NCBI RefSeq assembly: GCF_900098745.1
Contig: NZ_FQTT01000001.1
Span: 248,001-312,000, forward strand
Source of the DNA: Actinomyces glycerinitolerans
GTDB taxonomy: Bacteria > Actinomycetota > Actinomycetes > Actinomycetales > Actinomycetaceae
Direction: 5' to 3'
DNA: 64,000 nucleotides
Position numbers and translations under genes: made by a program. Below, piece by piece: positions 1-64,000 of this stretch (position 1 is the first letter of the stretch; every line of letters begins with the position of its first letter). Under the pieces are notes generated by a model, which saw only the letters and a list, made by a program, of their open reading frames with translations, ran no database searches and was not told where the DNA came from.

Positions 1-1
1 A

Positions 2-2548
2 GGACACTATCCTCCGAATTTCGTTTCCGGCGGCACCCTCGTGCCGCAGCGGGTCGCCCTCGCCGCGCATAGAGCCGGACACGAGTCCTACGTTTACGCG
101 GGGTACCTCGATGAGAACCGCCGTCCGCTGGAGACTTGGGACGAGGATGTTGAAGGCGTACACGTCACCTGGCTGGTGACGACCCCATGGACGGCCTGGG
201 ACGATGAACGCAACTGGGACAATCCTGAGGCGACTGCCGCTTTCCGAACATGGCTTGACCGAGTTCGTCCCCAAGTGGTCCACTTTCACTCGATTCAGAC
301 TCTGGGTGTCGGACTCGTGGAGGCCGCCCACAATGCCGGTGCCCGCGTGGTGCTGACCATGCACGACTTCTGGTGGTTCTGCTCCCACCAGTTCCTGGTT
401 AACGAGGACATGCGCCCGACTTCGCTAGTCGCCGATCTGGGAGCGTGCGACTGTGAGACCGGCGGACCAGCCCTTCGGGAACGCTCTGCACGCATGCGCC
501 GCGCGCTGGACGCCGTCGATGTGGTACTCGCACCGTCCGCCAGCGCTGCCCGCGTTTACGCCGCCAACGGCGTGGACGCTTCCATTCTGCGTGTAGATGA
601 GAACGGGCTACCGGATGAGCAGCTCGCCACACTCACCCGGACGGCGGCGCTCCGCCCACGCGAAGCGGCCGGCCCTCTACGCCTTATGTACGCCGGTGGT
701 GCCCAGGCGATGAAGGGCTTCGATGTTCTGGTGGACGCATGCCGCAGACTCGAAGATGTCTCCGAGCTCGTCCTTGACGCTTATGGCACGCACGACGCAC
801 ATGTTCGGAGTCTTCCCGCCTGGGTCAGACTCGAGCCCGCCTTTGCCCCGGAGGAGTTGCCGACGGTACTGGCAAAGCACGACTTCCTTGTACTGCCCTC
901 TGTCATGCGTGAGTCCCACTCGATCCTGACTCGCGAGGCTCTCGCCGCGGGCCTGGGTGTGGTGTGTACGGATACGCTCGGCCCTGAGGAGGCGGTGGAG
1001 GATGGTTTCAACGGACTGATCATTCCGGCGGGCAACCCCGAGGCCTTAGCCAATGCCCTGAGGGAACTCGCCTCCGATCCCAGCAACGCCAGGTCAATGA
1101 CGGGCCGGGGGTCATCCTCACCTATCCGCACTTTCTCCGATCAGGCGGCCGGCATTCTCAAGCTTTACGAAGATCTAGTCGACGGCCCGTCGGCGCCCTC
1201 GGCACAAGCGGACTCACAGGCCGCAGTGCGCGATGCCCAACGCAGTCTCTTGCACCGGATCCTGTTCATTGTCGGTATCTCTGGCGCCCCGCTGCGGTAC
1301 CGGGTGCACTTGCCCGCCGAGGCGCTACGAATACGCGGATACAACACTGACGTCCGTCACTACCGTGATCCGGAGCTCACCGAGATCGCCGGCAAGGCGG
1401 ACGCCGTCGTTCTCTACCGAGTTCCTGCCACCAATCAGATATTGGAGCTCATCAACAGTATCAAGGACTCGGACCGGACCGTGCCGATTCTATTCGACGT
1501 CGATGATCTTATTTTCGATCCGTCGCTACGTGGCACGCTAGATAACCTTGATGGACTCTCCGATGCGGAGGCAGATCTGTGGTGGCACGGTGTCGAGCGC
1601 TATCGCACCACACTAGAGAACTCTGACGCTTATATTGGATCGACACAAGTTCTGTGCGACCGGGCGAACGAGCTGACAGGACTGCCCGCATACCGCTTCG
1701 CCAACGGCGTCGGGAGAATATTGGCCCGCGCCTCCGACGCAGCTGTCGCCTCTCCCCGCACCCCTGGACCCCCGCGTATTGGGTATTTCTCGGGCACCAC
1801 TACGCACGACGCCGACTGGGCGAGCATTGAGTCCACAGTCACCGCGGTCATGGAACGACACCAAGACGTGGTCCTGGTTCTCGGCGGCCACATTCAGCCC
1901 ACCACTGCCCTGCAGCGCTTCGGAGACCGCGTGCAGCGTCTCCCCTTCCTTGACTGGCAAGAGTTGCCGCGGGCCCTGCGCGATACCGATATCTGTCTGG
2001 CGCCACTGACCGGAGACTCCGTTTTCAACGAGTCCAAATCAGCCATTAAGTGGCTGGAGGCAGCCCTGGTCGAGACTCCCACGATCGCCTCGCCAACTCA
2101 ACCCTTCCGTGAGGCCATCGACGATGGACGGACCGGTTACCTCGCTAAAACGCCTCAAGAGTGGGAGCGTGCGCTCGAGACTCTGCTCGAAAGTCCCAGA
2201 GTACGCGCGCGCGTGGGCGCCCATGCGCGCCGGGAAGCACTGCTTAACTATTCCCCGTACCTCCAAGCCGTGGTCTACGAGAACATCCTCATCGACGTCG
2301 CACTTGCCGTACGCGAGCACGGACACCGCGCGCACAGCGGCTGGAAGGACGTCGCCGACGATGAGCCTTTCTCCAGTGTAGACGCGCGGGTCGATGCCTA
2401 CGTCGCTGTACCGGTCCCTGACGCGCCACCTGTATCACGAACCCACCGCATGCTGCTCAAGACGCAGGATCTGTTCCAGCGTGAAGGTGCTGTGGCCGTC
2501 GTCAAGCGTGCCGTGCGCGTCATCAGACGCACGGTCGCTAAGCGTTGA
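2..2548 (+). CDS. Two-domain glycosyltransferase (GT4-like), 5' end cut by window edge
   Basis: The frame is open from the first base. The residues before the first possible internal start (GTG at 41) read GHYPPNFVSGGTLVPQRV, the usual N-terminal nucleotide-sugar/acceptor loop of GT4 enzymes, so the real start lies upstream of the window. The first half (to about residue 370) is a GT4-type enzyme with TMHDFWWFCSHQF and a C-terminal EALAAGLGVV motif. The second half begins at ILFIVGISGAPLRYR and forms another GT-B-like unit (DVDDLIFD, then LTGDSVFNESKSAIKWLEAA). The C-terminal tail is basic (RRTVAKR). It is probably a cytoplasmic or membrane-associated enzyme that assembles the exported glycan. 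It converges on the next gene with a 14-bp gap. Donor and acceptor sugars cannot be told from sequence. Its base composition is less GC-rich than genes after 8.4 kb. Confidence 0.85.
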   Translation, partial: GHYPPNFVSGGTLVPQRVALAAHRAGHESYVYAGYLDENRRPLETWDEDVEGVHVTWLVTTPWTAWDDERNWDNPEATAAFRTWLDRVRPQVVHFHSIQTLGVGLVEAAHNAGARVVLTMHDFWWFCSHQFLVNEDMRPTSLVADLGACDCETGGPALRERSARMRRALDAVDVVLAPSASAARVYAANGVDASILRVDENGLPDEQLATLTRTAALRPREAAGPLRLMYAGGAQAMKGFDVLVDACRRLEDVSELVLDAYGTHDAHVRSLPAWVRLEPAFAPEELPTVLAKHDFLVLPSVMRESHSILTREALAAGLGVVCTDTLGPEEAVEDGFNGLIIPAGNPEALANALRELASDPSNARSMTGRGSSSPIRTFSDQAAGILKLYEDLVDGPSAPSAQADSQAAVRDAQRSLLHRILFIVGISGAPLRYRVHLPAEALRIRGYNTDVRHYRDPELTEIAGKADAVVLYRVPATNQILELINSIKDSDRTVPILFDVDDLIFDPSLRGTLDNLDGLSDAEADLWWHGVERYRTTLENSDAYIGSTQVLCDRANELTGLPAYRFANGVGRILARASDAAVASPRTPGPPRIGYFSGTTTHDADWASIESTVTAVMERHQDVVLVLGGHIQPTTALQRFGDRVQRLPFLDWQELPRALRDTDICLAPLTGDSVFNESKSAIKWLEAALVETPTIASPTQPFREAIDDGRTGYLAKTPQEWERALETLLESPRVRARVGAHARREALLNYSPYLQAVVYENILIDVALAVREHGHRAHSGWKDVADDEPFSSVDARVDAYVAVPVPDAPPVSRTHRMLLKTQDLFQREGAVAVVKRAVRVIRRTVAKR

Positions 2549-2562
2549 AGCCCCGCCAGCCG

Positions 2563-3483
2563 TCAAAAGGGAGCCGGGCCGCCCCTGTCGCGCAGCCCGT
2601 CCACGATGCCACGACTCATTGCGCGCAGACGCTCACGGCGTCTGTCGGCGATGAGTGCGTTGAAGGCAATGTACTTCAACATCCACACCAAGTAGCCGAC
2701 CCTCCAGGCAACGGGCATGAGGCCGGACCGTATCAGCGCGATCGTGTTTCGCATCAGGTAGTAACCGCGTATCGGCCCGTGAACATGGACGGGCTGTGCT
2801 CGCCCCGGCAGCTGAACCGTCTCATCTCCGAGAGAATGATTCATGACCGTTCCGGTAGCCACTAGCAGGGCATAGCCCGCCTTGCGGGCGCGCAGGCCCC
2901 ACTCGAGATCCACGTGGTCAATGAACATGGCCTCATTCATTCCCCCGACCTCTGCTAAGACGTCCAGATCAATCAGGCAGCCGGAGGCCAGCAAGAAGGC
3001 GGCAGATAGCCGGGGAGATCGCAACTCGTCGACCGTGGCCCGCCGGGGCCCCCAGCGCCGAGCAACGTAGACCAACTGGTCACCGCCCGGCTTGTTCTCT
3101 CGAATCAACGGACCCACAGCCGCTACTCGGCCGTGGTCGCCCTGGGCTAGCGCCTCGCGGAGCTTTGCAATCATTCCGTCGGACGGTGCGGAGTCGTCGT
3201 CGAACAGCACCACGAAACGTGCGCCCCGCGCACGCACGACCGATATACCGCGATTCTGAGCCGTGGCCACGCCCGTGTTAGCCCCCTGCTCAACCAAGAC
3301 GGCTCCCACGGCGTGACACAGCGAGCGTATACCTGAGGAACCGGACAGTTCGTCCGCGTCAGAGCCGTTGTCTACTACGACGACGCCCTCACACTGTTCA
3401 GTAAGTGACTCAAGCAATCCCCGAAGCTCCTGCCCCGGGTGATAGCTGACAACAACGGCCCAGACGCCGGCGACCGCGCTCAT
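2563..3483 (-). CDS. GT2 glycosyltransferase, rhamnosyltransferase-like
   Basis: This is a family 2 glycosyltransferase of about 306 residues. The N-terminal GT-A signature is VWAVVVSYHPGQELRGLLES, followed by VVVVDNGSD and FVVLFDDDSAPSD, whose acidic cluster is the metal- and nucleotide-sugar-binding DxD equivalent. The C-terminal half carries FIDHVDLEWGLRARKAGY, typical of rhamnosyltransferases such as RfbF/WbbL. The start chosen is ATG at 3483, because it forms an ATGA overlap with the stop of the upstream membrane-protein gene and gives the canonical N-terminus. A longer in-frame extension to 3606 would lie entirely inside that gene. It is the last gene of a minus-strand operon that begins at the ABC exporter. 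Rhamnose as donor is inferred from family resemblance only. Confidence 0.88.
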   Translation of the reverse strand: MSAVAGVWAVVVSYHPGQELRGLLESLTEQCEGVVVVDNGSDADELSGSSGIRSLCHAVGAVLVEQGANTGVATAQNRGISVVRARGARFVVLFDDDSAPSDGMIAKLREALAQGDHGRVAAVGPLIRENKPGGDQLVYVARRWGPRRATVDELRSPRLSAAFLLASGCLIDLDVLAEVGGMNEAMFIDHVDLEWGLRARKAGYALLVATGTVMNHSLGDETVQLPGRAQPVHVHGPIRGYYLMRNTIALIRSGLMPVAWRVGYLVWMLKYIAFNALIADRRRERLRAMSRGIVDGLRDRGGPAPF

Positions 3484-4853
3484 GATACCGACAAGACCCC
3501 CATACCCATGGCGTCGAGCACGCTGAGCACCGCAATCAACGTCCCTCCTAACGCGGTGAGCGCCTGAGTCGTACGCGACCTGTTTCGGAGCGCAACGGCC
3601 AAACACAGAGCCGTCAGCGCAACAAGCGAGAGTCCATATCGAGGAAAGACAGTAGCGAAATAGGCGTGCTCACGGAGCCATTCTTGGACCTCGACGAACA
3701 TCACCACCATAAACGGGCCGAGCAACCCTACCCAACCCAATTTACGTTCAGGACCGCTCAGCACCAGCACAGCCATGAACGGCGCAGCGGTCAGCAGCAG
3801 CGCAGCGATCCCCTGGGTAAAGCTGCCAAGATAGGTAACCGTTTGTACAGGTTCCCAGAAGCCGGACCACCCGAACACGCTCGTACCGGTTGCCAGCCAG
3901 TGCAGGAACGGCAGCTCGCCGCTCTCCAGCACCACTGTGTTGACACCGAGCACCGGATTCTGCCAGCCCGCGGGGGTGTGCGCGGACACGTACGCGTTCC
4001 AAGTCAGCGTCCCAATTCCGACACCCACGACGGCCCCGAGCGCGGTAAAGCCACAACGCCATCCGTCAGCACGGTGCCGCAGCAACCGGTAAAGACCAGT
4101 AACCCCCAACACAACCGCAACCACTAACACGGCCGCACACGCGATGGTCTTAACCAGAGCTGAGAGCAGACCGACGAGCAGCGCAATATGCCAGCCGTGC
4201 TTCTCGTCTCTGGCCTCACGCTTCAGCACCCACGCAGCGCCGACACCGACCAACAGGAATGGCGCGTCCGTGGACACGGTACTAGACGTCAACGCGAAAG
4301 CTGACATTCCGAATAGAAGGGCGCAGCAACCGAAAGCAACCGCAGCGGGTACGCCCCAGCGACGCATGATCGCATACAGGCAGACCAAGCCGACGGCGAA
4401 AATGACAGCGCACGCCAACCGCATCAGAACGACCGCATCAAAGGAGGTCAGCATCATCCCGACACGGGTCATCGCTCCCACAACAGCGAAGAACAACGGT
4501 GGTTGCCAAGCGTTGTAGTTCTCCGTGATGATGTCGAATTCTGCGCGGTCCGTCGTACCGCACGCGGGCAGAGAATCGCCGACATTTTCCTGCCCTCTGC
4601 AAGCCCACTGGTTCAAGGCGAAATCTGTGAGCTCATCCCCACGATGTGGAAGCTCGCCGTGCATAACCCGCCAGACGTAATCAATGTGACTGATCTCGTC
4701 GATCGGACTGACCTGGGGTGCACGGAAAATAGTGACAGCCGAGGCCACCAACGAAGTAACCAACAGAATGGCGGCAATCAATAAGTCCACCCGACGCCGG
4801 CGTATCCATCCGAAGACGCGCCGCATCCCCACGGTTCCCGCTTTCGTAATCAC
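3480..4853 (-). CDS. Polytopic membrane protein, GT-C/DUF2142-like
   Basis: About 457 residues with roughly ten hydrophobic segments, starting RRRRVDLLIAAILLVTSLV. The first extracytoplasmic loop holds acidic motifs (SPIDEISHIDYVW) and a later NAWQPPLFF, the pattern of GT-C fold enzymes and DUF2142 proteins that use polyprenyl-phosphate sugars outside the membrane. It lies between a GT4 gene and a GT2 gene, overlaps the latter by 4 nt and sits 8 nt after the former, so it is part of the export operon. I infer a role in modifying or polymerising the exported glycan. An alternative is a non-enzymatic membrane scaffold. The internal start MRRVFGWIRRRR is also possible. Confidence 0.75.
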   Translation of the reverse strand: MITKAGTVGMRRVFGWIRRRRVDLLIAAILLVTSLVASAVTIFRAPQVSPIDEISHIDYVWRVMHGELPHRGDELTDFALNQWACRGQENVGDSLPACGTTDRAEFDIITENYNAWQPPLFFAVVGAMTRVGMMLTSFDAVVLMRLACAVIFAVGLVCLYAIMRRWGVPAAVAFGCCALLFGMSAFALTSSTVSTDAPFLLVGVGAAWVLKREARDEKHGWHIALLVGLLSALVKTIACAAVLVVAVVLGVTGLYRLLRHRADGWRCGFTALGAVVGVGIGTLTWNAYVSAHTPAGWQNPVLGVNTVVLESGELPFLHWLATGTSVFGWSGFWEPVQTVTYLGSFTQGIAALLLTAAPFMAVLVLSGPERKLGWVGLLGPFMVVMFVEVQEWLREHAYFATVFPRYGLSLVALTALCLAVALRNRSRTTQALTALGGTLIAVLSVLDAMGMGVLSVS

Positions 4854-4861
4854 TTCAGCTG

Positions 4862-6268
4862 CTACCGCCCTCGCCGGCCGCTGCGCGCCAACCGCATCTT
4901 GGTCTTCGAAATGACGCCGGACACGCCACTAGTACGCATCACCCGCACCGCGCTACGCAGCGCGATACCCGCCTTCGTCATCACCGGGAGCCCCGACTCG
5001 CCGGGGTACCCTCCGCCCGTTGTCAACCGGGCCGCATCGGCCGCACGCCTTGGAGCCGCACAATAGTCTAACAGCGGCGTCAGCGACCGCGACCATGTAT
5101 ACCGCTCAGCCACTCGTGCTACGTTGTCCCGAATCCGCTGCGCACGCCCCGCATCATTCAAAATATCAAGGATTCCCGCGGCGAGGGCCGCATCGTCACA
5201 CTCGGAGACGACCACTCCCAGATCCTCCGCCGCCACCAAATCGCCGAACGAATCGCCCGCCGTACAGGCTATCGGAAGCCCCGCCCACAAATAATCCAGG
5301 ATCCGGGTGCGGAAGGAGAACGACGTCTCCACATGGTCGAAGTGGGTGGAAATACCAACATCGGCATCCTTGAGATAATTTACACGATCCTCGTAGACAA
5401 CCCAATCTTCATGAAAGAACACCGTAGTCCCAGTGAGTGCGAGTTCATCCGCAAGCGCACGCGTGCGCACCGCCATCGTCATCTCAGGGACATCAGGATT
5501 CGGATGCTTCATCCCTAGGAAGAATAGCCGCACATTCGGAATCGTGTCACGAACACGCACCACCGCGCGTATCGTCGTGAGCGGGTCGAACCAATTGTAG
5601 ACGCCGCCTCCCCACAGGATGACCGGGTCGTCCTCACCGATCCCCGGGATCACGCCCTTAATCGCGTGCCGAGACTGGATGGCAGGACTATCAGAAGTAC
5701 CGAACGGAACGACGCCTAAAAGCGAGCGAAGCGACGGGTCCGCATCATAGGTCTCCGGATTAACACGACCAGCCAAAGCCAAGTGACCGATCCACAGATC
5801 GCGCTGTTTTTCTGAGGCACAGATAAAGTAGTCACCGCGCACCGACTGCGCGGAAAGCTCCCGCAACGCGTTGGCCAGTGCGGCGTGGCGCTCGGGCAAC
5901 GGCTTGTACTTCTCAACCTCCAACGATTCCAGTTGGAACGGATCGTAGAGATCCACGACTAAACATTGAGGCACGTCTTTCAGCCACGGAAACGTCGCGG
6001 CGACGAAGCCTTGGATGATCACTACATCAGCGCCTTCGACTTCCGCACGGAAGCTCTCTACGCTGACCTGAGCAGTTCCAAATCGAACGTCGCTTCGTTC
6101 ACACTTACCGAATGTGACTAAGCGGACGCGGTGACCACGCTCGGCCAAATGAGAGGAGATTTCCCACGCGCGGATAGCAGGGCCCGCCATACGTTGCGTC
6201 AATGCATCTAATGTAACAACGAGGACTCGCGGCAAGGACGTGCGCGCGGGCGTGGCGATCGTGTTCAT
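4862..6268 (-). CDS. GT4 family glycosyltransferase
   Basis: A 468-residue GT-B enzyme. The N-terminal domain starts RVLVVTLDALTQRMAGPAIR, with the glycine-containing acceptor loop. The C-terminal donor domain has DPVILWGGGVYNWFDPLTT and DADVGISTHFDHVETSFSFR followed by DYLWAGLPIACT, the GT4 equivalent of the EX7E region. Its ATG at 6268 overlaps the stop of the ABC ATPase gene (ATGA), so the two are translationally coupled. Proteins of this type often follow Wzm/Wzt pairs in actinobacterial polysaccharide clusters. Substrate unknown. Confidence 0.88.
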   Translation of the reverse strand: MNTIATPARTSLPRVLVVTLDALTQRMAGPAIRAWEISSHLAERGHRVRLVTFGKCERSDVRFGTAQVSVESFRAEVEGADVVIIQGFVAATFPWLKDVPQCLVVDLYDPFQLESLEVEKYKPLPERHAALANALRELSAQSVRGDYFICASEKQRDLWIGHLALAGRVNPETYDADPSLRSLLGVVPFGTSDSPAIQSRHAIKGVIPGIGEDDPVILWGGGVYNWFDPLTTIRAVVRVRDTIPNVRLFFLGMKHPNPDVPEMTMAVRTRALADELALTGTTVFFHEDWVVYEDRVNYLKDADVGISTHFDHVETSFSFRTRILDYLWAGLPIACTAGDSFGDLVAAEDLGVVVSECDDAALAAGILDILNDAGRAQRIRDNVARVAERYTWSRSLTPLLDYCAAPRRAADAARLTTGGGYPGESGLPVMTKAGIALRSAVRVMRTSGVSGVISKTKMRLARSGRRGR

Positions 6269-7476
6269 TCATGTACCTCCGCTGGCCAACTCCAGCGCCC
6301 GTCCATAATTAGCGGGCCACCCGACTCAAATGGTATGCCGCGCGCAACGTACAGCCGCGCACTGTCCCGTAGATAGTCGTACACGTGCAGCGTGGACGTG
6401 TCAACAATTGAGCCGTGAATAATATACTGGCCGGGTTGCAGAGGCAATCGCGGAACAGTCAGGTCCACGCTGCCCCTCCCCTCAAGATACGGGACGTCGA
6501 ACTCGAGGTCGCGAGTATTATTGCCCCAGAGATAAACTCCGTCACTCGTCTCCATCGCGAATCCGAAATGTGGATGTTCGATCCGGGTCTCGGCATTGTA
6601 GTGCAGGCGCATAATGACCTCATCACCTGTGCACACGTGCCCCCCGGTAGGCGTTCCGTGGCGGTCGAGCAGTTCTACTTGTTCGACACGCGCTTCACCG
6701 CTTCCCCAGCGAACGCGTCCGTTAGCATCAACACGGACGTTGGCACGTGTCGAGTCTGCGTACTTCTCCAGAACCACCTTCGCCTCCCCCTCATCCCGAA
6801 TCCGACCATGAGCCAGCCATGCCGCGCGGTCGGCCATTGCACGGATCTGAGGCATCGAATGTGACACCAGAACCACGGTACGCCCGTCACGGCGGAACTC
6901 GGCGAACTTCTCCCCACACTTCTCCTGAAATGCGGCATCGCCAACCGCAAGGATCTCGTCTACCAACAGGATTTCCGGTTCCGTGTGGATGGCCACAGAG
7001 AATCCGAGGCGCACATACATCCCCGACGAGTAGTTCTTTACCGGTTGATCAATGAACTCCTCAACGCCCGAAAAGTCCACAATCTCATCAAACTTGGCAT
7101 CCACCTCCTTTTTACTCATCCCCAGGATGGAACCGTTTAAGTAGACATTGTCGCGACCGGAGAGCTCCGGGTGAAATCCAGATCCCACCTCCAACATCGC
7201 CGCCATCCGGCCCCGCGTGGTGATGGTGCCGCCATCTGGCACAAGTATCTTGGCCAAACACTTCAATAGGGTTGACTTACCTGAACCGTTGTCCCCCACG
7301 AGCGCGTAGGTGGACCCCTGGGGAATCTCCAAGTCAACATCCCGCAGCGCCCAGAAGTCTTCATAAACCGAGCGCCTGCGCCTGAGTATGGCCGCCTTCA
7401 GCGTTTGATTCCGTTCCTTGTAGATGCGAAAGCGCTTGGAGACACCATTGACCGAAATAGCCGCATTCGGGCTCAA
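6265..7476 (-). CDS. wzt: Polysaccharide ABC exporter ATPase (Wzt/TagH type)
   Basis: A 403-residue nucleotide-binding subunit of an ABC-2 polysaccharide or teichoic acid exporter. It has Walker A GDNGSGKST (about residues 62-70), a Wzt-style signature region KNYSSGMYVRLGFS, Walker B EILLVDE and the H-loop LVSHS. After about residue 240 comes a C-terminal beta-rich extension (RVEQVELLDRHG to the end) like the Wzt C-terminal domain, which in some systems recognises the finished glycan. It is separated from the permease gene by 3 nt and overlaps the GT4 gene by 4 nt. The presence of this domain suggests substrate recognition before export; that is inference from the Wzt family. Confidence 0.93.
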   Translation of the reverse strand: MSPNAAISVNGVSKRFRIYKERNQTLKAAILRRRRSVYEDFWALRDVDLEIPQGSTYALVGDNGSGKSTLLKCLAKILVPDGGTITTRGRMAAMLEVGSGFHPELSGRDNVYLNGSILGMSKKEVDAKFDEIVDFSGVEEFIDQPVKNYSSGMYVRLGFSVAIHTEPEILLVDEILAVGDAAFQEKCGEKFAEFRRDGRTVVLVSHSMPQIRAMADRAAWLAHGRIRDEGEAKVVLEKYADSTRANVRVDANGRVRWGSGEARVEQVELLDRHGTPTGGHVCTGDEVIMRLHYNAETRIEHPHFGFAMETSDGVYLWGNNTRDLEFDVPYLEGRGSVDLTVPRLPLQPGQYIIHGSIVDTSTLHVYDYLRDSARLYVARGIPFESGGPLIMDGRWSWPAEVHE

Positions 7477-7479
7477 GAT

Positions 7480-8310
7480 TCAGAGCACCTCCGCAAGTCG
7501 TGGCTGGTGCCGATCAAACAGCCTCCAGCCGATGAGGAACACAGAGACCGACAGTACCACCACAATGCCGATGGTGGACGGATCGGGGAGCCTGTTGTCG
7601 TACAAGAGGTTCCGAAACGCCATAATGTAGTAGTAGAAGGGATTGAGCTTATAAAGCTCCATTACAGTAACCCCCAGGAACGGGCCGATCTTGTCCGACT
7701 GCGCAGCGACCATCGACGCTGGATACACTATCGGGTTCGCATAGAACCACAACTGAAAGAGGATTCCGACCAGATACTGCGTGTCTCGGAAGTACACGTT
7801 CGCCATGGACATCATCATGGCCGCACCGGTTGCAAAAAGTGCAAGTAGACCCATTAAGAGCAGCGTCGGCACAATCCATAACCATGGACGCCCGCCCAGT
7901 ATCGCTATCGCAACCACGAGCACGGCCATCTCCATAGCCCAGTTGTACAGCCATGACAACGAGTTTGATACCAGGAGCGCCGACCTGGGGAAATATACTT
8001 TCTTAATTAGGTTCTCGTTACCGACGAGCGCGCCCATGCCACCATTCACCACGTTGGTGAAGAATGACCATGGGAGAATGCCGCACATCAGCCACAAGGC
8101 GAATATGTTCAGCCCCGAGGGATCGCCGGCGTCAGGCTGCACACGGATGACGAATTGGAAGACGAATGAGTATATCACCATCTGAGCGAGCGGGTTGGCC
8201 AATGACCAGAGTTGTCCGAGTGCTGTGCGCTTGTACTTTCCCTTCACCTCCCTCATCGTGAGGTTATACAAGAGCTCACGCGACTCGCTCAAGTCGGCGA
8301 AGATCGCCAC
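7480..8310 (-). CDS. wzm: Polysaccharide ABC exporter permease (Wzm/TagG type)
   Basis: An ABC-2 permease of about 276 residues with six hydrophobic segments and the conserved N-terminal amphipathic stretch NLTMREVKGKYKRTALG. It pairs with the downstream ATPase to move a lipid-linked glycan across the membrane. I chose GTG at 8310 because GGAGG lies 6 nt upstream. A TTG at 8343 would add 11 residues but has no ribosome site. A hexamer TAGTGT (8362-8367, minus strand) could be the -10 element of this operon. It is the first gene of the low-G+C export operon (8310 to 2563). Confidence 0.92.
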   Translation of the reverse strand: MAIFADLSESRELLYNLTMREVKGKYKRTALGQLWSLANPLAQMVIYSFVFQFVIRVQPDAGDPSGLNIFALWLMCGILPWSFFTNVVNGGMGALVGNENLIKKVYFPRSALLVSNSLSWLYNWAMEMAVLVVAIAILGGRPWLWIVPTLLLMGLLALFATGAAMMMSMANVYFRDTQYLVGILFQLWFYANPIVYPASMVAAQSDKIGPFLGVTVMELYKLNPFYYYIMAFRNLLYDNRLPDPSTIGIVVVLSVSVFLIGWRLFDRHQPRLAEVL

Positions 8311-8403
8311 GTCGTACCTCCGATCGGTCTCCGGGCCCGTCAAGGACCAACGGTTGGACCGACACTACCGCATCCGACCGCCCACCTCTCCGCCACCAGG
8401 GAG

Positions 8404-10593
8404 TCAGCGGACAACACCGAGTGTGTCGGTTCCGTTGCCGTCCCAGTCTCCCACTATTGCTTCGTCCCCGGTGCGGCCATAGACCACAACCCGGTCGGCG
8501 CTGCCGCTGGTGATTGAGTTCTTGATGTGGTAGGTGGCGCCGCGGCGCACCGCCAACGTGTCCTTGCCGTCACCGTTCCAGTCTCCGACCAGCACCTGGT
8601 CACCTGCCCGACCATATACGACCACCTTGTCGGCACTGCCGCTGGTGATTGAGTTCTTGATGTGGTAGGTGGCGCCGCGGCGCACCGCCAACGTGTCCTT
8701 GCCGTCACCGTTCCAGTCTCCGACCAGCACCTGGTCACCTGCCCGACCATATACGACCACCTTGTCGGCACTGCCCGCATTCATCGAGTTCTTGAAGTAG
8801 AAAGTCGAGCCGCGGCGCACCGCCAACGTGTCGGTACCGTTGCCGTCCCAGTCGCCGACCAGTACCTCATCCCCAGCTCGGCCGTACGCAAAGGTGCGCA
8901 ACGAGTCACCGCTGGTGTTCGAGTTGCGGAAGCCGAACAGCGTGCCGTCACGCCGAGCCGTGGTGTCCACACCATCACCGTTCCAGTCGCCCGCCAGGAT
9001 CGTCGATGTTGATGCTCCGTAGTAGAAGACCACGCTCGCCGTGCCCGACCACCCGTTGTTGAGGTGGATTTGGCGGGAGTTCGACGCCTTCGTGTTAGAG
9101 CTACCGCCCATGGCGTTGATCTGACTCTGCGCGGTCGAGCGGATCTGGCCCAGCTTGGAGTATCCGACGTCGCCGGGGCAGGTGGTGTAGCCGACGTCGC
9201 GGTGCCCGGAGATGACGGGCAGGGAGATGGTTTGTCCAGCCTTGTACTTCTCCGTGGACTTGAAGGTGAAGTTGGAGGAGCCGGTGGCGCTGGTGACCCC
9301 GGCCCGCTTCAGGAACCAGCCGGCCATCTTGCCGACATTGGTCAACTGGGTGGAGGAGGGGGACACGCTGGTGTAGGTGCCCATCATGGAGATGCCCATG
9401 GTGCCGGTGTTGGCGCCGTAGGCGTGACCACCCACCACCATCTTGCCGGCCGCGGCACTGGTGGAGCCGTAGCGGCCCTCGAACACCTGGCCGTACTTGT
9501 CCACCAGGAAGTTGTAACCGATGTCGCCCCAGCCGAGGGTGACCGCGTGGTAGTAGTAGATACCGTTCACGATGGAGGCGGACTGGCTTGAGGTGTAGCT
9601 GTTGGTACCGGCGGTGTGGTGGACGATGACATGATCGGCCGTCACGTATGACGGCGTCCAGGTCATATAGGAGGAGTTGGCGCCCCACTCCGCGCGCGTG
9701 ATCACGGGCACCGGCAGGCTGCCCGCGGTGGTGGCTGCCGCCAGCGCAGCGGGCAGGTTCGGGCTAATGGAAGTCCCGCCGCTCGTGCCGGTCGAGGCCG
9801 CAGCGGACTCGGTGGTTGCGGTTGCAGCCTCGGTAGGCTCCGGCTCCCCCTCCTGTGGGGCCGCATCATCCGCCGCCTGCGTTACCACGTCGGTGGGTGC
9901 AGTCAGGCCGCTCGTCAGGTTGTCCGCCGCCTCCTCGGGCGTGGCCACCGCGGTGGGCTCGGCGTCCACGGAGTCAAGGTTCTCGGGCTCGAGTACCTCC
10001 TCGCCAACGGGCTGGCCGGGGATCAGCGCCAGCTGGAGATCTGCGGGTAGGTCGGCCGCATCGCCGATGACGCTGGCCTGCACGGCGTCCGCACCGCCGG
10101 TGACGAACTCCTCCGTGCCGGCAACACCGACGGAGTCGTCCCGGCCGGCCCCCGATGCCTCATTCAAGTACCACTCGGACCAGACGCCGTTCTCCCGCAC
10201 GCGCAGGTAGACGTCCAGGCCGTCGGGCAGCTCGTCGGCGCCGGTCCAGGTAAATCCGGCGACCAGGAAGTCGTCTACCTCAAGCGGTTCGGTAAGCAGG
10301 AGGGCGTCCGCCTCCGGGTCCACGCCGCCGACGGAGGCCGCCCGAGCCACCGTTGCCAGGCGCTCGTTGAGTCCGGGGGCGACACCGGTACCGCCGCTCG
10401 TGCCGGCCGACGTCGTCTCCTCAAGTCCAGCCTCGGCTACCTCGGTTGCCTCACCGGTGGAGGTGGTCAGTTCAAGCAGTTGCACGGGTGCGGCCGTCTC
10501 GGCAGTATCGGCGACCGCCGTCGTGGCGGGCATGAGTCCGGCCGCGAGCAGCGGGACCACTGCGGCCATTCCGAGGAGTCGTGGGGCTCTCAT
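8404..10593 (-). CDS. Secreted N-acetylmuramoyl-L-alanine amidase with C-terminal repeats
   Basis: A 729-residue exported peptidoglycan hydrolase. The start is ATG at 10593 with AAAGGA upstream. A signal peptide follows (RAPRLLGMAAVVPLLAAG, likely cleaved after AVA). Residues about 35-290 are a variable region ending in an Ala/Thr/Glu/Pro-rich linker. Residues about 295-495 form an Amidase_2/PGRP domain: TRAEWGANSS, VIVHHTAG (zinc His), YYYHAVTLGWGDIGYNFLVD and SGHRDVGYTTCPGD (His and Cys ligands). Residues about 525-729 are four 45-residue units plus a partial fifth, each with GDWNGDGxDT, of the FG-GAP/VCBS-like kind that probably bind cell wall or surface glycan. It is transcribed alone, divergent from the rmlB gene. 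It likely remodels septal or lateral peptidoglycan; that role is inferred from family. Confidence 0.93.
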   Translation of the reverse strand: MRAPRLLGMAAVVPLLAAGLMPATTAVADTAETAAPVQLLELTTSTGEATEVAEAGLEETTSAGTSGGTGVAPGLNERLATVARAASVGGVDPEADALLLTEPLEVDDFLVAGFTWTGADELPDGLDVYLRVRENGVWSEWYLNEASGAGRDDSVGVAGTEEFVTGGADAVQASVIGDAADLPADLQLALIPGQPVGEEVLEPENLDSVDAEPTAVATPEEAADNLTSGLTAPTDVVTQAADDAAPQEGEPEPTEAATATTESAAASTGTSGGTSISPNLPAALAAATTAGSLPVPVITRAEWGANSSYMTWTPSYVTADHVIVHHTAGTNSYTSSQSASIVNGIYYYHAVTLGWGDIGYNFLVDKYGQVFEGRYGSTSAAAGKMVVGGHAYGANTGTMGISMMGTYTSVSPSSTQLTNVGKMAGWFLKRAGVTSATGSSNFTFKSTEKYKAGQTISLPVISGHRDVGYTTCPGDVGYSKLGQIRSTAQSQINAMGGSSNTKASNSRQIHLNNGWSGTASVVFYYGASTSTILAGDWNGDGVDTTARRDGTLFGFRNSNTSGDSLRTFAYGRAGDEVLVGDWDGNGTDTLAVRRGSTFYFKNSMNAGSADKVVVYGRAGDQVLVGDWNGDGKDTLAVRRGATYHIKNSITSGSADKVVVYGRAGDQVLVGDWNGDGKDTLAVRRGATYHIKNSITSGSADRVVVYGRTGDEAIVGDWDGNGTDTLGVVR
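8501..8775. repeat. Perfect 135-bp tandem duplication inside the amidase gene
   Basis: Bases 8501-8640 recur at 8636-8775 with no difference I can see, a period of exactly 135 bp (45 codons). The flanking units of the same protein repeat are diverged at DNA level. The perfect copy is in frame, so loss or gain changes repeat number without ending the protein. Confidence 0.93.
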
Positions 10594-11950
<1,357 letters not shown>

Positions 11951-11957
11951 GCCACCC

Positions 11958-11992
11958 CCGCAGCGCCCGACCGGAAAGGTTGGGCGCTGCGG
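11958..11992. terminator. Bidirectional hairpin terminator
   Basis: CCGCAGCGCCC (11958-11968) pairs perfectly with GGGCGCTGCGG (11982-11992), and the inner ACC/GGT adds 3 bp around a GGAAA loop. It lies exactly between the convergent stops of rmlB (11950) and the DUF6541 gene (11996). Only a short T-rich stretch follows on the plus strand. Confidence 0.85.
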
Positions 11993-11995
11993 TTC

Positions 11996-13921
11996 CTATT
12001 GGCCGTCGCAGGCGGTGATGCGCCATAGCGTCGCGGTATCCAACTGCGCGACGAGTTCGAACCCATGCGTGACGTCAACGTCTCTGTAGCCGGGGAACTC
12101 GTTGCTCGCCTTCTCTTCATCCAGAGTGGTGTCATCGTAGTACATGGGTTCGCCGCCGTTTCGGTTGATGATTTCACAGACGCGGGGATCGCTGTTGATT
12201 TCGTTGAAGTGAACGGCCAGATATTCCTGCGCAGAGGGAAGGCTACGGGAAGTATCAATGCGCACAAAGGCACTGCCGGCGGAGAGCACAGGCACCAGTG
12301 CAGCACCGGAGGAAGGCACACCGTAGACGACGGCATCATCCAAGGTGCCGGGCGGAAGCGCTTCCAGTGCGGATCTCTCTTCGGAACTGATCCACGAAGG
12401 GTGAACCAGGGCCGTCTCGTCGTACCCGCGGCGGGTCCAGAAGTCAAAACGTTCGACACCCGGAATAGCCACGAACATGACAAGGATGCATGCCATGACG
12501 GCGCCGAGCATCCGGCGAGTGATTGGCATACGTGCATGCTTGCCTGTCCTACGTGCGCCCGCACACGTTTCAAGGGCGATAGCAGCAAGGCATCCGGATA
12601 GCAGCGCCAGCGTTGCCAGATACCGGTTGTTGTCGCCCCACCATCCGCCGGTCAGCGCCCACCACGGTGCTTCCGGCAATGCGGTGATCACGCTGAGAAC
12701 GACCGTGCTCCCCCACACGGCCGGAAGCATGAGCCTACGGGAGCGCAGTAGTATCACCACGCCGGTTAGGGCAAGCAGGACCAACAACACGTTGTCCCAG
12801 ATGGAGCCGTCAATGGGATCAAGCCACAGAGTTTGCTTTACCACAGTCTCCAGCGGACGGACGCTATGGTTGTACGCGCCCATAACCCGCAACTGCGGAA
12901 TGGCCACCATAGCGCTCAGAGGCAACGCCACCATGGCCACCGCCAGGACGCTCCGGCGCAGCGCGGAACCGGACGACAACGGCGAACCGACCAGCCACAC
13001 AGCACCCGCAAACAGCATGACGATGATCAACCACTGCCCCGCTCCGGCGTGCGCCATCGTCGTCCCTCCAACGGCTACGGCACCAACACCGAGTGCCAGC
13101 CGGGTGGAGCGCAGCCGGATGACGACCAGCATCGCCGCCGCAGCACTGAGGGCGATGGCTATCGCCCAGGCCGCAGCAACCTGTGCGTTGAAGGTGACCA
13201 TGAATCCCGGGAGCCAAATACTGGCACACCCCAGTGCCGGGGCGACTAGAGTTGCAATACCTCCGCCTCCGGCTGCGCGCGTCAGGCACACGAGGGCGAA
13301 AGGCACGACCATTGCGCATACCAGAACCAGCATGATGTTGAAAGCGGCCGGGGTTGACACCACCGGGCGCAGCAGCGACGCCAATGTGTGCCACGTATTT
13401 GGGTAGTACTGGCCACCGTTAAGTGACTTCGCCGCCGAGAACATCGACGCGTTCCCACTCCGGTAAGTCTCCTCAATGAGGTTGAGATGGAACATTGCGT
13501 CGTGGTTTTGGAGCAGAGCATCCGCTGATCTAGACACGCTGGTCAGCACGATCAACTGGAGCGTTGCCGCCATGGCGATCCCACCGACGGCAAACAGCGC
13601 CGGGACCCAGCTACTGCGGATGGACGGATCAACGGCCGCGTGCCGTCGTCCCAATAGACGTCTGCGTCCGTACTGGACGAGGCAGCCGGTTACGGCACAT
13701 CCAATGAGCACAGTCCACCCGCTGATCGGAGTCCAGGGGATCCCCAACGGTTTCATTACCGTGCTCACTGTCCCAACAATGAACACAGTGGCTGCCGGCC
13801 CTGCCGGGAGAGCAACCCTGCCAGGCGCTCCGACAGCCCTTAGAAGCAGAGCACCTGGCGCCACCACGGTGATAAACATAAGGGCCGCGAGCAGCACGGC
13901 CACTGTCCAGGATGTTCCCAC
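11996..13921 (-). CDS. DUF6541-type polytopic membrane protein, paralog 1
   Basis: 641 residues with more than ten hydrophobic segments and a soluble extracytoplasmic C-terminal part. It is homologous to the next two genes: shared motifs are DAMFHLNLIEETYRSGNAS, then YYPNTWHTLASLL, and a C-terminal ATLWRITACDGQ with a preceding VCEIINRNGG. The pattern (many TMs, conserved acidic/His loop, soluble tail) resembles GT-C enzymes that use polyprenyl-linked sugars, but no activity is established for the family. GTG at 13921 starts 6 nt after the stop of paralog 2. It is the last gene of the large minus-strand operon and is somewhat less GC-rich than its two neighbours. Confidence 0.85.
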   Translation of the reverse strand: MGTSWTVAVLLAALMFITVVAPGALLLRAVGAPGRVALPAGPAATVFIVGTVSTVMKPLGIPWTPISGWTVLIGCAVTGCLVQYGRRRLLGRRHAAVDPSIRSSWVPALFAVGGIAMAATLQLIVLTSVSRSADALLQNHDAMFHLNLIEETYRSGNASMFSAAKSLNGGQYYPNTWHTLASLLRPVVSTPAAFNIMLVLVCAMVVPFALVCLTRAAGGGGIATLVAPALGCASIWLPGFMVTFNAQVAAAWAIAIALSAAAAMLVVIRLRSTRLALGVGAVAVGGTTMAHAGAGQWLIIVMLFAGAVWLVGSPLSSGSALRRSVLAVAMVALPLSAMVAIPQLRVMGAYNHSVRPLETVVKQTLWLDPIDGSIWDNVLLVLLALTGVVILLRSRRLMLPAVWGSTVVLSVITALPEAPWWALTGGWWGDNNRYLATLALLSGCLAAIALETCAGARRTGKHARMPITRRMLGAVMACILVMFVAIPGVERFDFWTRRGYDETALVHPSWISSEERSALEALPPGTLDDAVVYGVPSSGAALVPVLSAGSAFVRIDTSRSLPSAQEYLAVHFNEINSDPRVCEIINRNGGEPMYYDDTTLDEEKASNEFPGYRDVDVTHGFELVAQLDTATLWRITACDGQ

Positions 13922-13927
13922 GACGCG

Positions 13928-16051
13928 TCACGACCTTTTGAACGACGAGACACGAGAGGCCGATGACGTGGCGGTATCACTTCCTGGCGCATCACCTTCA
14001 CAGCCGGTGATGCGCCAGATCTGCGCCGCGCCCTCCGAGTCCACCAGTTCGAGCCCGGTGTCAGGAACCTGCGCCAGCGGGGCGTCCCAGCGAAGCGGGG
14101 CCGCACCGGTCACGGATCCGGAAGCCGTCGCGTCGGTATTGATGAAGAAGAACTCGGCGCCAAGTTCGTCAAGCACCTCGCATGTGTGGTGGTCCAACTC
14201 GGGCCAAGCCTCAAGCAATTCCGCTTGGGGCGTGTTCTTCGTGGGGGCCGCCCGCATCGGGTAGGCCACGCGCACACCTCCCAGCGACCACAGGTAGGCG
14301 CCGCCCAATGACGGTGCGCCAACCACGACGGCGTCGTCCGGCAGCACCGCTGTCGCCCGTTCAAACAGGGAGATCTCGTCGGGGGTGACCAGGGTGCCGT
14401 ACTGGATGCGTTTCGGATCGTAGATCGAGGCAACCAGTGCACGCTCCAACGGGATCCGCGTCAACACCGGCACCGTCGCCAGCAGCACCAATGCGGCTGC
14501 CCCCGCCCGTCGCCACTGCGCTGTGCGCTGTTGATACAACCGGGCCGCCAGGGCCTGCACCGCGCCACTGGCCAGGACCAGTGCCGGCAGCAGCACCAAT
14601 GGGGCGATACGTGCCTTCTGCAGGTACCAGGGTGAACCGAGCTGACGACCCGCCCACTGCGGTCCCCCGACCATCACGACGAGTGCCAGCGCCAGTAGCC
14701 ACGCCGCCAGCCAGGGGCGCAGCCGCCGCTCGTATCGTCCCTTCCAGGCACCCACGATCACGAGCACACCGAAGACCGCGCCCGTGGGAATCAAGGAGCC
14801 GGTGTAGGAGCCGTACATGGGCAGGTCTGCCAGCGCCTGCGCCGCCGTGCCCACCGCACCCGCCAGCCCACCGCCCGGACGCCGATAGCCCATGACAGAG
14901 GCCAGCGAGCCGCGCAGCAACCAGCCACCAACCACCAGTGCCAAGATGCCGGCCGCTCCACCGCAGAACAACCACGCCCGTGCCTGTCCGTGTAGGTGAC
15001 GCAGCCTGCCAAGCGCACCCGCTGCGAACGGAAGTCCTAGCACCATCAGATTGAACAATCCGGTGCCGTGTGCGGCCATCACGCCACCGCAGGCGCCTAC
15101 GAGCAGCAGCCAAGCCACCGCCCGCCGGCGCGGCGACTGGGCGGTATCGATGCGCAGCACCTCCATGACCACCATCACCCCCGGCAGGCCCAGCACGCTG
15201 AGTGCATAGGGCCACACCGCCAGCGCGGTCATGGGCAGCAGGGCGAAGGCCACCAGCCCCGCAGACAGGGCCACCGTTACGGCTATGGCAACCGCCCGGA
15301 GACAATCCCCGTCGGGCCCGGCCTCGATGTCAGTTGCTGTGCCCGGCCCAGTTAGCTGTGCCAGCATCCCGAAGGCAGCCAGCGGCCAGACTAGAGACAG
15401 TACCGCCAGAACAGCAGCGTTGGTTGCGGCCACTGCACCGCCGGGAGCAAGGGCGACGACTCCGTGCCAGACCGTCGGGTAGTAGACCGCCCGGCCGCCA
15501 TACAGGTCGGCGAGGCCGCCGAGCATGGAGGCATTGCCGCCTTCCCGAATCGTGGCCACGGCACTCAGGTGGAAGACGGCGTCGAAGGCCTGGGCCGGGT
15601 AGTCCGCACCAGGCAGGGTAGTGAGAAATACCAGCGCCGGTACGGCCACGGCCACAGCCAGGCCGCTCCCCAGGATCACGCGGTCCGCCCGGGAAGCGCC
15701 AAGCCGTCGGCCCACAGCCTCACCGCGGCCGGCGAGCAGGCGCGCCACCACGGCGACCAGCGCAGTCAGGGCGGCGATGAATCCCCACCCCCACGGGCAC
15801 CAGGGCGCGCCTACAACCTGGGCAAGGATCTCTGCCGTCCCGGCGATCGCACAGCCGAGTGCCGGGGCGAGTGCCAGGGCCGCCGACGCATTCAGCCGGG
15901 CGGCCCGGGCCACGACCCAGCCGGGCAGCAGCAGGATGAGCGCGACGACGGCCACCCCGGGCAGAAGGGCCGGGGAACTGGACGCCGCGCTCGCCGTCAT
16001 GCTCAAGCTCGCATACATCGGCACCATGAAACCAGATGCACCGAGTGCCAC
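13928..16051 (-). CDS. DUF6541-type polytopic membrane protein, paralog 2
   Basis: 707 residues if translated from GTG at 16051, six nucleotides after the stop of paralog 3; ATG codons nine or nineteen residues further in are also possible because no start has a clear ribosome site. It shares with its paralogs the loop DAVFHLSAVATIREGGNAS, the motif YYPTVWHGVVAL and the tail AAQIWRITGCEGD. FFFINTDATASG in the C-terminal domain aligns with similar aromatic-acidic stretches in the others. The function is unknown; the operon context (dehydrogenase, glycosyltransferases, ABC exporter) points to envelope glycan assembly. Confidence 0.85.
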   Translation of the reverse strand: MALGASGFMVPMYASLSMTASAASSSPALLPGVAVVALILLLPGWVVARAARLNASAALALAPALGCAIAGTAEILAQVVGAPWCPWGWGFIAALTALVAVVARLLAGRGEAVGRRLGASRADRVILGSGLAVAVAVPALVFLTTLPGADYPAQAFDAVFHLSAVATIREGGNASMLGGLADLYGGRAVYYPTVWHGVVALAPGGAVAATNAAVLAVLSLVWPLAAFGMLAQLTGPGTATDIEAGPDGDCLRAVAIAVTVALSAGLVAFALLPMTALAVWPYALSVLGLPGVMVVMEVLRIDTAQSPRRRAVAWLLLVGACGGVMAAHGTGLFNLMVLGLPFAAGALGRLRHLHGQARAWLFCGGAAGILALVVGGWLLRGSLASVMGYRRPGGGLAGAVGTAAQALADLPMYGSYTGSLIPTGAVFGVLVIVGAWKGRYERRLRPWLAAWLLALALVVMVGGPQWAGRQLGSPWYLQKARIAPLVLLPALVLASGAVQALAARLYQQRTAQWRRAGAAALVLLATVPVLTRIPLERALVASIYDPKRIQYGTLVTPDEISLFERATAVLPDDAVVVGAPSLGGAYLWSLGGVRVAYPMRAAPTKNTPQAELLEAWPELDHHTCEVLDELGAEFFFINTDATASGSVTGAAPLRWDAPLAQVPDTGLELVDSEGAAQIWRITGCEGDAPGSDTATSSASRVSSFKRS

Positions 16052-16057
16052 GCCGAC

Positions 16058-18124
16058 TTACTGGTCCCAGCCACAGGCACTGATCAACCACAGTGTGTGG
16101 TCGCCGTCGGTCGCCACCCGCGTCAACGCCTCGCGCGGCAGCTCGTCGAGCTGGTTGGACCAGCGTGGCGTCTCCGCACCGCCGGGGGCGCCGCCCTCGG
16201 TGGGGTCGTCGTCGGTGTAGTAGTAGTGGGCACCCAGCCGGTCCAGGGCGGCGCACACCTGCGGATCGTCAAGGATCTCGTCCGCGTGCCGAGCCACGAT
16301 GCGGCGGTCTGCCTCGGCGTAGCGCCGCAGGGTCGGATAGACCACGTCGACTCCGGTCAGTGACCAGTAGTAGGCCGAACCATTGGTGGGCTGACCGAGC
16401 ACCACCGCGTCCTCGGGTAGCAGGTCCGCGGACGCGCGGATGAAGTCGATCTCCTCCTCGGACAGCATCATCGGCCAGCGGCTGATCGTCGGCTGGTAGG
16501 AGAAGGCGATTACGTAGTGGTGAAAGCCCGAGCGGGCGACCGCGGCGCCGCCAAGGGCGACCGTACTCACGGCGAGCAGCGCCGCCGCCGCGCGCAATCC
16601 CCAGTCGGCACGGTTCGGCTGCGGGGAGGCGAGCAGCGCCGCGCGGCGCCCCCGCGCCGAGTCCCCTAGCCCCTCCAGCGCGGTCACCGCCAGCACCAGG
16701 ACGGCGATCTCGAACAGCGGCATGATCCGGGCGCGCTGCAAATACCAGGGCGAGGCGAACACGCGCAGTGGACCATCCGTGTACACGGAGGCGACCATCA
16801 GCAGCACGGCGAGCACAGCGGTGAGGATCGCCCAGCGATGCCGGCGTCGAACCACGGAGACGACCACTCCGACGGCCGCGACCACGGTCAGGCTGGCCCC
16901 GCCCCAGCCGCCGTCGCGGATGGCCCGGGTCATGGCCGAGTCGTGGAAGGCCTCACGCAGCACCGCCATCGCATTCGCACTCGGCCGGTGGTAGGTGAAC
17001 AGCATCCGCAGCTGGTCCCAGAAGCCAATCACGCCCAGGGCCACCGCCAGCACAACCAGGCCGGCCAGGGCCATGATGATCATCCGCTGGCGGTTTCCGG
17101 TGCGCCAGCGCTGCGTGATCGCCACCAGCCCCACCACCAGCAGCGCGGGCACGCCGATAACCGCCAGGTTGAACGCGGAGGCGCCGTGCACCGCCACCAG
17201 TCCCAGGCAGGCGAAGCCGGCGGCCAGCCAACCACCGACCCGGGAGGCGGCCGCGCGGCGCTCTCCCCGGCGCGGCCGGGCCACCATCACCAGCGACACC
17301 GCCCCGGGCAGCAGGCACACCGCCCACCCGTAGGGCCACAGGGTCGACATGAGCACGAAGGGGCCGGTGGCGATGGTGGAGGCGACGATGCCGGTCAGCA
17401 GCGGCAAGGCGTCTCGGATGCGCCGCGAGGGCGCGCTGAACAGGGCAGACAGCAGGGAGGCGCAGCCCAGCGGCCAGACCACGGCGAGCCCGACCAGCAC
17501 GGTGAGGTTGGCGGACACCGCAACGGGCTCGGGCACGATCGCGGTCAGGGCGTGCCAACCGGTCGGGTAGTAGTGGACCTCCCCCCAGTACATGGGGGCG
17601 AGCGCGCCGATCGGGTAGGCATCGGCGAGGTCACGCACGTAGGCGGCCGCATTCAGGTGCCAGACGCCGTCAGAGGCCTGCATGGGCTTGTCCGCCGGCC
17701 CGATGCCGGTGATCACGGCACGCCCGGACAGGGCGGCAGCCAGTCCCAGGGCCCCGCCCAGCGGCCACCACGGCCCCGGCCCCACGGCGGGTGGCCGCAG
17801 CCGGGCGCGCAGGCGCTCCCAGCCGGAACCCGCCGCCGGCGGATGGCCGTGGCGGCGGCGCGCCCACGCGCGGGCCGCGGCGGCCCCGGCCAGGCAGGGC
17901 GCCAGCAGCGCCAGCGTACCGGCGAGGGCGGTGCCCGTACGCCAGGGCACCCCGCCCCAGCGGTACAGGACGGTCAGGGCTCCGACGGCGGCGGCGGCGA
18001 TGGCCGGGGCCGCCCCGAGGGACTGCAGGCGCGCCAGGCCGAAGGCCCGCCCCACCAGGTAGCCGGGGGCGAGCAGGAAGGCAAGAAGGAAGGCGGCTGC
18101 GGGCAGTGCCTGAAGCCAGGTCAC
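16058..18124 (-). CDS. DUF6541-type polytopic membrane protein, paralog 3
   Basis: 688 residues. GTG at 18124 overlaps the stop of the UDP-sugar dehydrogenase gene (GTGA) and opens directly into a transmembrane segment, TWLQALPAAAFLLAFLLAPG. The frame stays open far upstream only because it runs antisense to nothing else and over the dehydrogenase gene, so the extension was discarded. Family motifs are DGVWHLNAAAYVRD, YYPTGWHALTAI and C-terminal HTLWLISACGWDQ. All three paralogs keep a Cys near the C-terminus (AC or GC) and another in a VCxxL-like motif, which could form a disulfide outside the cell. Function unknown. Confidence 0.86.
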   Translation of the reverse strand: MTWLQALPAAAFLLAFLLAPGYLVGRAFGLARLQSLGAAPAIAAAAVGALTVLYRWGGVPWRTGTALAGTLALLAPCLAGAAAARAWARRRHGHPPAAGSGWERLRARLRPPAVGPGPWWPLGGALGLAAALSGRAVITGIGPADKPMQASDGVWHLNAAAYVRDLADAYPIGALAPMYWGEVHYYPTGWHALTAIVPEPVAVSANLTVLVGLAVVWPLGCASLLSALFSAPSRRIRDALPLLTGIVASTIATGPFVLMSTLWPYGWAVCLLPGAVSLVMVARPRRGERRAAASRVGGWLAAGFACLGLVAVHGASAFNLAVIGVPALLVVGLVAITQRWRTGNRQRMIIMALAGLVVLAVALGVIGFWDQLRMLFTYHRPSANAMAVLREAFHDSAMTRAIRDGGWGGASLTVVAAVGVVVSVVRRRHRWAILTAVLAVLLMVASVYTDGPLRVFASPWYLQRARIMPLFEIAVLVLAVTALEGLGDSARGRRAALLASPQPNRADWGLRAAAALLAVSTVALGGAAVARSGFHHYVIAFSYQPTISRWPMMLSEEEIDFIRASADLLPEDAVVLGQPTNGSAYYWSLTGVDVVYPTLRRYAEADRRIVARHADEILDDPQVCAALDRLGAHYYYTDDDPTEGGAPGGAETPRWSNQLDELPREALTRVATDGDHTLWLISACGWDQ

Positions 18125-19416
18125 TTGCCCCCGCCGATGGTCAGGCGGGGGGTGCCGGCCCACAGGGCGGGGTCGGTGACGCGGCGGCCGTCGAGCAGCA
18201 GCCGCACGCCGGGCAGGTCCGCGGGGGCCAGGGTGGCGTACTCGGGGTGGTCGGCCTGGACGATGGCGACGTCGACGGCGTCGCCGAGGTGGTAGGCGTC
18301 CCAGCCGAAGCCGGCCAGCTCGGCGTCGGTGTACATGGGGTCGTGGACCAGCACCTGCGCGCCCTGCTTCCGCAGCGCCTCGACCGTGGGAAACACGCCG
18401 GAGAAGGCGGTCTCCTTCACCTTGCCGCGGTAGGAGGCACCCAGCACCACCACGCGCATCCCCTCGAGGCTGCCGAGCACCTCCACCGCACGGTCGACCA
18501 CGTACTGCGGCATGGTGGCGTTGAAGGAGCGGGCGGTGCGCACGATCGAGGCGTCCGGGTCGGTGGACAGGTACAGGCGCGGATAGACGGGGATGCAGTG
18601 GCCGCCCACGGCGATGCCGGGCCGGTGGATGTGGGAGTAGGGCTGGGAGTTGCAGGCGTCGATGACGCGCTGGATGTCGAAGCCTGCCTTGTCGGCGTAG
18701 ACGGCGAACTGGTTGGCCAGACCGATGTTGACGTCCCGGTACGTGGTCTCGGCGAGCTTGGCCATCTCGGCGGCCTCGGCAGTGCCCATGTCCCACACGC
18801 CGTTGGGGTGGGGCAGGTCGGTGCGCTCATCGAAGTCGAGAACCTGCTCGTAGAAGCGGATACCGGCCTCGGTGCCGGCCTGGTTCAGGCCGCCCACCAG
18901 CTTAGGGTAGCGGCGCAGGTCGGCGAAGACCCGCCCGGTCAGCACGCGCTCGGGGCTGAAGACCAGGTGGAAGTCCTCCCCCTCCTTCAGCCCGCTGATC
19001 TCCTCGATCAGCGGCTTCCAACGGCCGCGGGTGGTGCCGACCGGCAGGGTGGTCTCGTAGGAGACCAGGGTGCCGGGGGTCAGGTGCTCGGCCAGGGAGC
19101 GGGTGGCGGCGTCCATCCACTCGAAGTCCGGCTCCCAGGTCTCATCGTTGACGAACAGCGGCACCACCAGCACCACGGCGTCGGCGCCCGGGATGGCCTC
19201 GGCGTAGTCGGTGGTGGCGCGCAGCGCCCCGGCGGGCACCAGCCGGGCCAGTCGGTCGGCGAGCTCGGCCTCACCGGGGAAGGGCTCGCGGGCGGCGTTT
19301 ACGGCTTCTACGGTGGCGGGGTTGACGTCCACGCCGATGACCTCGTGGCCCTTTCCGGCGTACTGGACCGCCAGGGGCAGACCGATCTTTCCCAGGGCGA
19401 CGACGGCGATGCGCAT
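18121..19416 (-). CDS. UDP-sugar 6-dehydrogenase (WecC/WbpA family)
   Basis: A 431-residue nucleotide-sugar dehydrogenase that oxidises C6 of a UDP-hexose(amine) to the uronic acid using two NAD+. It has the N-terminal Rossmann site MRIAVVALGKIGLPLAV, a central helix ending TTYRDVNIGLANQFAVYAD, the catalytic cysteine in AVGGHCIPVYP, and a C-terminal UDP-binding domain (VVVLGASYRGKVKET). The usual Asp after the Val of GGHCIPVDP is Tyr here, as in part of the UDP-N-acetylhexosamine branch. AGGAAGG lies about 8 nt before the ATG. With the epimerase, oxidoreductase, aminotransferase and acetyltransferase encoded at 28-33.6 kb it would supply UDP-GlcNAcA. UDP-glucose or UDP-ManNAc are alternative substrates. 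Confidence 0.9.
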   Translation of the reverse strand: MRIAVVALGKIGLPLAVQYAGKGHEVIGVDVNPATVEAVNAAREPFPGEAELADRLARLVPAGALRATTDYAEAIPGADAVVLVVPLFVNDETWEPDFEWMDAATRSLAEHLTPGTLVSYETTLPVGTTRGRWKPLIEEISGLKEGEDFHLVFSPERVLTGRVFADLRRYPKLVGGLNQAGTEAGIRFYEQVLDFDERTDLPHPNGVWDMGTAEAAEMAKLAETTYRDVNIGLANQFAVYADKAGFDIQRVIDACNSQPYSHIHRPGIAVGGHCIPVYPRLYLSTDPDASIVRTARSFNATMPQYVVDRAVEVLGSLEGMRVVVLGASYRGKVKETAFSGVFPTVEALRKQGAQVLVHDPMYTDAELAGFGWDAYHLGDAVDVAIVQADHPEYATLAPADLPGVRLLLDGRRVTDPALWAGTPRLTIGGGK

Positions 19417-19464
19417 GCAGATTCCTTCCTCAGCGGCTGCAGCAGGCGAAACGAGAATACCCGT

Positions 19465-21120
19465 TCAGCCCGCCGCAGCGGCTCCAAGGAGAAGAGCATC
19501 ATAGTGAACCCTGACATGTGACCAGTCGTTGGTACGCAGGATGTGCTCCTGCTGACGACGGCGGTAGTCGGCGTCGTCGGCCAGGGCCAGAATGCGGGCG
19601 GCGGCCTCCTGCGGAGTGTTCACCACCCAGTCCTCCGGGAACAGCGCCGCCGGGCCGCCCCAGCGGGCGACGTCGGGCCAATTGCGGCATACGGGCAGGG
19701 CGCCGGAGGCGACCCCCTCGATGAAGCCCTCGTGAGTGCCCTCCCGGCGCGAGGCGGAAATGATCACGCCGGCGCGCCGCAGGTACTGCTCCACCACCTC
19801 GGTGCGACCGGTAATGGTGACGGCGTCGCCGAGGGCCGCCAGGCGGGCGGTCACGGTGTCGGCGTAGATGCGCTCCTCCGGAGACAGGTGACTCGAAAAA
19901 CCGGGGCCGATGAGTAGCAAATGCCAGGCCGGGTCGGTCTGGCGCAGCAGGTCGAGGGTGTCCAGGGCCCAGGCGGGGTCCTTGCGCAAGGCGGCCCAGC
20001 CCACGAGCGCCAGGGTGCGTGCCGCGCTCGGCTCCTTGGGCAGGGCGAAACGTTGCAGCTGTGCCCGGTTGGGGACGGTAATGACCTCCAGGGTTTCGGG
20101 CAGGTGCAGGCTGGCGCGCAGAATCTCCCGGATTGCAGGGGCAACGGTGACCAACTGGTCCACGGCGGCCCAGTCCACTAGCTGCGGCATGACGGTGGAG
20201 GCCTCGTAGGAATGGATACGGATCAGGAGACGGGCCTGGGGGGCAAGTACGGGGGCGAGCAGACTCGCCCATACAGCGGCGGCGCTCCCCCACTCCACGA
20301 AGATGGTATCCGCCCAGGCCAAGGCGGCGGCGATGTCGTCGGATATGCCGGTCAGCAGGCCGGCACCGGCGAGATCCGCCCCGCGGGCCAGCCGCAGGCG
20401 GGCGTGCAAGAGGCTGCGGCGCGATGGCCTGAGGGACAGGTCGAGCAGGTCCAGGGTGCGCACCTCGCAGCGGACATCGGCGCGGTAGTCCTCCACGATG
20501 CCGCCCACGAAGTTCCAGTTCCTCAGGGATATGAACAGCAGCCGCCGGGGCCCGCCGCGACCGCGCGGAGTACGGCGGCGGGCGGGCAGCGGCGCGGTGG
20601 CGGCGGCCCACGCGGACGAGGCGCGCAGCGGGGACAGAAAGACGGCGGGGTCTGCAGCCAGGGCGGAGGGGGCGGCCGAGAAGTGCAGGCTCGGGTGGAA
20701 CATGGCCCGCGTCGCCATGTCCAGCAGTTCCTCCGCGGCCGCGTCGGCGCCGGCCTCCCATGCGGCGTCGGCCTGCGCGAGTAGGTCGGTCAGGGCGTTC
20801 GGGGGCAGAGCACCAGCGGCGGTTTGCGCGCCCGTGTTCATGGCCAGGATGGCCTCCTCGACGGCGACGACGGCCGCCGCTCGCCGGCCGCCCAGCAGCC
20901 CGCGCGCCCGCCCCAGCAGGCGGTGGGCGTGTGTGTGCTCACCCCGGTCGGCCAAGAAGCGGGCGCGCCGGGCCGTCTCGATGGCGCCGCCGATGGCGCC
21001 GCCACGGTGTATGGCCAGGCGCAGGCGCGCCAGAGTGAGGGCGGCGAGCGCCGTCCGTCCCGGCGAGGTGGCGGCGGCGCGGGAGGCGATCCCGTTGATC
21101 CCGGTGGCGGTACGTGGCAT
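19465..21120 (-). CDS. GT4-like glycosyltransferase with helical N-terminal extension
   Basis: 551 residues. The first 180 or so are alpha-helical and Ala/Arg-rich with no recognised domain. A GT-B core follows, beginning RRLLFISLRNWNFVGGIVED. The donor domain contains ITVPNRAQLQRF, LALVGWAALRKDPAWALDTL and SASRREGTHEGFIEGVASGA, which is the EX7E-type motif of GT4. It lies 6 nt downstream of the GT2 gene and 48 nt upstream of the dehydrogenase, within the long operon. The unusual N-terminal part might mediate protein contacts. Substrate not assignable. Confidence 0.82.
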   Translation of the reverse strand: MPRTATGINGIASRAAATSPGRTALAALTLARLRLAIHRGGAIGGAIETARRARFLADRGEHTHAHRLLGRARGLLGGRRAAAVVAVEEAILAMNTGAQTAAGALPPNALTDLLAQADAAWEAGADAAAEELLDMATRAMFHPSLHFSAAPSALAADPAVFLSPLRASSAWAAATAPLPARRRTPRGRGGPRRLLFISLRNWNFVGGIVEDYRADVRCEVRTLDLLDLSLRPSRRSLLHARLRLARGADLAGAGLLTGISDDIAAALAWADTIFVEWGSAAAVWASLLAPVLAPQARLLIRIHSYEASTVMPQLVDWAAVDQLVTVAPAIREILRASLHLPETLEVITVPNRAQLQRFALPKEPSAARTLALVGWAALRKDPAWALDTLDLLRQTDPAWHLLLIGPGFSSHLSPEERIYADTVTARLAALGDAVTITGRTEVVEQYLRRAGVIISASRREGTHEGFIEGVASGALPVCRNWPDVARWGGPAALFPEDWVVNTPQEAAARILALADDADYRRRQQEHILRTNDWSHVRVHYDALLLGAAAAG

Positions 21121-21126
21121 CGGTAT

Positions 21127-22434
21127 TCAGTCCTGGTCGGGGGCCGGAGGAGCACCGGCCGCAACGGGTACGGATACTGCCGGTAGCAGCTTGGTCAGCA
21201 GTGAGGCGGACATGAAACGCAGCGGCGCCTCCCGATCCAGGAGCCAGGCAGGATCGCGGGTGAGCAGGGTGGCGGGACGCCCGTGGCGGCGGCGCGCCTG
21301 GGCACGGTGGATCAGCGTGGCCGCAGGCACGGCCGGATCCAGACAGGCATCGAGGAGGTCGCGGTCCGCAAGCGACAGGACGCGGTCGAATCCGGGTGCA
21401 GCACCGTGCAGGCGCCGACACATTCCCGCCAGCGCGGCCCGCTCGGTGGGCGTCCAGATCTCTTCCCGGTCACGGTAGTAGACGGCGCCGAACACGTGGA
21501 TGCGCACCATTTTGACCACTACGGCGCGGCGCTGGGCCGCGGTGAGGGAATTGAACCAGGGGGCCGTGACCAGGGCGGGCAGGAAGCCGAGCTGCTCGTC
21601 CATGGGACGCACCACATAGGTGACGCGGTCGGAGGCGTCCTCGCCGATCAGGTAGACGGGTCCGGCGGCGTCATAGGCGGTGGGCACGGTGGCGAACAGG
21701 CCGGTCGCCATGGCCACGTCCTCGCCTACGGGGACCCCCTCCACCAGGTGGGCGCCGGTGCGCCGGAGCATCGCCACGCTGAGCAGCCCCAGCGGGGCGG
21801 AGCGGTAGGCGAGGCGGTCGGCGACCAGGTCGGTGCAGGCCAGGCGACGGATGGCCCGGGCGGCGGGACCACCAGGGCGGTTCGGACCACGACCGGCCGC
21901 GCGGGAGCACAAGTACGGGGCGAGCAGCCGAGTGGGGCGTGGTGCGGGCGTGGGCACGATCGTCGTCGGGCTCCCCAGGGCCAGACGAGGAATGATGAAC
22001 TCGGCGCCGGTGGCGCCGGACAGCGTCAGCCAGGAAGCGACGGCCCCTGCGGCCAGGCGGTCGTCGGAGCCCATGATCGATACCCACGGGGTGCGGGCGG
22101 CGCGCATGCCCGCGTTGAAGGGGCCGGAGGCGGAGGGGCGAGGGTCGATGTGCTCCAGGTAGCGCACCAGCTCGCGGTGCTCGGGCCGGATCGCCGAAGC
22201 GATCTCCTCGGCGGTGCGGTTGTGGCACACGACGGTGACGGCAGCCTCTGGGTTGCCATCGAGCAGCGAGGCGACGGCCCGGCCGATCGGTCGGGCGGGG
22301 GTGTGGCAGGCGACTACTACGTCCACCCGTGTGCCGGGCGGCGGCTCGGGGCGCCCGAGGTCGGTGCGTTCGACGGTGTTGGGGCCGAGTCGACGGCGCC
22401 CGCGGGCGGCGGGTTGAGCGAGTGTTTCGTGCAC
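21127..22434 (-). CDS. GT2 family glycosyltransferase
   Basis: 435 residues with a GT-A fold: TRVDVVVACHTPARPIGRAV, then AAVTVVCHNRTAEE, and ARTPWVSIMGSDDRL, whose Ser-Asp-Asp replaces the usual DxD. The C-terminal 200 residues are helical and lack transmembrane segments. GTG at 22434 starts 5 nt after the preceding gene's stop, with GGGGGTAAC upstream. Part of the same operon; it probably adds one residue of the repeat unit. Donor unknown. Confidence 0.83.
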   Translation of the reverse strand: MHETLAQPAARGRRRLGPNTVERTDLGRPEPPPGTRVDVVVACHTPARPIGRAVASLLDGNPEAAVTVVCHNRTAEEIASAIRPEHRELVRYLEHIDPRPSASGPFNAGMRAARTPWVSIMGSDDRLAAGAVASWLTLSGATGAEFIIPRLALGSPTTIVPTPAPRPTRLLAPYLCSRAAGRGPNRPGGPAARAIRRLACTDLVADRLAYRSAPLGLLSVAMLRRTGAHLVEGVPVGEDVAMATGLFATVPTAYDAAGPVYLIGEDASDRVTYVVRPMDEQLGFLPALVTAPWFNSLTAAQRRAVVVKMVRIHVFGAVYYRDREEIWTPTERAALAGMCRRLHGAAPGFDRVLSLADRDLLDACLDPAVPAATLIHRAQARRRHGRPATLLTRDPAWLLDREAPLRFMSASLLTKLLPAVSVPVAAGAPPAPDQD

Positions 22435-22439
22435 GTGCG

Positions 22440-23582
22440 TTACCCCCGGGGCTCGTCACCGGGCCAGGTCTCACCCCGCGGGGCGAGTAGGTCGCGGTAG
22501 GCGGTGTTGTAGCCGCGGGTGGCCGCGGCGGTGGAGAAGCGGTCGCCGATGGTCGCGGCGATGGCCTGGGCGGGCGTGGCCGCGGTGGCGGCGTCGAGTT
22601 CGGCCACCGCGTCGGCCCACTGGGACGCATCGCGGCTGGCGACCAGGCGCGAGTAGGCGGGGTCCAGGTACTCGCTCTGGCCGCCCTTGGCGCCGGTGAC
22701 CACGGGGCGGCCGGCAATGACCGCCTCCGCCACGGCGATGAAGAAGTTGTCGGAGCGGGTGGGGGCCAGGAACACGTCCGCATCCGCGAGCGCGGCGCGC
22801 ACGCCCGCGGCATCCAAGGTTCCGGTCAGGGTGATGCGCCCGGCCAGGTCGGGCGCGGCGGCGCGCTCGGTGACGGCGTCGCGCAGGGGCCCCTCCCCCA
22901 CCCAGGTCAGGTGGGCGTCGACGCCGCGGCGCACGAGTTCGGCCACGACCTCGAGGGCCAGCAGCGGGTCCTTGCGGTCGATGATTCCGCCGACGCTCAC
23001 CAGCCGCAGCGTTCCGTCGCCGCGGTCCCGCCGCGGGGCGGGCGGATAGGGCTCGACAATGCACGGAACCGGGCGGGTGTCCCGCCCGCCGCGCCCCAAC
23101 GCCACGCCGTCGGCGAGGAACTGGGAGTCGGTGGTGACGATGTCGGGCAGGCGCAGCAGCCGCCGCAGTGCGGGCAGGGCGGCCCGGGCGGTCGGCGGCA
23201 GGGTCTCCGGCGCGGTCAGCGCGGACCAGTGCTCGGTGTGGATCCAGGGCAGCCGCGGCCGCAGCAGGGCGGCGGGTTCCAGCGCGGAGGCGGCCATGGT
23301 GTGCAGGATCTGCGGGGTGAAGGCGTCGCTGCGCAGAGCCGCGCCCAGGGCGCGGGCGGCGCGGGCGACGTCGGCGGGGTTTTGTGGGTTCATGGGGATG
23401 CGCCGCACGGGCAGGCCGGCATGCATCAGACGGCGGGTGCCGTCGTCGTCCCCGGGCGCGACCAGGTGAAGCACGCGCAGCTCGTGCGCCCGGCCGATGG
23501 CGTGGAGGTTGTTGACCACGAAGCTGCCGCGGGAGGGGGCGACGGCCGTGGGGAACCAGGTGGTTACGGCGAGGACCCTCAT
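22440..23582 (-). CDS. GT4 family glycosyltransferase
   Basis: 380 residues. ATG at 23582 forms an ATGA overlap with the preceding gene and gives a proper N-terminus, MRVLAVTTWFPTAVAPSRGS. The donor domain shows LRLVSVGGIIDRKDPLLALE, HLTWVGEGPLRDAV and ADVFLAPTRSDNFFIAVAEA followed by VIAGRPVV, the GT4 EX7E-like region. The frame is open well upstream, but that is antisense-free overlap with the neighbouring gene and was not used. Cytoplasmic enzyme of the glycan operon; sugar specificity unknown. Confidence 0.88.
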   Translation of the reverse strand: MRVLAVTTWFPTAVAPSRGSFVVNNLHAIGRAHELRVLHLVAPGDDDGTRRLMHAGLPVRRIPMNPQNPADVARAARALGAALRSDAFTPQILHTMAASALEPAALLRPRLPWIHTEHWSALTAPETLPPTARAALPALRRLLRLPDIVTTDSQFLADGVALGRGGRDTRPVPCIVEPYPPAPRRDRGDGTLRLVSVGGIIDRKDPLLALEVVAELVRRGVDAHLTWVGEGPLRDAVTERAAAPDLAGRITLTGTLDAAGVRAALADADVFLAPTRSDNFFIAVAEAVIAGRPVVTGAKGGQSEYLDPAYSRLVASRDASQWADAVAELDAATAATPAQAIAATIGDRFSTAAATRGYNTAYRDLLAPRGETWPGDEPRG

Positions 23583-24814
23583 GCGTTCTCCCCGGTGTCG
23601 GTGCCGCGGTCGGCCGGGACGGCGAGCGTCGGATCGACGGCGGCGGCGCGGCGGTCCGCGGCCAGGATGGCGTCCCACCAGCCGGACATCTGCTGCTCGG
23701 CGGACAGCTCGCGGGCGGCGGCGTGGGCGGCGGCCTTGCCGGCGGCGACCTGCGCGTCGGTGAGCGAGTCCAGGGTGGCGGCCAGGGAGGCGGCGGTGAA
23801 GTCCGCCGTGACGGCACCCAGGTGGTACTGCTCGACCACGCGGGCCATTTCCGGGCTGGGTGAGACGACCGCGGCCAGGCGGGCCTGGATGAAGTCGAAC
23901 AGCTTGTTGGGCAGGGTGTGCTTGTAGTTGAAGGAGACCGGCGGGATGGAGAAGACGCCGACGTCGTAGCGGGCGAGGGTGTCGATGAGCTCGGCGTAGG
24001 GGACGGGGTCCATCACGTGCACGCGGCCGGCGCGGTCGGCGGGCAGGGCGGCGGCCTGGGCGCGCAGAGCGTCGATGACGGCGGGGTCGTTGCGGGTCAG
24101 GTACAGGTCCAGGGTGACGTCGCGTTCGGTCAGGCCGACGGCCTCGACCATGATCTCCAGGTGCCGGTCGGGCAGGGCGGCGCCGGAGTGCACCAGCCGC
24201 AGGGGGTGTCCGACCGGGGTGGGGTCGGCCTGCCGGTAGGGGGTGGCGTTGGTGACCACCTCGGCGCGGATGCCGTATTCGCGGCGGTAGGCGTCGGCCA
24301 GTCCCTGGGCGACGGTGGTGACCGAGTCCGCGCGGGTCACGTAGGTGCGGCACAGCCAGCGCACGTAGGGCGCGACGAAGATGCGCCAGCGGGGCACGCC
24401 CTCCTTCTGCCGGGGGGCGTACTCGTGCAGGTCGGCGTGGACGCCGCCGGCCGGGCGCAGCCACAGGGCCAGTGGCACGGTTTCGGCGTCGTCGGCCAGG
24501 ACCACGTCGAACTCGCCGGGCTCCAGCTGTTCACGCACCCAGGCGACCACCTCCTGGTGCGCCTGGGCGCGGGCGAAGCGGCGGGCGATCAGGTCGGCGC
24601 GATCCAGCCGCCAGGAGACCAGCTCATCCGGGATGCGCACGTGCCGGGCCACGCCGTCGGGAGCCTCGCCGTAGCCGCAGGTGGTGACCTCGTGGGTGGG
24701 GGTGAACAGGCGCACCTGCTTCAGGACACGGGCGTCGGCGGCGATTGGGGAGAAGGAGATGATCAGCAGGCGGGGCCGCCGAGGCGCGGAGGTGGGGCCG
24801 GAGGGGACGCTCAT
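23579..24814 (-). CDS. GT4-like glycosyltransferase
   Basis: 411 residues from ATG at 24814, which overlaps the stop of the upstream gene by 4 nt (ATGA). The N-terminal domain begins RPRLLIISFSPIAADARVLK and the donor domain includes RLVHSGAALPDRHLEIMVEA and VSFNYKHTLPNKLFDFIQAR. DARVLK and PNKLF are shared with the next gene upstream, so the two are paralogs acting on related substrates. The C-terminus overlaps the start of the following glycosyltransferase gene by 4 nt. Confidence 0.86.
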   Translation of the reverse strand: MSVPSGPTSAPRRPRLLIISFSPIAADARVLKQVRLFTPTHEVTTCGYGEAPDGVARHVRIPDELVSWRLDRADLIARRFARAQAHQEVVAWVREQLEPGEFDVVLADDAETVPLALWLRPAGGVHADLHEYAPRQKEGVPRWRIFVAPYVRWLCRTYVTRADSVTTVAQGLADAYRREYGIRAEVVTNATPYRQADPTPVGHPLRLVHSGAALPDRHLEIMVEAVGLTERDVTLDLYLTRNDPAVIDALRAQAAALPADRAGRVHVMDPVPYAELIDTLARYDVGVFSIPPVSFNYKHTLPNKLFDFIQARLAAVVSPSPEMARVVEQYHLGAVTADFTAASLAATLDSLTDAQVAAGKAAAHAAARELSAEQQMSGWWDAILAADRRAAAVDPTLAVPADRGTDTGENA

Positions 24815-26361
24815 GCGCGTTCCCCCATCAGGGCGCGGCGGTAGGCGCCGATCAGCGCCCCGGTCTCCTGCTCCCAGGTGAGCTGCGGGCAGGCGGCCAG
24901 GGCGGCGGCCCGGTAGCGGTCGGGGTCGGCCAGGATGTGGGAGATGGTGGCGGCCAGATCCGCCGGGTCCTCCCCGGAGAAGACCTCCCCCACCCCGTAG
25001 CGTTCGACGACGGCGCGGATGTCCGGCAGGTCGGCGGCCGCCACGGGCAGGCCGCCCCGGATGGACTCGAATAGCTTGTTGGGCAGGGCGAAGCGGTAGG
25101 ACAGACAGGTGGGGCGCACGTGCACCACCGCCACGTCGGCGTCGGACAGGGCGTCGGCCACCTCGTGCGGGGCTACCGGCCCCACCCGGTGTACACGGTC
25201 GCTCACGCCGTGGCGGGCGGCTTCGCGGGCGAGGGCGGCGAGGTAGTCCGGTTCGCCGTAGCCGAGCATGACCAGGTGGACGTCGGCGGGCAGGTGCGGC
25301 AGAGCGGCGATGGTCTCCTCGATGCCGCGGGAAGTGGTGATGCGCCCGCCGTAGGCGATGACCTTGTCGGTGGGGGCCAGGGCGGCCAGTTCGTGCAGCC
25401 GTCCGCGGCCGGGATCGGGCAGGGGGCCGGCCGCGGGAATGTTGCGCACCAGGGCGGGTGGAGTCTCCAACCGGTAGTGCTCGGTCAGCCAGTCGACGAT
25501 GGAGGGAGAGACGGTGATGACGGCATCGGCGCGGCGGATGCCGCGCTTCTCGACGGCGGCCTCCACCTTGCGGGCCACGGGCCGGTCGGTGCGGACGTTG
25601 CGGTGCAGCCACAGCTCGTGGGAGTCGTAGACGAGGCGGGCGTGGCAGCGATCCACGATCCACAGGGCAGGGGCGAGGGTGTTGCCGTCGTTGGCGTGAA
25701 CCACGTCGGGCATCCAGGCCAGCGCGGCGCGGGCGGCGCGCAGCCAGTAGTCGCCCAGGGAGACGGTCTTGTAGGCGCGCATGGCCGCGTCGGCGGTAAG
25801 CGCGCCGGCGCGGTCGGCCGCCGCGTGTGCCGCGGTGGTGATGGTCGGGCGGGGGGCGTGCTCGCGGACCGTCTCAACCTGGGCGGTGTCGGTCGCCGAT
25901 GCGGGAACCGCCGCAGTCCCGTCCGCGAGCGCCGGTGTGCCCTGGGGCTCGGTGCCGGCGCCGCTGGCGGCCGGCGTCTTGAGTGCCTCGGCGCCCGTGG
26001 GCGCGCCGGTCTTGCCGGTGACGCGGTCGCGCAGGGCCGCCAGGCGGGGGGACACATTGGCGAGGGCGAACTCGCGGGCGCGCACGATGTCGACGCCGTC
26101 ACTCACCGGGACGGTGCCCTCGGGGTAGCCGGAGTTAGCGCGGGCGACGGCGAAGATGCGCACGGTGGCACCGGCGGCGCGCAGGGCGGCCGCCTCCTTC
26201 AGGACGCGGGCATCATTGTGAGCGTCGTTGTAGACGAGCATGGCTACGCGCGGGCCCCGCCCGTTGAAGGTCGGTAGCCGCAGCGCCGACCCGCCCGGGA
26301 CGGGTGCGCCGGAGGGAGCTGTCCGCGTGACGGCGGTGTCGGCGGGCATCGTCTCATTCAT
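24811..26361 (-). CDS. GT4-like glycosyltransferase with low-complexity insert
   Basis: 516 residues. The N-terminal domain has RVAMLVYNDAHNDARVLKEA, and the donor domain has VIAYGGRITTSRGIEETI, VHLVMLGYGEPDYLAAL and YRFALPNKLFESIRGGLPVA. About 70 residues of Ala/Thr/Pro/Gly-rich sequence (roughly residues 118-190) separate the first beta-alpha units from the rest and are absent from the 411-residue paralog. Its ATG at 26361 overlaps the ABC exporter stop (ATGA), so it is the second gene of the operon. Confidence 0.86.
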   Translation of the reverse strand: MNETMPADTAVTRTAPSGAPVPGGSALRLPTFNGRGPRVAMLVYNDAHNDARVLKEAAALRAAGATVRIFAVARANSGYPEGTVPVSDGVDIVRAREFALANVSPRLAALRDRVTGKTGAPTGAEALKTPAASGAGTEPQGTPALADGTAAVPASATDTAQVETVREHAPRPTITTAAHAAADRAGALTADAAMRAYKTVSLGDYWLRAARAALAWMPDVVHANDGNTLAPALWIVDRCHARLVYDSHELWLHRNVRTDRPVARKVEAAVEKRGIRRADAVITVSPSIVDWLTEHYRLETPPALVRNIPAAGPLPDPGRGRLHELAALAPTDKVIAYGGRITTSRGIEETIAALPHLPADVHLVMLGYGEPDYLAALAREAARHGVSDRVHRVGPVAPHEVADALSDADVAVVHVRPTCLSYRFALPNKLFESIRGGLPVAAADLPDIRAVVERYGVGEVFSGEDPADLAATISHILADPDRYRAAALAACPQLTWEQETGALIGAYRRALMGERA

Positions 26362-28226
26362 GCGGTCTTCTCCTGCCTGTCCGGTTGCATGCGGGAAGCG
26401 GCGCCCGCGGCGCCCCGGGCGGCCGACTCATCGTCGTCGTCGAGCAGTCCGGCCAGGGCCGCCTGCTGGGCGAAGTCGGGGGCGGCGGCGACCACCTCGT
26501 CGAAGGTGCCGGAGGCGACCAGGTGGGCATCGCGCATGAAGCACACCTGGTCACTGTGGCGGATGGTGGCCAGGCGGTGCGCCACCACAATGACGGTCAC
26601 CTCGCCGGACAGCTCCGCGACCGCCTCGGTGACGGCGGCCTCCGTGGCGGTGTCCAGGGCGGAGGTGGCCTCATCCATGATCAGTACGAGCGGCTCGGAG
26701 TACAGGGCGCGGGCGATGCCCAGGCGCTGGCGCTGCCCGCCGGACAGCTTCATGCCGCCCTCGCCGACCGATGCCCAGATGCCGCCCTCACGCTCCTCGA
26801 TGACGTCGAGCAGTTGGGCACGGCGCAGCGCCCGGCGCACGCGTTCGACGTCAATGGAGTCGGTGTCCCAGGACAGGGCGACGTTGTGGGCGACGGTCGA
26901 GTCGAACAGGGAGACTTCCTGGGGCACGTAGCCGACCCGGGAGCGCCAGGAGTGCAGCACCTCGGTTAGCGGCACGTCGTCGACCCGCAGCTGCCCGTCC
27001 GAGGGGGTGAGCAGCCCCAGGATCATGTCCACCAGGGTGGACTTGCCCGAGCCGGAGGCACCGACCAGGGCGAGGGAGGTGCCGAAGGGAAGGGTCAGGG
27101 AGACGTTCTCCACCGCCGGATTGTCGGAACCGGTGTAGGTGAAGGAGACGTTGTCGAGCACCAGGGCGCGGGCGTCGTCGGGCAGCTCGGTGCCGGCGAC
27201 CATCTCGGCATGCTGGGCCCGGTTGACGCGGCCGGCCTCGATCTCCGCGAGCACCCGCTCGGCGTAGGGGATATTGGAGCCGGTCTGCCCCATGATCGTC
27301 TGGAAGCGGGTGATGGAGGGGACGATGCGGAAGCCGCACACGCCGAACAGGGCGAGGGAGGACAGCGCCTCGCTCTGCCCACCCTGGGCGTAACCGATGC
27401 CGGCGGCGATGGCCAGGCCACCGATTAGGGCGATCTCCAGCATGTAGCGGGGCACCGCGCCGAGGAAGGACTGGTCGGCGCGGGCCTGGGAGGCCTTGCG
27501 GCGTTCGGCGAGCACCACGCGCTCGAGTTCGGCGGCCTTGTCCCGCAGGGTGATCTCCTTCAGGGAGTGGACCATTTCGGAGACCAGGCGAACGGCACGC
27601 ACCGAGTAGGTGCGGTTGTCCTTGCCCGCGGCCACCGCCCGGCGCAGCACCCATAGGTACATGGCCAGGGCGACGATGCCGAAGTAGGCGACGGTTACGG
27701 CCGCCATCGCGGGACGGGCGACGAACAGCACCACCATGACGGCCACGAAGGTGCACACCTCACCGGCCAGCTGGGTGAAGGGGATCAGCACGCCGGAGAC
27801 GGTGGAGGCCACGCCCACGTCCGTGGAGCGGACCAGGTCGGTGGAGTGGCGGCGCAGTCGTTCGGCCCAGGGGGCATAGAAGAAGGAGTCGAGCAGTTGG
27901 GCGCCCAGGTCCTGTTCGAAGCTGGCGAAACGCTTGGTGGAGGCGCGTTGAATGGCGATGGCCAACAGGTCCTTGCTGATGATGAGTAGGCACACCACCA
28001 CCAGCAGCCACACCGTGCCGGTGCCGCCCACGCTCATGCCTATCACCGGGATGGTGAAGGAGGCTCCCGTCATCAGGGGGGTTAGTAGGAGCGCCAGGAG
28101 TCCCAGGGCGGCGACGTCAAGCAGGGACAGCGCTGAGAAGAGGCCGGCGAAGGTCAGTATGAAGCGCGCAGCGTCATGAGGCAGGACGCTCAGCAAACTC
28201 CTCACGGTGCGCAACAGCAAACTCAC
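26358..28226 (-). CDS. ABC exporter, fused membrane and ATPase domains (MsbA-like)
   Basis: 622 residues. The N-terminal six-TM exporter domain (about residues 15-330) precedes the ATPase domain: Walker A GASGSGKST, Q-loop YVPQEVSLF, signature LSGGQRQRLGIARAL, Walker B LVLIMDEATSALD and H-loop VAHRL. It probably flips a lipid-linked glycan or lipid, as MsbA or PglK do. The GTG at 28226 was chosen because TATACT lies 6 nt upstream, the leaderless promoter arrangement; the open frame upstream to 28442 overlaps the divergent epimerase gene. It is the first gene of a ten-gene operon ending at 11996. PglK-like flippase and lipid exporter are both possible roles. Confidence 0.9.
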   Translation of the reverse strand: MSLLLRTVRSLLSVLPHDAARFILTFAGLFSALSLLDVAALGLLALLLTPLMTGASFTIPVIGMSVGGTGTVWLLVVVCLLIISKDLLAIAIQRASTKRFASFEQDLGAQLLDSFFYAPWAERLRRHSTDLVRSTDVGVASTVSGVLIPFTQLAGEVCTFVAVMVVLFVARPAMAAVTVAYFGIVALAMYLWVLRRAVAAGKDNRTYSVRAVRLVSEMVHSLKEITLRDKAAELERVVLAERRKASQARADQSFLGAVPRYMLEIALIGGLAIAAGIGYAQGGQSEALSSLALFGVCGFRIVPSITRFQTIMGQTGSNIPYAERVLAEIEAGRVNRAQHAEMVAGTELPDDARALVLDNVSFTYTGSDNPAVENVSLTLPFGTSLALVGASGSGKSTLVDMILGLLTPSDGQLRVDDVPLTEVLHSWRSRVGYVPQEVSLFDSTVAHNVALSWDTDSIDVERVRRALRRAQLLDVIEEREGGIWASVGEGGMKLSGGQRQRLGIARALYSEPLVLIMDEATSALDTATEAAVTEAVAELSGEVTVIVVAHRLATIRHSDQVCFMRDAHLVASGTFDEVVAAAPDFAQQAALAGLLDDDDESAARGAAGAASRMQPDRQEKTA

Positions 28227-28232
28227 CCGGCG

Positions 28233-28238
28233 AGTATA
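28233..28238 (-). promoter_or_regulatory. -10 element of leaderless promoter for ABC exporter operon
   Basis: On the minus strand TATACT is followed by 6 nt and then the GTG start at 28226, so transcription would start at or next to the initiation codon. No clear -35 hexamer is visible. Confidence 0.65.
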
Positions 28239-28325
28239 TCCAGGGGATGTCTGCGCGCGGGCTCTTCTTGCCGACGCGTCACCGGTCCCGACGTCGACTG
28301 ACGGTGGTTTCACGCCACCGGCCGG

Positions 28326-28331
28326 TAGAGT
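28326..28331 (+). promoter_or_regulatory. -10 element of leaderless promoter for epimerase gene
   Basis: TAGAGT followed by 7 nt and ATG at 28339. With the minus-strand TATACT at 28233-28238 it makes a compact divergent control region of about 110 bp. Confidence 0.6.
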
Positions 28332-28338
28332 CCGGGCT

Positions 28339-29445
28339 ATGAAGGTGCTGTCCGTGGTCGGGGCCCGCCCCCAGTTCGTCAAGCTCGCCCCCATCGCCCA
28401 CGCCTGCGCTGCCGCCGGCGTGGAGCATGTAATCGTGCACACCGGTCAGCATTACGACCCCATGCTCTCGGACGTGTTCTTCCGCGATCTGGGCATTCCC
28501 GCGCCAGACGTGCACCTGGGCGTGGGCTCGGGCTCGCACGGGGTGCAGACCGGGGCCATGCTGGCGGCCATGGACGGGGTTCTGGCCGAGCACGCCCCTG
28601 ACTGGGTGCTGGTCTACGGGGACACGAACTCCACGCTCGCCGGGGCGCTGGCGGCGGTGAAGCTGCACGTGCCGAGCGCCCACCTGGAGGCGGGGCTGCG
28701 CTCCTTCAACCGCGCCATGCCCGAGGAGATCAACCGGGTGCTCACCGACCACGCCGCCGACCTGCTGCTTACGCCCACCGCGGTGGGTGCTGCGCACCTG
28801 GCCGCCGAGGGGCTGGCAGAGCGCACCGTGGTGGTGGGCGACGTCATGACCGATGTGCTGCTGCAGGTGCGCGATCAGGTGGCGGGCGAGGCGTCGCCGG
28901 TGATGAAGGAACTGGGCCTGGCCGAGGGCGGCTACTCGCTGTCCACCATCCACCGGGCGGAGAACACCGACGACGCCGGCCGGCTGCGCGCGGTGCTAGA
29001 TGCCCTGGCCCGCGTGGACCATCCCGTGGTGCTGCTGGCACATCCGCGGCTGGTGGCCAAGTGCGCCGAGCACGGCATCGACCTGGAGGCCGTCGGCGGG
29101 GCCCCGGGCTCGCAGCTGCTGGTGCACCCTCCCCTGTCCTACCCGGAGCTGATCGCCTCCGCCCTGCACGCCCGCGGCGTGGTCACGGACTCCGGCGGCT
29201 TGCAGAAGGAGGCCTTCCTGCTGCGGGTGCCGTGTACGACGGTGCGACCGCAGACCGAGTGGGTGGAGACCGTGGAACTGGGCTGGAATGTGTTGGTGGA
29301 GCCCGGGGAGGCACTGGTGGCGGCGGCCTCCCGTCCCAGGCCGGCCGAGCCGGACCCGGGCGCGGCCACCCCCTACGGCGACGGTCAGGCCGCCGAGCGG
29401 GTGGTGGCCGAGCTGTGCACCCGCGCCGGCACCGTCACCTTCTGA
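28339..29445 (+). CDS. wecB: UDP-N-acetylglucosamine 2-epimerase, non-hydrolysing (WecB/WbpI family)
   Basis: 368 residues. It interconverts UDP-GlcNAc (or a UDP-GlcNAc-derived uronic acid) and the manno epimer. Conserved stretches are SVVGARPQFVKLAPI, the HTGQHYDPMLSDVFF motif, VYGDTNSTLAG, HLEAGLRSFNRAMPEEINR and TDSGGLQKEAFLL. In simple ManNAc pathways it acts as WecB; next to genes for a 3-amino-3-deoxy uronate pathway it could be the WbpI/WlbD-type enzyme making UDP-ManNAc3NAcA. ATG at 28339 is set by the family N-terminus and by TAGAGT 7 nt upstream. It converges on a GT4 gene with a hairpin between them. Confidence 0.93.
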   Translation: MKVLSVVGARPQFVKLAPIAHACAAAGVEHVIVHTGQHYDPMLSDVFFRDLGIPAPDVHLGVGSGSHGVQTGAMLAAMDGVLAEHAPDWVLVYGDTNSTLAGALAAVKLHVPSAHLEAGLRSFNRAMPEEINRVLTDHAADLLLTPTAVGAAHLAAEGLAERTVVVGDVMTDVLLQVRDQVAGEASPVMKELGLAEGGYSLSTIHRAENTDDAGRLRAVLDALARVDHPVVLLAHPRLVAKCAEHGIDLEAVGGAPGSQLLVHPPLSYPELIASALHARGVVTDSGGLQKEAFLLRVPCTTVRPQTEWVETVELGWNVLVEPGEALVAAASRPRPAEPDPGAATPYGDGQAAERVVAELCTRAGTVTF

Positions 29446-29460
29446 CCGTCCGACTCCCGT

Positions 29461-29483
29461 CCGGGCCGTTCTGACTGGCCCGG
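29461..29483. terminator. Hairpin between convergent genes
   Basis: CCGGGCC (29461-29467) and GGCCCGG (29477-29483) form a 7-bp stem with a 9-nt loop, 15 nt after the epimerase stop. No U-run follows, so factor-dependent or weak termination is likely. Confidence 0.55.
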
Positions 29484-29536
29484 CTCGGCCGGCCGCCCAC
29501 GAGCGCCACCAACCTCTGCGAGCACCAAGTCGTGTG

Positions 29537-30790
29537 TCAGTCCGCCACCGACGCCTCGGCCAGCAACACCTCGGCGGCGTCGCGCAGGGCGGCCAGCATG
29601 GAGCGGTGCCGCATGACCCACTCCCGACGGCGCTGCACCGCCTCGGCCCGCTGCGAGTCACCCGCACGGGCCGCTTCCAGGGCGGCCAGCATGGCGCCGG
29701 CGACTTGCTCGACGTCGTAGTCGCTGGCCCAGCCCAGGGCGTTGGCGGGCAGGTCCGTGCGCGCCGGCCCGGGTCCGGCGTAGACCACCGGCGTGCCGCA
29801 GGCCAGGGCGGCGAAGATCTTGGTCGGGTAGGCGAAGTCGTAGCCAAGCCCCGGGCGAATGGACACCACCGAGGCCACCGCCCCGCGCTGCCAGGTGGCG
29901 GCCTGCGCGGCCGGCACCAGGTCGTGAAACTCCACGCGCGCGTCCCCGCCCGCCAGGTCCTTTAGCACCTGCCAGTCGCTGCCCTGCCCCAGGAACACCA
30001 GCCTGGCCTCGGGCTCCTCCCGGTGCACCAGGCGCAAGGCCTCGATGAATACGCCCGCCCCCTGCCACTCCGAGGCGGTGCCGGCGTACAGGAAGTACGG
30101 CGCCGCTGGTGCGTCGGCGGCGCGCGGCCCAGCGGGGGTGAACACGTCGGTGTCGATGCCGTTGGGCACCACGGTCACCGCGCGGGCGCCCAGTTCCCGC
30201 ACCCGCTCGGCCACGCCGTCGTTGACGGCCAGCACGGTGCGGGCGCCACGCAGCACCAGGCCCTCCACGCACCGCAGGGCACCGACCACCCAGCCGGGGG
30301 CGCCGGTGGAGGCGGCGGCGTCGGACCACACGTCGGCGGCGTAGTAGGCGTAGGGGGCACCGCGCAGGGCGGCGGCCACGCGCACCACCGCCCCGGTTGT
30401 TGGCGGTGGCTCGGCGACGATCAGGTTCGGCGCGGGCCCGGCCAGCAGCCGTGCCGCGAGCGGGATGTCGAAGCTGAGGTACTGGGCGTAGCCGCGGATG
30501 TAGCCACTCTTGTCGCGCAGGGCCGGGGCGGAGCGCACCGTCACGCCGGGGTCGGCGGGCGTGTCCATGCCCGGCGGGGTGGAGGTCAGCACGGTCACCT
30601 GTGCGCCGGCGGCGGCCAGGGCGCGGGCCAGTCCGCGCAGTCGCAGCGCGGCGGCGGCCGGTTCGGGGGCGTACAGGCGGGTGGCCAGCACCACCCGGGG
30701 GTGGCCACCGCGCGGGCGGGCGCGCAGCGCGGCGGCCGCGAGGGCGGTGCCCGCACCCGCGGCGGCCAGGGCGAGCAGGCGGCGGTTCAC
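29537..30790 (-). CDS. GT4 family glycosyltransferase, N-terminally membrane-anchored
   Basis: 417 residues. GTG at 30790 overlaps the oxidoreductase stop (GTGA). The first 25 residues (RRLLALAAAGAGTALAAAAL) could be a membrane anchor. The GT-B core follows: RVVLATRLYAPEPAAAALRL, VTVVPNGIDTDVFTP, PYFLYAGTASEWQGAGVFIE and IFAALACGTPVVYAG. It closes the operon that makes the diacetamido-uronate precursor, which makes it a candidate for the enzyme that uses that sugar. Confidence 0.87.
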   Translation of the reverse strand: MNRRLLALAAAGAGTALAAAALRARPRGGHPRVVLATRLYAPEPAAAALRLRGLARALAAAGAQVTVLTSTPPGMDTPADPGVTVRSAPALRDKSGYIRGYAQYLSFDIPLAARLLAGPAPNLIVAEPPPTTGAVVRVAAALRGAPYAYYAADVWSDAAASTGAPGWVVGALRCVEGLVLRGARTVLAVNDGVAERVRELGARAVTVVPNGIDTDVFTPAGPRAADAPAAPYFLYAGTASEWQGAGVFIEALRLVHREEPEARLVFLGQGSDWQVLKDLAGGDARVEFHDLVPAAQAATWQRGAVASVVSIRPGLGYDFAYPTKIFAALACGTPVVYAGPGPARTDLPANALGWASDYDVEQVAGAMLAALEAARAGDSQRAEAVQRRREWVMRHRSMLAALRDAAEVLLAEASVAD

Positions 30791-31794
30791 AGCTGCACGG
30801 TGCGGCCCTCGGCCGCGGAGGTGAGCACCGCCTCAACCACCCGCAGCGTGTTGACGCCCTCGGCCATGGTGACGTGTTCACTGCCCACGCCGCGCACGGC
30901 GTCGCGGAAGCGCTCCTGTTCCAGGGCCAGCGGCTCACGCTTGGGGATGGCGTAGCGGATGACGTCGCCCTCGGTGACACCGCGGAAGTTGGCGACCTGG
31001 TCCCAGTCGGAGGTGACGGTCCCGTTGGCGTAGAAGGTCAGGTCGCCGGTGAGCGTATCCGCCACGAAGGCGCCCTTCTCCCCGGTGACGATGGTGACGC
31101 GCTCCTTGAAGGGGGTCAGCCAGTTGACCACGTGGGAGACGATCACGCCGCTGGCCAACCGTCCGGAGGCGACCACCATGTCCTCGTTCTCCCGGCCGGA
31201 GCGGTGGGCCACCTGGGCGCTGATGGACACGTACGGCGAGCCCGCCACCCAGGCGGTCAGGTCGACGTCGTGGGTGGCCAGGTCCTTGACCACGCCCACG
31301 TCGCTGATGCGCGCCGGGAAGGGGCCCTGGCGGCGGGTGAGCACCTGGTAGACCTGGCCCAGCTCGCCGGCGTCGAGCCGCTCCCGCAGCGCCCGCAGGG
31401 CCGGGTTGCAGCGCTCCACATAGCCGACGGCACCCACCAGGCCGCGGGACGCGAAGGCGTCGCGCACCCGCTCGCCGGCCTCGACGGAGTGGGCGATGGG
31501 CTTTTCCACCATGGTGGGAACGCCCGCCTCCGCGAGCGCCAGGGCGACCTCCTCGTGGAAGACGGTGGGGACGGCGACCATGGCGGCATCCAGGCCGGCG
31601 TCGATGAGGGCGTGCACATCCGGCAGCACTTCCAGGTCCCCGGCGACGCCGAAGCGGTCGCCGCCCGGGTCGGCCACGGCCACCAGATCCACGCCCTCGG
31701 TGGCGCGGATGACCCGGGCGTGGTGGCGGCCCATGGAGCCCAGGCCGATCAGGCCCAGGCGCAGCGGAGCGGCGGTGGTGGCGTTCTCGCTCAT
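30787..31794 (-). CDS. wlbA: Gfo/Idh/MocA sugar oxidoreductase (WlbA/WbpB-like)
   Basis: 335 residues. The N-terminal NAD site is RLGLIGLGSMGRHHARVI, the motif VEKPIAHS holds the active-site Lys of the family, and the C-terminal domain includes DLATHDVDLTAWV. In the Wbp/Wlb pathway this enzyme oxidises C3 of UDP-GlcNAcA to the 3-keto form. Neighbours on either side are the aminotransferase and acetyltransferase of the same route, which makes the assignment stronger than homology alone. ATG at 31794 was chosen, 1 nt after the aminotransferase stop and with AAGGCGG upstream; a GTG three codons earlier has a ribosome site too close to use. Confidence 0.86.
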   Translation of the reverse strand: MSENATTAAPLRLGLIGLGSMGRHHARVIRATEGVDLVAVADPGGDRFGVAGDLEVLPDVHALIDAGLDAAMVAVPTVFHEEVALALAEAGVPTMVEKPIAHSVEAGERVRDAFASRGLVGAVGYVERCNPALRALRERLDAGELGQVYQVLTRRQGPFPARISDVGVVKDLATHDVDLTAWVAGSPYVSISAQVAHRSGRENEDMVVASGRLASGVIVSHVVNWLTPFKERVTIVTGEKGAFVADTLTGDLTFYANGTVTSDWDQVANFRGVTEGDVIRYAIPKREPLALEQERFRDAVRGVGSEHVTMAEGVNTLRVVEAVLTSAAEGRTVQL

Positions 31795-31795
31795 C

Positions 31796-32926
31796 TCAGG
31801 CACCCGCCTTCACGACGGCGTCCACGGCCTGCACGATGCGATCCAGGTCGGCCTGCGACAGGGAGGGGTGGACCGGCAGGGAGAGGCACTCGCGGGCGAC
31901 CAGTTCGGTGTTCGGCAGTTCGAGGTCGGGTGCGTAGGGGGCCAGGGAGTCCAGGCGGTGGTTGGGGATCGGGTAGTAGACGCCGGAGCCGACCTGCCAC
32001 TCCTCGCGCAGGGCGCTCTGGGCGGCGTCGCGCTCGGCGGCGGTGGCCCCCTCCAGGCGGATCGTGTACTGGTGGTAGACGTGCCGGTAGCCGTCGGGAA
32101 CATGCGGGGTGATCACGCCGGGGACGTCGGCGAGTCCGGCGTCCAGGGCGGCGGCATTGGCACGGCGCGCCTCGGTCCAGCCGTCCAGCTTCTTCAGCTG
32201 CACCCGGCCGACGGCGGCGGCCACGTCCGTCATGCGGTTGTTCAGGCCCACCAGCTCGTTGGCGTACTGCTTCTCCATGCCCTGGTTGCGCAGCAGACGC
32301 ACGCGGCGCGCCAGTTCGGCGTCGGAGGTGGAGACGATGCCACCCTCCAGGGTGGTCATGTTCTTGGTCGGGTAGAAGGAGAAGGACCCCCATGCCCCGA
32401 AGGTGCCCACGGGCTTGCCGTTGATGGCGGCGCCGTGCGCCTGGGCGCAGTCCTCGAAGACCGCCAGGTGGTGGCGGGCGGCGAGCTCCATGATGGCGTC
32501 CATGTTCGCCGGCAGGCCGTACAGGTGCACCACCTCAATGGCGACCGTGTTGTCGGTGATGGCGGCCTCCACCGAGGCCGGGTCCAGGGTGAAGGTGACC
32601 GGGTCAATGTCGGCGAAGACGGGCTTGGCACCGGTGATGGCCACGGAGTTGCCGGTGGCCGCGAAGGTGAAGGAGGGGACGATCACCTCCGGGGCACCGC
32701 CCTCGGCCTTGAGGTTGCTGGCCAGGGTGGCCAGGTGCTGGGCGGAGGTACCGGAGTTGACGGCGACGCAGTGGGCGCCGGCGACCACCTGGGTGGAGAA
32801 CTCCTCCTCGAAGGCGGCGACCTGCGGCCCCTGGACGACCATGCCAGAGGCCAGGACGGCGTCGACGGCGGCGCGCTCCTCGTCCCCGATGATCGGCTTG
32901 GCGGCGGGAATGAACTCGCGTGACAT
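31796..32926 (-). CDS. wlbC: DegT/DnrJ/EryC1 sugar aminotransferase (WlbC/WbpE-like)
   Basis: 376 residues. A PLP-dependent transaminase that would add the 3-amino group to UDP-3-keto-GlcNAcA. It shows the N-terminal FIPAAKPIIGDEERAAVDAV, the cofactor-binding NSGTSAQHLA, VFEDCAQAHGA, and the Schiff-base Lys region SFYPTKNMTTLEGGIVST. ATG at 32926 overlaps the stop of the acetyltransferase gene by one base (TGATG), so the genes are translationally coupled. DegT proteins serve many aminosugar pathways; the flanking oxidoreductase and acetyltransferase point to the Wbp/Wlb one. Confidence 0.9.
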   Translation of the reverse strand: MSREFIPAAKPIIGDEERAAVDAVLASGMVVQGPQVAAFEEEFSTQVVAGAHCVAVNSGTSAQHLATLASNLKAEGGAPEVIVPSFTFAATGNSVAITGAKPVFADIDPVTFTLDPASVEAAITDNTVAIEVVHLYGLPANMDAIMELAARHHLAVFEDCAQAHGAAINGKPVGTFGAWGSFSFYPTKNMTTLEGGIVSTSDAELARRVRLLRNQGMEKQYANELVGLNNRMTDVAAAVGRVQLKKLDGWTEARRANAAALDAGLADVPGVITPHVPDGYRHVYHQYTIRLEGATAAERDAAQSALREEWQVGSGVYYPIPNHRLDSLAPYAPDLELPNTELVARECLSLPVHPSLSQADLDRIVQAVDAVVKAGA

Positions 32927-33627
32927 CAGTGGGTGACCTCCCGGATCGTGTTTTCGGAACTGTTGGGGGCAAGTGTTTCTTCGTACAGGGTGCCGGTTGC
33001 GGGGCAGCGCCACCGGCGCGTGCCTGCGGGGGCCGGCTCGCCGGCGGCATCGGCGGGGGCGGCGTCATTGCGCGCGGTCGCGTTCGCGGCGTCTTCCTGC
33101 ACGGGGACGAGCGGCTCGCCGGCGCGGCCCACCCAGCCGATGCGGCGGGCGGGAACCCCGGCCACCAGCGCGTGTGCGGGCACGTCCTTGGTGACGACGG
33201 CGCCGGCGGCGACGGTGGCCCATGCGCCGATGCGCACGGGGGCGACGCACACGGCGCGCGCCCCGATGGAGGCACCCTCCTCCACGGTTACGCCGACCGG
33301 TTCCCAGTCAGAGGCCGACTTCAGGGAGCCGTCGGGGTTGACGGCGCGGGGGAAGTGGTCGTTGGTGAAGGTGACGGCGGGGCCGACGAACACGCCGTCC
33401 GCCAGCCGGGCGGGCTCGTAGATCAGGGCGTAGTTCTGCACCTTGCAATTGCGCCCCATGCGCACGCCCTCGCCGATGTAGGCGCCGCGGCCCACGATGC
33501 AGCCCTCACCGAGCACCGCGTGCTCGCGAACCTGGGCCAGATGCCAGATGGATGAGCCATCCCCGATGGTCGCGTCGGGTGAGACGTCGGCGGATGGGGC
33601 GATCCGGGCTGGACTGGCCGGGCTCAT
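32926..33627 (-). CDS. wlbB: Left-handed beta-helix N-acetyltransferase (WlbB/WbpD-like)
   Basis: 233 residues. Hexapeptide repeats run through residues about 10-160 (VSPDATIGDGSSIWHLAQV, VGRGAYIGEGVRMGRNCKV, VEEGASIGARAVCVAPVRIG), with the loop FVGPAVTFTNDHFPRAV typical of WlbB/WbpD. It would acetylate the 3-amino group of UDP-GlcNAc3NA with acetyl-CoA. A C-terminal tail of 60 residues carries a single RRWRCPATG motif, a possible remnant of a zinc finger. First gene of its operon: ATG 33627 has GAGGAG 6 nt upstream and diverges from the GT2 gene. Confidence 0.9.
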   Translation of the reverse strand: MSPASPARIAPSADVSPDATIGDGSSIWHLAQVREHAVLGEGCIVGRGAYIGEGVRMGRNCKVQNYALIYEPARLADGVFVGPAVTFTNDHFPRAVNPDGSLKSASDWEPVGVTVEEGASIGARAVCVAPVRIGAWATVAAGAVVTKDVPAHALVAGVPARRIGWVGRAGEPLVPVQEDAANATARNDAAPADAAGEPAPAGTRRWRCPATGTLYEETLAPNSSENTIREVTH

Positions 33628-33726
33628 GGCGGCTCCTCACTGGCCTGAAGCTGGGCACTGGGCGTACATCGGAGCACCGACCTCAACCGGGCGGCACTGC
33701 GTGGCCATCTTAGGACAATCGTGTGC

Positions 33727-33732
33727 GAGAAT
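33727..33732 (+). promoter_or_regulatory. Possible -10 element for GT2/DUF2304 operon
   Basis: GAGAAT followed by 6 nt and GTG at 33739. The first base departs from TAnnnT, so this is weaker than the other leaderless promoters listed. Confidence 0.3.
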
Positions 33733-33738
33733 GCGGCG

Positions 33739-34455
33739 GTGACGTCCACCGATGGCCAGCAGTCGCCGCCACCCGCTCCGGTTGTCCCGCTCACCGACGC
33801 CTGGCTGGTGATTCCCCTGTTCAACGAGGCTCAGGTGGTGCGCGGCGTCATTGAGGAGGCGCGGCGCGTCTTCCCGCTGGTCGTCGCCGTCGACGACGGC
33901 TCGCGGGACGACTCGGCAGCACAGGCCGCGGCGGGCGGCGCCGTCGTCGTCCGGCATCCGCTCAACCTGGGTCAGGGGGCGGCGCTGCAGACCGGCATCA
34001 CCTATGTGCTGGAGCGTACCGACGCCAACTTCGTGGTGACCTTCGACGCCGACGGGCAACACTCGGTGGCCGACGCCGCCGCCATGGTGCAGGCTGCCCG
34101 GGATGAGGACCTGGCGTTCGTGCTGGGGTCGCGGTTCCTCCAGGGTCCCTCCCCCGTCGGCTGGCTCAAACGACTCGTGCTGAAGACCGCCGCGGTGGCG
34201 GCCTCGCACACCACCGGCATGCACCTGACCGACGCGCACAACGGCCTGCGAGTAATCCGCCGCGACGCCGCCGCCCGGCTCGACCTGCGCCAGAACCGGA
34301 TGGCGCACGCCTCCGAGATCATCCGCCAGCTAGGCGCCACCGGGCTGCCGTGGCGGGAGTTCCCGGTACACATCGCCTACACCGACTACTCCAAGGGCAA
34401 GGGGCAGTCATTGTGGAACTCGATCAACATCCTCGTTGACCTGCTGTTCTCGTAA
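33739..34455 (+). CDS. GT2 glycosyltransferase, polyprenyl-phosphate sugar synthase-like
   Basis: About 238 residues of the DPM1/GtrB-like GT2 group: AWLVIPLFNEAQVVRGVIEE, VVAVDDGSRDDS, RHPLNLGQGAALQTG and VTFDADGQHSV, ending HIAYTDYSKGKGQSLWNSIN. Such enzymes charge a polyprenyl phosphate with one sugar for use outside the membrane. No C-terminal transmembrane pair is present, which fits its pairing with the small membrane protein DUF2304 encoded 21 nt downstream. GTG at 33739 follows a possible -10 hexamer; GTG at 33721 (adding six residues, with AGGA upstream) is the alternative. Confidence 0.88.
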   Translation: MTSTDGQQSPPPAPVVPLTDAWLVIPLFNEAQVVRGVIEEARRVFPLVVAVDDGSRDDSAAQAAAGGAVVVRHPLNLGQGAALQTGITYVLERTDANFVVTFDADGQHSVADAAAMVQAARDEDLAFVLGSRFLQGPSPVGWLKRLVLKTAAVAASHTTGMHLTDAHNGLRVIRRDAAARLDLRQNRMAHASEIIRQLGATGLPWREFPVHIAYTDYSKGKGQSLWNSINILVDLLFS

Positions 34456-34476
34456 CCCACCCCCATACTTGATGTC

Positions 34477-34830
34477 ATGAGCTCACAGATCATCATTCAG
34501 GTCTTCCTCATCGCCGCGGTCGCCGCCATGGGGTGGATGATGCTGCGCTCACCGGGCGGGGCGCGCCATCAGGCCGGCCGCCGACTCCTGACCCTGGCCT
34601 TCGTCATTTTCGCCATCGCCGCGATCGTGGCGCCATCGCTGCTGACCCGGTTGGCGCACCTGGTGGGGGTCGGCCGCGGCACCGACCTGCTGCTGTATGC
34701 GCTGGTCGTGGCCTTCCTGTTCCAGATCCTGTCCTCGTTCCGGCGCAACGCCGCCCGCGAACGGCAGATCACCCGGCTGGCCCGGCGTGTCGCACTCGAC
34801 GACGCCCCGCCGCCGCCCTCGCTGCCCTAG
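34477..34830 (+). CDS. DUF2304 small membrane protein
   Basis: 117 residues with three hydrophobic segments: IIIQVFLIAAVAAMGWMML, LLTLAFVIFAIAAIVAPSLL and TDLLLYALVVAFLFQILSSF, then a charged tail RRNAARERQITRLARRVAL. DUF2304 genes usually sit directly after a GT2 gene as here, and the protein probably anchors or assists that enzyme at the membrane. The stop codon TAG touches the left end of the IS remnant. Confidence 0.88.
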   Translation: MSSQIIIQVFLIAAVAAMGWMMLRSPGGARHQAGRRLLTLAFVIFAIAAIVAPSLLTRLAHLVGVGRGTDLLLYALVVAFLFQILSSFRRNAARERQITRLARRVALDDAPPPPSLP

Positions 34831-34867
34831 GTCGTGTTGTGTGAGTCGTTTGTGCTGGTGGGGTGGT

Positions 34868-34939
34868 GCTGGCGATGTGGATGGTGGTCTGATAGCGGAT
34901 GGCGAGTTCGTCGTACCTGGTGGCTACGGGCCCCAGCTT
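34868..34939 (-). pseudogene. C-terminal fragment of IS5-family transposase
   Basis: On the minus strand KLGPVATRYDELAIRYQTTI followed by HIAS matches the conserved end of IS5/IS427 transposases (ATRYDKLAxRYxATIHIA). Nothing else of the roughly 270-residue enzyme remains. It reads toward the left terminal repeat, the expected orientation for a transposase 3' end. Confidence 0.7.
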
Positions 34940-34993
34940 GAGTGGGCTGGTGTGCGCCCGTCGAAGGGGGCGAGTGGGTCTTGCACCGCCCCG

Positions 34994-35143
34994 GTTGGAC
35001 CGCCCACGCCCCGTTGGACCGCCCACGCCCGGTTGGACCGCCTACGCCCCGTTGGACCGCTGTAACCGGCGGCTACGGCGGTCCAACCGGGGAACAGGAG
35101 TCCAACCGGGGAACAGCGGTCCAACCGGGGAACAGCGGTCCAA
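34994..35143. repeat. Dyad-symmetric array: four direct and four inverted copies, 19-bp period
   Basis: TTGGACC starts at 34995, 35014, 35033 and 35052; its complement GGTCCAA (one copy AGTCCAA) occupies 35080-35086, 35099-35105, 35118-35124 and 35137-35143. Every left/right pair is symmetric about 35069. Spacers are constant within each half (GCCCACGCCC-like left, CCGGGGAACAGC right) but are not complementary, so folding gives four short helices separated by internal loops. Confidence 0.9.
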
Positions 35144-35244
35144 CTGACAGGCTCAACAACCACACACCGCCACCCAAGCACTCACACAACAGGACCTAAG
35201 GCCCTAAGACGTGCCGCACGTGATGACGTCCGCCATCGCGAAAC

Positions 35245-35599
35245 CTACTCGTCGGAACTTCCTTCAGCCCCGGGCCAGGCCTGACGAACAGCATCGGCAA
35301 ACGTGTTGAGTCTTTCACGCTCGAACCGCCTCAGGAGATCGTCCAGGTCCCATCTCGGTCCCTTGCGTCCCGTCCTGCCAAGAACTTCAGCAAGCGCCCG
35401 GCACACGCTACTCGGACTTAGACCGAGCAAGTCGAGCAGAAACTCGTCAGGGAAGTCGCATCACCGTTGCCTCTACTTCGTCCTCGACCTGCTTGCTCCA
35501 CAACAGTCTAAAGGCGTCGGTGCACCCGATCTCTAACAGGACGTCCCGCAGTGTGCTGGGAACAAGCACGCACGCATCAAGAAAAGCAGAGAAGGCCAT
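35245..35599 (-). pseudogene. Decayed PIN-domain toxin gene (VapC-like)
   Basis: The minus strand opens at ATG 35599 with MAFSAFLDACVLVPSTLRDV, the usual start of PIN toxins including the first catalytic Asp, and stops at TGA 35447 after 50 codons. The next frame then reads DFPDEFLLDLLGLSPSSVCR to the stop at 35245, the typical C-terminal part of the same family. The middle 70 or so residues, with the other catalytic acids, are missing and the two parts are out of frame. The gene follows an antitoxin fragment by 6 nt, so it was a type II toxin-antitoxin pair now inactivated. Confidence 0.72.
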
Positions 35600-35605
35600 G
35601 GCAAG

Positions 35606-35690
35606 TCAGTCTCCCGCGCGCACCGCCTTGAGGGCCTCCTGGACCTCGGCGGGGTCGTAGCGATGGGGACGATCGTCCTTCCGGGCAGTC
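35606..35690 (-). pseudogene. C-terminal remnant of antitoxin gene
   Basis: The minus strand reads ARKDDRPHRYDPAEVQEALK and then AVRAGD before TGA at 35606, the characteristic tail of excisionase-type antitoxins that precede PIN toxins. The N-terminal DNA-binding part is gone; the fragment abuts the 3' end of the GT2 gene. Confidence 0.6.
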
Positions 35691-36581
35691 TCAGCCGCGG
35701 CGGGCTGCGCGCACGGCGATCTCCTCGCGGGCCTTCAACCCCGCGGACACCGCCCAGCGCACGGGCGCCTGCCAGACGGCCGGGTGACTGGCGTTGATGT
35801 AGCGGCGCGCGGAGGCGTGGTGAGCGCGGATCATGCGCTCGGGCCGGCTCTTCCAGCTGGCGCCCTGCGCGTGTACGACGACGGCGTCCGGCACCTGCAG
35901 GTTGAGCCAGCCGGCCCTCCCCACGCGCGCGCCCAGGTCGACGTCTTCGAAGAACATGAAGTAGTCCTCGTCGAACCCGCCCAGCCGTTTCCAGGCGGCA
36001 GCGGGCAACAGCAGGCAGGCCCCGGACAGCCAGCCGACGGCGTGCGTAGCATCCTCATTCGTGCCGTGATAGGCGGAGGAGAAGGGGTTCCCCGGCCACA
36101 CCTTCCCCAGGATGGCGTGGCCTGCCCCACCCACCAGGGACGGCAGGGCCCGACCGGACGGGTAGACGCTCCCGTCCGGGTTCAGCAGCCGCGGCCCCAG
36201 GCAACCGGCCCGAGGCTCGGCGTGCCCCGCCTCGATCAGCGTGTCCAGGCTGCCCGGGCGCCACTGGATGTCCGGATTGGCGACCACCAGCCAGTCCTCG
36301 GTCAGATCGCGGGCCGCGAGGTTGGCTCCCGCCCCGTATCCGCGGTTGGTGCCGTCGCCGACCACGCGCGCCCCGAAGCGCTCGGCGGCACGGTTGACGT
36401 ACTCATGCTCGGTGCCGTTGTCGGCAATGACCACGTTCGGGGTCCGCCTGGTGGCGGCGCACAGGGTTTCAAGGAAGCGCTCAAGCTCCTCGCCCGGGTT
36501 GTAGGCGACCGTGACCACGCGAATCGTCTCCGGCGGCGGCCCGGCCGAGGCGTGGGGCGAGGTAGGCGTTGCGTCAGTCAC
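35691..36581 (-). CDS. GT2 glycosyltransferase, rhamnosyltransferase-like (WbbL group)
   Basis: 296 residues: IRVVTVAYNPGEELERFLET, VVIADNGTEHEYV, GTNRGYGAGANLAAR, WLVVANPDIQWRPGS and YFMFFEDVDLGARVGRAGW, the hallmarks of WbbL-like rhamnosyltransferases. GTG at 36581 is supported by TAGTCT 7 nt upstream (leaderless); the frame is open 76 codons further but without similarity. It may attach rhamnose to a polyprenyl-linked carrier for wall glycan linkage, an inference from mycobacterial WbbL. It diverges from the first LCP gene, whose products attach such glycans to the wall. Confidence 0.9.
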   Translation of the reverse strand: MTDATPTSPHASAGPPPETIRVVTVAYNPGEELERFLETLCAATRRTPNVVIADNGTEHEYVNRAAERFGARVVGDGTNRGYGAGANLAARDLTEDWLVVANPDIQWRPGSLDTLIEAGHAEPRAGCLGPRLLNPDGSVYPSGRALPSLVGGAGHAILGKVWPGNPFSSAYHGTNEDATHAVGWLSGACLLLPAAAWKRLGGFDEDYFMFFEDVDLGARVGRAGWLNLQVPDAVVVHAQGASWKSRPERMIRAHHASARRYINASHPAVWQAPVRWAVSAGLKAREEIAVRAARRG

Positions 36582-36588
36582 GCGTGGG

Positions 36589-36594
36589 AGACTA
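36589..36594 (-). promoter_or_regulatory. -10 element of leaderless promoter for GT2 gene
   Basis: Minus-strand TAGTCT, then 7 nt, then the GTG start at 36581. Confidence 0.55.
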
Positions 36595-36732
36595 CACGCG
36601 CATCCGCCCGCGTGTGCGCACCCGTGAGAAGCCGCATACCTTAGGGTGGAATGAACAGGAAATGACGACAATCGTCTGAGATTCCTCCGCGTAAAGAGCG
36701 CGGAATCACAGCTTCTCACAGACGGGTTCCTT

Positions 36733-38022
36733 ATGATCATGGACGTGCCCTCCCACGCCAAGCCCAAACCACACGCGAGGCATTCCGCCAAGGATCTGAC
36801 GCGACGCACCGCGCGCCGGTTCCTGCTAGCCGGGTTCGCCGTGGTGCTGTTCGTGGTCTCCGGCGTCGGTATCGCCTACCACGACCTCCAGTCGCAGGTG
36901 AACACCATCGACATCAACGATCTGCTGGACGACAACCGCGACACGCGGCAGGTGGCGGACAGCTATGAGGGCCAGGCTGTCAACATCCTCATTCTGGGAA
37001 CCGACTCACGCGCGGGGGCCAATAACGTCGACGGCTCCGAGGGCAGCGAGGAGGTGGCGGTGGCCCGCTCGGACACCGCCATGATCCTCCACCTCCCTGC
37101 AGATCGTTCCCGCATCGAGCTCGTCTCCATCCCGCGCGATCTACTGGTGGACATCCCCGCTTGCAAGACCGCCGACGGCGGCTCCACAGAGCCCATGTCC
37201 TACACCGCGTTCAACACCGCCTTCGCCAACGGAGCCGGCGCCAGCGCCGATGATGACGCCGTCGCCGCCGGGGTGGCCTGCACCCTCGCTACCGTCGAAG
37301 AGCTGACGGGCCTGTACATCGACGAATACCTGGTCGTGGACTTCAACGGCCTGATCACCACGGTCGACGCGCTCGGCGGCGTCAACCTGTACGTGGACGA
37401 GGACATCAACGACACCGAATACACCAAGCTGGTCCTGGAAAGCGGCTGCCAGCACCTGGACGGCGCCACCGCCCTGCAATACGCGCGCGTGCGCCACGGC
37501 GTCGGCGACGGCTCGGACCGCCAACGCATGCCCCGCCAGCAGAACCTGGTGGCAGCGATGCTGCGAACCGCCAAGTCCAAGAACTACCTCACCGACGCCG
37601 ACGCCCTGTACAGCTTCGCCCGCGCCGCCCTGGGCTCGCTGACGGCCTCGCCGGGCTTCGGCTCCCTGACCAACCTGGCCGGGCTGGCCCTGTCCATCGG
37701 CGACGTCGGCATGGACCAGGTGACCCTGATCACCATGCCCAATGAGGAGGCGCCCTGGGATCGCAACCGCGCACTGCCCACGGATGAGGCCGACGCCGTA
37801 TGGGCGGCGATGAAGGCCGACACCCCCATCTCCGAGGCCCTGAGTGATACGGCTGCTCAGGAGCCCACGGATTCCTCGGCTGACGCCACCTCCCCCGACG
37901 CGGCGCAGGATGACCAGGCGACGCAGCCAAGCTCCAGTTCCGACCAGTCCGGCACCACCGCGAATGAGACGACCCCCACCGCCGACGCCACCCCGGAGGA
38001 CCCCGCCGCCCAGTGCTACTGA
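36733..38022 (+). CDS. LytR-CpsA-Psr (LCP) glycan ligase 1
   Basis: 429 residues. A short basic cytoplasmic N-terminus leads to one transmembrane segment (RFLLAGFAVVLFVVSGVGIA) and an extracytoplasmic LCP domain: VNILILGTDSRAG, ELVSIPRDLLVDIP, DALGGVNLYV and TALQYARVRHGVGD with RQRMPRQQN, which carry the conserved Asp/Arg residues for pyrophosphate and polyprenyl binding. The last 90 residues are a Ser/Thr/Asp/Gln-rich tail ending in Cys. LCP enzymes transfer glycans from lipid carriers to peptidoglycan or protein. The leader contains a bulged hairpin at 36680-36707. ATG at 36742 is an alternative start. Confidence 0.94.
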   Translation: MIMDVPSHAKPKPHARHSAKDLTRRTARRFLLAGFAVVLFVVSGVGIAYHDLQSQVNTIDINDLLDDNRDTRQVADSYEGQAVNILILGTDSRAGANNVDGSEGSEEVAVARSDTAMILHLPADRSRIELVSIPRDLLVDIPACKTADGGSTEPMSYTAFNTAFANGAGASADDDAVAAGVACTLATVEELTGLYIDEYLVVDFNGLITTVDALGGVNLYVDEDINDTEYTKLVLESGCQHLDGATALQYARVRHGVGDGSDRQRMPRQQNLVAAMLRTAKSKNYLTDADALYSFARAALGSLTASPGFGSLTNLAGLALSIGDVGMDQVTLITMPNEEAPWDRNRALPTDEADAVWAAMKADTPISEALSDTAAQEPTDSSADATSPDAAQDDQATQPSSSSDQSGTTANETTPTADATPEDPAAQCY

Positions 38023-38074
38023 AACAGGCCCACGACACCGCAACCGAGCCCAAGGGACAGGAGGCCAGGCACCG

Positions 38075-39544
38075 GTGAGTTCCACCGACGACGGCGATCT
38101 TCCCCCGTCATTCACCCCCGGAAACGGCAAGCCCAGCCGCCGGACCAGCAACCCTGCCCGTCCGGCCCGGCCCTCCGGCCAGCAGGCCCGCCGCCCGGCC
38201 ACGACACCCGCCAGTTTCGAGCCACGGCCCAACGGACGCAGTGCCGACGGCGACGCCGCCGCTCACAGCGGTGCCGCCCCCCGCCGCCCGCTCCCGCGAC
38301 GAGCCTCGACGTCGTCGTCTGGCGGCGCTCCCGTCCGGGCGAGTGAAACCGGGCGCAGCGGCGCCGCCCCCAGGAGTCGGGCGCGAGCCGGATCGTCGGC
38401 GGTACCTCTGAGTTCCACAAGCTCCCGCTCGGCGCGTGCCCCCGAGGGCACCCGGGTGCTGCCGGCCGGTGCCGCCCCCTCGGAACGCAGTCGCAATGTG
38501 CCCCGCCCACCCGCCGCGGCACGCCCGGGCACGCTGGCGCCCACGTCCGCACTGAACGATCACACTCAGCCCGAACCGCCGTCACCCCCCACCCGCAAGA
38601 GGCGACACCACCCGCTGCGGTGGGTCGCCGCGGTGTTGGTGCTCCTGCTGGCGCTGGTCGGTGCGCGCGTCGCCTGGCTGGCCCACGACGTGAACTCCAA
38701 GCTGCAGCGCGTCGAAGCGCTGTCCGGCGCGGACGACACCCCCGGGGAGACCTGGCTGATCGTCGGCTCCGACTCCCGTGCCGACGGCGCCGTCGTCGAC
38801 AACACCGAGGGCGCCCGCTCCGACTCGATCATGCTGCTGCACAAGGCGCCCGGAGGACAGGCCTCACTGACCTCGCTGCCCCGCGACACCTTTGTGGAGA
38901 TCCCCGGTTACGGCGGCAACAAGATCAACGCCGCCTACTCCTACGGCGGCCCCACCCTGCTGGTAGCCACCGTCGAACAGCTGACCGGACTGACCGTTGA
39001 CCACTACGTCGAGGTCAGCATGGGCGGAGTGTCCTCCATGGTGGACGCCGTCGGCGGCATCAACGTCTGCCTGGACTACGACGTCAACGACGCCGACTCC
39101 GGCCTGGTTTGGGACACTTCCCAGGGCGAGTGTCAGGACGTCGACGGGGAGAAGGCGCTGGCCTATTCCCGTATGCGCAAGTCCGACCCGACCGGTGACA
39201 TCGGGCGCGGCCTGCGGCAGCGTGCGGTCATCTCCGCAGTGGTCTCCAAGGCGGTCTCCACCTCCACCCTGACGAGCTTCTCGCAGCAGGACACGCTGGT
39301 GAACGCCGGCACTCAGGCGCTTGTGGTCGATCAAGACGCCTCCATGGTCGACCTGGGACAAATGCTGCTGGCCTTCCGCTCCGCCTCCAACGCCGGCCTG
39401 ACCGGGGCACCGCCGATCGCCAGCCTGGACTACGAGCCGGGAGGAATCGGCGCCGCCGTCCTGCTGGAGGACACCACTGCCCCTGGCTTCTTCGGCAAGC
39501 TGCGCGAGGGCACGCTGCAGACCAGCGATTTCAACCAGTCCTGA
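38075..39544 (+). CDS. LCP glycan ligase 2 with long disordered cytoplasmic head
   Basis: 489 residues from GTG 38075 (AGGAGG about 10 nt upstream, 52 nt after LCP 1). The first 180 residues are Pro/Arg/Ser/Ala-rich and probably disordered in the cytoplasm; then a TM segment (LRWVAAVLVLLLALVGARVA) and an LCP domain with WLIVGSDSRADGAVVDN, TSLPRDTFVEIPGYGGNKIN, DAVGGINVCLDY and KALAYSRMRKSDP. The two domain cysteines (NVCLDY and GECQDV) may form a disulfide outside. Same ligase role as LCP 1, with which it forms a likely operon. The head could be a target for phosphorylation or a divisome scaffold; that is speculation. Confidence 0.93.
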   Translation: MSSTDDGDLPPSFTPGNGKPSRRTSNPARPARPSGQQARRPATTPASFEPRPNGRSADGDAAAHSGAAPRRPLPRRASTSSSGGAPVRASETGRSGAAPRSRARAGSSAVPLSSTSSRSARAPEGTRVLPAGAAPSERSRNVPRPPAAARPGTLAPTSALNDHTQPEPPSPPTRKRRHHPLRWVAAVLVLLLALVGARVAWLAHDVNSKLQRVEALSGADDTPGETWLIVGSDSRADGAVVDNTEGARSDSIMLLHKAPGGQASLTSLPRDTFVEIPGYGGNKINAAYSYGGPTLLVATVEQLTGLTVDHYVEVSMGGVSSMVDAVGGINVCLDYDVNDADSGLVWDTSQGECQDVDGEKALAYSRMRKSDPTGDIGRGLRQRAVISAVVSKAVSTSTLTSFSQQDTLVNAGTQALVVDQDASMVDLGQMLLAFRSASNAGLTGAPPIASLDYEPGGIGAAVLLEDTTAPGFFGKLREGTLQTSDFNQS

Positions 39545-39606
39545 GCACCTGGTGCGCAGGCCAATCGGGGGCTGCGGCAAACCGTCAACTCCCAGGCCGA
39601 CACGAG

Positions 39607-39645
39607 CGCCCCGCGCGCTCCCCGAAAGGGGAACCGCGCGGGGCG
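39607..39645. terminator. Strong bidirectional hairpin with GAAA loop
   Basis: CGCCCCGCGCG (39607-39617) pairs perfectly with CGCGCGGGGCG (39635-39645), and an inner CCCC/GGGG stem closes a GAAA tetraloop. It lies between the convergent stops of LCP 2 and galE. Confidence 0.85.
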
Positions 39646-39676
39646 AATGCCAGGTTGGAGGTAGTGGGGGCAGACC

Positions 39677-40678
39677 TCAGCCGAAGTGGGGCCGGTCGGG
39701 GTCGGCCTGCCAGGCGGAGAAGGACGAGGAGACGATGTCGTCCAGATCGTGCTCGGCCTCCCAGCCGAGCACCTCACGGATGCGGGTCGCGTCGCCGATC
39801 AGCTGCGGCGGGTCGCCGGCACGACGGCCCAGCTCCTCCGGCTCCACCCGCTGGCCGGTGGCGGCGGCGACGGCGTCGATCACCTTGGAGACCACCTCAC
39901 GAACCGACGCGCCCTTCCCGGTGCCCACGTTGAAGACGTGCTGGTCCAGCTCCTCGTTGCCGGCCAGGCGGTCCAGCGCGGCGATGTGGGCGCTGGCCAG
40001 GTCGCGCACGTGGATGTAGTCGCGGATGCAGGTGCCGTCCGGGGTGGGGTAGTCGGTGCCGAAGATCTTCGGGGACTCACCGCGGGCCAGGCGATCCAGC
40101 ACCATGGGGATGAGGTTGAGGGTCGCCATGTCGCCCAGGTCGTCCCAGCCGGCGCCGGCGACGTTGAAGTAGCGCAGTCCCGCCCAGCGCAGCCCCCAGG
40201 CGCGCTCGCAGTCGGCCATCATCCACTCGCCGATCAGCTTGGTCTCCCCATAGGGGTTGATCGGGTGGCAGTCGATGTCCTCGGGCACGACCTCCACCGG
40301 CGGCATGCCGTAGACCGCGGCGGAGGAGGAGAAGATCATCTGCTCCACACGGGCCTGCTCCATGGCGGCCAGCATGTTGGCCAGACCGCCCACGTTCTGC
40401 TGGTAGTACCAGGCGGGGCGGGCCACGGACTCCCCCACCTGCTTGCGGGCGGCGAAGTGGATGACCGCCGTGACGTTCTTACGCTCCATCAGGTCGGTCA
40501 GGACCTCGGTGGCGTTGCCGGCGGCGACGTCGAGCTCAACCAACTCGGCGCCCTCCACGCGCCCGGGGGTTCCGTAGGACAGGTCGTCTACGACGACGAC
40601 CTCATCCCCACGTTCCAGCAGCAGACGAACAACATGGGCGCCGATGTAGCCGGCACCTCCCGCGACGAGGATGCTCAT
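39677..40678 (-). CDS. galE: UDP-glucose 4-epimerase
   Basis: 333 residues. An extended SDR epimerase interconverting UDP-Glc and UDP-Gal (possibly UDP-GlcNAc/GalNAc). NAD site MSILVAGGAGYIGAHVV, catalytic Ser region SSSAAVYGMP, the YxxxK pair in NPYGETKLIGE, and the substrate region LRYFNVAGA. ATG at 40678 follows TACGAT by 6 nt, indicating leaderless expression. It supplies galactose residues for surface glycans; it converges on LCP 2. Confidence 0.96.
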   Translation of the reverse strand: MSILVAGGAGYIGAHVVRLLLERGDEVVVVDDLSYGTPGRVEGAELVELDVAAGNATEVLTDLMERKNVTAVIHFAARKQVGESVARPAWYYQQNVGGLANMLAAMEQARVEQMIFSSSAAVYGMPPVEVVPEDIDCHPINPYGETKLIGEWMMADCERAWGLRWAGLRYFNVAGAGWDDLGDMATLNLIPMVLDRLARGESPKIFGTDYPTPDGTCIRDYIHVRDLASAHIAALDRLAGNEELDQHVFNVGTGKGASVREVVSKVIDAVAAATGQRVEPEELGRRAGDPPQLIGDATRIREVLGWEAEHDLDDIVSSSFSAWQADPDRPHFG

Positions 40679-40684
40679 GGGCAA

Positions 40685-40690
40685 ATCGTA
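40685..40690 (-). promoter_or_regulatory. -10 element of leaderless galE promoter
   Basis: Minus-strand TACGAT, 6 nt, ATG at 40678. Confidence 0.6.
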
Positions 40691-40755
40691 CCGGGCGCGC
40701 CGTGACCCCGCGTGCATCTAAAGTCCGGTTCGGCGGACCGGACCGCAGTGTCGAG

Positions 40756-41289
40756 TCAGGAGCGGGCGGCGACTTCCCGGCGCAGCGCCTCCCCCTTGGC
40801 GTGCGCGGTCTCGGCCAGCTCCGCCTGGAAGGCTCGCATGGCCGCACGCAGCCGCTCGGCCTCGGGCCCCTGTCCCGCGCCCAGAATGCGGGCGGCGAGC
40901 AGGCCCGCGTTGCGGGCGCCGCCGATGGACACGGTGGCGACCGGCACCCCGGCGGGCATCTGCACGATCGACAGCAGTGAGTCCATGCCGTCCAGGTACT
41001 TCAGCGGCACGGGCACGCCGATCACGGGCAGTTCGGTGACGGCGGCGAGCATCCCCGGCAGGTGGGCGGCACCGCCCGCACCGGCGATGATCACGCGCAG
41101 CCCGCGCCCGGCGGCCTCGCGCCCGTAGGCGAGCATCTCGTCGGGCATGCGATGGGCGGAGACCACGTCGGCCTCGTAGGGGACGCCGAGGGCGTCGAGG
41201 GCGTCGGCGGCGGCCCGCATGGTGGGCCAGTCGGAGTCCGACCCCATGACGATGCCGACGACTGGCTGCTGGTCCTGCTGGTTGCTCAC
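40756..41289 (-). CDS. purE: N5-carboxyaminoimidazole ribonucleotide mutase
   Basis: 177 residues. Catalyses the conversion of N5-CAIR to CAIR in purine synthesis. Conserved [17 protein letters not shown], the active-site His in [23 protein letters not shown] and [18 protein letters not shown] start at 41289 with AGGAGCG about 5 nt upstream. It follows purK with a 151-bp gap on the same strand; that gap shows no gene and only GC-rich inverted stretches near the purK stop. Confidence 0.96.
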
Positions 41290-41440
41290 GGGGCGCTCCT
41301 ACGCTGAATTCACCGAATCTGCCGTTTGCCGCGCATCACCCGCACCGACCGCGGCGCGGCATCGGAACAGCGCCGCCAAGGCACGAGCATGCTCAGCAAG
41401 CCTATGCCCAACCGGCGCCGGGCGGGCCTCGGCGGCCCGC

Positions 41441-42694
41441 TCAGGCCTCGCCGCGCAGGATCGCGACGACGGCGCGCGCACGCTCGCGTACGGCGCCGAT
41501 CCCCGCCGGGTCGGTGGCCGAGGTGGTCAGGTTGACGTGTCCGAGCTTGCGGCCGGGGCGCCACTGCTTGCCGTACAGGTGGATGTGCGCCCGAGGCTCG
41601 CACTCCAGGGCGCGGGCCAGGACGTCGGCGGGCGGGAGGCTGTCCCCGCCCAGGTAGTTGACCATGACGGTGGTGGGGGCGGTCGGCGTCGTCGCCCCCA
41701 GGGGGAGGTCGAGGACGGCGCGCAGGTGCTGGGCGAACTGGCTGGTGAGGGCCCCGTCCTGGGTCCAGTGCCCGGAGTTGTGCGGGCGCATGGCCAACTC
41801 GTTGATGTACAGGCGAGTGTCCTCCGGGGCTTCGACGGCGAACAGTTCCACGGCCAGCACGCCGGTGACGTCGGCCCGCTCGGCGATGGTGCGACCAATG
41901 TGCTCGGCCTGGCGGGCGGCGGCCGGATCGAGCCCGGGGGCCGGCGCCACCGTCTCCACACAAATGCCGTCGGACTGTACGGACTCAATCACCGGCCAGA
42001 CCGCGATCTGCCCGGAGGGGCGACGGGCGAGCAGCACCGCCAGTTCGCGGGTGAAGGGGACGGCCGCCTCCACCAGCAGGCTGGTGACGGCGCCGCCGCC
42101 CAGGGAGCCGCCCCCGCCCGTGCCGTTGGTGGCATGCCCGGCGCGGGCGGCCGCGGTGGCCTCCAGCCAGGTGGCGGCCTCGCCGTCGTCGAGGGCGGTG
42201 GCGGAGTCGACCATGAGCACGCCATGCCCGTCGTAACCGCCGCGCGGGGTCTTGAGCACCACCGGCCAGCCGTGGTCGGCGGCGAAGGCGCCGATCTGGG
42301 CGCGCATCTCCTGCGCGTTCCCGGCGATCTCCGCCCAGGCCGGCTGTGGTAGTCCGGCGGCGTCGACGGCGCGGCGCATGGCGAGCTTGTCGCGCGCCAG
42401 CAGCAGCGCCTCGGGGGCCGGGCGCACCGGCACACCCTCCGCCTGCAACTGGGTCAGCAGGGCCGAGTCCTGGTGCTCGTGCTCGAAGGTGAGCGCGGCG
42501 GCGCCGGTCACCAGGGCGCGCACGGCGTCGGCGTCGTCGGCTCCGCCCACCGGGGCGTCGACGGTCACCTGAGCGGCCGAGCCGTCCGGCGTCTCCACGA
42601 GCGTGCGCAGGTGGATGCCGAGGGCGGAGGCCTCCTCCTGCATCATGCGGGCCAACTGACCGCCGCCGATCACGGCGAGAATGGGTGCGCTCAC
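41441..42694 (-). CDS. purK: N5-carboxyaminoimidazole ribonucleotide synthase
   Basis: 417 residues, ATP-grasp fold. Makes N5-CAIR from AIR, bicarbonate and ATP, feeding PurE. N-terminal ILAVIGGGQLARMMQEEAS, ATP-grasp elements VVLKTPRGGYDGHGV and VELFAVEAPEDTRLYINELA, then MRPHNSGHWTQDG. A glycine-rich insertion (GTGGGGSLGGG, near residue 190) lengthens it beyond the common 360-380 residues. GTG at 42694 is preceded by TAGGCT and 6 nt, so translation is probably leaderless. Confidence 0.95.
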   Translation of the reverse strand: MSAPILAVIGGGQLARMMQEEASALGIHLRTLVETPDGSAAQVTVDAPVGGADDADAVRALVTGAAALTFEHEHQDSALLTQLQAEGVPVRPAPEALLLARDKLAMRRAVDAAGLPQPAWAEIAGNAQEMRAQIGAFAADHGWPVVLKTPRGGYDGHGVLMVDSATALDDGEAATWLEATAAARAGHATNGTGGGGSLGGGAVTSLLVEAAVPFTRELAVLLARRPSGQIAVWPVIESVQSDGICVETVAPAPGLDPAAARQAEHIGRTIAERADVTGVLAVELFAVEAPEDTRLYINELAMRPHNSGHWTQDGALTSQFAQHLRAVLDLPLGATTPTAPTTVMVNYLGGDSLPPADVLARALECEPRAHIHLYGKQWRPGRKLGHVNLTTSATDPAGIGAVRERARAVVAILRGEA

Positions 42695-42700
42695 GGCGTC

Positions 42701-42726
42701 AGCCTAGCGCCGGCGCCCCGTACGCT
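42701..42726. promoter_or_regulatory. Back-to-back leaderless promoters (purK and PIG-V-like gene)
   Basis: Minus-strand TAGGCT (42701-42706) lies 6 nt before the purK GTG at 42694; plus-strand TACGCT (42721-42726) lies 6 nt before the GTG at 42733. The two start codons are only 38 bp apart, so the -35 zones must overlap the opposing -10 and coding sequence. Confidence 0.6.
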
Positions 42727-42732
42727 GGCGCC

Positions 42733-44103
42733 GTGCCTGATTCCACGCCCCCGGACTCCCCCAAGCCCAACTCACCCGCGCACGTCGGCAACGAACCGCT
42801 TGCGTCGGCCGCCTTCACCGCGCGCGCCGACAACGGCTCCCCCGCCGGCGGCGCACCCGGCGCCCGACCGGCCCCGGAGTCTTTCCCAACCTCCCGGCCT
42901 TCCCTGGCTTCACTGCCGCACTGGGCGGCGGTGCTGGGGGTGTGGGCGGCAACGAGCGCGCTCTCACTGCTGATCCTGCGGCTGGGCGCACAGGACACCG
43001 GGCCCACCGTGTGGGCCCCGGCGAGCCCGTCGTGGATGCAGCACGCCTCCTTCTGGGACTCCGGCTGGTACGAGCGCATCGTGCGCGAGGGCTATCCGAC
43101 GCAGCTGCCGACCGACGCGAACGGCACGGTGCAGCAGAACGCGTGGGCCTTCATGCCCCTGCTGCCCCTGCTGGCCCGGGCCCTGGCCTGGACGGGCTGG
43201 TCCTTCTACGCCTGCGCCACCATCGTGTCGCTGGTGGCGTCGGCGCTGGCGGCGCAGGTGATGGACCGCTGGCTGGCGCCCCGCGTGGGGGCAGCCGCCT
43301 CCCTGTGGGCGGTGGCGCTGGTGTGGAGTTCTCCCTGCGCCGTGGTACTGCAACTGCCGTACGCGGAGTCGCTCGGCCTGCTGGCAGTGGCGCTGGCACT
43401 GCTCCTGGCCGAGCGGGGTCGCTTCCTAGCGGCGGCGCCGGCCGTGGTCGCGGCGGCCTTCGCGCGGCCGCTCGGGGTGCCACTGACGGCGGCGTTGGGA
43501 CTGTGGTGGCTGTGGGAGACGGCGTGTGCGCGACGGTCCACCACGACGCCGTCGGCCGGGGGCGCCCTGGAGCTCAGCGGAGCCGGGAACGCGCCGCTGG
43601 GACCCAGCGCGCGCCGAGGACTGCTGGCCCTGAGCGGCGTGGCGGCCGCGAGCGCCCTGGCCTGGCCGCTGCTCGCCTGGGCGGTCACCGGCCGCGCCGA
43701 CGCCTACACCGCCACGGAGACGTCCTGGCGTGGCGGCGAGCTGACGCCCCTGCTGCCCTGGCTGACGCGAAGTGGCTGGTGGGTGGGCGACCATCTGGGT
43801 CCGCTGCTGCTGGCCGGGTTCGTGATGGTCGGCGCCCTGGCGTTGTCGGCGCCATCGCTGCGGCGGCTGGGCAGGCCGGCGTGGCTGTGGTGCGTGGGCT
43901 ACTGCCTGTACCTGCTGGTCTTCTTCGACCCGACCACGTCGGTGCTGCGCCTGCTGCTGCCGCTCGCTCCGGCCGGGTGGGCGCTGGCCGCCCGGACGAC
44001 GCCGCGCGTGCGGGCGACTCTGCTCGCCCTCGGGATGGTGGGACAGGTGTTCTGGGTCAGTTGGGTGTGGGACGGCTTCGGCGCCATCACCTGGGTGCCG
44101 TAG
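42733..44103 (+). CDS. PIG-V-like membrane mannosyltransferase (GT-C)
   Basis: 456 residues. About 75 cytoplasmic Pro/Ala-rich residues precede some ten TM segments. The first external loop has FWDSGWYERIVREGYP and later QQNAWAFMPLLPLLARAL, matching the WD-containing loop of the PIG-V family that transfers mannose from polyprenyl-phosphate mannose. Further motifs are LPYAESLGLLAVALALLLAE and FFDPTTSVLRLLLPL. GTG 42733 is set by TACGCT 6 nt upstream. It precedes the GtrA gene by 71 nt, another polyprenyl-sugar protein, which supports a role in glycan decoration. Mannose is inferred from family. Confidence 0.82.
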   Translation: MPDSTPPDSPKPNSPAHVGNEPLASAAFTARADNGSPAGGAPGARPAPESFPTSRPSLASLPHWAAVLGVWAATSALSLLILRLGAQDTGPTVWAPASPSWMQHASFWDSGWYERIVREGYPTQLPTDANGTVQQNAWAFMPLLPLLARALAWTGWSFYACATIVSLVASALAAQVMDRWLAPRVGAAASLWAVALVWSSPCAVVLQLPYAESLGLLAVALALLLAERGRFLAAAPAVVAAAFARPLGVPLTAALGLWWLWETACARRSTTTPSAGGALELSGAGNAPLGPSARRGLLALSGVAAASALAWPLLAWAVTGRADAYTATETSWRGGELTPLLPWLTRSGWWVGDHLGPLLLAGFVMVGALALSAPSLRRLGRPAWLWCVGYCLYLLVFFDPTTSVLRLLLPLAPAGWALAARTTPRVRATLLALGMVGQVFWVSWVWDGFGAITWVP

Positions 44104-44161
44104 CACGTCACCCCATGGGTGACGCCGAACACGTTCTCAGCGCGCGCACATCGCACGCTCC

Positions 44162-44167
44162 TATGAT
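44162..44167 (+). promoter_or_regulatory. -10 element of leaderless GtrA promoter
   Basis: TATGAT, one base from the consensus TATAAT, followed by 7 nt and GTG at 44175. The ATG at 44163 lies inside this hexamer and is therefore unlikely to be the start. Confidence 0.65.
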
Positions 44168-44174
44168 CGTGTCC

Positions 44175-44768
44175 GTGACGAAAGCGAGACCCGAGGCGTT
44201 GGCCAGAACCACCGCTGCCGACCCGGTGCCCCCTCGCGTCAATGCCGCGAGCACCGCACCCGATAGCCCCGCGGCATTCTCCGACGACGCCGTGGCCGCA
44301 ACTGCCGAGCCCCCCACGGCCCTGGGGGCACGACTGCTGGCCTGGCTGCAAGAGTTGACCCAGTTCGGGCTGGTCGGCGCGCTCGCCTTCGTCATCGACT
44401 CCGGCCTGTTCAACCTGCTCCAGCACGGTCCGCTGGGCGTGCTCGCCGGGCACCCGAACACCGCCAACGTGATCTCCGCCTGCGTAGCCACCTGTTTCTC
44501 CTGGGTGGCCAACCGCTCCTGGACCTACCGCGGTCGCACCCAGGAGAACACCGCCCGGGAGGCGTTCCTGTTCGCCTTCGCCAACGCCGGCGGGATCCTG
44601 ATCACCCAGTTCTGTCTGCTGTTCACCCACCACATCCTGGGCCTGAGCGGCCCCCTGGCGGACAACATCGCCGCCTACTTCGTGGGCTTCGCCCTGGGGA
44701 CCGCCTTCCGTTTCCTCTTCTACCACTACGTGGTGTTCACCGGCGACGCCGCCTCCCGCGACCGCTGA
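44175..44768 (+). CDS. GtrA-family membrane protein
   Basis: 197 residues: an Ala/Pro-rich N-terminus, then four TM segments of the GtrA family (QFGLVGALAFVIDSGLFNLL, ANVISACVATCFSWVANRSW, FAFANAGGILITQFCLLF, AYFVGFALGTAFRFLFYHY). The Ser-Trp-x-x-Asn-Arg-x-W motif is diagnostic. GtrA proteins are thought to flip polyprenyl-phosphate sugars made by GT2 partners; the GT2 at 33739 and the PIG-V-like enzyme upstream are possible partners. Confidence 0.92.
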   Translation: MTKARPEALARTTAADPVPPRVNAASTAPDSPAAFSDDAVAATAEPPTALGARLLAWLQELTQFGLVGALAFVIDSGLFNLLQHGPLGVLAGHPNTANVISACVATCFSWVANRSWTYRGRTQENTAREAFLFAFANAGGILITQFCLLFTHHILGLSGPLADNIAAYFVGFALGTAFRFLFYHYVVFTGDAASRDR

Positions 44769-44872
44769 GCCGGCCGCCCGTCGGGACCGCAAGCCGCACG
44801 GCTCACACCGGCGTGCCCAATTCCACAGGCCAGATGCGATGCCCGTCTCGGCGACCATCCAGGGTTTATTCC

Positions 44873-44878
44873 TACCCT
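44873..44878 (+). promoter_or_regulatory. -10 element of leaderless DedA promoter
   Basis: TACCCT, 6 nt, GTG at 44885. Confidence 0.55.
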
Positions 44879-44884
44879 GTAAAC

Positions 44885-45637
44885 GTGACTGCATTGATCC
44901 CGGTAACCGCATTGTCCTCCGGGGCGCTGTCGGCCCTGCCCGCCATGCCCGCACCCGCGCTCGGCCCGGAATGGCTCGACGCCGCCAACATCATCACCAA
45001 GATCGTCGAGTGGTTCGGCCCCTGGGCGATCGTGGGCGTCATGCTCGTCATCTTCGCCGAGACCGGGCTGCTGGTCGGCTTCTTCCTGCCCGGCGACTCG
45101 CTGCTGTTCACCCTGGGAATGTTCGTGGCCACCGGTGCCGTGGGCGTGCCCATCTGGGTGGCCGCACCCCTGCTATGGGTCGCCGCAATCGTCGGCAACC
45201 AGACCGGCTACCTCATCGGACGCAAGGCGGGCCCGGCGATCTTCAACCGGGAGGACTCGCGCCTGTTCAAGCAGGAGTACGTCGAGCGCACCTCCGCCTT
45301 CTTCGAGAAGCACGGCGGCAAGGCGATCACGCTGGCCCAGTTCGTGCCGATCGTGCGCACCTTCACCCCGGTTATGGCCGGCGTCGGCCGGATGCGCTAC
45401 ACCCACTTCCTCGGCTTCAACATGCTCGGTGCCACCTTCTGGGCCTTCGCCATCACCTGGCTCGGGTACTTCCTGGGGTCCATCACCTGGATCCAGAAGA
45501 ACATCGACGTGATGATCCTGGCCATCGTGTTCGTATCGGTGCTGCCGATGCTGATCAGCGCCGTGCGCAGCAAGCTGGGCTCCTCCAAGGCCACCTCCGA
45601 GCAGCCCGCCGTCGTCGAGGTCGAGGTCGCCGAGTAG
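44885..45637 (+). CDS. DedA-family membrane protein (polyprenyl-phosphate transporter-like)
   Basis: 250 residues of the SNARE-associated/DedA family. Motifs: AETGLLVGFFLPGDSLLFTL with the conserved membrane-embedded Glu and Asp, GNQTGYLIGRKAGPAIF, and FVPIVRTFTPVMAGVGRM with the conserved Arg pair. Members recycle undecaprenyl phosphate or phospholipids across the membrane, which would serve the many lipid-linked glycan enzymes nearby. GTG 44885 is preceded by TACCCT; an upstream in-frame start at 44813 would add residues without similarity. Confidence 0.93.
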   Translation: MTALIPVTALSSGALSALPAMPAPALGPEWLDAANIITKIVEWFGPWAIVGVMLVIFAETGLLVGFFLPGDSLLFTLGMFVATGAVGVPIWVAAPLLWVAAIVGNQTGYLIGRKAGPAIFNREDSRLFKQEYVERTSAFFEKHGGKAITLAQFVPIVRTFTPVMAGVGRMRYTHFLGFNMLGATFWAFAITWLGYFLGSITWIQKNIDVMILAIVFVSVLPMLISAVRSKLGSSKATSEQPAVVEVEVAE

Positions 45638-45730
45638 CGCAGACGGGAGCGGGGCGGCCCCTTGCGTTGACGAACCGCCACCGGAACACGCGAACCGTCA
45701 ACCTCGCCCAGACACCGGTGCCCCTGCGCC

Positions 45731-45829
45731 GGGAACACGAGTTTGCGTCAGGAACACGAGTTTTAGAGCTTTGCACGTACCCTGCGCCCGCAAACCTCTA
45801 AAACGCGTGTCTTTGCGGGGAACTCGTGT
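45731..45829. repeat. Dyad-symmetric array: GGAACACGAG direct repeats with inverted partners
   Basis: ACACGAGTT at 45735-45743 and again at 45754-45762 (19-bp period) are matched by inverted copies: CTCTAAAACGCGTGT at 45796-45810 pairs with ACACGAGTTTTAGAG at 45754-45768 (one mismatch), and AACTCGTGT at 45821-45829 pairs with the first copy. All pairs share one dyad centre. It lies between the convergent stops of the DedA and LCP 3 genes and may end transcription from both sides. Confidence 0.8.
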
Positions 45830-45876
45830 ACGAGACGACGGTCAGCGGCCGAGCGCAGGCTGCCCCGCGGTGAGCG

Positions 45877-47004
45877 TCAATTCACGGTCGCGGGCAGCAA
45901 CTCGATGGCGTCGGGATTGTCCTCCAGGTAGTCCCCCACGGCGTCGTTCTGGAAGGCCTCGAACAGCGGCGCATCCGCATCGCCGTCCAGCAGGACGATC
46001 GACTGTCCATCGGCCCTGGTGCCGGTACCGGTCGTCGGCACGGTCATGAAGTTGATGTCCGTGGAGTGGATGCCGCGCAGAGCGGTCGCCAGGGACTGCA
46101 TCTCCCCGATGGTGAAGTCGTCGTCAACCGCCAGGGTCTCGGTGAGCGTGGTGAGGAAGGAGTACAGCTTCGTCGGGCTGGTCAGGATGCCGTTATTCAG
46201 CACGGCTCCGACCATGGCCCGCATCCAGGCCTGCTGGCGGTTGACCCGGTCGAAGTCGCCGCCCGGCAGGCTCTTGCGCTCGCGCGCGTAGGCGAGGGCC
46301 TGCTCGCCGTTGAGCAACTGCGCGCCGGCGTTGAAGTCGGTGCCGGCGAGTGTCTGGTCACTCTTGAGGTTGATGGTGACCCCACCGATCGCGTCGGTGA
46401 TCTTGCTGAAGGACTCGAAATCCGCCACCACGAAGTGGTCGATGCGCACGCCCGTGAGCTGCTCGACGGTCTGGATCGTCAGGCTCGGCCCACCGTAGGA
46501 GAAGGCGGCGTTGATCTTGTTCTGCCCGTAGCCGGGAATGTCCACCCAGGAGTCGCGCGGGATGGACATGACGGAGACGTCCTCGCGGTCACCACTGATC
46601 TGCACCACCATGATCGCGTCGGTGCGCTGCGCGCCGGCCTCCCACTGGTTGGGGTCACCGGCACTGATACGCGAGTCGGAGCCGAGCACGAGGATGTTCG
46701 TCGCCGGATCCTCGGCGTCCTGCTCGGGGGCACGGTCGGCGGAGTCGATCGCGGCGAAGGGGTCGCCGATGGTCTCGATATTGCCCGACAGGTGGTTGCG
46801 CAGCCACAGTCCGCCGACCGCCGTGCCGGCCACAATCACCAGCACGACGGCGAGCACGGACACCAGTGCTATGCGCCAGCGCCTCCCACTGCGTTGCCTG
46901 CGCCGCCGCCTGCGCCCGGTTTCGGGCCGACCGACACCGCCCAGCACATCGTCGCTGAAGTTGCCGGAGGCGCCATCGCACGCGCGCTGCTCGTCATCGC
47001 TCAT
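45877..47004 (-). CDS. LCP glycan ligase 3
   Basis: 375 residues. A basic N-terminus (RRRRRRQRSGRRWR) precedes one TM segment (IALVSVLAVVLVIVAGTAVG) and an LCP domain: TNILVLGSDSRISAG, SVMSIPRDSWVDIPGYGQNK, DAIGGVTINL and QALAYARERKSLPGGDFDR with NRQQAWMRA. It keeps the Asp and Arg residues of the active site. Transcribed away from ilvE, 76 nt downstream of it; the gap contains two copies of ACCGCGCCGACGC (47021-47033 and 47039-47051). Confidence 0.94.
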   Translation of the reverse strand: MSDDEQRACDGASGNFSDDVLGGVGRPETGRRRRRRQRSGRRWRIALVSVLAVVLVIVAGTAVGGLWLRNHLSGNIETIGDPFAAIDSADRAPEQDAEDPATNILVLGSDSRISAGDPNQWEAGAQRTDAIMVVQISGDREDVSVMSIPRDSWVDIPGYGQNKINAAFSYGGPSLTIQTVEQLTGVRIDHFVVADFESFSKITDAIGGVTINLKSDQTLAGTDFNAGAQLLNGEQALAYARERKSLPGGDFDRVNRQQAWMRAMVGAVLNNGILTSPTKLYSFLTTLTETLAVDDDFTIGEMQSLATALRGIHSTDINFMTVPTTGTGTRADGQSIVLLDGDADAPLFEAFQNDAVGDYLEDNPDAIELLPATVN

Positions 47005-47080
47005 GGTTCAATCTGATCACACCGCGCCGACGCGAGAAACCGCGCCGACGCAGGGTTCCGATCACAAGCCGATTGCGACG

Positions 47081-48247
47081 TCACGCCAGGCGGTACATCC
47101 AGTTGTAGGGGTCCTCCAAGCGCCCGTACTGGATGCCGGTGAGCCGCTCGTAGATCTCGTGGGTGACCTCACTGCCCTCGATGGACACGTCGAAGCCCTC
47201 GCCCTTCAGCCGCCCCAGCGGTACGACGACGGCGGCGGTACCGCAGGCGAACACCTCGCGGACCTTGCCGGAGGAGATGTCCTCCAGCAGGCCCTCCAGT
47301 GGAATGGTCTCCTCCACGACGCGCCGGCCGGAGTCCTGCAGCAGGCGAATGATGGCGCTGCGCGTGTTGCCCTCCAGGATAGTGCCGGTCAGCCGCGGGG
47401 TGCGCACGGTGCCGTCGGCGTCCACCACCATCACGTTCATGCCGCCGAGCTCCTCGAGGTTCTTCTCGGTGACGTCGTCGAGGAAGCACACCTGGTCGCA
47501 GCCCCGAGCGTCGGCCTCCTCCTGCGGCAGCAGGGACGAGGCGTAGTTGCCGCCGGTCTTGGCGAAGCCGGTGCCGCCGCGGCCGGCCCGGTGGTAGTCC
47601 TGGGCGACCCAGATGGAGATGGGCTGCAGGCCGTGGGTGAAGTAGGCGCCCGACGGGGAGGCGATCACGTAGTAGTCGATGGTGCTGGCGGCGTGCACGC
47701 CCAGGAAAGCCTCGGATGCGAAGGCGAAGGGGCGCAGGTACAGGGACTCCCCCTCACCGGAGGGCACCCAGTCGGCGTCGGTGCGCACCAGGTCCACCAG
47801 GGAGGCGATGAAGTCGTCCTCCGGCAGTTCGGGGATGGCCATACGCCGAGCGGACAGGTTGAGCCGGGCCGCGTTGTAGCGGGGCCGGAAGGTCCAGATC
47901 GAGCCGTCGTCGTGCCGATAGGCCTTGATGCCCTCGAAGATCTCCTGCGCGTAGTGCAGGACGGCAGCGGCGGGCGACAGCGTCAGGTCGTCGAAGGGGA
48001 CGATGCCGTAGTCGCCCCAGCCGTCCGCGCGCGTCCAGCGGGCGTGAGCCATGTGGTCGGTGAACACCCGGCCGAAGTGCAGGTCCGTCAGCGCCTGGGC
48101 GCGCTCGGCGTCGGTGGCCGGGTGCGGATTGGCGGACAGGGGGAAGCGCCCGGCGAGCGCGTCGGCGGGAGGGACCGGGACGGCGGCGGCGCGGGCCAGG
48201 GGCGTGTCGAGTGAATCGGGTGTGGGTGCGACGGCTGGGGCAGACAT
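47081..48247 (-). CDS. ilvE: Branched-chain amino acid aminotransferase
   Basis: 388 residues, fold-type IV PLP enzyme that transaminates Leu, Ile and Val with 2-oxoglutarate. Conserved: HYAQEIFEGIKAYRHDDGSI, RPRYNAARLNLSARRMAIP, the cofactor Lys in GFAKTGGNYASSLLPQ, and TPRLTGTILEGNTRSAII. ATG at 48247 lies 6 nt after TACAGT, so the mRNA is probably leaderless; upstream ATG codons are outside it. An operator-like motif (48288-48300) lies 41 nt upstream and is shared with leuB and ilvB. Confidence 0.96.
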   Translation of the reverse strand: MSAPAVAPTPDSLDTPLARAAAVPVPPADALAGRFPLSANPHPATDAERAQALTDLHFGRVFTDHMAHARWTRADGWGDYGIVPFDDLTLSPAAAVLHYAQEIFEGIKAYRHDDGSIWTFRPRYNAARLNLSARRMAIPELPEDDFIASLVDLVRTDADWVPSGEGESLYLRPFAFASEAFLGVHAASTIDYYVIASPSGAYFTHGLQPISIWVAQDYHRAGRGGTGFAKTGGNYASSLLPQEEADARGCDQVCFLDDVTEKNLEELGGMNVMVVDADGTVRTPRLTGTILEGNTRSAIIRLLQDSGRRVVEETIPLEGLLEDISSGKVREVFACGTAAVVVPLGRLKGEGFDVSIEGSEVTHEIYERLTGIQYGRLEDPYNWMYRLA

Positions 48248-48253
48248 ACCGGC

Positions 48254-48259
48254 ACTGTA
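48254..48259 (-). promoter_or_regulatory. -10 element of leaderless ilvE promoter
   Basis: Minus-strand TACAGT, 6 nt, ATG at 48247. Confidence 0.6.
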
Positions 48260-48287
48260 CCGCCGCTTCACGCAGCGGACGGGCGTC

Positions 48288-48300
48288 TCTCACATACTGA
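48288..48300. promoter_or_regulatory. Candidate branched-chain operator upstream of ilvE
   Basis: TCTCACATACTGA, with a near-identical copy before ilvB and a close one before leuB. It starts 41 nt before the ilvE ATG, next to the expected -35. The pattern TCTCA-N5-TGA resembles sites of IclR-type regulators LtbR and NdgR that control leu/ilv genes in Actinobacteria. Confidence 0.5.
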
Positions 48301-48414
48301 CTCCATCCGCGCCGTCGGCCTCGCCCGGGCGCGCATGCCCTGGCGAAGCGAGCCGACGGCGTCGCCCACGTGGACCCTCCAGCGCCCGCCTCCGGGCCGG
48401 GGTCCGCGTCGGTG

Positions 48415-49479
48415 TCAGCCGCGCACGGCGGCAGCGATGGCATCCCCGATCTCGCTGGTGGTGCGCACCAGCGGAGCGCCGACAGCCTCGGCCGCGGCCC
48501 GGGCCGCCATGTCGGCGTCGACGGCGGCCTGGACGCGGGCGGCGGCGGTGCCCAGACCCAGGTGGCTGAGCATCATGGCGACGGCGGAGATGGTGGCCAC
48601 CGGGTCGGCCTTGCCCTGGCCTGCGATGTCCGGGGCGGAGCCGTGGACCGGCTCGAACATGGAGGGGAACTCGCCGACCGGGTTGAGGTTGCCCGAGGCC
48701 GACAGGCCGATGCCGCCGGTGATGGCGCCGGCCTCGTCGGTGAGGATGTCGCCGAAGAGGTTGTCGGTGACGATCACGTCGAAGCGGCCCGGGTCGGTGA
48801 CCAGGTAGATGGTGGCGGCGTCCACGTGGGAGTAGTCCACCTTCACCTCCGGGTACTCGGTGCCGACCTCCTCGACCACGCGGCGCCACAGGTGGCCGGC
48901 GTTTACGAGCACATTGTGCTTGTGCACCAGGGTGAGGTGGTGGGCGGGGCGGGCCTGGGCGGTCTCGAAGGCGTAGCGCACCACGCGCTCGACCCCGTAG
49001 GCGGTGTTGACGCTGACCTCGGTGGCGATCTCCTGCGGGGTGCCAGTGCGCACGATGCCGCCGTTGCCGCAGTACAGGCCCTCGGTGCCCTCGCGCACCA
49101 CCACGAAGTCGATGTCCCCGGGGTCGGCCAGGGGCGTGGCCACGCCCGGGTAGTACTTGGAGGGGCGCAGGTTGACGTAGTGGTCCAGGGCGAAGCGCAG
49201 GCGCAGCAGCAGGCCGCGTTCGAGCACGCCGGAGGGGACCGACGGGTCGCCGACGGCGCCCAGCAGGATGGCGTCGTGGGTCTTGATGTCCTCCAGCTCG
49301 GCGTCCGTGATGGTCTCGCCGGTGCGGTGCCAGCGCTCGGCGCCCAGGTCGAAGTCGGTGGTCTCCAGGGTGACGCCGCTGCCTTCAAGGGCCGCCTCAA
49401 GTACCTTCAGGCCCTCGGGCACCACCTCCTTGCCGATGCCGTCGCCGGGGATCACTGCAAGCTTGATGGTCTGCGTCAT
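48415..49479 (-). CDS. leuB: 3-isopropylmalate dehydrogenase
   Basis: 354 residues. Oxidative decarboxylation of 3-isopropylmalate in leucine synthesis (and 3-methylmalate if the citramalate route operates). Motifs: [69 protein letters not shown] and [23 protein letters not shown] 49479 follows TAGGGT by 6 nt; the operator-like TCTCAGATACCG lies 42 nt upstream. leuC and leuD are not in the window. Confidence 0.96.
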
Positions 49480-49485
49480 GCGGCG

Positions 49486-49491
49486 ACCCTA
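49486..49491 (-). promoter_or_regulatory. -10 element of leaderless leuB promoter
   Basis: Minus-strand TAGGGT, 6 nt, ATG at 49479. Confidence 0.6.
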
Positions 49492-49520
49492 AGCGGATCG
49501 GCCGTCGCTCCGGGCGGGCA

Positions 49521-49532
49521 TCTCAGATACCG
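49521..49532. promoter_or_regulatory. Candidate branched-chain operator upstream of leuB
   Basis: TCTCAGATACCG, the same motif and nearly the same distance (42 nt) from the start codon as at ilvE (41 nt). Confidence 0.45.
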
Positions 49533-49642
49533 GCGGGCGGTTGGCGGACCCGGGACCCGCCAGCAGGCACTGCGCCGCTCCTGCCCACCACCTGCCGACT
49601 TCCCGGCACCGCCCAGACATTGCGCGCCGTCACCACGGCGTA

Positions 49643-49731
49643 GTTGCACGACCCCGGGCGATGTTCCACGACCTTGGTGCGCGTTCCACGACCACGGGGT
49701 AGTCGTGGAACGCGCACCAAGGTCGTGCAAC
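49643..49731. repeat. Dyad-symmetric array: GTTCCACGACC repeats, 20-bp period, 30-bp hairpin
   Basis: GTTGCACGACC (49643-49653), GTTCCACGACC (49663-49673) and GTTCCACGACC (49683-49693) repeat every 20 bp. The last two and the spacer between them pair with 49702-49731, giving a 30-bp stem with one mismatch and a 9-nt loop. It lies between the TOPRIM-like gene and leuB on the minus strand and could end transcription of the ATPase cassette before leuB. Confidence 0.85.
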
Positions 49732-49767
49732 GCGAAGACGCAGCCACCGCGAACCGGGGCACCCGCG

Positions 49768-50388
49768 TTACTCATAGCCCAGGTGCTGCCGATTCCTGAC
49801 CAGGGCGGACTCGAGCTCCTTCTCTAGCCTTTTCCAGGCCTCCAGATGCTTGACGTCGCCGTCAATCCGGATCTGTTCGACGAGTTGCGAGCGCTTTCGA
49901 GCAAACGCGGTCGCCTTCATGAAGCTAGAACGATCCCGGTTGAGGTACTCCTCCAGCGTTCGCTTGGGGTCGGCCAGCCCCTCGATCACTTTACGACTGA
50001 GCCCCTTCCCCGCCGCCCAGGCTCGGAAGGTCTCCTTCTCCTTCTCGTTAGACCACAGGTCCGCCAGCACCCAGGCCTCGGTCATCGTCACCGGGATCAC
50101 CGGCACGACGCGGTCGTCGCCCGGCTTGCGGCACTCCTTGATCCGAGCCTCTATGCCGGCGTTGTCGGCGTCGCGGTGCACGAAGATCAGGTCATACGGC
50201 TCTTCTGCCAGCGCCTTGATCTTCTCCTCAACGTTGTTCGGACGCTTCCCATTCCACTCGTGCGGTTCGGGTTCGAGGTTCACGTCGGCACCGGGACGCA
50301 TGCTCATGAGCAGCCGCTCGAGTACCTTAGCGAGCCTGTTGTCGGAGGTTCCCTCACCGATGAAGGCGCACCGCCAGTACTCACTCAT
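49768..50388 (-). CDS. TOPRIM-like DUF4276 protein, putative nuclease partner of AAA ATPase
   Basis: 206 residues. Predicted catalytic acids of a TOPRIM-like fold are visible: Glu12 in IGEGTSDNRL, Asp73 and Asp75 in FVHRDADNAG, and Glu104 in VTMTEAWVLADLW. ATG at 50388 has GGAGGA 6 nt upstream and overlaps the ATPase stop by 8 nt, so the two proteins are translationally coupled. By analogy with RloB, AbiLii and Gabija-type TOPRIM nucleases it could be the effector of an ATPase-controlled defence system. Nuclease activity is inferred, not shown. The remaining helical, Lys-rich C-terminus (RKRSQLVEQIRIDGDVKHLE) may bind nucleic acid. Confidence 0.78.
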   Translation of the reverse strand: MSEYWRCAFIGEGTSDNRLAKVLERLLMSMRPGADVNLEPEPHEWNGKRPNNVEEKIKALAEEPYDLIFVHRDADNAGIEARIKECRKPGDDRVVPVIPVTMTEAWVLADLWSNEKEKETFRAWAAGKGLSRKVIEGLADPKRTLEEYLNRDRSSFMKATAFARKRSQLVEQIRIDGDVKHLEAWKRLEKELESALVRNRQHLGYE

Positions 50389-51763
50389 CGGTCTCCTCCG
50401 GCTCCGAGGGGTTGTACAGGAATGCGAAGAGCTTAGAGCGCGACACCGGCGCCGAACTCCGCGGGCGGTCATCCGAGCGCTCCCACTGCTCCGACCGCCA
50501 AGTGCCCGGCAACGGATTGAAGGTCACGGACTCCGTGATGCGGCCGTCGGCGTCCCGGCGTCGCCATGGCACCGCGCACAGCACGTCGTCGGCGTGGTCT
50601 TGCATGGCGTCCTGGACCAAGTAGGGCGAGTGCGTGTTGACGAGGACCTGCCCGGCGTGGCCGTCACGGGCTTCGGTCATGGAGCGCAGCAGTTCAAGTA
50701 TGTCAGCGATCTTGGCGGGGTGGAGGCCGTTCTCCGGCTCCTCGATTGCGACGAGGCTCGGGCCGGAATCCAGTACCGCGAGAGCGGCGAGTGCGATGAG
50801 ACGCAGGGTGCCGTCGGAGAGGCTGCGCGCGGACAGCTCGGGCCCGTCCCCGATCCTGGCGCGCAGCTCCAGGTAGTCGCCGTTGGGGACCACTCGCAGC
50901 GTGCGCATCTCAAGGAACGGGGCCAGGGCATCGATGATGTCCTGGTAGACCCGGCTGTCGTCCCGAGCGGCACGTCGGTAGAGAGTCGAGGCTAAGTGCT
51001 CTCCCGACGCCGTGATGTCCGCCTCCTCGTCACGGTCATCCGCGCGCCGCAGTGCGGAGGGCTCAAGGGACAGGAAGCGCCACGAGCGCATCTGCGCAGC
51101 GACGGCGGCGACGGCTCGTGAGGAGCCCGCACCGGCCGGATGGCCGAGCAGGGTACTTACACTGTCTTCGACCGAAAGCAGCGGCAGAGCTTGCTGGCCA
51201 TATCCTGGTGGAGGCTCAACATCATCGCGGCCAACAAAGACAACGTCAAAAGAGTCGTCATTTGACGCATCATCGCTATCCAATGACTCTTCGCTCGTCC
51301 AGATGTGCGTCCCGCGAGTGTCGGAGACGAGGTGCTCCCGAACCAACGTGAGGTCGGTGTCGCCATCGCGTTCATTGACGCGGAACTCGACCTCGTAGCG
51401 AAACCTCTCCGTACGCGTGGGGGCCGCTGGCAGCCCCGGCCGAGGATCGCGCAGCGCCATCTGCCAGGGCGGCGTCACGTCGACGTCGGCCGTGACCTCC
51501 GCGGCGAGCCGGACCGTGTGTCCGTCGGCGAGCGACTCGGGCGGGAAGAGCACGCGCAGCGGCGTCTTCTGGCCGCCATCGGAACGCAGTCGCCGGAATG
51601 CCTCGCGGTACGGGTACTGCACGAGGAGGCTGAGCAGCTCGATCGCGTCGAACAGGTTCGACTTCCCAACGCCATTCGGCCCGGCGATCACCGTCATCGG
51701 GCCGAAGTCAACGGCGACGTCCCGGAGGTTCTTGAACCCCGAGATCTCGATCCTGGTCAGCAC
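50381..51763 (-). CDS. AAA family ATPase (RecF/OLD-like), paralog 1
   Basis: 460 residues with an ABC/SMC-type head: Walker A in VIAGPNGVGKSNLFDAIELL (about residues 28-35), an ABC-signature-like LSARSLSDGTLRLIALAAL, Walker B LVAIEEPENGLHPAK and the switch His in VNTHSPYLVQDAM. The central region lacks a long coiled coil, so it is an AAA_21/AAA_15-like ATPase and not an SMC. No TOPRIM domain is fused; the partner is the next gene. GTG at 51763 was chosen because the paralog also begins LTR and AAGGAG lies upstream; GTG 51793 is possible. Its DNA is less GC-rich than the paralog's. Confidence 0.85.
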   Translation of the reverse strand: MLTRIEISGFKNLRDVAVDFGPMTVIAGPNGVGKSNLFDAIELLSLLVQYPYREAFRRLRSDGGQKTPLRVLFPPESLADGHTVRLAAEVTADVDVTPPWQMALRDPRPGLPAAPTRTERFRYEVEFRVNERDGDTDLTLVREHLVSDTRGTHIWTSEESLDSDDASNDDSFDVVFVGRDDVEPPPGYGQQALPLLSVEDSVSTLLGHPAGAGSSRAVAAVAAQMRSWRFLSLEPSALRRADDRDEEADITASGEHLASTLYRRAARDDSRVYQDIIDALAPFLEMRTLRVVPNGDYLELRARIGDGPELSARSLSDGTLRLIALAALAVLDSGPSLVAIEEPENGLHPAKIADILELLRSMTEARDGHAGQVLVNTHSPYLVQDAMQDHADDVLCAVPWRRRDADGRITESVTFNPLPGTWRSEQWERSDDRPRSSAPVSRSKLFAFLYNPSEPEETDE

Positions 51764-51861
51764 GGCCTCGACTCCTTCCCGCAGCGTTTGCACAAGTCCC
51801 CGACCAGGCTAACAGCCGTGCCGCTCCAACACTGGCAAGAGCCGGGCACCTCCGCGCCGGC

Positions 51862-53220
51862 TCAGTCCGCGGCCGCTGCGGAGCCGCCCAGATAGGCCTG
51901 CACGGTGCTGCGGGGAACCGGCCGCATGCCCTGGCCGCCCCAGCCCCGGGCACGCCAGGTGCCGGCCAGCGGGTGGAAGTCCACCGCCTCGCCGCGCGTG
52001 CCGTCCCCACTGCGCGTCTTGCGCCCGACGGCGCACAGCACTTCGGCGTCCTCGGCGCACTGGAACAGGTTGGGCGAGTGCGTGTTGACGACGACCTGTC
52101 GCAGGTGCTGGGAGGCCGGCGCCGACAGGCCGTGCAGCAGCCGGTACAGCTCCGGGAGCTTGGCCGGGTGAATCCCGTTCTCGGGCTCCTCCAGGCACAG
52201 CATCCCCGAGTAGTCCTCCGCCACCCCGATCGCGGCCAGCGTGAGCAGGCGCAGCGTCCCGTCCGACAGCGCCCGCGCCGGCAGCTCCGGGGCGTCCCCG
52301 ACCTGGGCCCGCAACTCCAGGGCCTGACGCACCGGGTCCTCCGTGATCGTCAGACTGCGCACGTCGACCAACGGGGCGACGGCGTCGCACACGCGGTGCA
52401 GCACCGCGCCGTCACGCCCGGCGGCCAGGTTCTGCCGGTAAAGCGCCGCCGGCACATGCGCCCCGGAAGCGGAAATGGTGCTCCGCTCCATTAAATCATC
52501 GGGGGCACGCATGGCGCAGGGCTCCAGGGCCAAGAATCTCCACGACGACATTTCTGTGCGCGCCGCCAGAATAGTCGGGTATTCGGCACTGGCGACGGCG
52601 GAAAGCACGGTGCGCTGGGCACCATCGGCGAGCACCCGCCGCGGCCTGCCGTTGGCTTCCCGGTGAACAATCACCGCACCTTGACCGTGAGAAGCCTGAT
52701 AGTCGAGGAAACGGCCCTCCGAATCTGAGGGCCCGCAGGCGATGAACCGCCGACACGCCTCCGCCTCCGGGAAACGCAGGCCGCCGGCGGCATCGTCCAG
52801 TGCGCGCAGTTGCTCCCGCGCCAACCGCAGGCGCAGACCTCCCGGGACGGTCGGATCCTGCTGCACGGCAATCTCCACCTCGTAGCGCACGTAACCGCAC
52901 GACGGCGCCACCGTCTGCCCGAATTCATCCTCCGCACGCGGTGGCAGGATCATCTCCGCGGCGAATCCCAAGTTGGCAGCGCCGTCCAGCACGCCGGCGG
53001 ACAGCAGGGAGGCGACGTCGAGATGCTGCTGAGCGGTCGGGCGCACCTGGAGGCAGGCGTCGTGGAATGAGTTGGAGCTGAGCAGGGATAGGAACTCGAT
53101 GGCATTGAACAGGTTGGATTTTCCCACCGCGTTGGGGCCGGCGATGCAGGTGAATGGCCCGAAGTCCACCCTCACGTCAACGAGGTTCTTGAATCCCGTT
53201 ACCTCGAAACGAGTAAGCAC
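51862..53220 (-). CDS. AAA family ATPase (RecF/OLD-like), paralog 2
   Basis: 452 residues, clearly homologous along its length to the next gene: LTRFEVTGFKNLVDVRVDFG, Walker A CIAGPNAVGKSNLFNAIEFL, SSWRFLALEPCAMRAPDD, LPARALSDGTLRLLTLAAIG, Walker B LCLEEPENGIHPAKLPEL and VVNTHSPNLFQC. It has no nuclease gene of its own; its stop is 98 bp before paralog 1. GTG start at 53220 with GGGAGG/GAGGGG upstream. A TAAACT hexamer (53259-53264, minus strand) may be the cassette's -10. It could form a heteromer with paralog 1 or be a duplicated sensor. Confidence 0.85.
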   Translation of the reverse strand: MLTRFEVTGFKNLVDVRVDFGPFTCIAGPNAVGKSNLFNAIEFLSLLSSNSFHDACLQVRPTAQQHLDVASLLSAGVLDGAANLGFAAEMILPPRAEDEFGQTVAPSCGYVRYEVEIAVQQDPTVPGGLRLRLAREQLRALDDAAGGLRFPEAEACRRFIACGPSDSEGRFLDYQASHGQGAVIVHREANGRPRRVLADGAQRTVLSAVASAEYPTILAARTEMSSWRFLALEPCAMRAPDDLMERSTISASGAHVPAALYRQNLAAGRDGAVLHRVCDAVAPLVDVRSLTITEDPVRQALELRAQVGDAPELPARALSDGTLRLLTLAAIGVAEDYSGMLCLEEPENGIHPAKLPELYRLLHGLSAPASQHLRQVVVNTHSPNLFQCAEDAEVLCAVGRKTRSGDGTRGEAVDFHPLAGTWRARGWGGQGMRPVPRSTVQAYLGGSAAAAD

Positions 53221-53354
53221 GCCTCTGCCCCCCTCGCCTCCCGTCGATACGCCTCTCAGTTTATCCTCAGGTAAGTACCAATACGCGAGAATGCGCCAGC
53301 GTGCTCAAAACGCGACATTGACCGCGTTCTGTAACGATTAAATCCGGAAAATGC

Positions 53355-53388
53355 GTGGGGGCGACGGACCGAAGCCCGCCACCCCCAC
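53355..53388 (-). terminator. ilvC terminator with UUCG tetraloop
   Basis: In the minus-strand RNA 15 consecutive pairs form (three G-U wobbles, which show as mismatches on the other strand), closed by C-UUCG-G, an especially stable loop, and followed by ATTTTCC. It lies about 90 nt after the ilvC stop at 53479 and so separates the ilv operon from the ATPase cassette. The wobble pattern shows it is meant to act in this direction only. Confidence 0.8.
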
Positions 53389-53478
53389 CGGGATGTATTA
53401 GCACCGCAAAATCCGTTATAAACGGTCGAGCACTATGCCCGCACATTCTCTTCCGGAAGGATGCGGCCTACCACCGGG

Positions 53479-54519
<1,041 letters not shown>

Positions 54520-55032
54520 TCACTTCTCCTTGAGTTGATCGGTGATGGAACGGGGACCGCGCGAAATCGCGACCGCACCGGATTGGACGATCTCCTTGAC
54601 CCCGTGGGGGGCCAGGGCGTCCAGAAGGGCCTTGACCTTGGACTCCGAGCCTACGGACTCGATGACGACCGAGGTCGGGGACACGTCCACGACGTGCGCC
54701 CGGAACAGGTCGACGATCTGGAGTACGGCGGTCCGGTTGGAGTCATCGGCACGCACCTTAATGAGGTACAGCTCGCGGCCCACCGAGGTGTCCGGATCCA
54801 GTTCGACGATCTTGATGACGTTGACCAGCTTGTTCAGCTGCTTGGTCACCTGCTCCATGGCCGGGCCCTCGGCGTCGGCGATCACCGTGATGCGCGAGAT
54901 GTCCTCGTGCTCGGTGGGGCCGACCGCCAGGGAATGGATGTTGAAGCCGCGGCGGGTGAACAGCGCGGACACGCGCGTGAGCACGCCGGGCTTGTTCTCC
55001 ACCAGAACCGAAAGCGTGTGCTTCTCGCTCAT
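54520..55032 (-). CDS. ilvN: Acetolactate synthase regulatory subunit
   Basis: 170 residues. N-terminal ACT domain HTLSVLVENKPGVLTRVSAL with the valine-binding loop, and a C-terminal ALS_ss domain (ELYLIKVRADDSNRTAVLQI). It binds IlvB and confers valine feedback. Four nucleotides separate it from ilvB, and AGGAGG-like sequence at the ilvB end serves as its ribosome site. Confidence 0.96.
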   Translation of the reverse strand: MSEKHTLSVLVENKPGVLTRVSALFTRRGFNIHSLAVGPTEHEDISRITVIADAEGPAMEQVTKQLNKLVNVIKIVELDPDTSVGRELYLIKVRADDSNRTAVLQIVDLFRAHVVDVSPTSVVIESVGSESKVKALLDALAPHGVKEIVQSGAVAISRGPRSITDQLKEK

Positions 55033-55036
55033 GGTC

Positions 55037-56818
55037 TCACTCCTCCTCCCACACGGGGCTCATCCCGCGCGCGTGCTGGATTTCGTCGTTGGACACGCCC
55101 GCCGCGACCATGGGCCACACCTGGGCGTCGGCTGACACGATGAAGTCGATGACGACCGGGCGGTCGTTGATGGCGTTGGCCTGGGCGATCACGTCATCGA
55201 CGTCCTCGAGCCGTTCACAGCGCAGACCGACGGCGCCGTAGGCCTCGGCGAGCTTGGCGAAGTCGGGGATGTGCTCGGTGCCGGCGCCGGTGTGCAGGTC
55301 GGTATTGGAGTAGCGCTCCCCGTAGAACAGGTTCTGCCACTGGCGCACCATGCCCAGAGACGAGTTGTTGATGATCGCGACCTTGATGGGGATGTTGTTG
55401 AGCGTGCAGGTGGCCAGTTCCTGGTTGGTCATCTGGAAGCAGCCGTCGCCGTCGATCAACCAGACCGGGCGGTCCGGGCAGGCCTCCTTCGCGCCCATGG
55501 CGGCGGGCACGCCGTAGCCCATGGTGCCGGCGCCGGCGGAGGTGAGCCAGGAGCGGGGCTGGTTGAAGTGCAGATAGTGGGCCGCCCACATCTGGTGCTG
55601 GCCGACGCCGGTCACCCAGATGGTGTCCTTGTCTGCCGCCTTGTCCAGGTGGGTGATGACCTCCTGGGGCTGGAGCAGGCCGTCGTCGGTGTCGGTCCAG
55701 TCGGTGGGGTAGGTGACGCGGATGTGCGCGACCTCGGTGAGCCACTGGTCGATCTCGGCGCGCGGCTCGACGGCGAACTGCTCGCGGCAGGCCGCGGTCA
55801 GGGCCGGCACCACGTCCTTCAGGTCGCCCACGATGGGGATGTCGGCGGTGCGGATCTTGGAGATCTCGGCGGGGTCGATGTCCACGTGGATGACGGCGGC
55901 GTGGCGGGCGAAGGTGTCCGGCTTGCCGGTGACGCGGTCGTCGAAGCGGGCCCCCAGCGTGATGATCAGGTCGGCGCGCTGCAGGGCGCCGACGGCGGCG
56001 ACGGTGCCGTGCATACCGGGCATGCCCAGGTTAAGCGGGTGGTCGGTGGGCAGCACGTCCAGGGCGGTCAGCGTCGTCGTGAAGGGGGCGCCGACCAGCT
56101 GGACCAGCTCGTTCAGCTGCTCGACCGGCACGCCGGCGCGGCTCAGGCCGCCGCCGAGGTAGAAGACGGGGCGCTCGGCGGAGGCGATGGCCTCGGCGGC
56201 CTGGGCGATGCGCCGCTGGTTGGGCTTGCCGGGCAGGCTGTAACCGGGCAGGTCCATGCGCGGCGGCCAGTGGAACTCGGTCTCGCCGACCTGGGCGTCC
56301 TTGGTGAAGTCGATGAGCACCGGGCCGGGGCGGCCGGTGGAGGCCAGGTGGAAGGCCTCGGCGACACGGCTGGGGACCTCGTCGGGGGAGGTGACCAGGA
56401 AGGAGTGCTTGACGAACGGCATGGTGGAGCCGACGATGTCCGCCTCCTGGAATGCGTCGGTACCGATCGCGGTGGAGCCGACCTGGCCGGTGATGGCGAC
56501 CATGGGCACGGAGTCCATGTGGGCGTCGCCGATGGCGGTGACCAGGTTGGTGGCGCCGGGGCCGGAGGTGGCCACGCATACGCCGACCCTCCCGGTGGCC
56601 ATGGCGTAGCCCTCGGCGGCGTGACCGGCGCCCTGCTCGTGTCGTACCAGCACGTGGCGGATCTTCTCGCTGGCCAGCAGCGGATCATAGAAGGGCAGGA
56701 TCGCGCCGCCGGGCATGCCGAAGATGTCGGTAACGCCGATCTCCTCCAGGGAACGCACGAGCGCCTGGGCACCTGTCATCTGTTGGTTCTGGTCCGGGGA
56801 ACCACTGTCACGAACCAT
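55037..56818 (-). CDS. ilvB: Acetolactate synthase catalytic subunit
   Basis: 593 residues, thiamine-diphosphate enzyme. The cofactor-activating Glu is in [14 protein letters not shown]; the ThDP/Mg motif is [19 protein letters not shown] followed by [14 protein letters not shown]. First gene of ilvBNC. ATG 56818 has AGGAGG 7 nt upstream and a leader of at least 100 nt that contains the operator-like TCTCACATATTGG (56937-56949) and a GTCGGCC/GGCCGAC palindrome (56867-56882). No Ile/Val/Leu-rich leader peptide was found. Confidence 0.97.
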
Positions 56819-57198
56819 CGTCCGCCCTCCTATCCGTGAGCTCAGCGTGCTTGAGTTACTTTCCTGGTCGGCCGGGGCCGACTCAGGTGGAACCGTATGA
56901 TGCCGCGCGCCGCAACGTCGATTTCACTGTCCGTTGTCTCACATATTGGAATCACGGACCGCGGATGTGGGCTCGCAGAGTGCCCGGAGGCTAAGGGCGG
57001 GCGGGCAGCCGGCGGTGGGGCAGCTGCCGCATATTGCTGCATTCAGCCACATATGTCAGACGTCTCGCGTCGGCGCGGTCTTTGGTCCGCCCGATGAGCT
57101 AAAGCGGGATGCCAGAATACTGCCGTTAAACACGCAGCTATGCGGCCACGGTGTGGGCAACGCCGTCGGCCCGTGCAAGAGGAAGGCGGCATCAGCAC
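56819..57198. other. Divergent leader region of ilvB and AspT-family transporter
   Basis: A 380-bp stretch without a supported gene. The ilvB side holds the candidate operator, and a 16-bp palindrome at 56867-56882 flanked by TGAGT and ACTCA that could form alternative RNA structures. The transporter side has GAGGAAGGCGG before GTG 57199. Promoters could not be fixed. Confidence 0.55.
56937..56949. promoter_or_regulatory. Candidate branched-chain operator upstream of ilvB
   Basis: TCTCACATATTGG, matching 11 of 13 positions of the ilvE copy. It lies 119 nt before the ilvB ATG, farther than at ilvE and leuB, as expected if ilvB has a long leader and those genes are leaderless. Confidence 0.5.
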
Positions 57199-58812
57199 GT
57201 GGTCACCGGACTACTCAATGCCTTGGCCGAGAACCCGGTTCTGGTCCTATTCCTGCTTATCGGCATCGGCATGCTGGTCGGGCGCATCAGGGTCGGCGGC
57301 GTCAGCCTGGGGGCGGCGGCCGTCCTCTTCGCCGGGATCGTCCTGGCCGCCTGGGGCACCGCCGAGGGCATCACCATTGAGGTGCCCGCCCAGATCGGCA
57401 CGCTTGGGCTGGCGATCTTCACCTTCGCGATCGGCATCCAGTCCGGGCCGAACTTCTTCCACGTGCTGCGCACGGCCGCCGGGCCGCTGGCCATCATGCT
57501 GGTGGTGCTGGTGGTCGGCGCCGGGGCCGGCCTGGCCGTGGGCCGAGCCCTGGGAATGAACTCCGCCATGATCGCCGGCGCCTTCGCCGGTGCGCTGACC
57601 AACACGCCCGCCCTGGCCGCCGCCGGCGGGGCCGCCACCGCGGCCGGCAACGCCGACGGCATGGCGATCGCCACGGTCGGCTACGCCGTCGCCTACCTGT
57701 ACGGCGTCATCGGCATGCTGTTCTTCTGCCTGCTCGCGCTGCGCTACCGCCGCTCCGACAAGGACGCCCCCTCCCCCCTGATCAACCGCACGGTGCGCGT
57801 GGAGCGCGACGACGCCCCACAGCTGGGTGACATTGCCGAACGCGTGAGCGGGGAGATGAAGTTCTCCCGCCTGCGCCGCGGCGAGACCGGCCCCATCACC
57901 CGGCCGACCCCCACCGACCGGATCTACAAGGACGACCTGATCACCGTCGTCGGCACACAGGACGCCGTCAACCAGGTCATCGCGGAGATCGGCCACTCCT
58001 CCTCCCACTCCCTGATCGAGGACCGCCGCTACCTCGACTTCCGCCGTATTACCGTCTCCGACCCGAAGCTTGCCGGGCACGCCCTGAGCGACCTCGACAT
58101 CGACCACAAGTTCGGCGCCACCATCTCCCGCGTGCGCCGCGGCGACGTGGACATGGTGGGCACCCCCGACCTGGTGCTCCAGCAGGGCGACCGCGTGCGT
58201 GTCGTAGCGCCGACCGGCCGCATGGCCGAGCTGTCCAAGTTCTTCGGCGACTCCGCCCACGGCCTTTCCTCCATCAACCCGGTGGCGATGGGGCTGGGCA
58301 TGGCCGTCGGCATCATCATCGGTGAGTGGGCGATCCCGCTACCGGGCGGCTCCACCTTCTCCATCGGCTCCGCCGCGGGCACGCTCATCATCGGCCTGAT
58401 CTTCGGCCGCATCGGCCGCATCAAGAGCTTCGTCACGGCCATGCCGTTCACGGCGACGGCGGTGCTCTCCGAGCTGGGCCTGTTGATCTTCCTGGCGCAG
58501 GCCGGTACGCGCGCAGGCGGCCAGATCGCCAATGCCTTCACCGGCGGCGACTGGTGGAAGATCCTGATCACCGGCTTCGTGATCACCACGATCGTGGGCT
58601 TCGGAATGTACGCGTCCATGCGCTGGATCGTGAAGATGGGCGGTACGCGCCTGTCCGGCCTGCTCGGCGGCCTGCAGACGCAGCCCGCGGTGCTGGCCTT
58701 CGCCAACGAGCGCACCGGCTCCGACCCGCGCGTGGCGCTCGGCTACGCGATGGTCTATCCGGTGGCCATGATCGTGAAGATCTTCATCGCCCAGTTCCTG
58801 GGCGGGCTGTGA
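57199..58812 (+). CDS. AspT/YidE-family transporter with two RCK_C domains
   Basis: 537 residues. Two membrane halves of about five TM each (LVLFLLIGIGMLVGRIRVGG at the start; FSIGSAAGTLIIGLIFGRIG in the second half) flank a cytoplasmic part with two TrkA-C/RCK_C units (about residues 200-280 and 290-370; DLITVVGTQDAVNQVI and DRVRVVAPTGRMAELSKFF). The repeated motif AGALTNTPALAAA in half one and GLQTQPAVLAFANE in half two is diagnostic of the aspartate:alanine exchanger family. Substrate unknown; its position opposite ilvB may hint at amino acid export. GTG 57199 was chosen over GTG 57151 because it starts the conserved sequence and has GGAAGG upstream. Confidence 0.9.
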   Translation: MVTGLLNALAENPVLVLFLLIGIGMLVGRIRVGGVSLGAAAVLFAGIVLAAWGTAEGITIEVPAQIGTLGLAIFTFAIGIQSGPNFFHVLRTAAGPLAIMLVVLVVGAGAGLAVGRALGMNSAMIAGAFAGALTNTPALAAAGGAATAAGNADGMAIATVGYAVAYLYGVIGMLFFCLLALRYRRSDKDAPSPLINRTVRVERDDAPQLGDIAERVSGEMKFSRLRRGETGPITRPTPTDRIYKDDLITVVGTQDAVNQVIAEIGHSSSHSLIEDRRYLDFRRITVSDPKLAGHALSDLDIDHKFGATISRVRRGDVDMVGTPDLVLQQGDRVRVVAPTGRMAELSKFFGDSAHGLSSINPVAMGLGMAVGIIIGEWAIPLPGGSTFSIGSAAGTLIIGLIFGRIGRIKSFVTAMPFTATAVLSELGLLIFLAQAGTRAGGQIANAFTGGDWWKILITGFVITTIVGFGMYASMRWIVKMGGTRLSGLLGGLQTQPAVLAFANERTGSDPRVALGYAMVYPVAMIVKIFIAQFLGGL

Positions 58813-58843
58813 GCCGAAGGCGGCCTGTGAGCCGACGCTGCGC

Positions 58844-60601
58844 CTACCGCGGTTCAACGCCGCGGCGCAGCAGGCCCACGATGTGCCCGTCGGTCAACGC
58901 CTCCCAAGAGGCCTCGACCACGTCCGTGCCCACGCCGACGGTTGACCAGGTCTCCTCCCCATCGGTGATGTCGATGAGCACGCGCACCACCGAGCGGGTA
59001 CCGCGCTCGGTGTCCAGGATGCGCACCTTGTAGTCGGTCAGTTCGAAGTCGGCGGTCTCGGGGTAGACCTGCTCCAGTGCCGCGCACAGCGCGTGGTCCA
59101 GGGCGTTGACGGGCCCGTTGCCCTCCCCCAGGACCGCGAAGCGCCGCCCGCCGGCCCACAGGCGCACGGTGGCCTCGGTCTCGGTGACCGTGTCGCCCTC
59201 GGTGGACAGCAGCCGCTGCCCGGGCAGGGGGCGGGCCTGGATGGAGGCGCGCCAGGACTCCACCCGGAAGTACTCCGGCAGGTCGCCGCGGGCGGTGCGC
59301 AGCAGCAGCTCGAAGGAGCCGTCGGCGGCGTCATAGGTGTAGCCGGCGGCCTCGCGCGCCTTGACGGTCTCGGTCACCCGGGTGAGCAACTCCCGGTCGC
59401 CGGCGGTGTCGATGCCGAACTCGCGGGCCTTGAGTTCGATCGAGGCGCGCCCGGCCATCTCCGAGACCAGCATGGTCATGGTGTTGCCCACGCGCTCGGG
59501 ATCAATGTGCTGGTACAGGTTCGGATCCACCCGGATCGCGGAGGCGTGCAGCCCGGCTTTGTGGGCGAAGGCCTTCGTGCCCACATACGGCAGGCGGCTC
59601 GACGGCGGCCGGTTGACGATCTCACCGACGTGCCGGGAGACGGCGGACAGTTCGGCCAGGCGGCGGGCGCGCTCGGCGGGGTCGCCGGGCAGTACCGCAA
59701 AGTCGGTCTTCAGCTCCAGATCGGCGATGAGAGTGAGCAGGTTGGCGTTGCCGGTGCGCTCGCCCAGCCCGTTCACGCAGCCCTGCACCTGGCGGGCGCC
59801 GGCCTCGACGGCGGCCAGCGCTCCGGCGACGGCCACGCCGGCGTCGTCGTGGGTGTGGATACCGATGGTGCAGTCGGCGTACCCGGCCCGGCGCAGTGCC
59901 GCCCGCAGGCGGGTCACCCGCTCGCCGACGCGATTGGGCAGGGTGCCACCGTTGGTGTCGCAGGGGATGACGGCGGTGGCGCCGGAGCGCGCCGCGGCGA
60001 GGGCGACGGCGATCGGGTAGGGCAGTTCCGGGTCGCCGACGACGCCCGTGGCCTCGCCGCCCACGGCACCTTCCGCCGGACCGGTCGCGGAGGACGCGGC
60101 GGTGGAACCGGCCGCGCCCGCCTCGGCGTGGTCGATGCCGTCGAAGAAGTGCTCCAGATCGACCATGACCTCGCGGCCGGCCGCGGCCAGGACCGTGACC
60201 GTGTCCCGCACCATGCGCAGGTTCTCCCCCAGGCTGGTGCGCAGGGCCCGCTCGACGTGCACCGGATCGGACTTGGCGACCACCGTGACCACGGGCGCGC
60301 CGGAGTCCAACAGGGCCTGCACCTGCGGGTCGTCGGCCGCGTACACGCCCGCCTTGCAGGTGGAGCCGAAGGCGACCAGCCGGGCGTTCTGCAACTCCAG
60401 TTCGGTGCGGGCGCGGGCGAAGAACTCGGTGTCCTTGGGGATGGCGCCGGGCCAGCCAGCTTCGATGTATGCCACCCCGAGGTTGTCCAGCAGCCGGGCG
60501 ACGGCCAGCTTGTCGGCGACGGTGAAGGCGATGGACTGCTGCTGGGCTCCGTCGCGCAGGGTGGTGTCATAGGCGGCGACGTTGAGCGTGCCTGCGGGCA
60601 T
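58844..60601 (-). CDS. cimA: Citramalate synthase (LeuA/HMGL-like family)
   Basis: 585 residues. TIM-barrel catalytic domain with AAYDTTLRDGAQQQSIAFTV, IEAGWPGAIPKDTEFF and the metal His pair in GIHTHDDAGVAVA, then GCVNGLGERTGNANL, and a C-terminal LeuA dimer (regulatory) domain from about residue 440. The RDGAQQ and ERTGN forms fit the TIGR00977 citramalate synthase branch, which condenses pyruvate and acetyl-CoA for isoleucine synthesis, and not 2-isopropylmalate synthase. Residues about 161-193 are an Ala/Gly/Thr-rich insertion. ATG 60601 has GGAAGGGG upstream. Confidence 0.88.
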   Translation of the reverse strand: MPAGTLNVAAYDTTLRDGAQQQSIAFTVADKLAVARLLDNLGVAYIEAGWPGAIPKDTEFFARARTELELQNARLVAFGSTCKAGVYAADDPQVQALLDSGAPVVTVVAKSDPVHVERALRTSLGENLRMVRDTVTVLAAAGREVMVDLEHFFDGIDHAEAGAAGSTAASSATGPAEGAVGGEATGVVGDPELPYPIAVALAAARSGATAVIPCDTNGGTLPNRVGERVTRLRAALRRAGYADCTIGIHTHDDAGVAVAGALAAVEAGARQVQGCVNGLGERTGNANLLTLIADLELKTDFAVLPGDPAERARRLAELSAVSRHVGEIVNRPPSSRLPYVGTKAFAHKAGLHASAIRVDPNLYQHIDPERVGNTMTMLVSEMAGRASIELKAREFGIDTAGDRELLTRVTETVKAREAAGYTYDAADGSFELLLRTARGDLPEYFRVESWRASIQARPLPGQRLLSTEGDTVTETEATVRLWAGGRRFAVLGEGNGPVNALDHALCAALEQVYPETADFELTDYKVRILDTERGTRSVVRVLIDITDGEETWSTVGVGTDVVEASWEALTDGHIVGLLRRGVEPR

Positions 60602-60640
60602 ATGCGGTCCCCTTCCGCGGTGGCTGTTCACCGGAGAGTC

Positions 60641-60652
60641 TGTCACATTCCG
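60641..60652. promoter_or_regulatory. Weak candidate branched-chain operator upstream of cimA
   Basis: TGTCACATTCCG shares TCACAT and the final CG with the ilvE, ilvB and leuB motifs and starts 40 nt before the ATG, the same offset as at ilvE and leuB. It also forms TGTC-N7-GACA with the following bases. Confidence 0.3.
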
Positions 60653-60695
60653 ACACGTTGTCTGCTCCCGCGACCGCCGCGCTCTGAGAGGGTGC

Positions 60696-60924
60696 TCACC
60701 CGCGGGCGTCAATCCGTGGCATGCCCGGTGCGAGCCCGGTAGCGTCTACGCGTTGCACGTTCAACACCGGGAAGTTGTTCTCGTCCGCACGTACACGAGA
60801 CCGTTTACCGGCACGTGCTTGTGCTGCTACACGCTGGCGGCGCCGGGAACTCCTTGACCCCGGTGATTCCGCCGTGGCGGGCGTGCCACAGCGTCTTGCG
60901 GGCCGTACTAACCAAGTCGCTCAT
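60696..60924 (-). pseudogene. Possible decayed small gene
   Basis: ATG at 60924 has AAGGA 6 nt upstream and reads MSDLVSTARKTLWHARHGG to a stop at 60805 (39 residues). The next frame stays open from there to 60696 with an Arg-rich stretch SRRRQRVAAQARAGKRSRVR, as if one frameshift had split an N-terminal gene segment. I do not recognise a family; chance is possible in GC-rich DNA. Confidence 0.25.
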
Positions 60925-60972
60925 GCGCGTCCTTCGCATCCACGAGTGCCGCGGCCGGCGGGGCACTGGCCT

Positions 60973-61032
60973 GCGGGTTGCGTACAGCCTAGACGATTAG
61001 CCGTCGGCCGCCCCACGCCTGCCGCAACCCGC
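60973..61032. repeat. 10-bp perfect inverted repeat
   Basis: GCGGGTTGCG (60973-60982) and CGCAACCCGC (61023-61032), 40 nt apart. It could form a hairpin ahead of the next operon or mark an old element end; no further support. Confidence 0.45.
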
Positions 61033-61186
61033 ACCTCACCGGGCCTTCGGCCGCGGAGCAGGCCGCGGGTCACAGAGCACGCAAGGGCACCTTAGAAAAC
61101 TCTCATCGTTGTCTCACCGTCGCCTTCTGGGCGGGCGGGAGTCTTCTTTATGAAGTCGCCACCGGGCGACCGGAAGGAATACTCCC

Positions 61187-62497
61187 ATGATCCGCCCACA
61201 GCATCTGACCCCGACCCTGACGGTGCCGCCACCACGGCCGGCCCCGGAGCCGCCGAGCCCGGCCATCCCCACTTCTACACGGGCCCTGGCCCGCCGGTCG
61301 GTGCCCCGCAACATCCGCGTCGTGCTCTACAGCCACGACGCCCAAGGCCTGGGTCACCTTCGCCGCAACCTCGCACTCGCCCACCAACTCGCCAACGAGC
61401 TGCCCGCGCTCACCGGCGCGTCGGTCACCGGCCTGCTGGTGGCCGGAGTGTCTCCCTCCCCCGGCTTCCCCCTGCCCGCCGGCTTCGACTGGCTGGTGCT
61501 GCCGGGCTTCACCAAGGGTGACAACGGATACCGCCCCCGCGGCCTGCGCGGCACCCCCGATTCCCTGGCCACGCTCCGCTCCGGGCTCGTCGCCAGCACA
61601 CTCCAGCGCTTCGCCCCGCACCTGGTGATCGTCGACCGCCACATCTACGGGGTGCGCAAGGAGTTGCGCGCACCACTGAAGCACCTGCGCGCCACCTCAC
61701 CCCAGACCCGGATCGTGCTGGGCCTGCGCGAGGTGCTGGACGCCCCCGAGGTCGCCGCAGCCGAATGGCGCAACCTGGACACCCCCGCCAACCTGCGGCG
61801 CCTGATCGACGAGGTCTGGGTGTACGGCGACCCCACCGTGCACAACCCCGTCACCACCGGCGAGGTCCCCATGTGCCTGCGCGACCGCGCCGTGTTCACC
61901 GGCTACCTGGCCAAGGGCCGCAGCCTGCTGGAGCGGGGCGTCCGGGCGCCTGAGGACCCGTTCGTCCTGACCACGGTCGGCGGCGGCTCCGACGGCCTCG
62001 AGCTGCTGCGCAGCGCCGTCCGCATGACCCCGCCCACCGGCCACCGGCACGTACTGGTCACCGGCCCACAGTTGGATGACGCCGGTTTCGACGCCGTGCA
62101 GGCGGCCGCCGGCCCGACCACCGAGGTGCACCGCTCCCTACCCGGGCTGAGCCGGTGGATCGAACGGGCCGCGGCGGTGATCGCCATGGGCGGCTACAAC
62201 ACCGCCTGCGAGATCCTGGCCACCTCCACCCCGGCCCTGATCGTCCCGCGTGAGCAACCGCGCCTGGAGCAGCTCATCCGCGCCCGCGCCCTCCAGGCGG
62301 TCGACGCCGTGGACGTCATGCGTACCACCGAGCTCACCCCCGAGGGACTCACCGCCTGGGCCGCCGGGGCCGTCACCCGGCGCATGCCCCGCACCGACTT
62401 GAACACCGACGGGCTGCCCGCCACCGCCCGCCGCGCCGCCGCCCTGCTGCGCGCACAACTGGCCACCACCCACGCACTACAGGAGATAGCCTCATGA
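61187..62497 (+). CDS. Predicted glycosyltransferase (COG4671/GT28-like)
   Basis: 436 residues. After a Pro-rich 40-residue N-terminus comes a MurG-like GT-B enzyme: RVVLYSHDAQGLGHLRRNLA (acceptor-domain HGxGH-like loop), FVLTTVGGGSDGLELLRS, and the donor signature AAVIAMGGYNTACEILATST followed by LIVPREQPRLEQLIRA. The family is annotated only as predicted glycosyltransferase. ATG 61187 has AAGGAA upstream, and the stop overlaps the next start (ATGA), so this opens a plus-strand operon. Confidence 0.86.
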   Translation: MIRPQHLTPTLTVPPPRPAPEPPSPAIPTSTRALARRSVPRNIRVVLYSHDAQGLGHLRRNLALAHQLANELPALTGASVTGLLVAGVSPSPGFPLPAGFDWLVLPGFTKGDNGYRPRGLRGTPDSLATLRSGLVASTLQRFAPHLVIVDRHIYGVRKELRAPLKHLRATSPQTRIVLGLREVLDAPEVAAAEWRNLDTPANLRRLIDEVWVYGDPTVHNPVTTGEVPMCLRDRAVFTGYLAKGRSLLERGVRAPEDPFVLTTVGGGSDGLELLRSAVRMTPPTGHRHVLVTGPQLDDAGFDAVQAAAGPTTEVHRSLPGLSRWIERAAAVIAMGGYNTACEILATSTPALIVPREQPRLEQLIRARALQAVDAVDVMRTTELTPEGLTAWAAGAVTRRMPRTDLNTDGLPATARRAAALLRAQLATTHALQEIAS

Positions 62498-63711
62498 CTC
62501 GCATCGGATACGTGCTCAAGGTCTACCCCCGCTTCTCGGAGACCTTCGTGGTCACCGAAATGCTCGCCCGCGAGGCGCTGGGCGACGACCTGACCATCTA
62601 CGCCCTGCGCCCCTCCACCGACTCCCGCTTCCACCCGGAGATCGCCCGCATCCGCGCCCAAGTCAACTGGGTGCCGCGCCCACGTCGAGCCATCGACATG
62701 TGGGAGCTGCTCGCGAACTCGGTGAACGAGCCGGACATGCGCACGCACCTGGCGGAGATCCTGCCGGCCGTGGCCGACCTGCCGGGCGACGAGGTCGCGC
62801 AGGGGGCGGCCCTGGCCCGCGCCGCCCGCGACGCCGGCATCACCCACCTGCACGCCCACTTCGCCTCCCTGGCGGGCCGCACCGCCTGGATCGCCTCCCA
62901 GCTGAGCGGCATCCCCTACACGGTCACCACCCACGCCAAGGACATCTACCACGAGTCGGTGGACCCGCTGTGGCTGCGCCGCATCTGCGCCGACGCCGAC
63001 CGGGTGATCGCCATCAGCCGCTACAACGAGCGCTACCTGCACTCGGTGCTCGCCGGCACCGGGGCGCGCATCGAGTTGCGCTACAACGCCCTCGAACTAG
63101 ATCGCTTCCCATTCCGCCCGCCCGCCCCCGCCGACGGCCCGCTGCACGTCGTAGCGGTCGGCCGGCTGGTGGCCAAGAAGGGCTTCGACGACCTCATCGA
63201 CGCCGTCGGCATCCTCACCAAGGCCGGCATTCCGGTCGTGGCTGACATCGCCGGCGAGGGCGAGGAACGCGACTGCCTGGCCGGGCAAATCACCGCTCTG
63301 GGACTGGGAGACCGAGTCAACCTGCTCGGGCCGCTCACCCAGGCGGAGGTGCGCGCCCTGCTGGGCCGCGCCCAGGTGTTTGCCGCGCCGAGCAAGCCCG
63401 CCGAGGACGGCAACATCGACGGCCTGCCCACGGTGGTGCTGGAGGCGATGGCCTGCGGCACGCCCGTGATCGCCACCGACGTCACCGGCCTACCAGAGGT
63501 CATCCGCGACGGCGACACCGGAATCCTGCTGCCGCACAGCGACCCGCAAGCACTCGCCCGGGCTCTGCGCGAGTTGGCCGAGGGCACCGTCGACGCCGCC
63601 CCGCTGGCCCGCAATGCCCGCGCCCTGATCGAGCGGGACTTCGACTCCCGCGCCCAGGCGGCCGTGCTGTCCGCCTGGGAGTCCACCCCCGAACTTCAGG
63701 AGGTTCACTGA
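62494..63711 (+). CDS. GT4 family glycosyltransferase (colanic acid WcaL/AmsK-like)
   Basis: 405 residues: IGYVLKVYPRFSETFVVTEM at the N-terminus, HLHAHFASLAGRTAWIASQL and YTVTTHAKDIYHE as in the WcaL/AmsK branch, donor domain HVVAVGRLVAKKGFDDLIDA and the GT4 motif EDGNIDGLPTVVLEAMACGT. It overlaps the previous gene by 4 nt and the next by 1 nt (TGATG). The branch transfers galactose or glucose in exopolysaccharide systems; here the sugar is unknown. Confidence 0.92.
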   Translation: MTRIGYVLKVYPRFSETFVVTEMLAREALGDDLTIYALRPSTDSRFHPEIARIRAQVNWVPRPRRAIDMWELLANSVNEPDMRTHLAEILPAVADLPGDEVAQGAALARAARDAGITHLHAHFASLAGRTAWIASQLSGIPYTVTTHAKDIYHESVDPLWLRRICADADRVIAISRYNERYLHSVLAGTGARIELRYNALELDRFPFRPPAPADGPLHVVAVGRLVAKKGFDDLIDAVGILTKAGIPVVADIAGEGEERDCLAGQITALGLGDRVNLLGPLTQAEVRALLGRAQVFAAPSKPAEDGNIDGLPTVVLEAMACGTPVIATDVTGLPEVIRDGDTGILLPHSDPQALARALRELAEGTVDAAPLARNARALIERDFDSRAQAAVLSAWESTPELQEVH

Positions 63712-64000
63712 TGCGTATCGCCTACATCTGCACCGACCCGGGCGTGCCGATCTTCGGCGCCAAGGGCGCCTCCGTCCACATTCAGGAGGTGGTGCGCGCC
63801 CTGCGCCGCGCCGGCCACGAGGTGACCGTCTACGCGGTGCGCCGCGGCAACCTGGTGCCCGCTGAGCTGGCCGACCTGCCCGTGCGCATCGTCCGGATCG
63901 ATGCGGCCGACGCCGCCGCCCGCGAGCGCGCCCAGGCCGAGGCCGCCGCCCTGCTCGCCCAGCAGGTGCGCGAGGACGGCGCGGACCTGGTCTACGAGCG
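63711..64000 (+). CDS. GT4 family glycosyltransferase, 3' end beyond window
   Basis: The first 96 residues are visible: MRIAYICTDPGVPIFGAKGA and VHIQEVVRALRRAGHEVTVY, the N-terminal acceptor domain of a GT4 enzyme with its glycine-rich GAKGAS loop. AGGAGG lies 7 nt before the ATG, which overlaps the preceding stop by one base. The open frame runs off the window end. Confidence 0.88.
   Translation, partial: MRIAYICTDPGVPIFGAKGASVHIQEVVRALRRAGHEVTVYAVRRGNLVPAELADLPVRIVRIDAADAAARERAQAEAAALLAQQVREDGADLVYE

Follow-up and report, generated by a model that had tools for sequence, protein, structure and literature searches.

The interval between ilvC and leuB in this Actinomyces genome most probably holds two separately evolving modules, stacked at an Actinomyces integration site (we put this reading at about 75 %). 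One is an orphan ATPase gene (ATP1) and the other an ATPase-TOPRIM-like pair (ATP2-TOP) from the candidate two-gene system HEC-01. ATP1 would be an ATPase of the HEC-01A lineage that either arrived without a TOPRIM partner or has since lost it. In the first-pass annotation the three genes were proposed as one undescribed defence system. A defence-type ATPase and a TOPRIM-like protein were indeed recognised by sequence, but ATP2-TOP is already catalogued, since the pair matches the HEC-01A and HEC-01B models of PADLOC.

In the window (the whole stretch of 64,000 nucleotides that was analysed), three minus-strand ORFs were present at 49768-53220 as claimed, flanked by ilvC and leuB. ATP1 (51862..53220) encodes a 452-aa ABC/RecF-SMC-type ATPase of family HEC-01A and has no adjacent TOPRIM partner of its own. 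ATP2 (50381..51763) encodes a 460-aa ATPase of the same family and is the partner of TOP (49768..50388), a 206-aa HEC-01B/DUF4276-like protein and presumed effector nuclease. The reported 8-nt coupling was found between the latter two, the start of TOP lying over the stop of ATP2 (50381-50388). Alignment with relatives suggests that ATP2 probably starts at the GTG at 51763 (VLTRIEISGFKNL) rather than at 51793. The ATP2-TOP module extends approximately over ~49536..51850 on the minus strand, as delimited by the junction sequences of two genomes from which it is missing (G155 and G144). G+C contents were 0.692 for ATP1, 0.667 for ATP2 and 0.620 for TOP, against 0.687 for the window, 0.687 for ilvC and 0.711 for leuB; the lower G+C earlier ascribed to the first ATPase was thus erroneous for ATP1.

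Both ATPases matched RecF/SMC/OLD-type ABC ATPases and are paralogues with ~40-43 % identity, in agreement with their initial description. HEC-01A (PDLC04184) was the first PADLOC family listed for each, with 268.8 bits for ATP1 and 228.9 bits for ATP2. The AF2 model of ATP1 (pLDDT 90.3) displayed an SMC/Rad50/PtuA-like fold. The Walker A and B motifs, LSDGT signature and H-loop of ATP1 agreed with the family and, judged by these motifs, the protein is free of degeneration. It retained 81 of the 97 conserved columns of the family (74 of 97 for ATP2), while D39, otherwise family-wide, was replaced by N in each of the six open copies. ATP binding and hydrolysis have most likely been preserved in ATP1. 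In PHROGs, the ATPases matched families that nearly all lacked a named function.

TOP scored 60.1 bits against HEC-01B (PDLC04210), a model matched by all 52 members of an alignment of TOP and 51 relatives. Of these 52 sequences, 41 matched Pfam DUF4276 at E<=0.01; TOP itself reached 18.3 bits, below the curated cut-off of 30.2. TOPRIM domains carry an acidic residue after strand 1, a D-x-acid motif after strand 3 and a later glutamate. This nuclease pattern was present in TOP (E12, D73-x-D75, E104), and the acids noticed earlier were kept throughout the alignment: position 12 was E in 32 and D in 20 sequences, D73 and E104 were found in 52/52, and position 75 was D in 32 and E in 20. In the AF2 model (pLDDT 92.8), strands 4-10, 67-71 and 94-97 precede these acids. 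Structure comparison of the model returned TOPRIM matches that were weak and not above background; topology and acids fit, and weakly suggest that TOP may have a TOPRIM fold. The TOP profile gave a single match among solved-structure sequences, a ribosomal protein (E 0.31) taken as chance. Neither a PHROGs family nor a match in the phage collection was obtained for TOP, and no mention of DUF4276 was found in the literature searched.

ATPases of this type were detected in 16 of 49 genus genomes, located beside ilvC or leuB in 15 of the 16. The locus is consequently not universally conserved; from genome to genome it is occupied by HEC-01 pairs, by orphan ATPases or by remnants, or it is empty. 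ATP1 was found in seven genomes, namely the window genome and its six closest neighbours in the genus as judged by ilvC. It stood alone in three of them (G142, G144 and G155) and was stacked on ATP2-TOP, in the same order and strand, in four (G000, G141, G145 and G149). In G155, the closest relative (ATP1 95 %), the gene runs directly into the leuB leader; it also abuts this leader in G144, where ATP2-TOP is missing. The TOP profile found no match at E<=1e-3 in the three ATP1-only genomes and, in the draft genome G155, neither this profile nor the DUF4276 model gave any match. All three genes were open in the window's stack only (1/4); each of the others displayed one broken gene, a different one every time. 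The ATPase of G114 (open in two frames only) was left out of the profiles, and the TOP of G145 out of the extracted TOP set.

On public contigs, the two-gene pair prevailed. Among the best 80 relatives of ATP1 found there, 79 had a TOP-profile match at or just after the ATPase, and two distinct ATPases were found at a single locus (L112, Actinomyces ruminis), which is the same locus as G145. Five of 396 Actinomycetota genomes had a match at E<=1e-40, with two matches in the window's genome only. These distributions do not support the three genes as a unit, which had been the core of the initial claim.

Divergence also separated the two modules. Relative to the window genome, dS placed G149 farther than G145 for ATP1, LCP and ilvB (bootstrap 1.0, 1.0 and 0.9995, respectively), whereas ATP2 and TOP gave the opposite order (0.0005 and 0.022 for the same inequality). 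ATP1 divergence tracks the host genes, unlike the divergence of ATP2 and TOP. In the tree, ATP1 and ATP2 formed separate branches (SH-aLRT 100 each) in a group otherwise composed of paired Actinomyces ATPases, which rules out a recent tandem duplication. Of the 96 candidate rows, 91 entered this tree; 16 were genus proteins and the other 75 came from the 80 loci. L112, L113 and L115 were omitted as duplicates of genomes already included (L113 is also broken), and L119 and L144 by length.

ATP1 is under purifying selection, including in G155 where no DUF4276/HEC-01B gene was detected. Its dN/dS ranged from 0.155 to 0.264 over 15 pairs (0.224-0.235 between orphans). The C-terminal tail, where TOP might dock, appeared relaxed in five ATP1 comparisons, against constraint in three TOP-paired comparisons from the genus. 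This relaxation was not specific to orphans: a wider control displayed no difference (p = 0.54), with ratios of 0.70, 3.57 and 1.58 for three independent ATP1 pairs and a median of 1.75 (range 0.34-7.25) for 17 paired-ATPase pairs, four of the 21 entered having been dropped for want of an identifiable H-loop motif.

Upstream of ATP1, CTGAGGATAAACTG (53257..53270, minus strand) was invariant in the seven aligned upstream regions; this promoter-like element (TAAACT) is a candidate promoter of ATP1 and was absent from the sigma-70 scan listing. The ATP1-ATP2 spacer contained GTTAGCCTGGTC (51802..51813, minus strand), identical in three of the four aligned stacks and with two differences in G149. 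It is possibly a separate promoter of ATP2-TOP and was likewise missing from the sigma-70 listing. The hairpin announced downstream of ilvC was found at ~53355..53388 on the minus strand; it is GC-rich, recurs in the seven genomes with ATP1 and is probably a terminator, although it was absent from the output of the T-run scan. The hairpin array at 49637..49731, previously considered as the other boundary of the cassette, is a palindromic repeat with 33-nt arms belonging to a genome-wide dispersed family: a 27-mer taken from it had 43 genome matches at <=3 mismatches, against none for its reversed control. It is incidental to the three genes and was rejected as a boundary. No Rfam family matched over 47000-55500.

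The locus agrees with HEC-01 (PADLOC Hma-embedded candidate 1) in that both ATPases match HEC-01A, TOP matches HEC-01B, and TOP directly follows ATP2. It differs by the additional HEC-01A ATPase upstream and by its location in a metabolic gene interval. ATP1 was classed as a HEC-01A-lineage orphan and not as a HEC-01 system because no HEC-01B gene lies directly downstream, the next gene being ATP2. In the parts of the sources consulted, antiviral activity was reported for HEC-06 and HEC-04, and none was found reported for HEC-01. In PARIS, AriA is reported to sequester AriB until a phage trigger (PMC12409363); no AriB model was among the eight PADLOC families of TOP at E<=1, and the fold match of TOP was weak. 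AbiL and the AAA-TOPRIM_OLD toxin-antitoxin pairs similarly associate an ATPase with a TOPRIM-type toxin in two genes, the AAA antitoxin reportedly neutralising the toxin (PMC10440598), but the window ATPases scored just 58.9 and 67.5 bits against AbiLi, and neither AbiLii nor RloB models were among the Pfam/PADLOC matches of TOP at E<=1. OLD, Gabija and HEC-04 also combine an ABC ATPase with TOPRIM, but fused in one protein according to PMC10568477; the HEC-04 fusion is described as active against T4 and T5 (PMC12111858). Finally, the NCBIfam MAD3 model (Mad3 of MADS) matched both ATPases (120 and 132.9 bits), far under its equivalog cut-off of 420.

A genuine three-gene system, in which ATP1 and ATP2 would form a hetero-oligomeric sensor controlling TOP, appears very improbable. 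Gene order and strand are alike in four genomes, and ATP2 could need ATP1, because the latter keeps more of the conserved family columns. Against this stand the three genomes with ATP1 and no ATP2-TOP, the open ATP2-TOP of G149 beside a frame-shifted ATP1, the opposite dS orders, and the paired ATPases without a second ATPase at 79 of 80 loci. That the genes serve DNA repair or stress rather than phage defence is slightly less improbable. An archaeal OLD-family ATPase is reported to act in the cell cycle, apparently not in defence (PMC12796447), and mobile elements seem to carry these genes rarely, given the lack of a phage match for TOP and a single plasmid record matching ATP1 at E<=1e-30. 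Two points argue otherwise, namely the patchy presence at a variable site and the fact that the genes belong to a catalogued defence candidate.

For ATP1 itself, a stand-alone function independent of any HEC-01 nuclease, such as that of a solitary antitoxin or of a sensor recruited to another effector, is advanced tentatively. The narrower view of an immunity ATPase acting against incoming HEC-01 TOPRIM proteins, or restraining the neighbouring TOP, is unlikely. In its favour, AAA partners neutralise TOPRIM toxins in the related pairs cited above (PMC10440598), ATP1 has been conserved and retained even where no TOP of the same type was found, and HEC-01 pairs are gained and lost at this very site. 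Against it, cross-recognition of TOP is uncertain because ATP1 and ATP2 share so little identity, and some ATP1 pairs show a freely varying C-terminal region (a trait not special to ATP1). It is somewhat less doubtful that ATP1 could be the decaying remnant of an earlier HEC-01 pair, as hinted by the missing partner, the frameshift in G149, the D39 substitution and a dN/dS above that of many paired ATPases outside the genus (core 0.03-0.16). Conversely, ATP1 is open in six of seven genomes, its dN/dS lies under that of two paired comparisons within the genus (0.293 and 0.298), and its upstream element is invariant.

Under the preferred reading of two stacked modules, ATP2 would assemble on TOP and hold it inactive, as PARIS and AbiL lead one to expect. 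Once an infection cue acts on ATP2, TOP would be released or activated and could then use its acidic metal site to cut RNA or DNA, stopping the infected cell.

The candidate three-gene system is accordingly struck off and replaced by a testable picture of one variable chromosomal site. Being an orphan, ATP1 is well suited to the question of whether the ATPase component of ATPase-TOPRIM systems can serve independently, for instance by conferring immunity against the nuclease component. If so, a solitary ATP1 would protect its host against HEC-01 TOPRIM proteins shuttling through the ilvC-leuB site.

Three minus-strand genes occupied the interval between ilvC and leuB in this 3.7 Mb genome of the genus Actinomyces: the paralogous RecF/SMC/OLD-type ATPases ATP1 (53220-51862, 452 aa) and ATP2 (51763-50381, 460 aa), and TOP (50388-49768, 206 aa), a TOPRIM-like presumed nuclease. 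ATP2 and TOP overlapped by 8 nt and ATP1 was separated from ATP2 by a gap of 98 nt. The minus-strand neighbours, which from their translations we take to be ilvC (53479-54510) and leuB (48415-49479), flanked ATP1 and TOP, respectively. The first-pass annotation had described such an arrangement (49768-53220, with an 8-nt overlap) and was mostly right as an observation. A palindromic repeat at 49637-49731, composed of ~20-nt units and one among 43 near matches genome-wide, looked like a member of a REP-like family.

Both ATPases matched Pfam AAA_21 and AAA_15, and their top PADLOC family was HEC-01A (PDLC04184; 268.8 bits for ATP1, 228.9 bits for ATP2). TOP scored only 18.3 bits against Pfam DUF4276 (threshold 30.2) and its top PADLOC family was HEC-01B (PDLC04210, 60.1 bits), a model matching all 52 sequences of the TOP alignment (the window TOP plus 51 of the 80 best ATP1-related loci, chosen by length). 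Among the HEC (Hma-embedded candidates), published sources report antiviral activity for HEC-06 (PMC12988326) and for HEC-04, an ATPase-TOPRIM fusion (PMC12111858), and name HEC-01 as a listed system (PMC12724379). Judging from its PADLOC matches, ATP2-TOP shares the HEC-01A/HEC-01B composition of HEC-01 and is an additional member of this catalogued candidate pair, not the undescribed system previously proposed.

At least 565 confirmed relatives were found in genome contigs with ATP1 as query, and the best 80 of these, from several phyla, were considered, some loci stopping close to the ATPase at a contig end. A TOP-profile match (E<=1e-4) was encountered at or directly after the ATPase in 79 of these best 80 loci, within the same ORF in L138 and L150, and was absent only from L180. 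Two distinct consecutive ATPases were displayed by a single locus of the 80, that of Actinomyces ruminis (G145); apparent doublings in L113 and L150 were rejected, both matches being fragments of one ATPase. Among 396 Actinomycetota genomes, with four candidates scored per genome among the matches listed, five reached E<=1e-40, and two such matches occurred in the window's own genome alone. At family level, ATP1 and TOP each matched three of 121 genomes. The unit is the ATPase-TOP pair, and the three-gene interpretation was incorrect.

Within the genus, ATP2 found matches (E<=1e-20) in 16 of 49 genomes, own included, and ilvC was located in 48 of the 49 genomes searched (47 of 48 within the genus). 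According to the 51 regions mapped around ilvC and leuB, 15 of the 16 carriers had their ATPase at this site, G139 being the only genome whose pair was located elsewhere. ATP1 and ATP2-TOP stood together beside ilvC or leuB in the window's genome, G141, G145 and G149; ATP1 stood alone in G142, G144 and G155, and pairs were found in G122, G123, G124, G125, G161 and G062 (leuB only). G128 retained an N-terminal ATPase remnant. In G147 an insert split the HEC-01A ATPase (ilvC end +277 to +3681); it displayed a 399-aa ORF on the opposite strand, transposase-like by eye, and the downstream TOP was still open. The interval was effectively empty (129-295 nt) in 12 genomes, and other genomes carried different genes there. 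It measured ~2.08 kb (2072-2096 nt) in 12 genus genomes; two such intervals (L090 and L091) held, by eye, a transporter-like and a TetR-like gene.

ATP1 constitutes one module and ATP2-TOP another. By ilvC identity (95-99 %), the six nearest genomes to the window were exactly the six others carrying ATP1. In the closest one, G155, the leuB leader directly followed the ATP1 stop, while in the window it followed TOP; the junction in G144 was similar, and leuB was not found in the stretch examined in G142. Synonymous distances from the window to G149 and G145 were 0.95 and 0.35 for ATP1 (first 325 codons only), 0.58 and 0.32 for LCP and 0.30 and 0.19 for ilvB, in contrast to 0.268 and 0.444 for ATP2 and 0.282 and 0.411 for TOP; bootstrap values for G149 being the farther were 1.0, 1.0, 0.9995, 0.0005 and 0.022, respectively. 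In the protein tree, ATP1 and ATP2 formed distinct branches (SH-aLRT 100 each) and the rest of the enclosing group was composed of paired Actinomyces ATPases. Only the window's stack had all three genes open: ATP1 was frame-shifted in G149 and ATP2 broken in G145, both possibly by sequencing error, and TOP was broken in G141. This last TOP remnant (ilvC end +3150 to +3732) was split in two, and ATP2 ran beyond its usual stop into it.

The TOP profile (E<=1e-3) matched 14 of 17 genomes and was without match in G142, G144 and G155, precisely. Pfam DUF4276 detected one other protein each in G142 and G144, adjoining a different ATPase, and none in G155, an absence that is provisional in this draft of ~90 contigs. 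Since this Pfam model hardly recognised TOP proteins of the present type, detecting the window's TOP at E 0.0067 and missing the TOPs of G145 and G149, the TOP profile was the decisive test. The window's genome also harbored a second ATPase-DUF4276 pair, distinct in kind, with proteins of 396 and 241 aa and a DUF4276 score of 131 bits (L012 6135-7984, contig C3 near 16,100-17,990), and DUF4276 matches with an adjoining ATPase match occurred in G142, G141, G149 and G144.

One source describes PARIS AriB as sequestered by an AriA hexamer, released on a phage protein trigger and then cutting tRNA (PMC12409363), and another reports toxin-antitoxin tests in which TOPRIM_OLD toxins were neutralised by AAA proteins (PMC10440598). 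By analogy, our best guess is that ATP2-TOP would follow PARIS/AbiL logic, the ATPase restraining the nuclease until a phage cue, every step being inferred for the present locus.

ATP1 is kept under constraint, with dN/dS of 0.155-0.264 over 15 pairs and of 0.224-0.235 in the three pairs where both genomes lacked ATP2-TOP; two comparisons of paired ATPases within the genus gave 0.293 and 0.298. This constraint is not exceptionally strong, because many paired ATPases outside the genus were tighter (core dN/dS 0.03-0.16). Of 97 reference columns (>=90 % conserved among 82 other ATPases, 75 from other genera), 81 were retained in the six ATP1 copies and 74 in three ATP2 copies; position 39 of ATP1 was N, while D was found in 99 % of other ATPases. 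The upstream promoter-like element CTGAGGATAAACTG (53257..53270) was invariant in seven of seven genomes. ATP1 is a predicted ATPase, probably still active, which may be a solitary antitoxin, a recruited sensor or a slow relic. This orphan ATPase is the part of the locus that merits testing.
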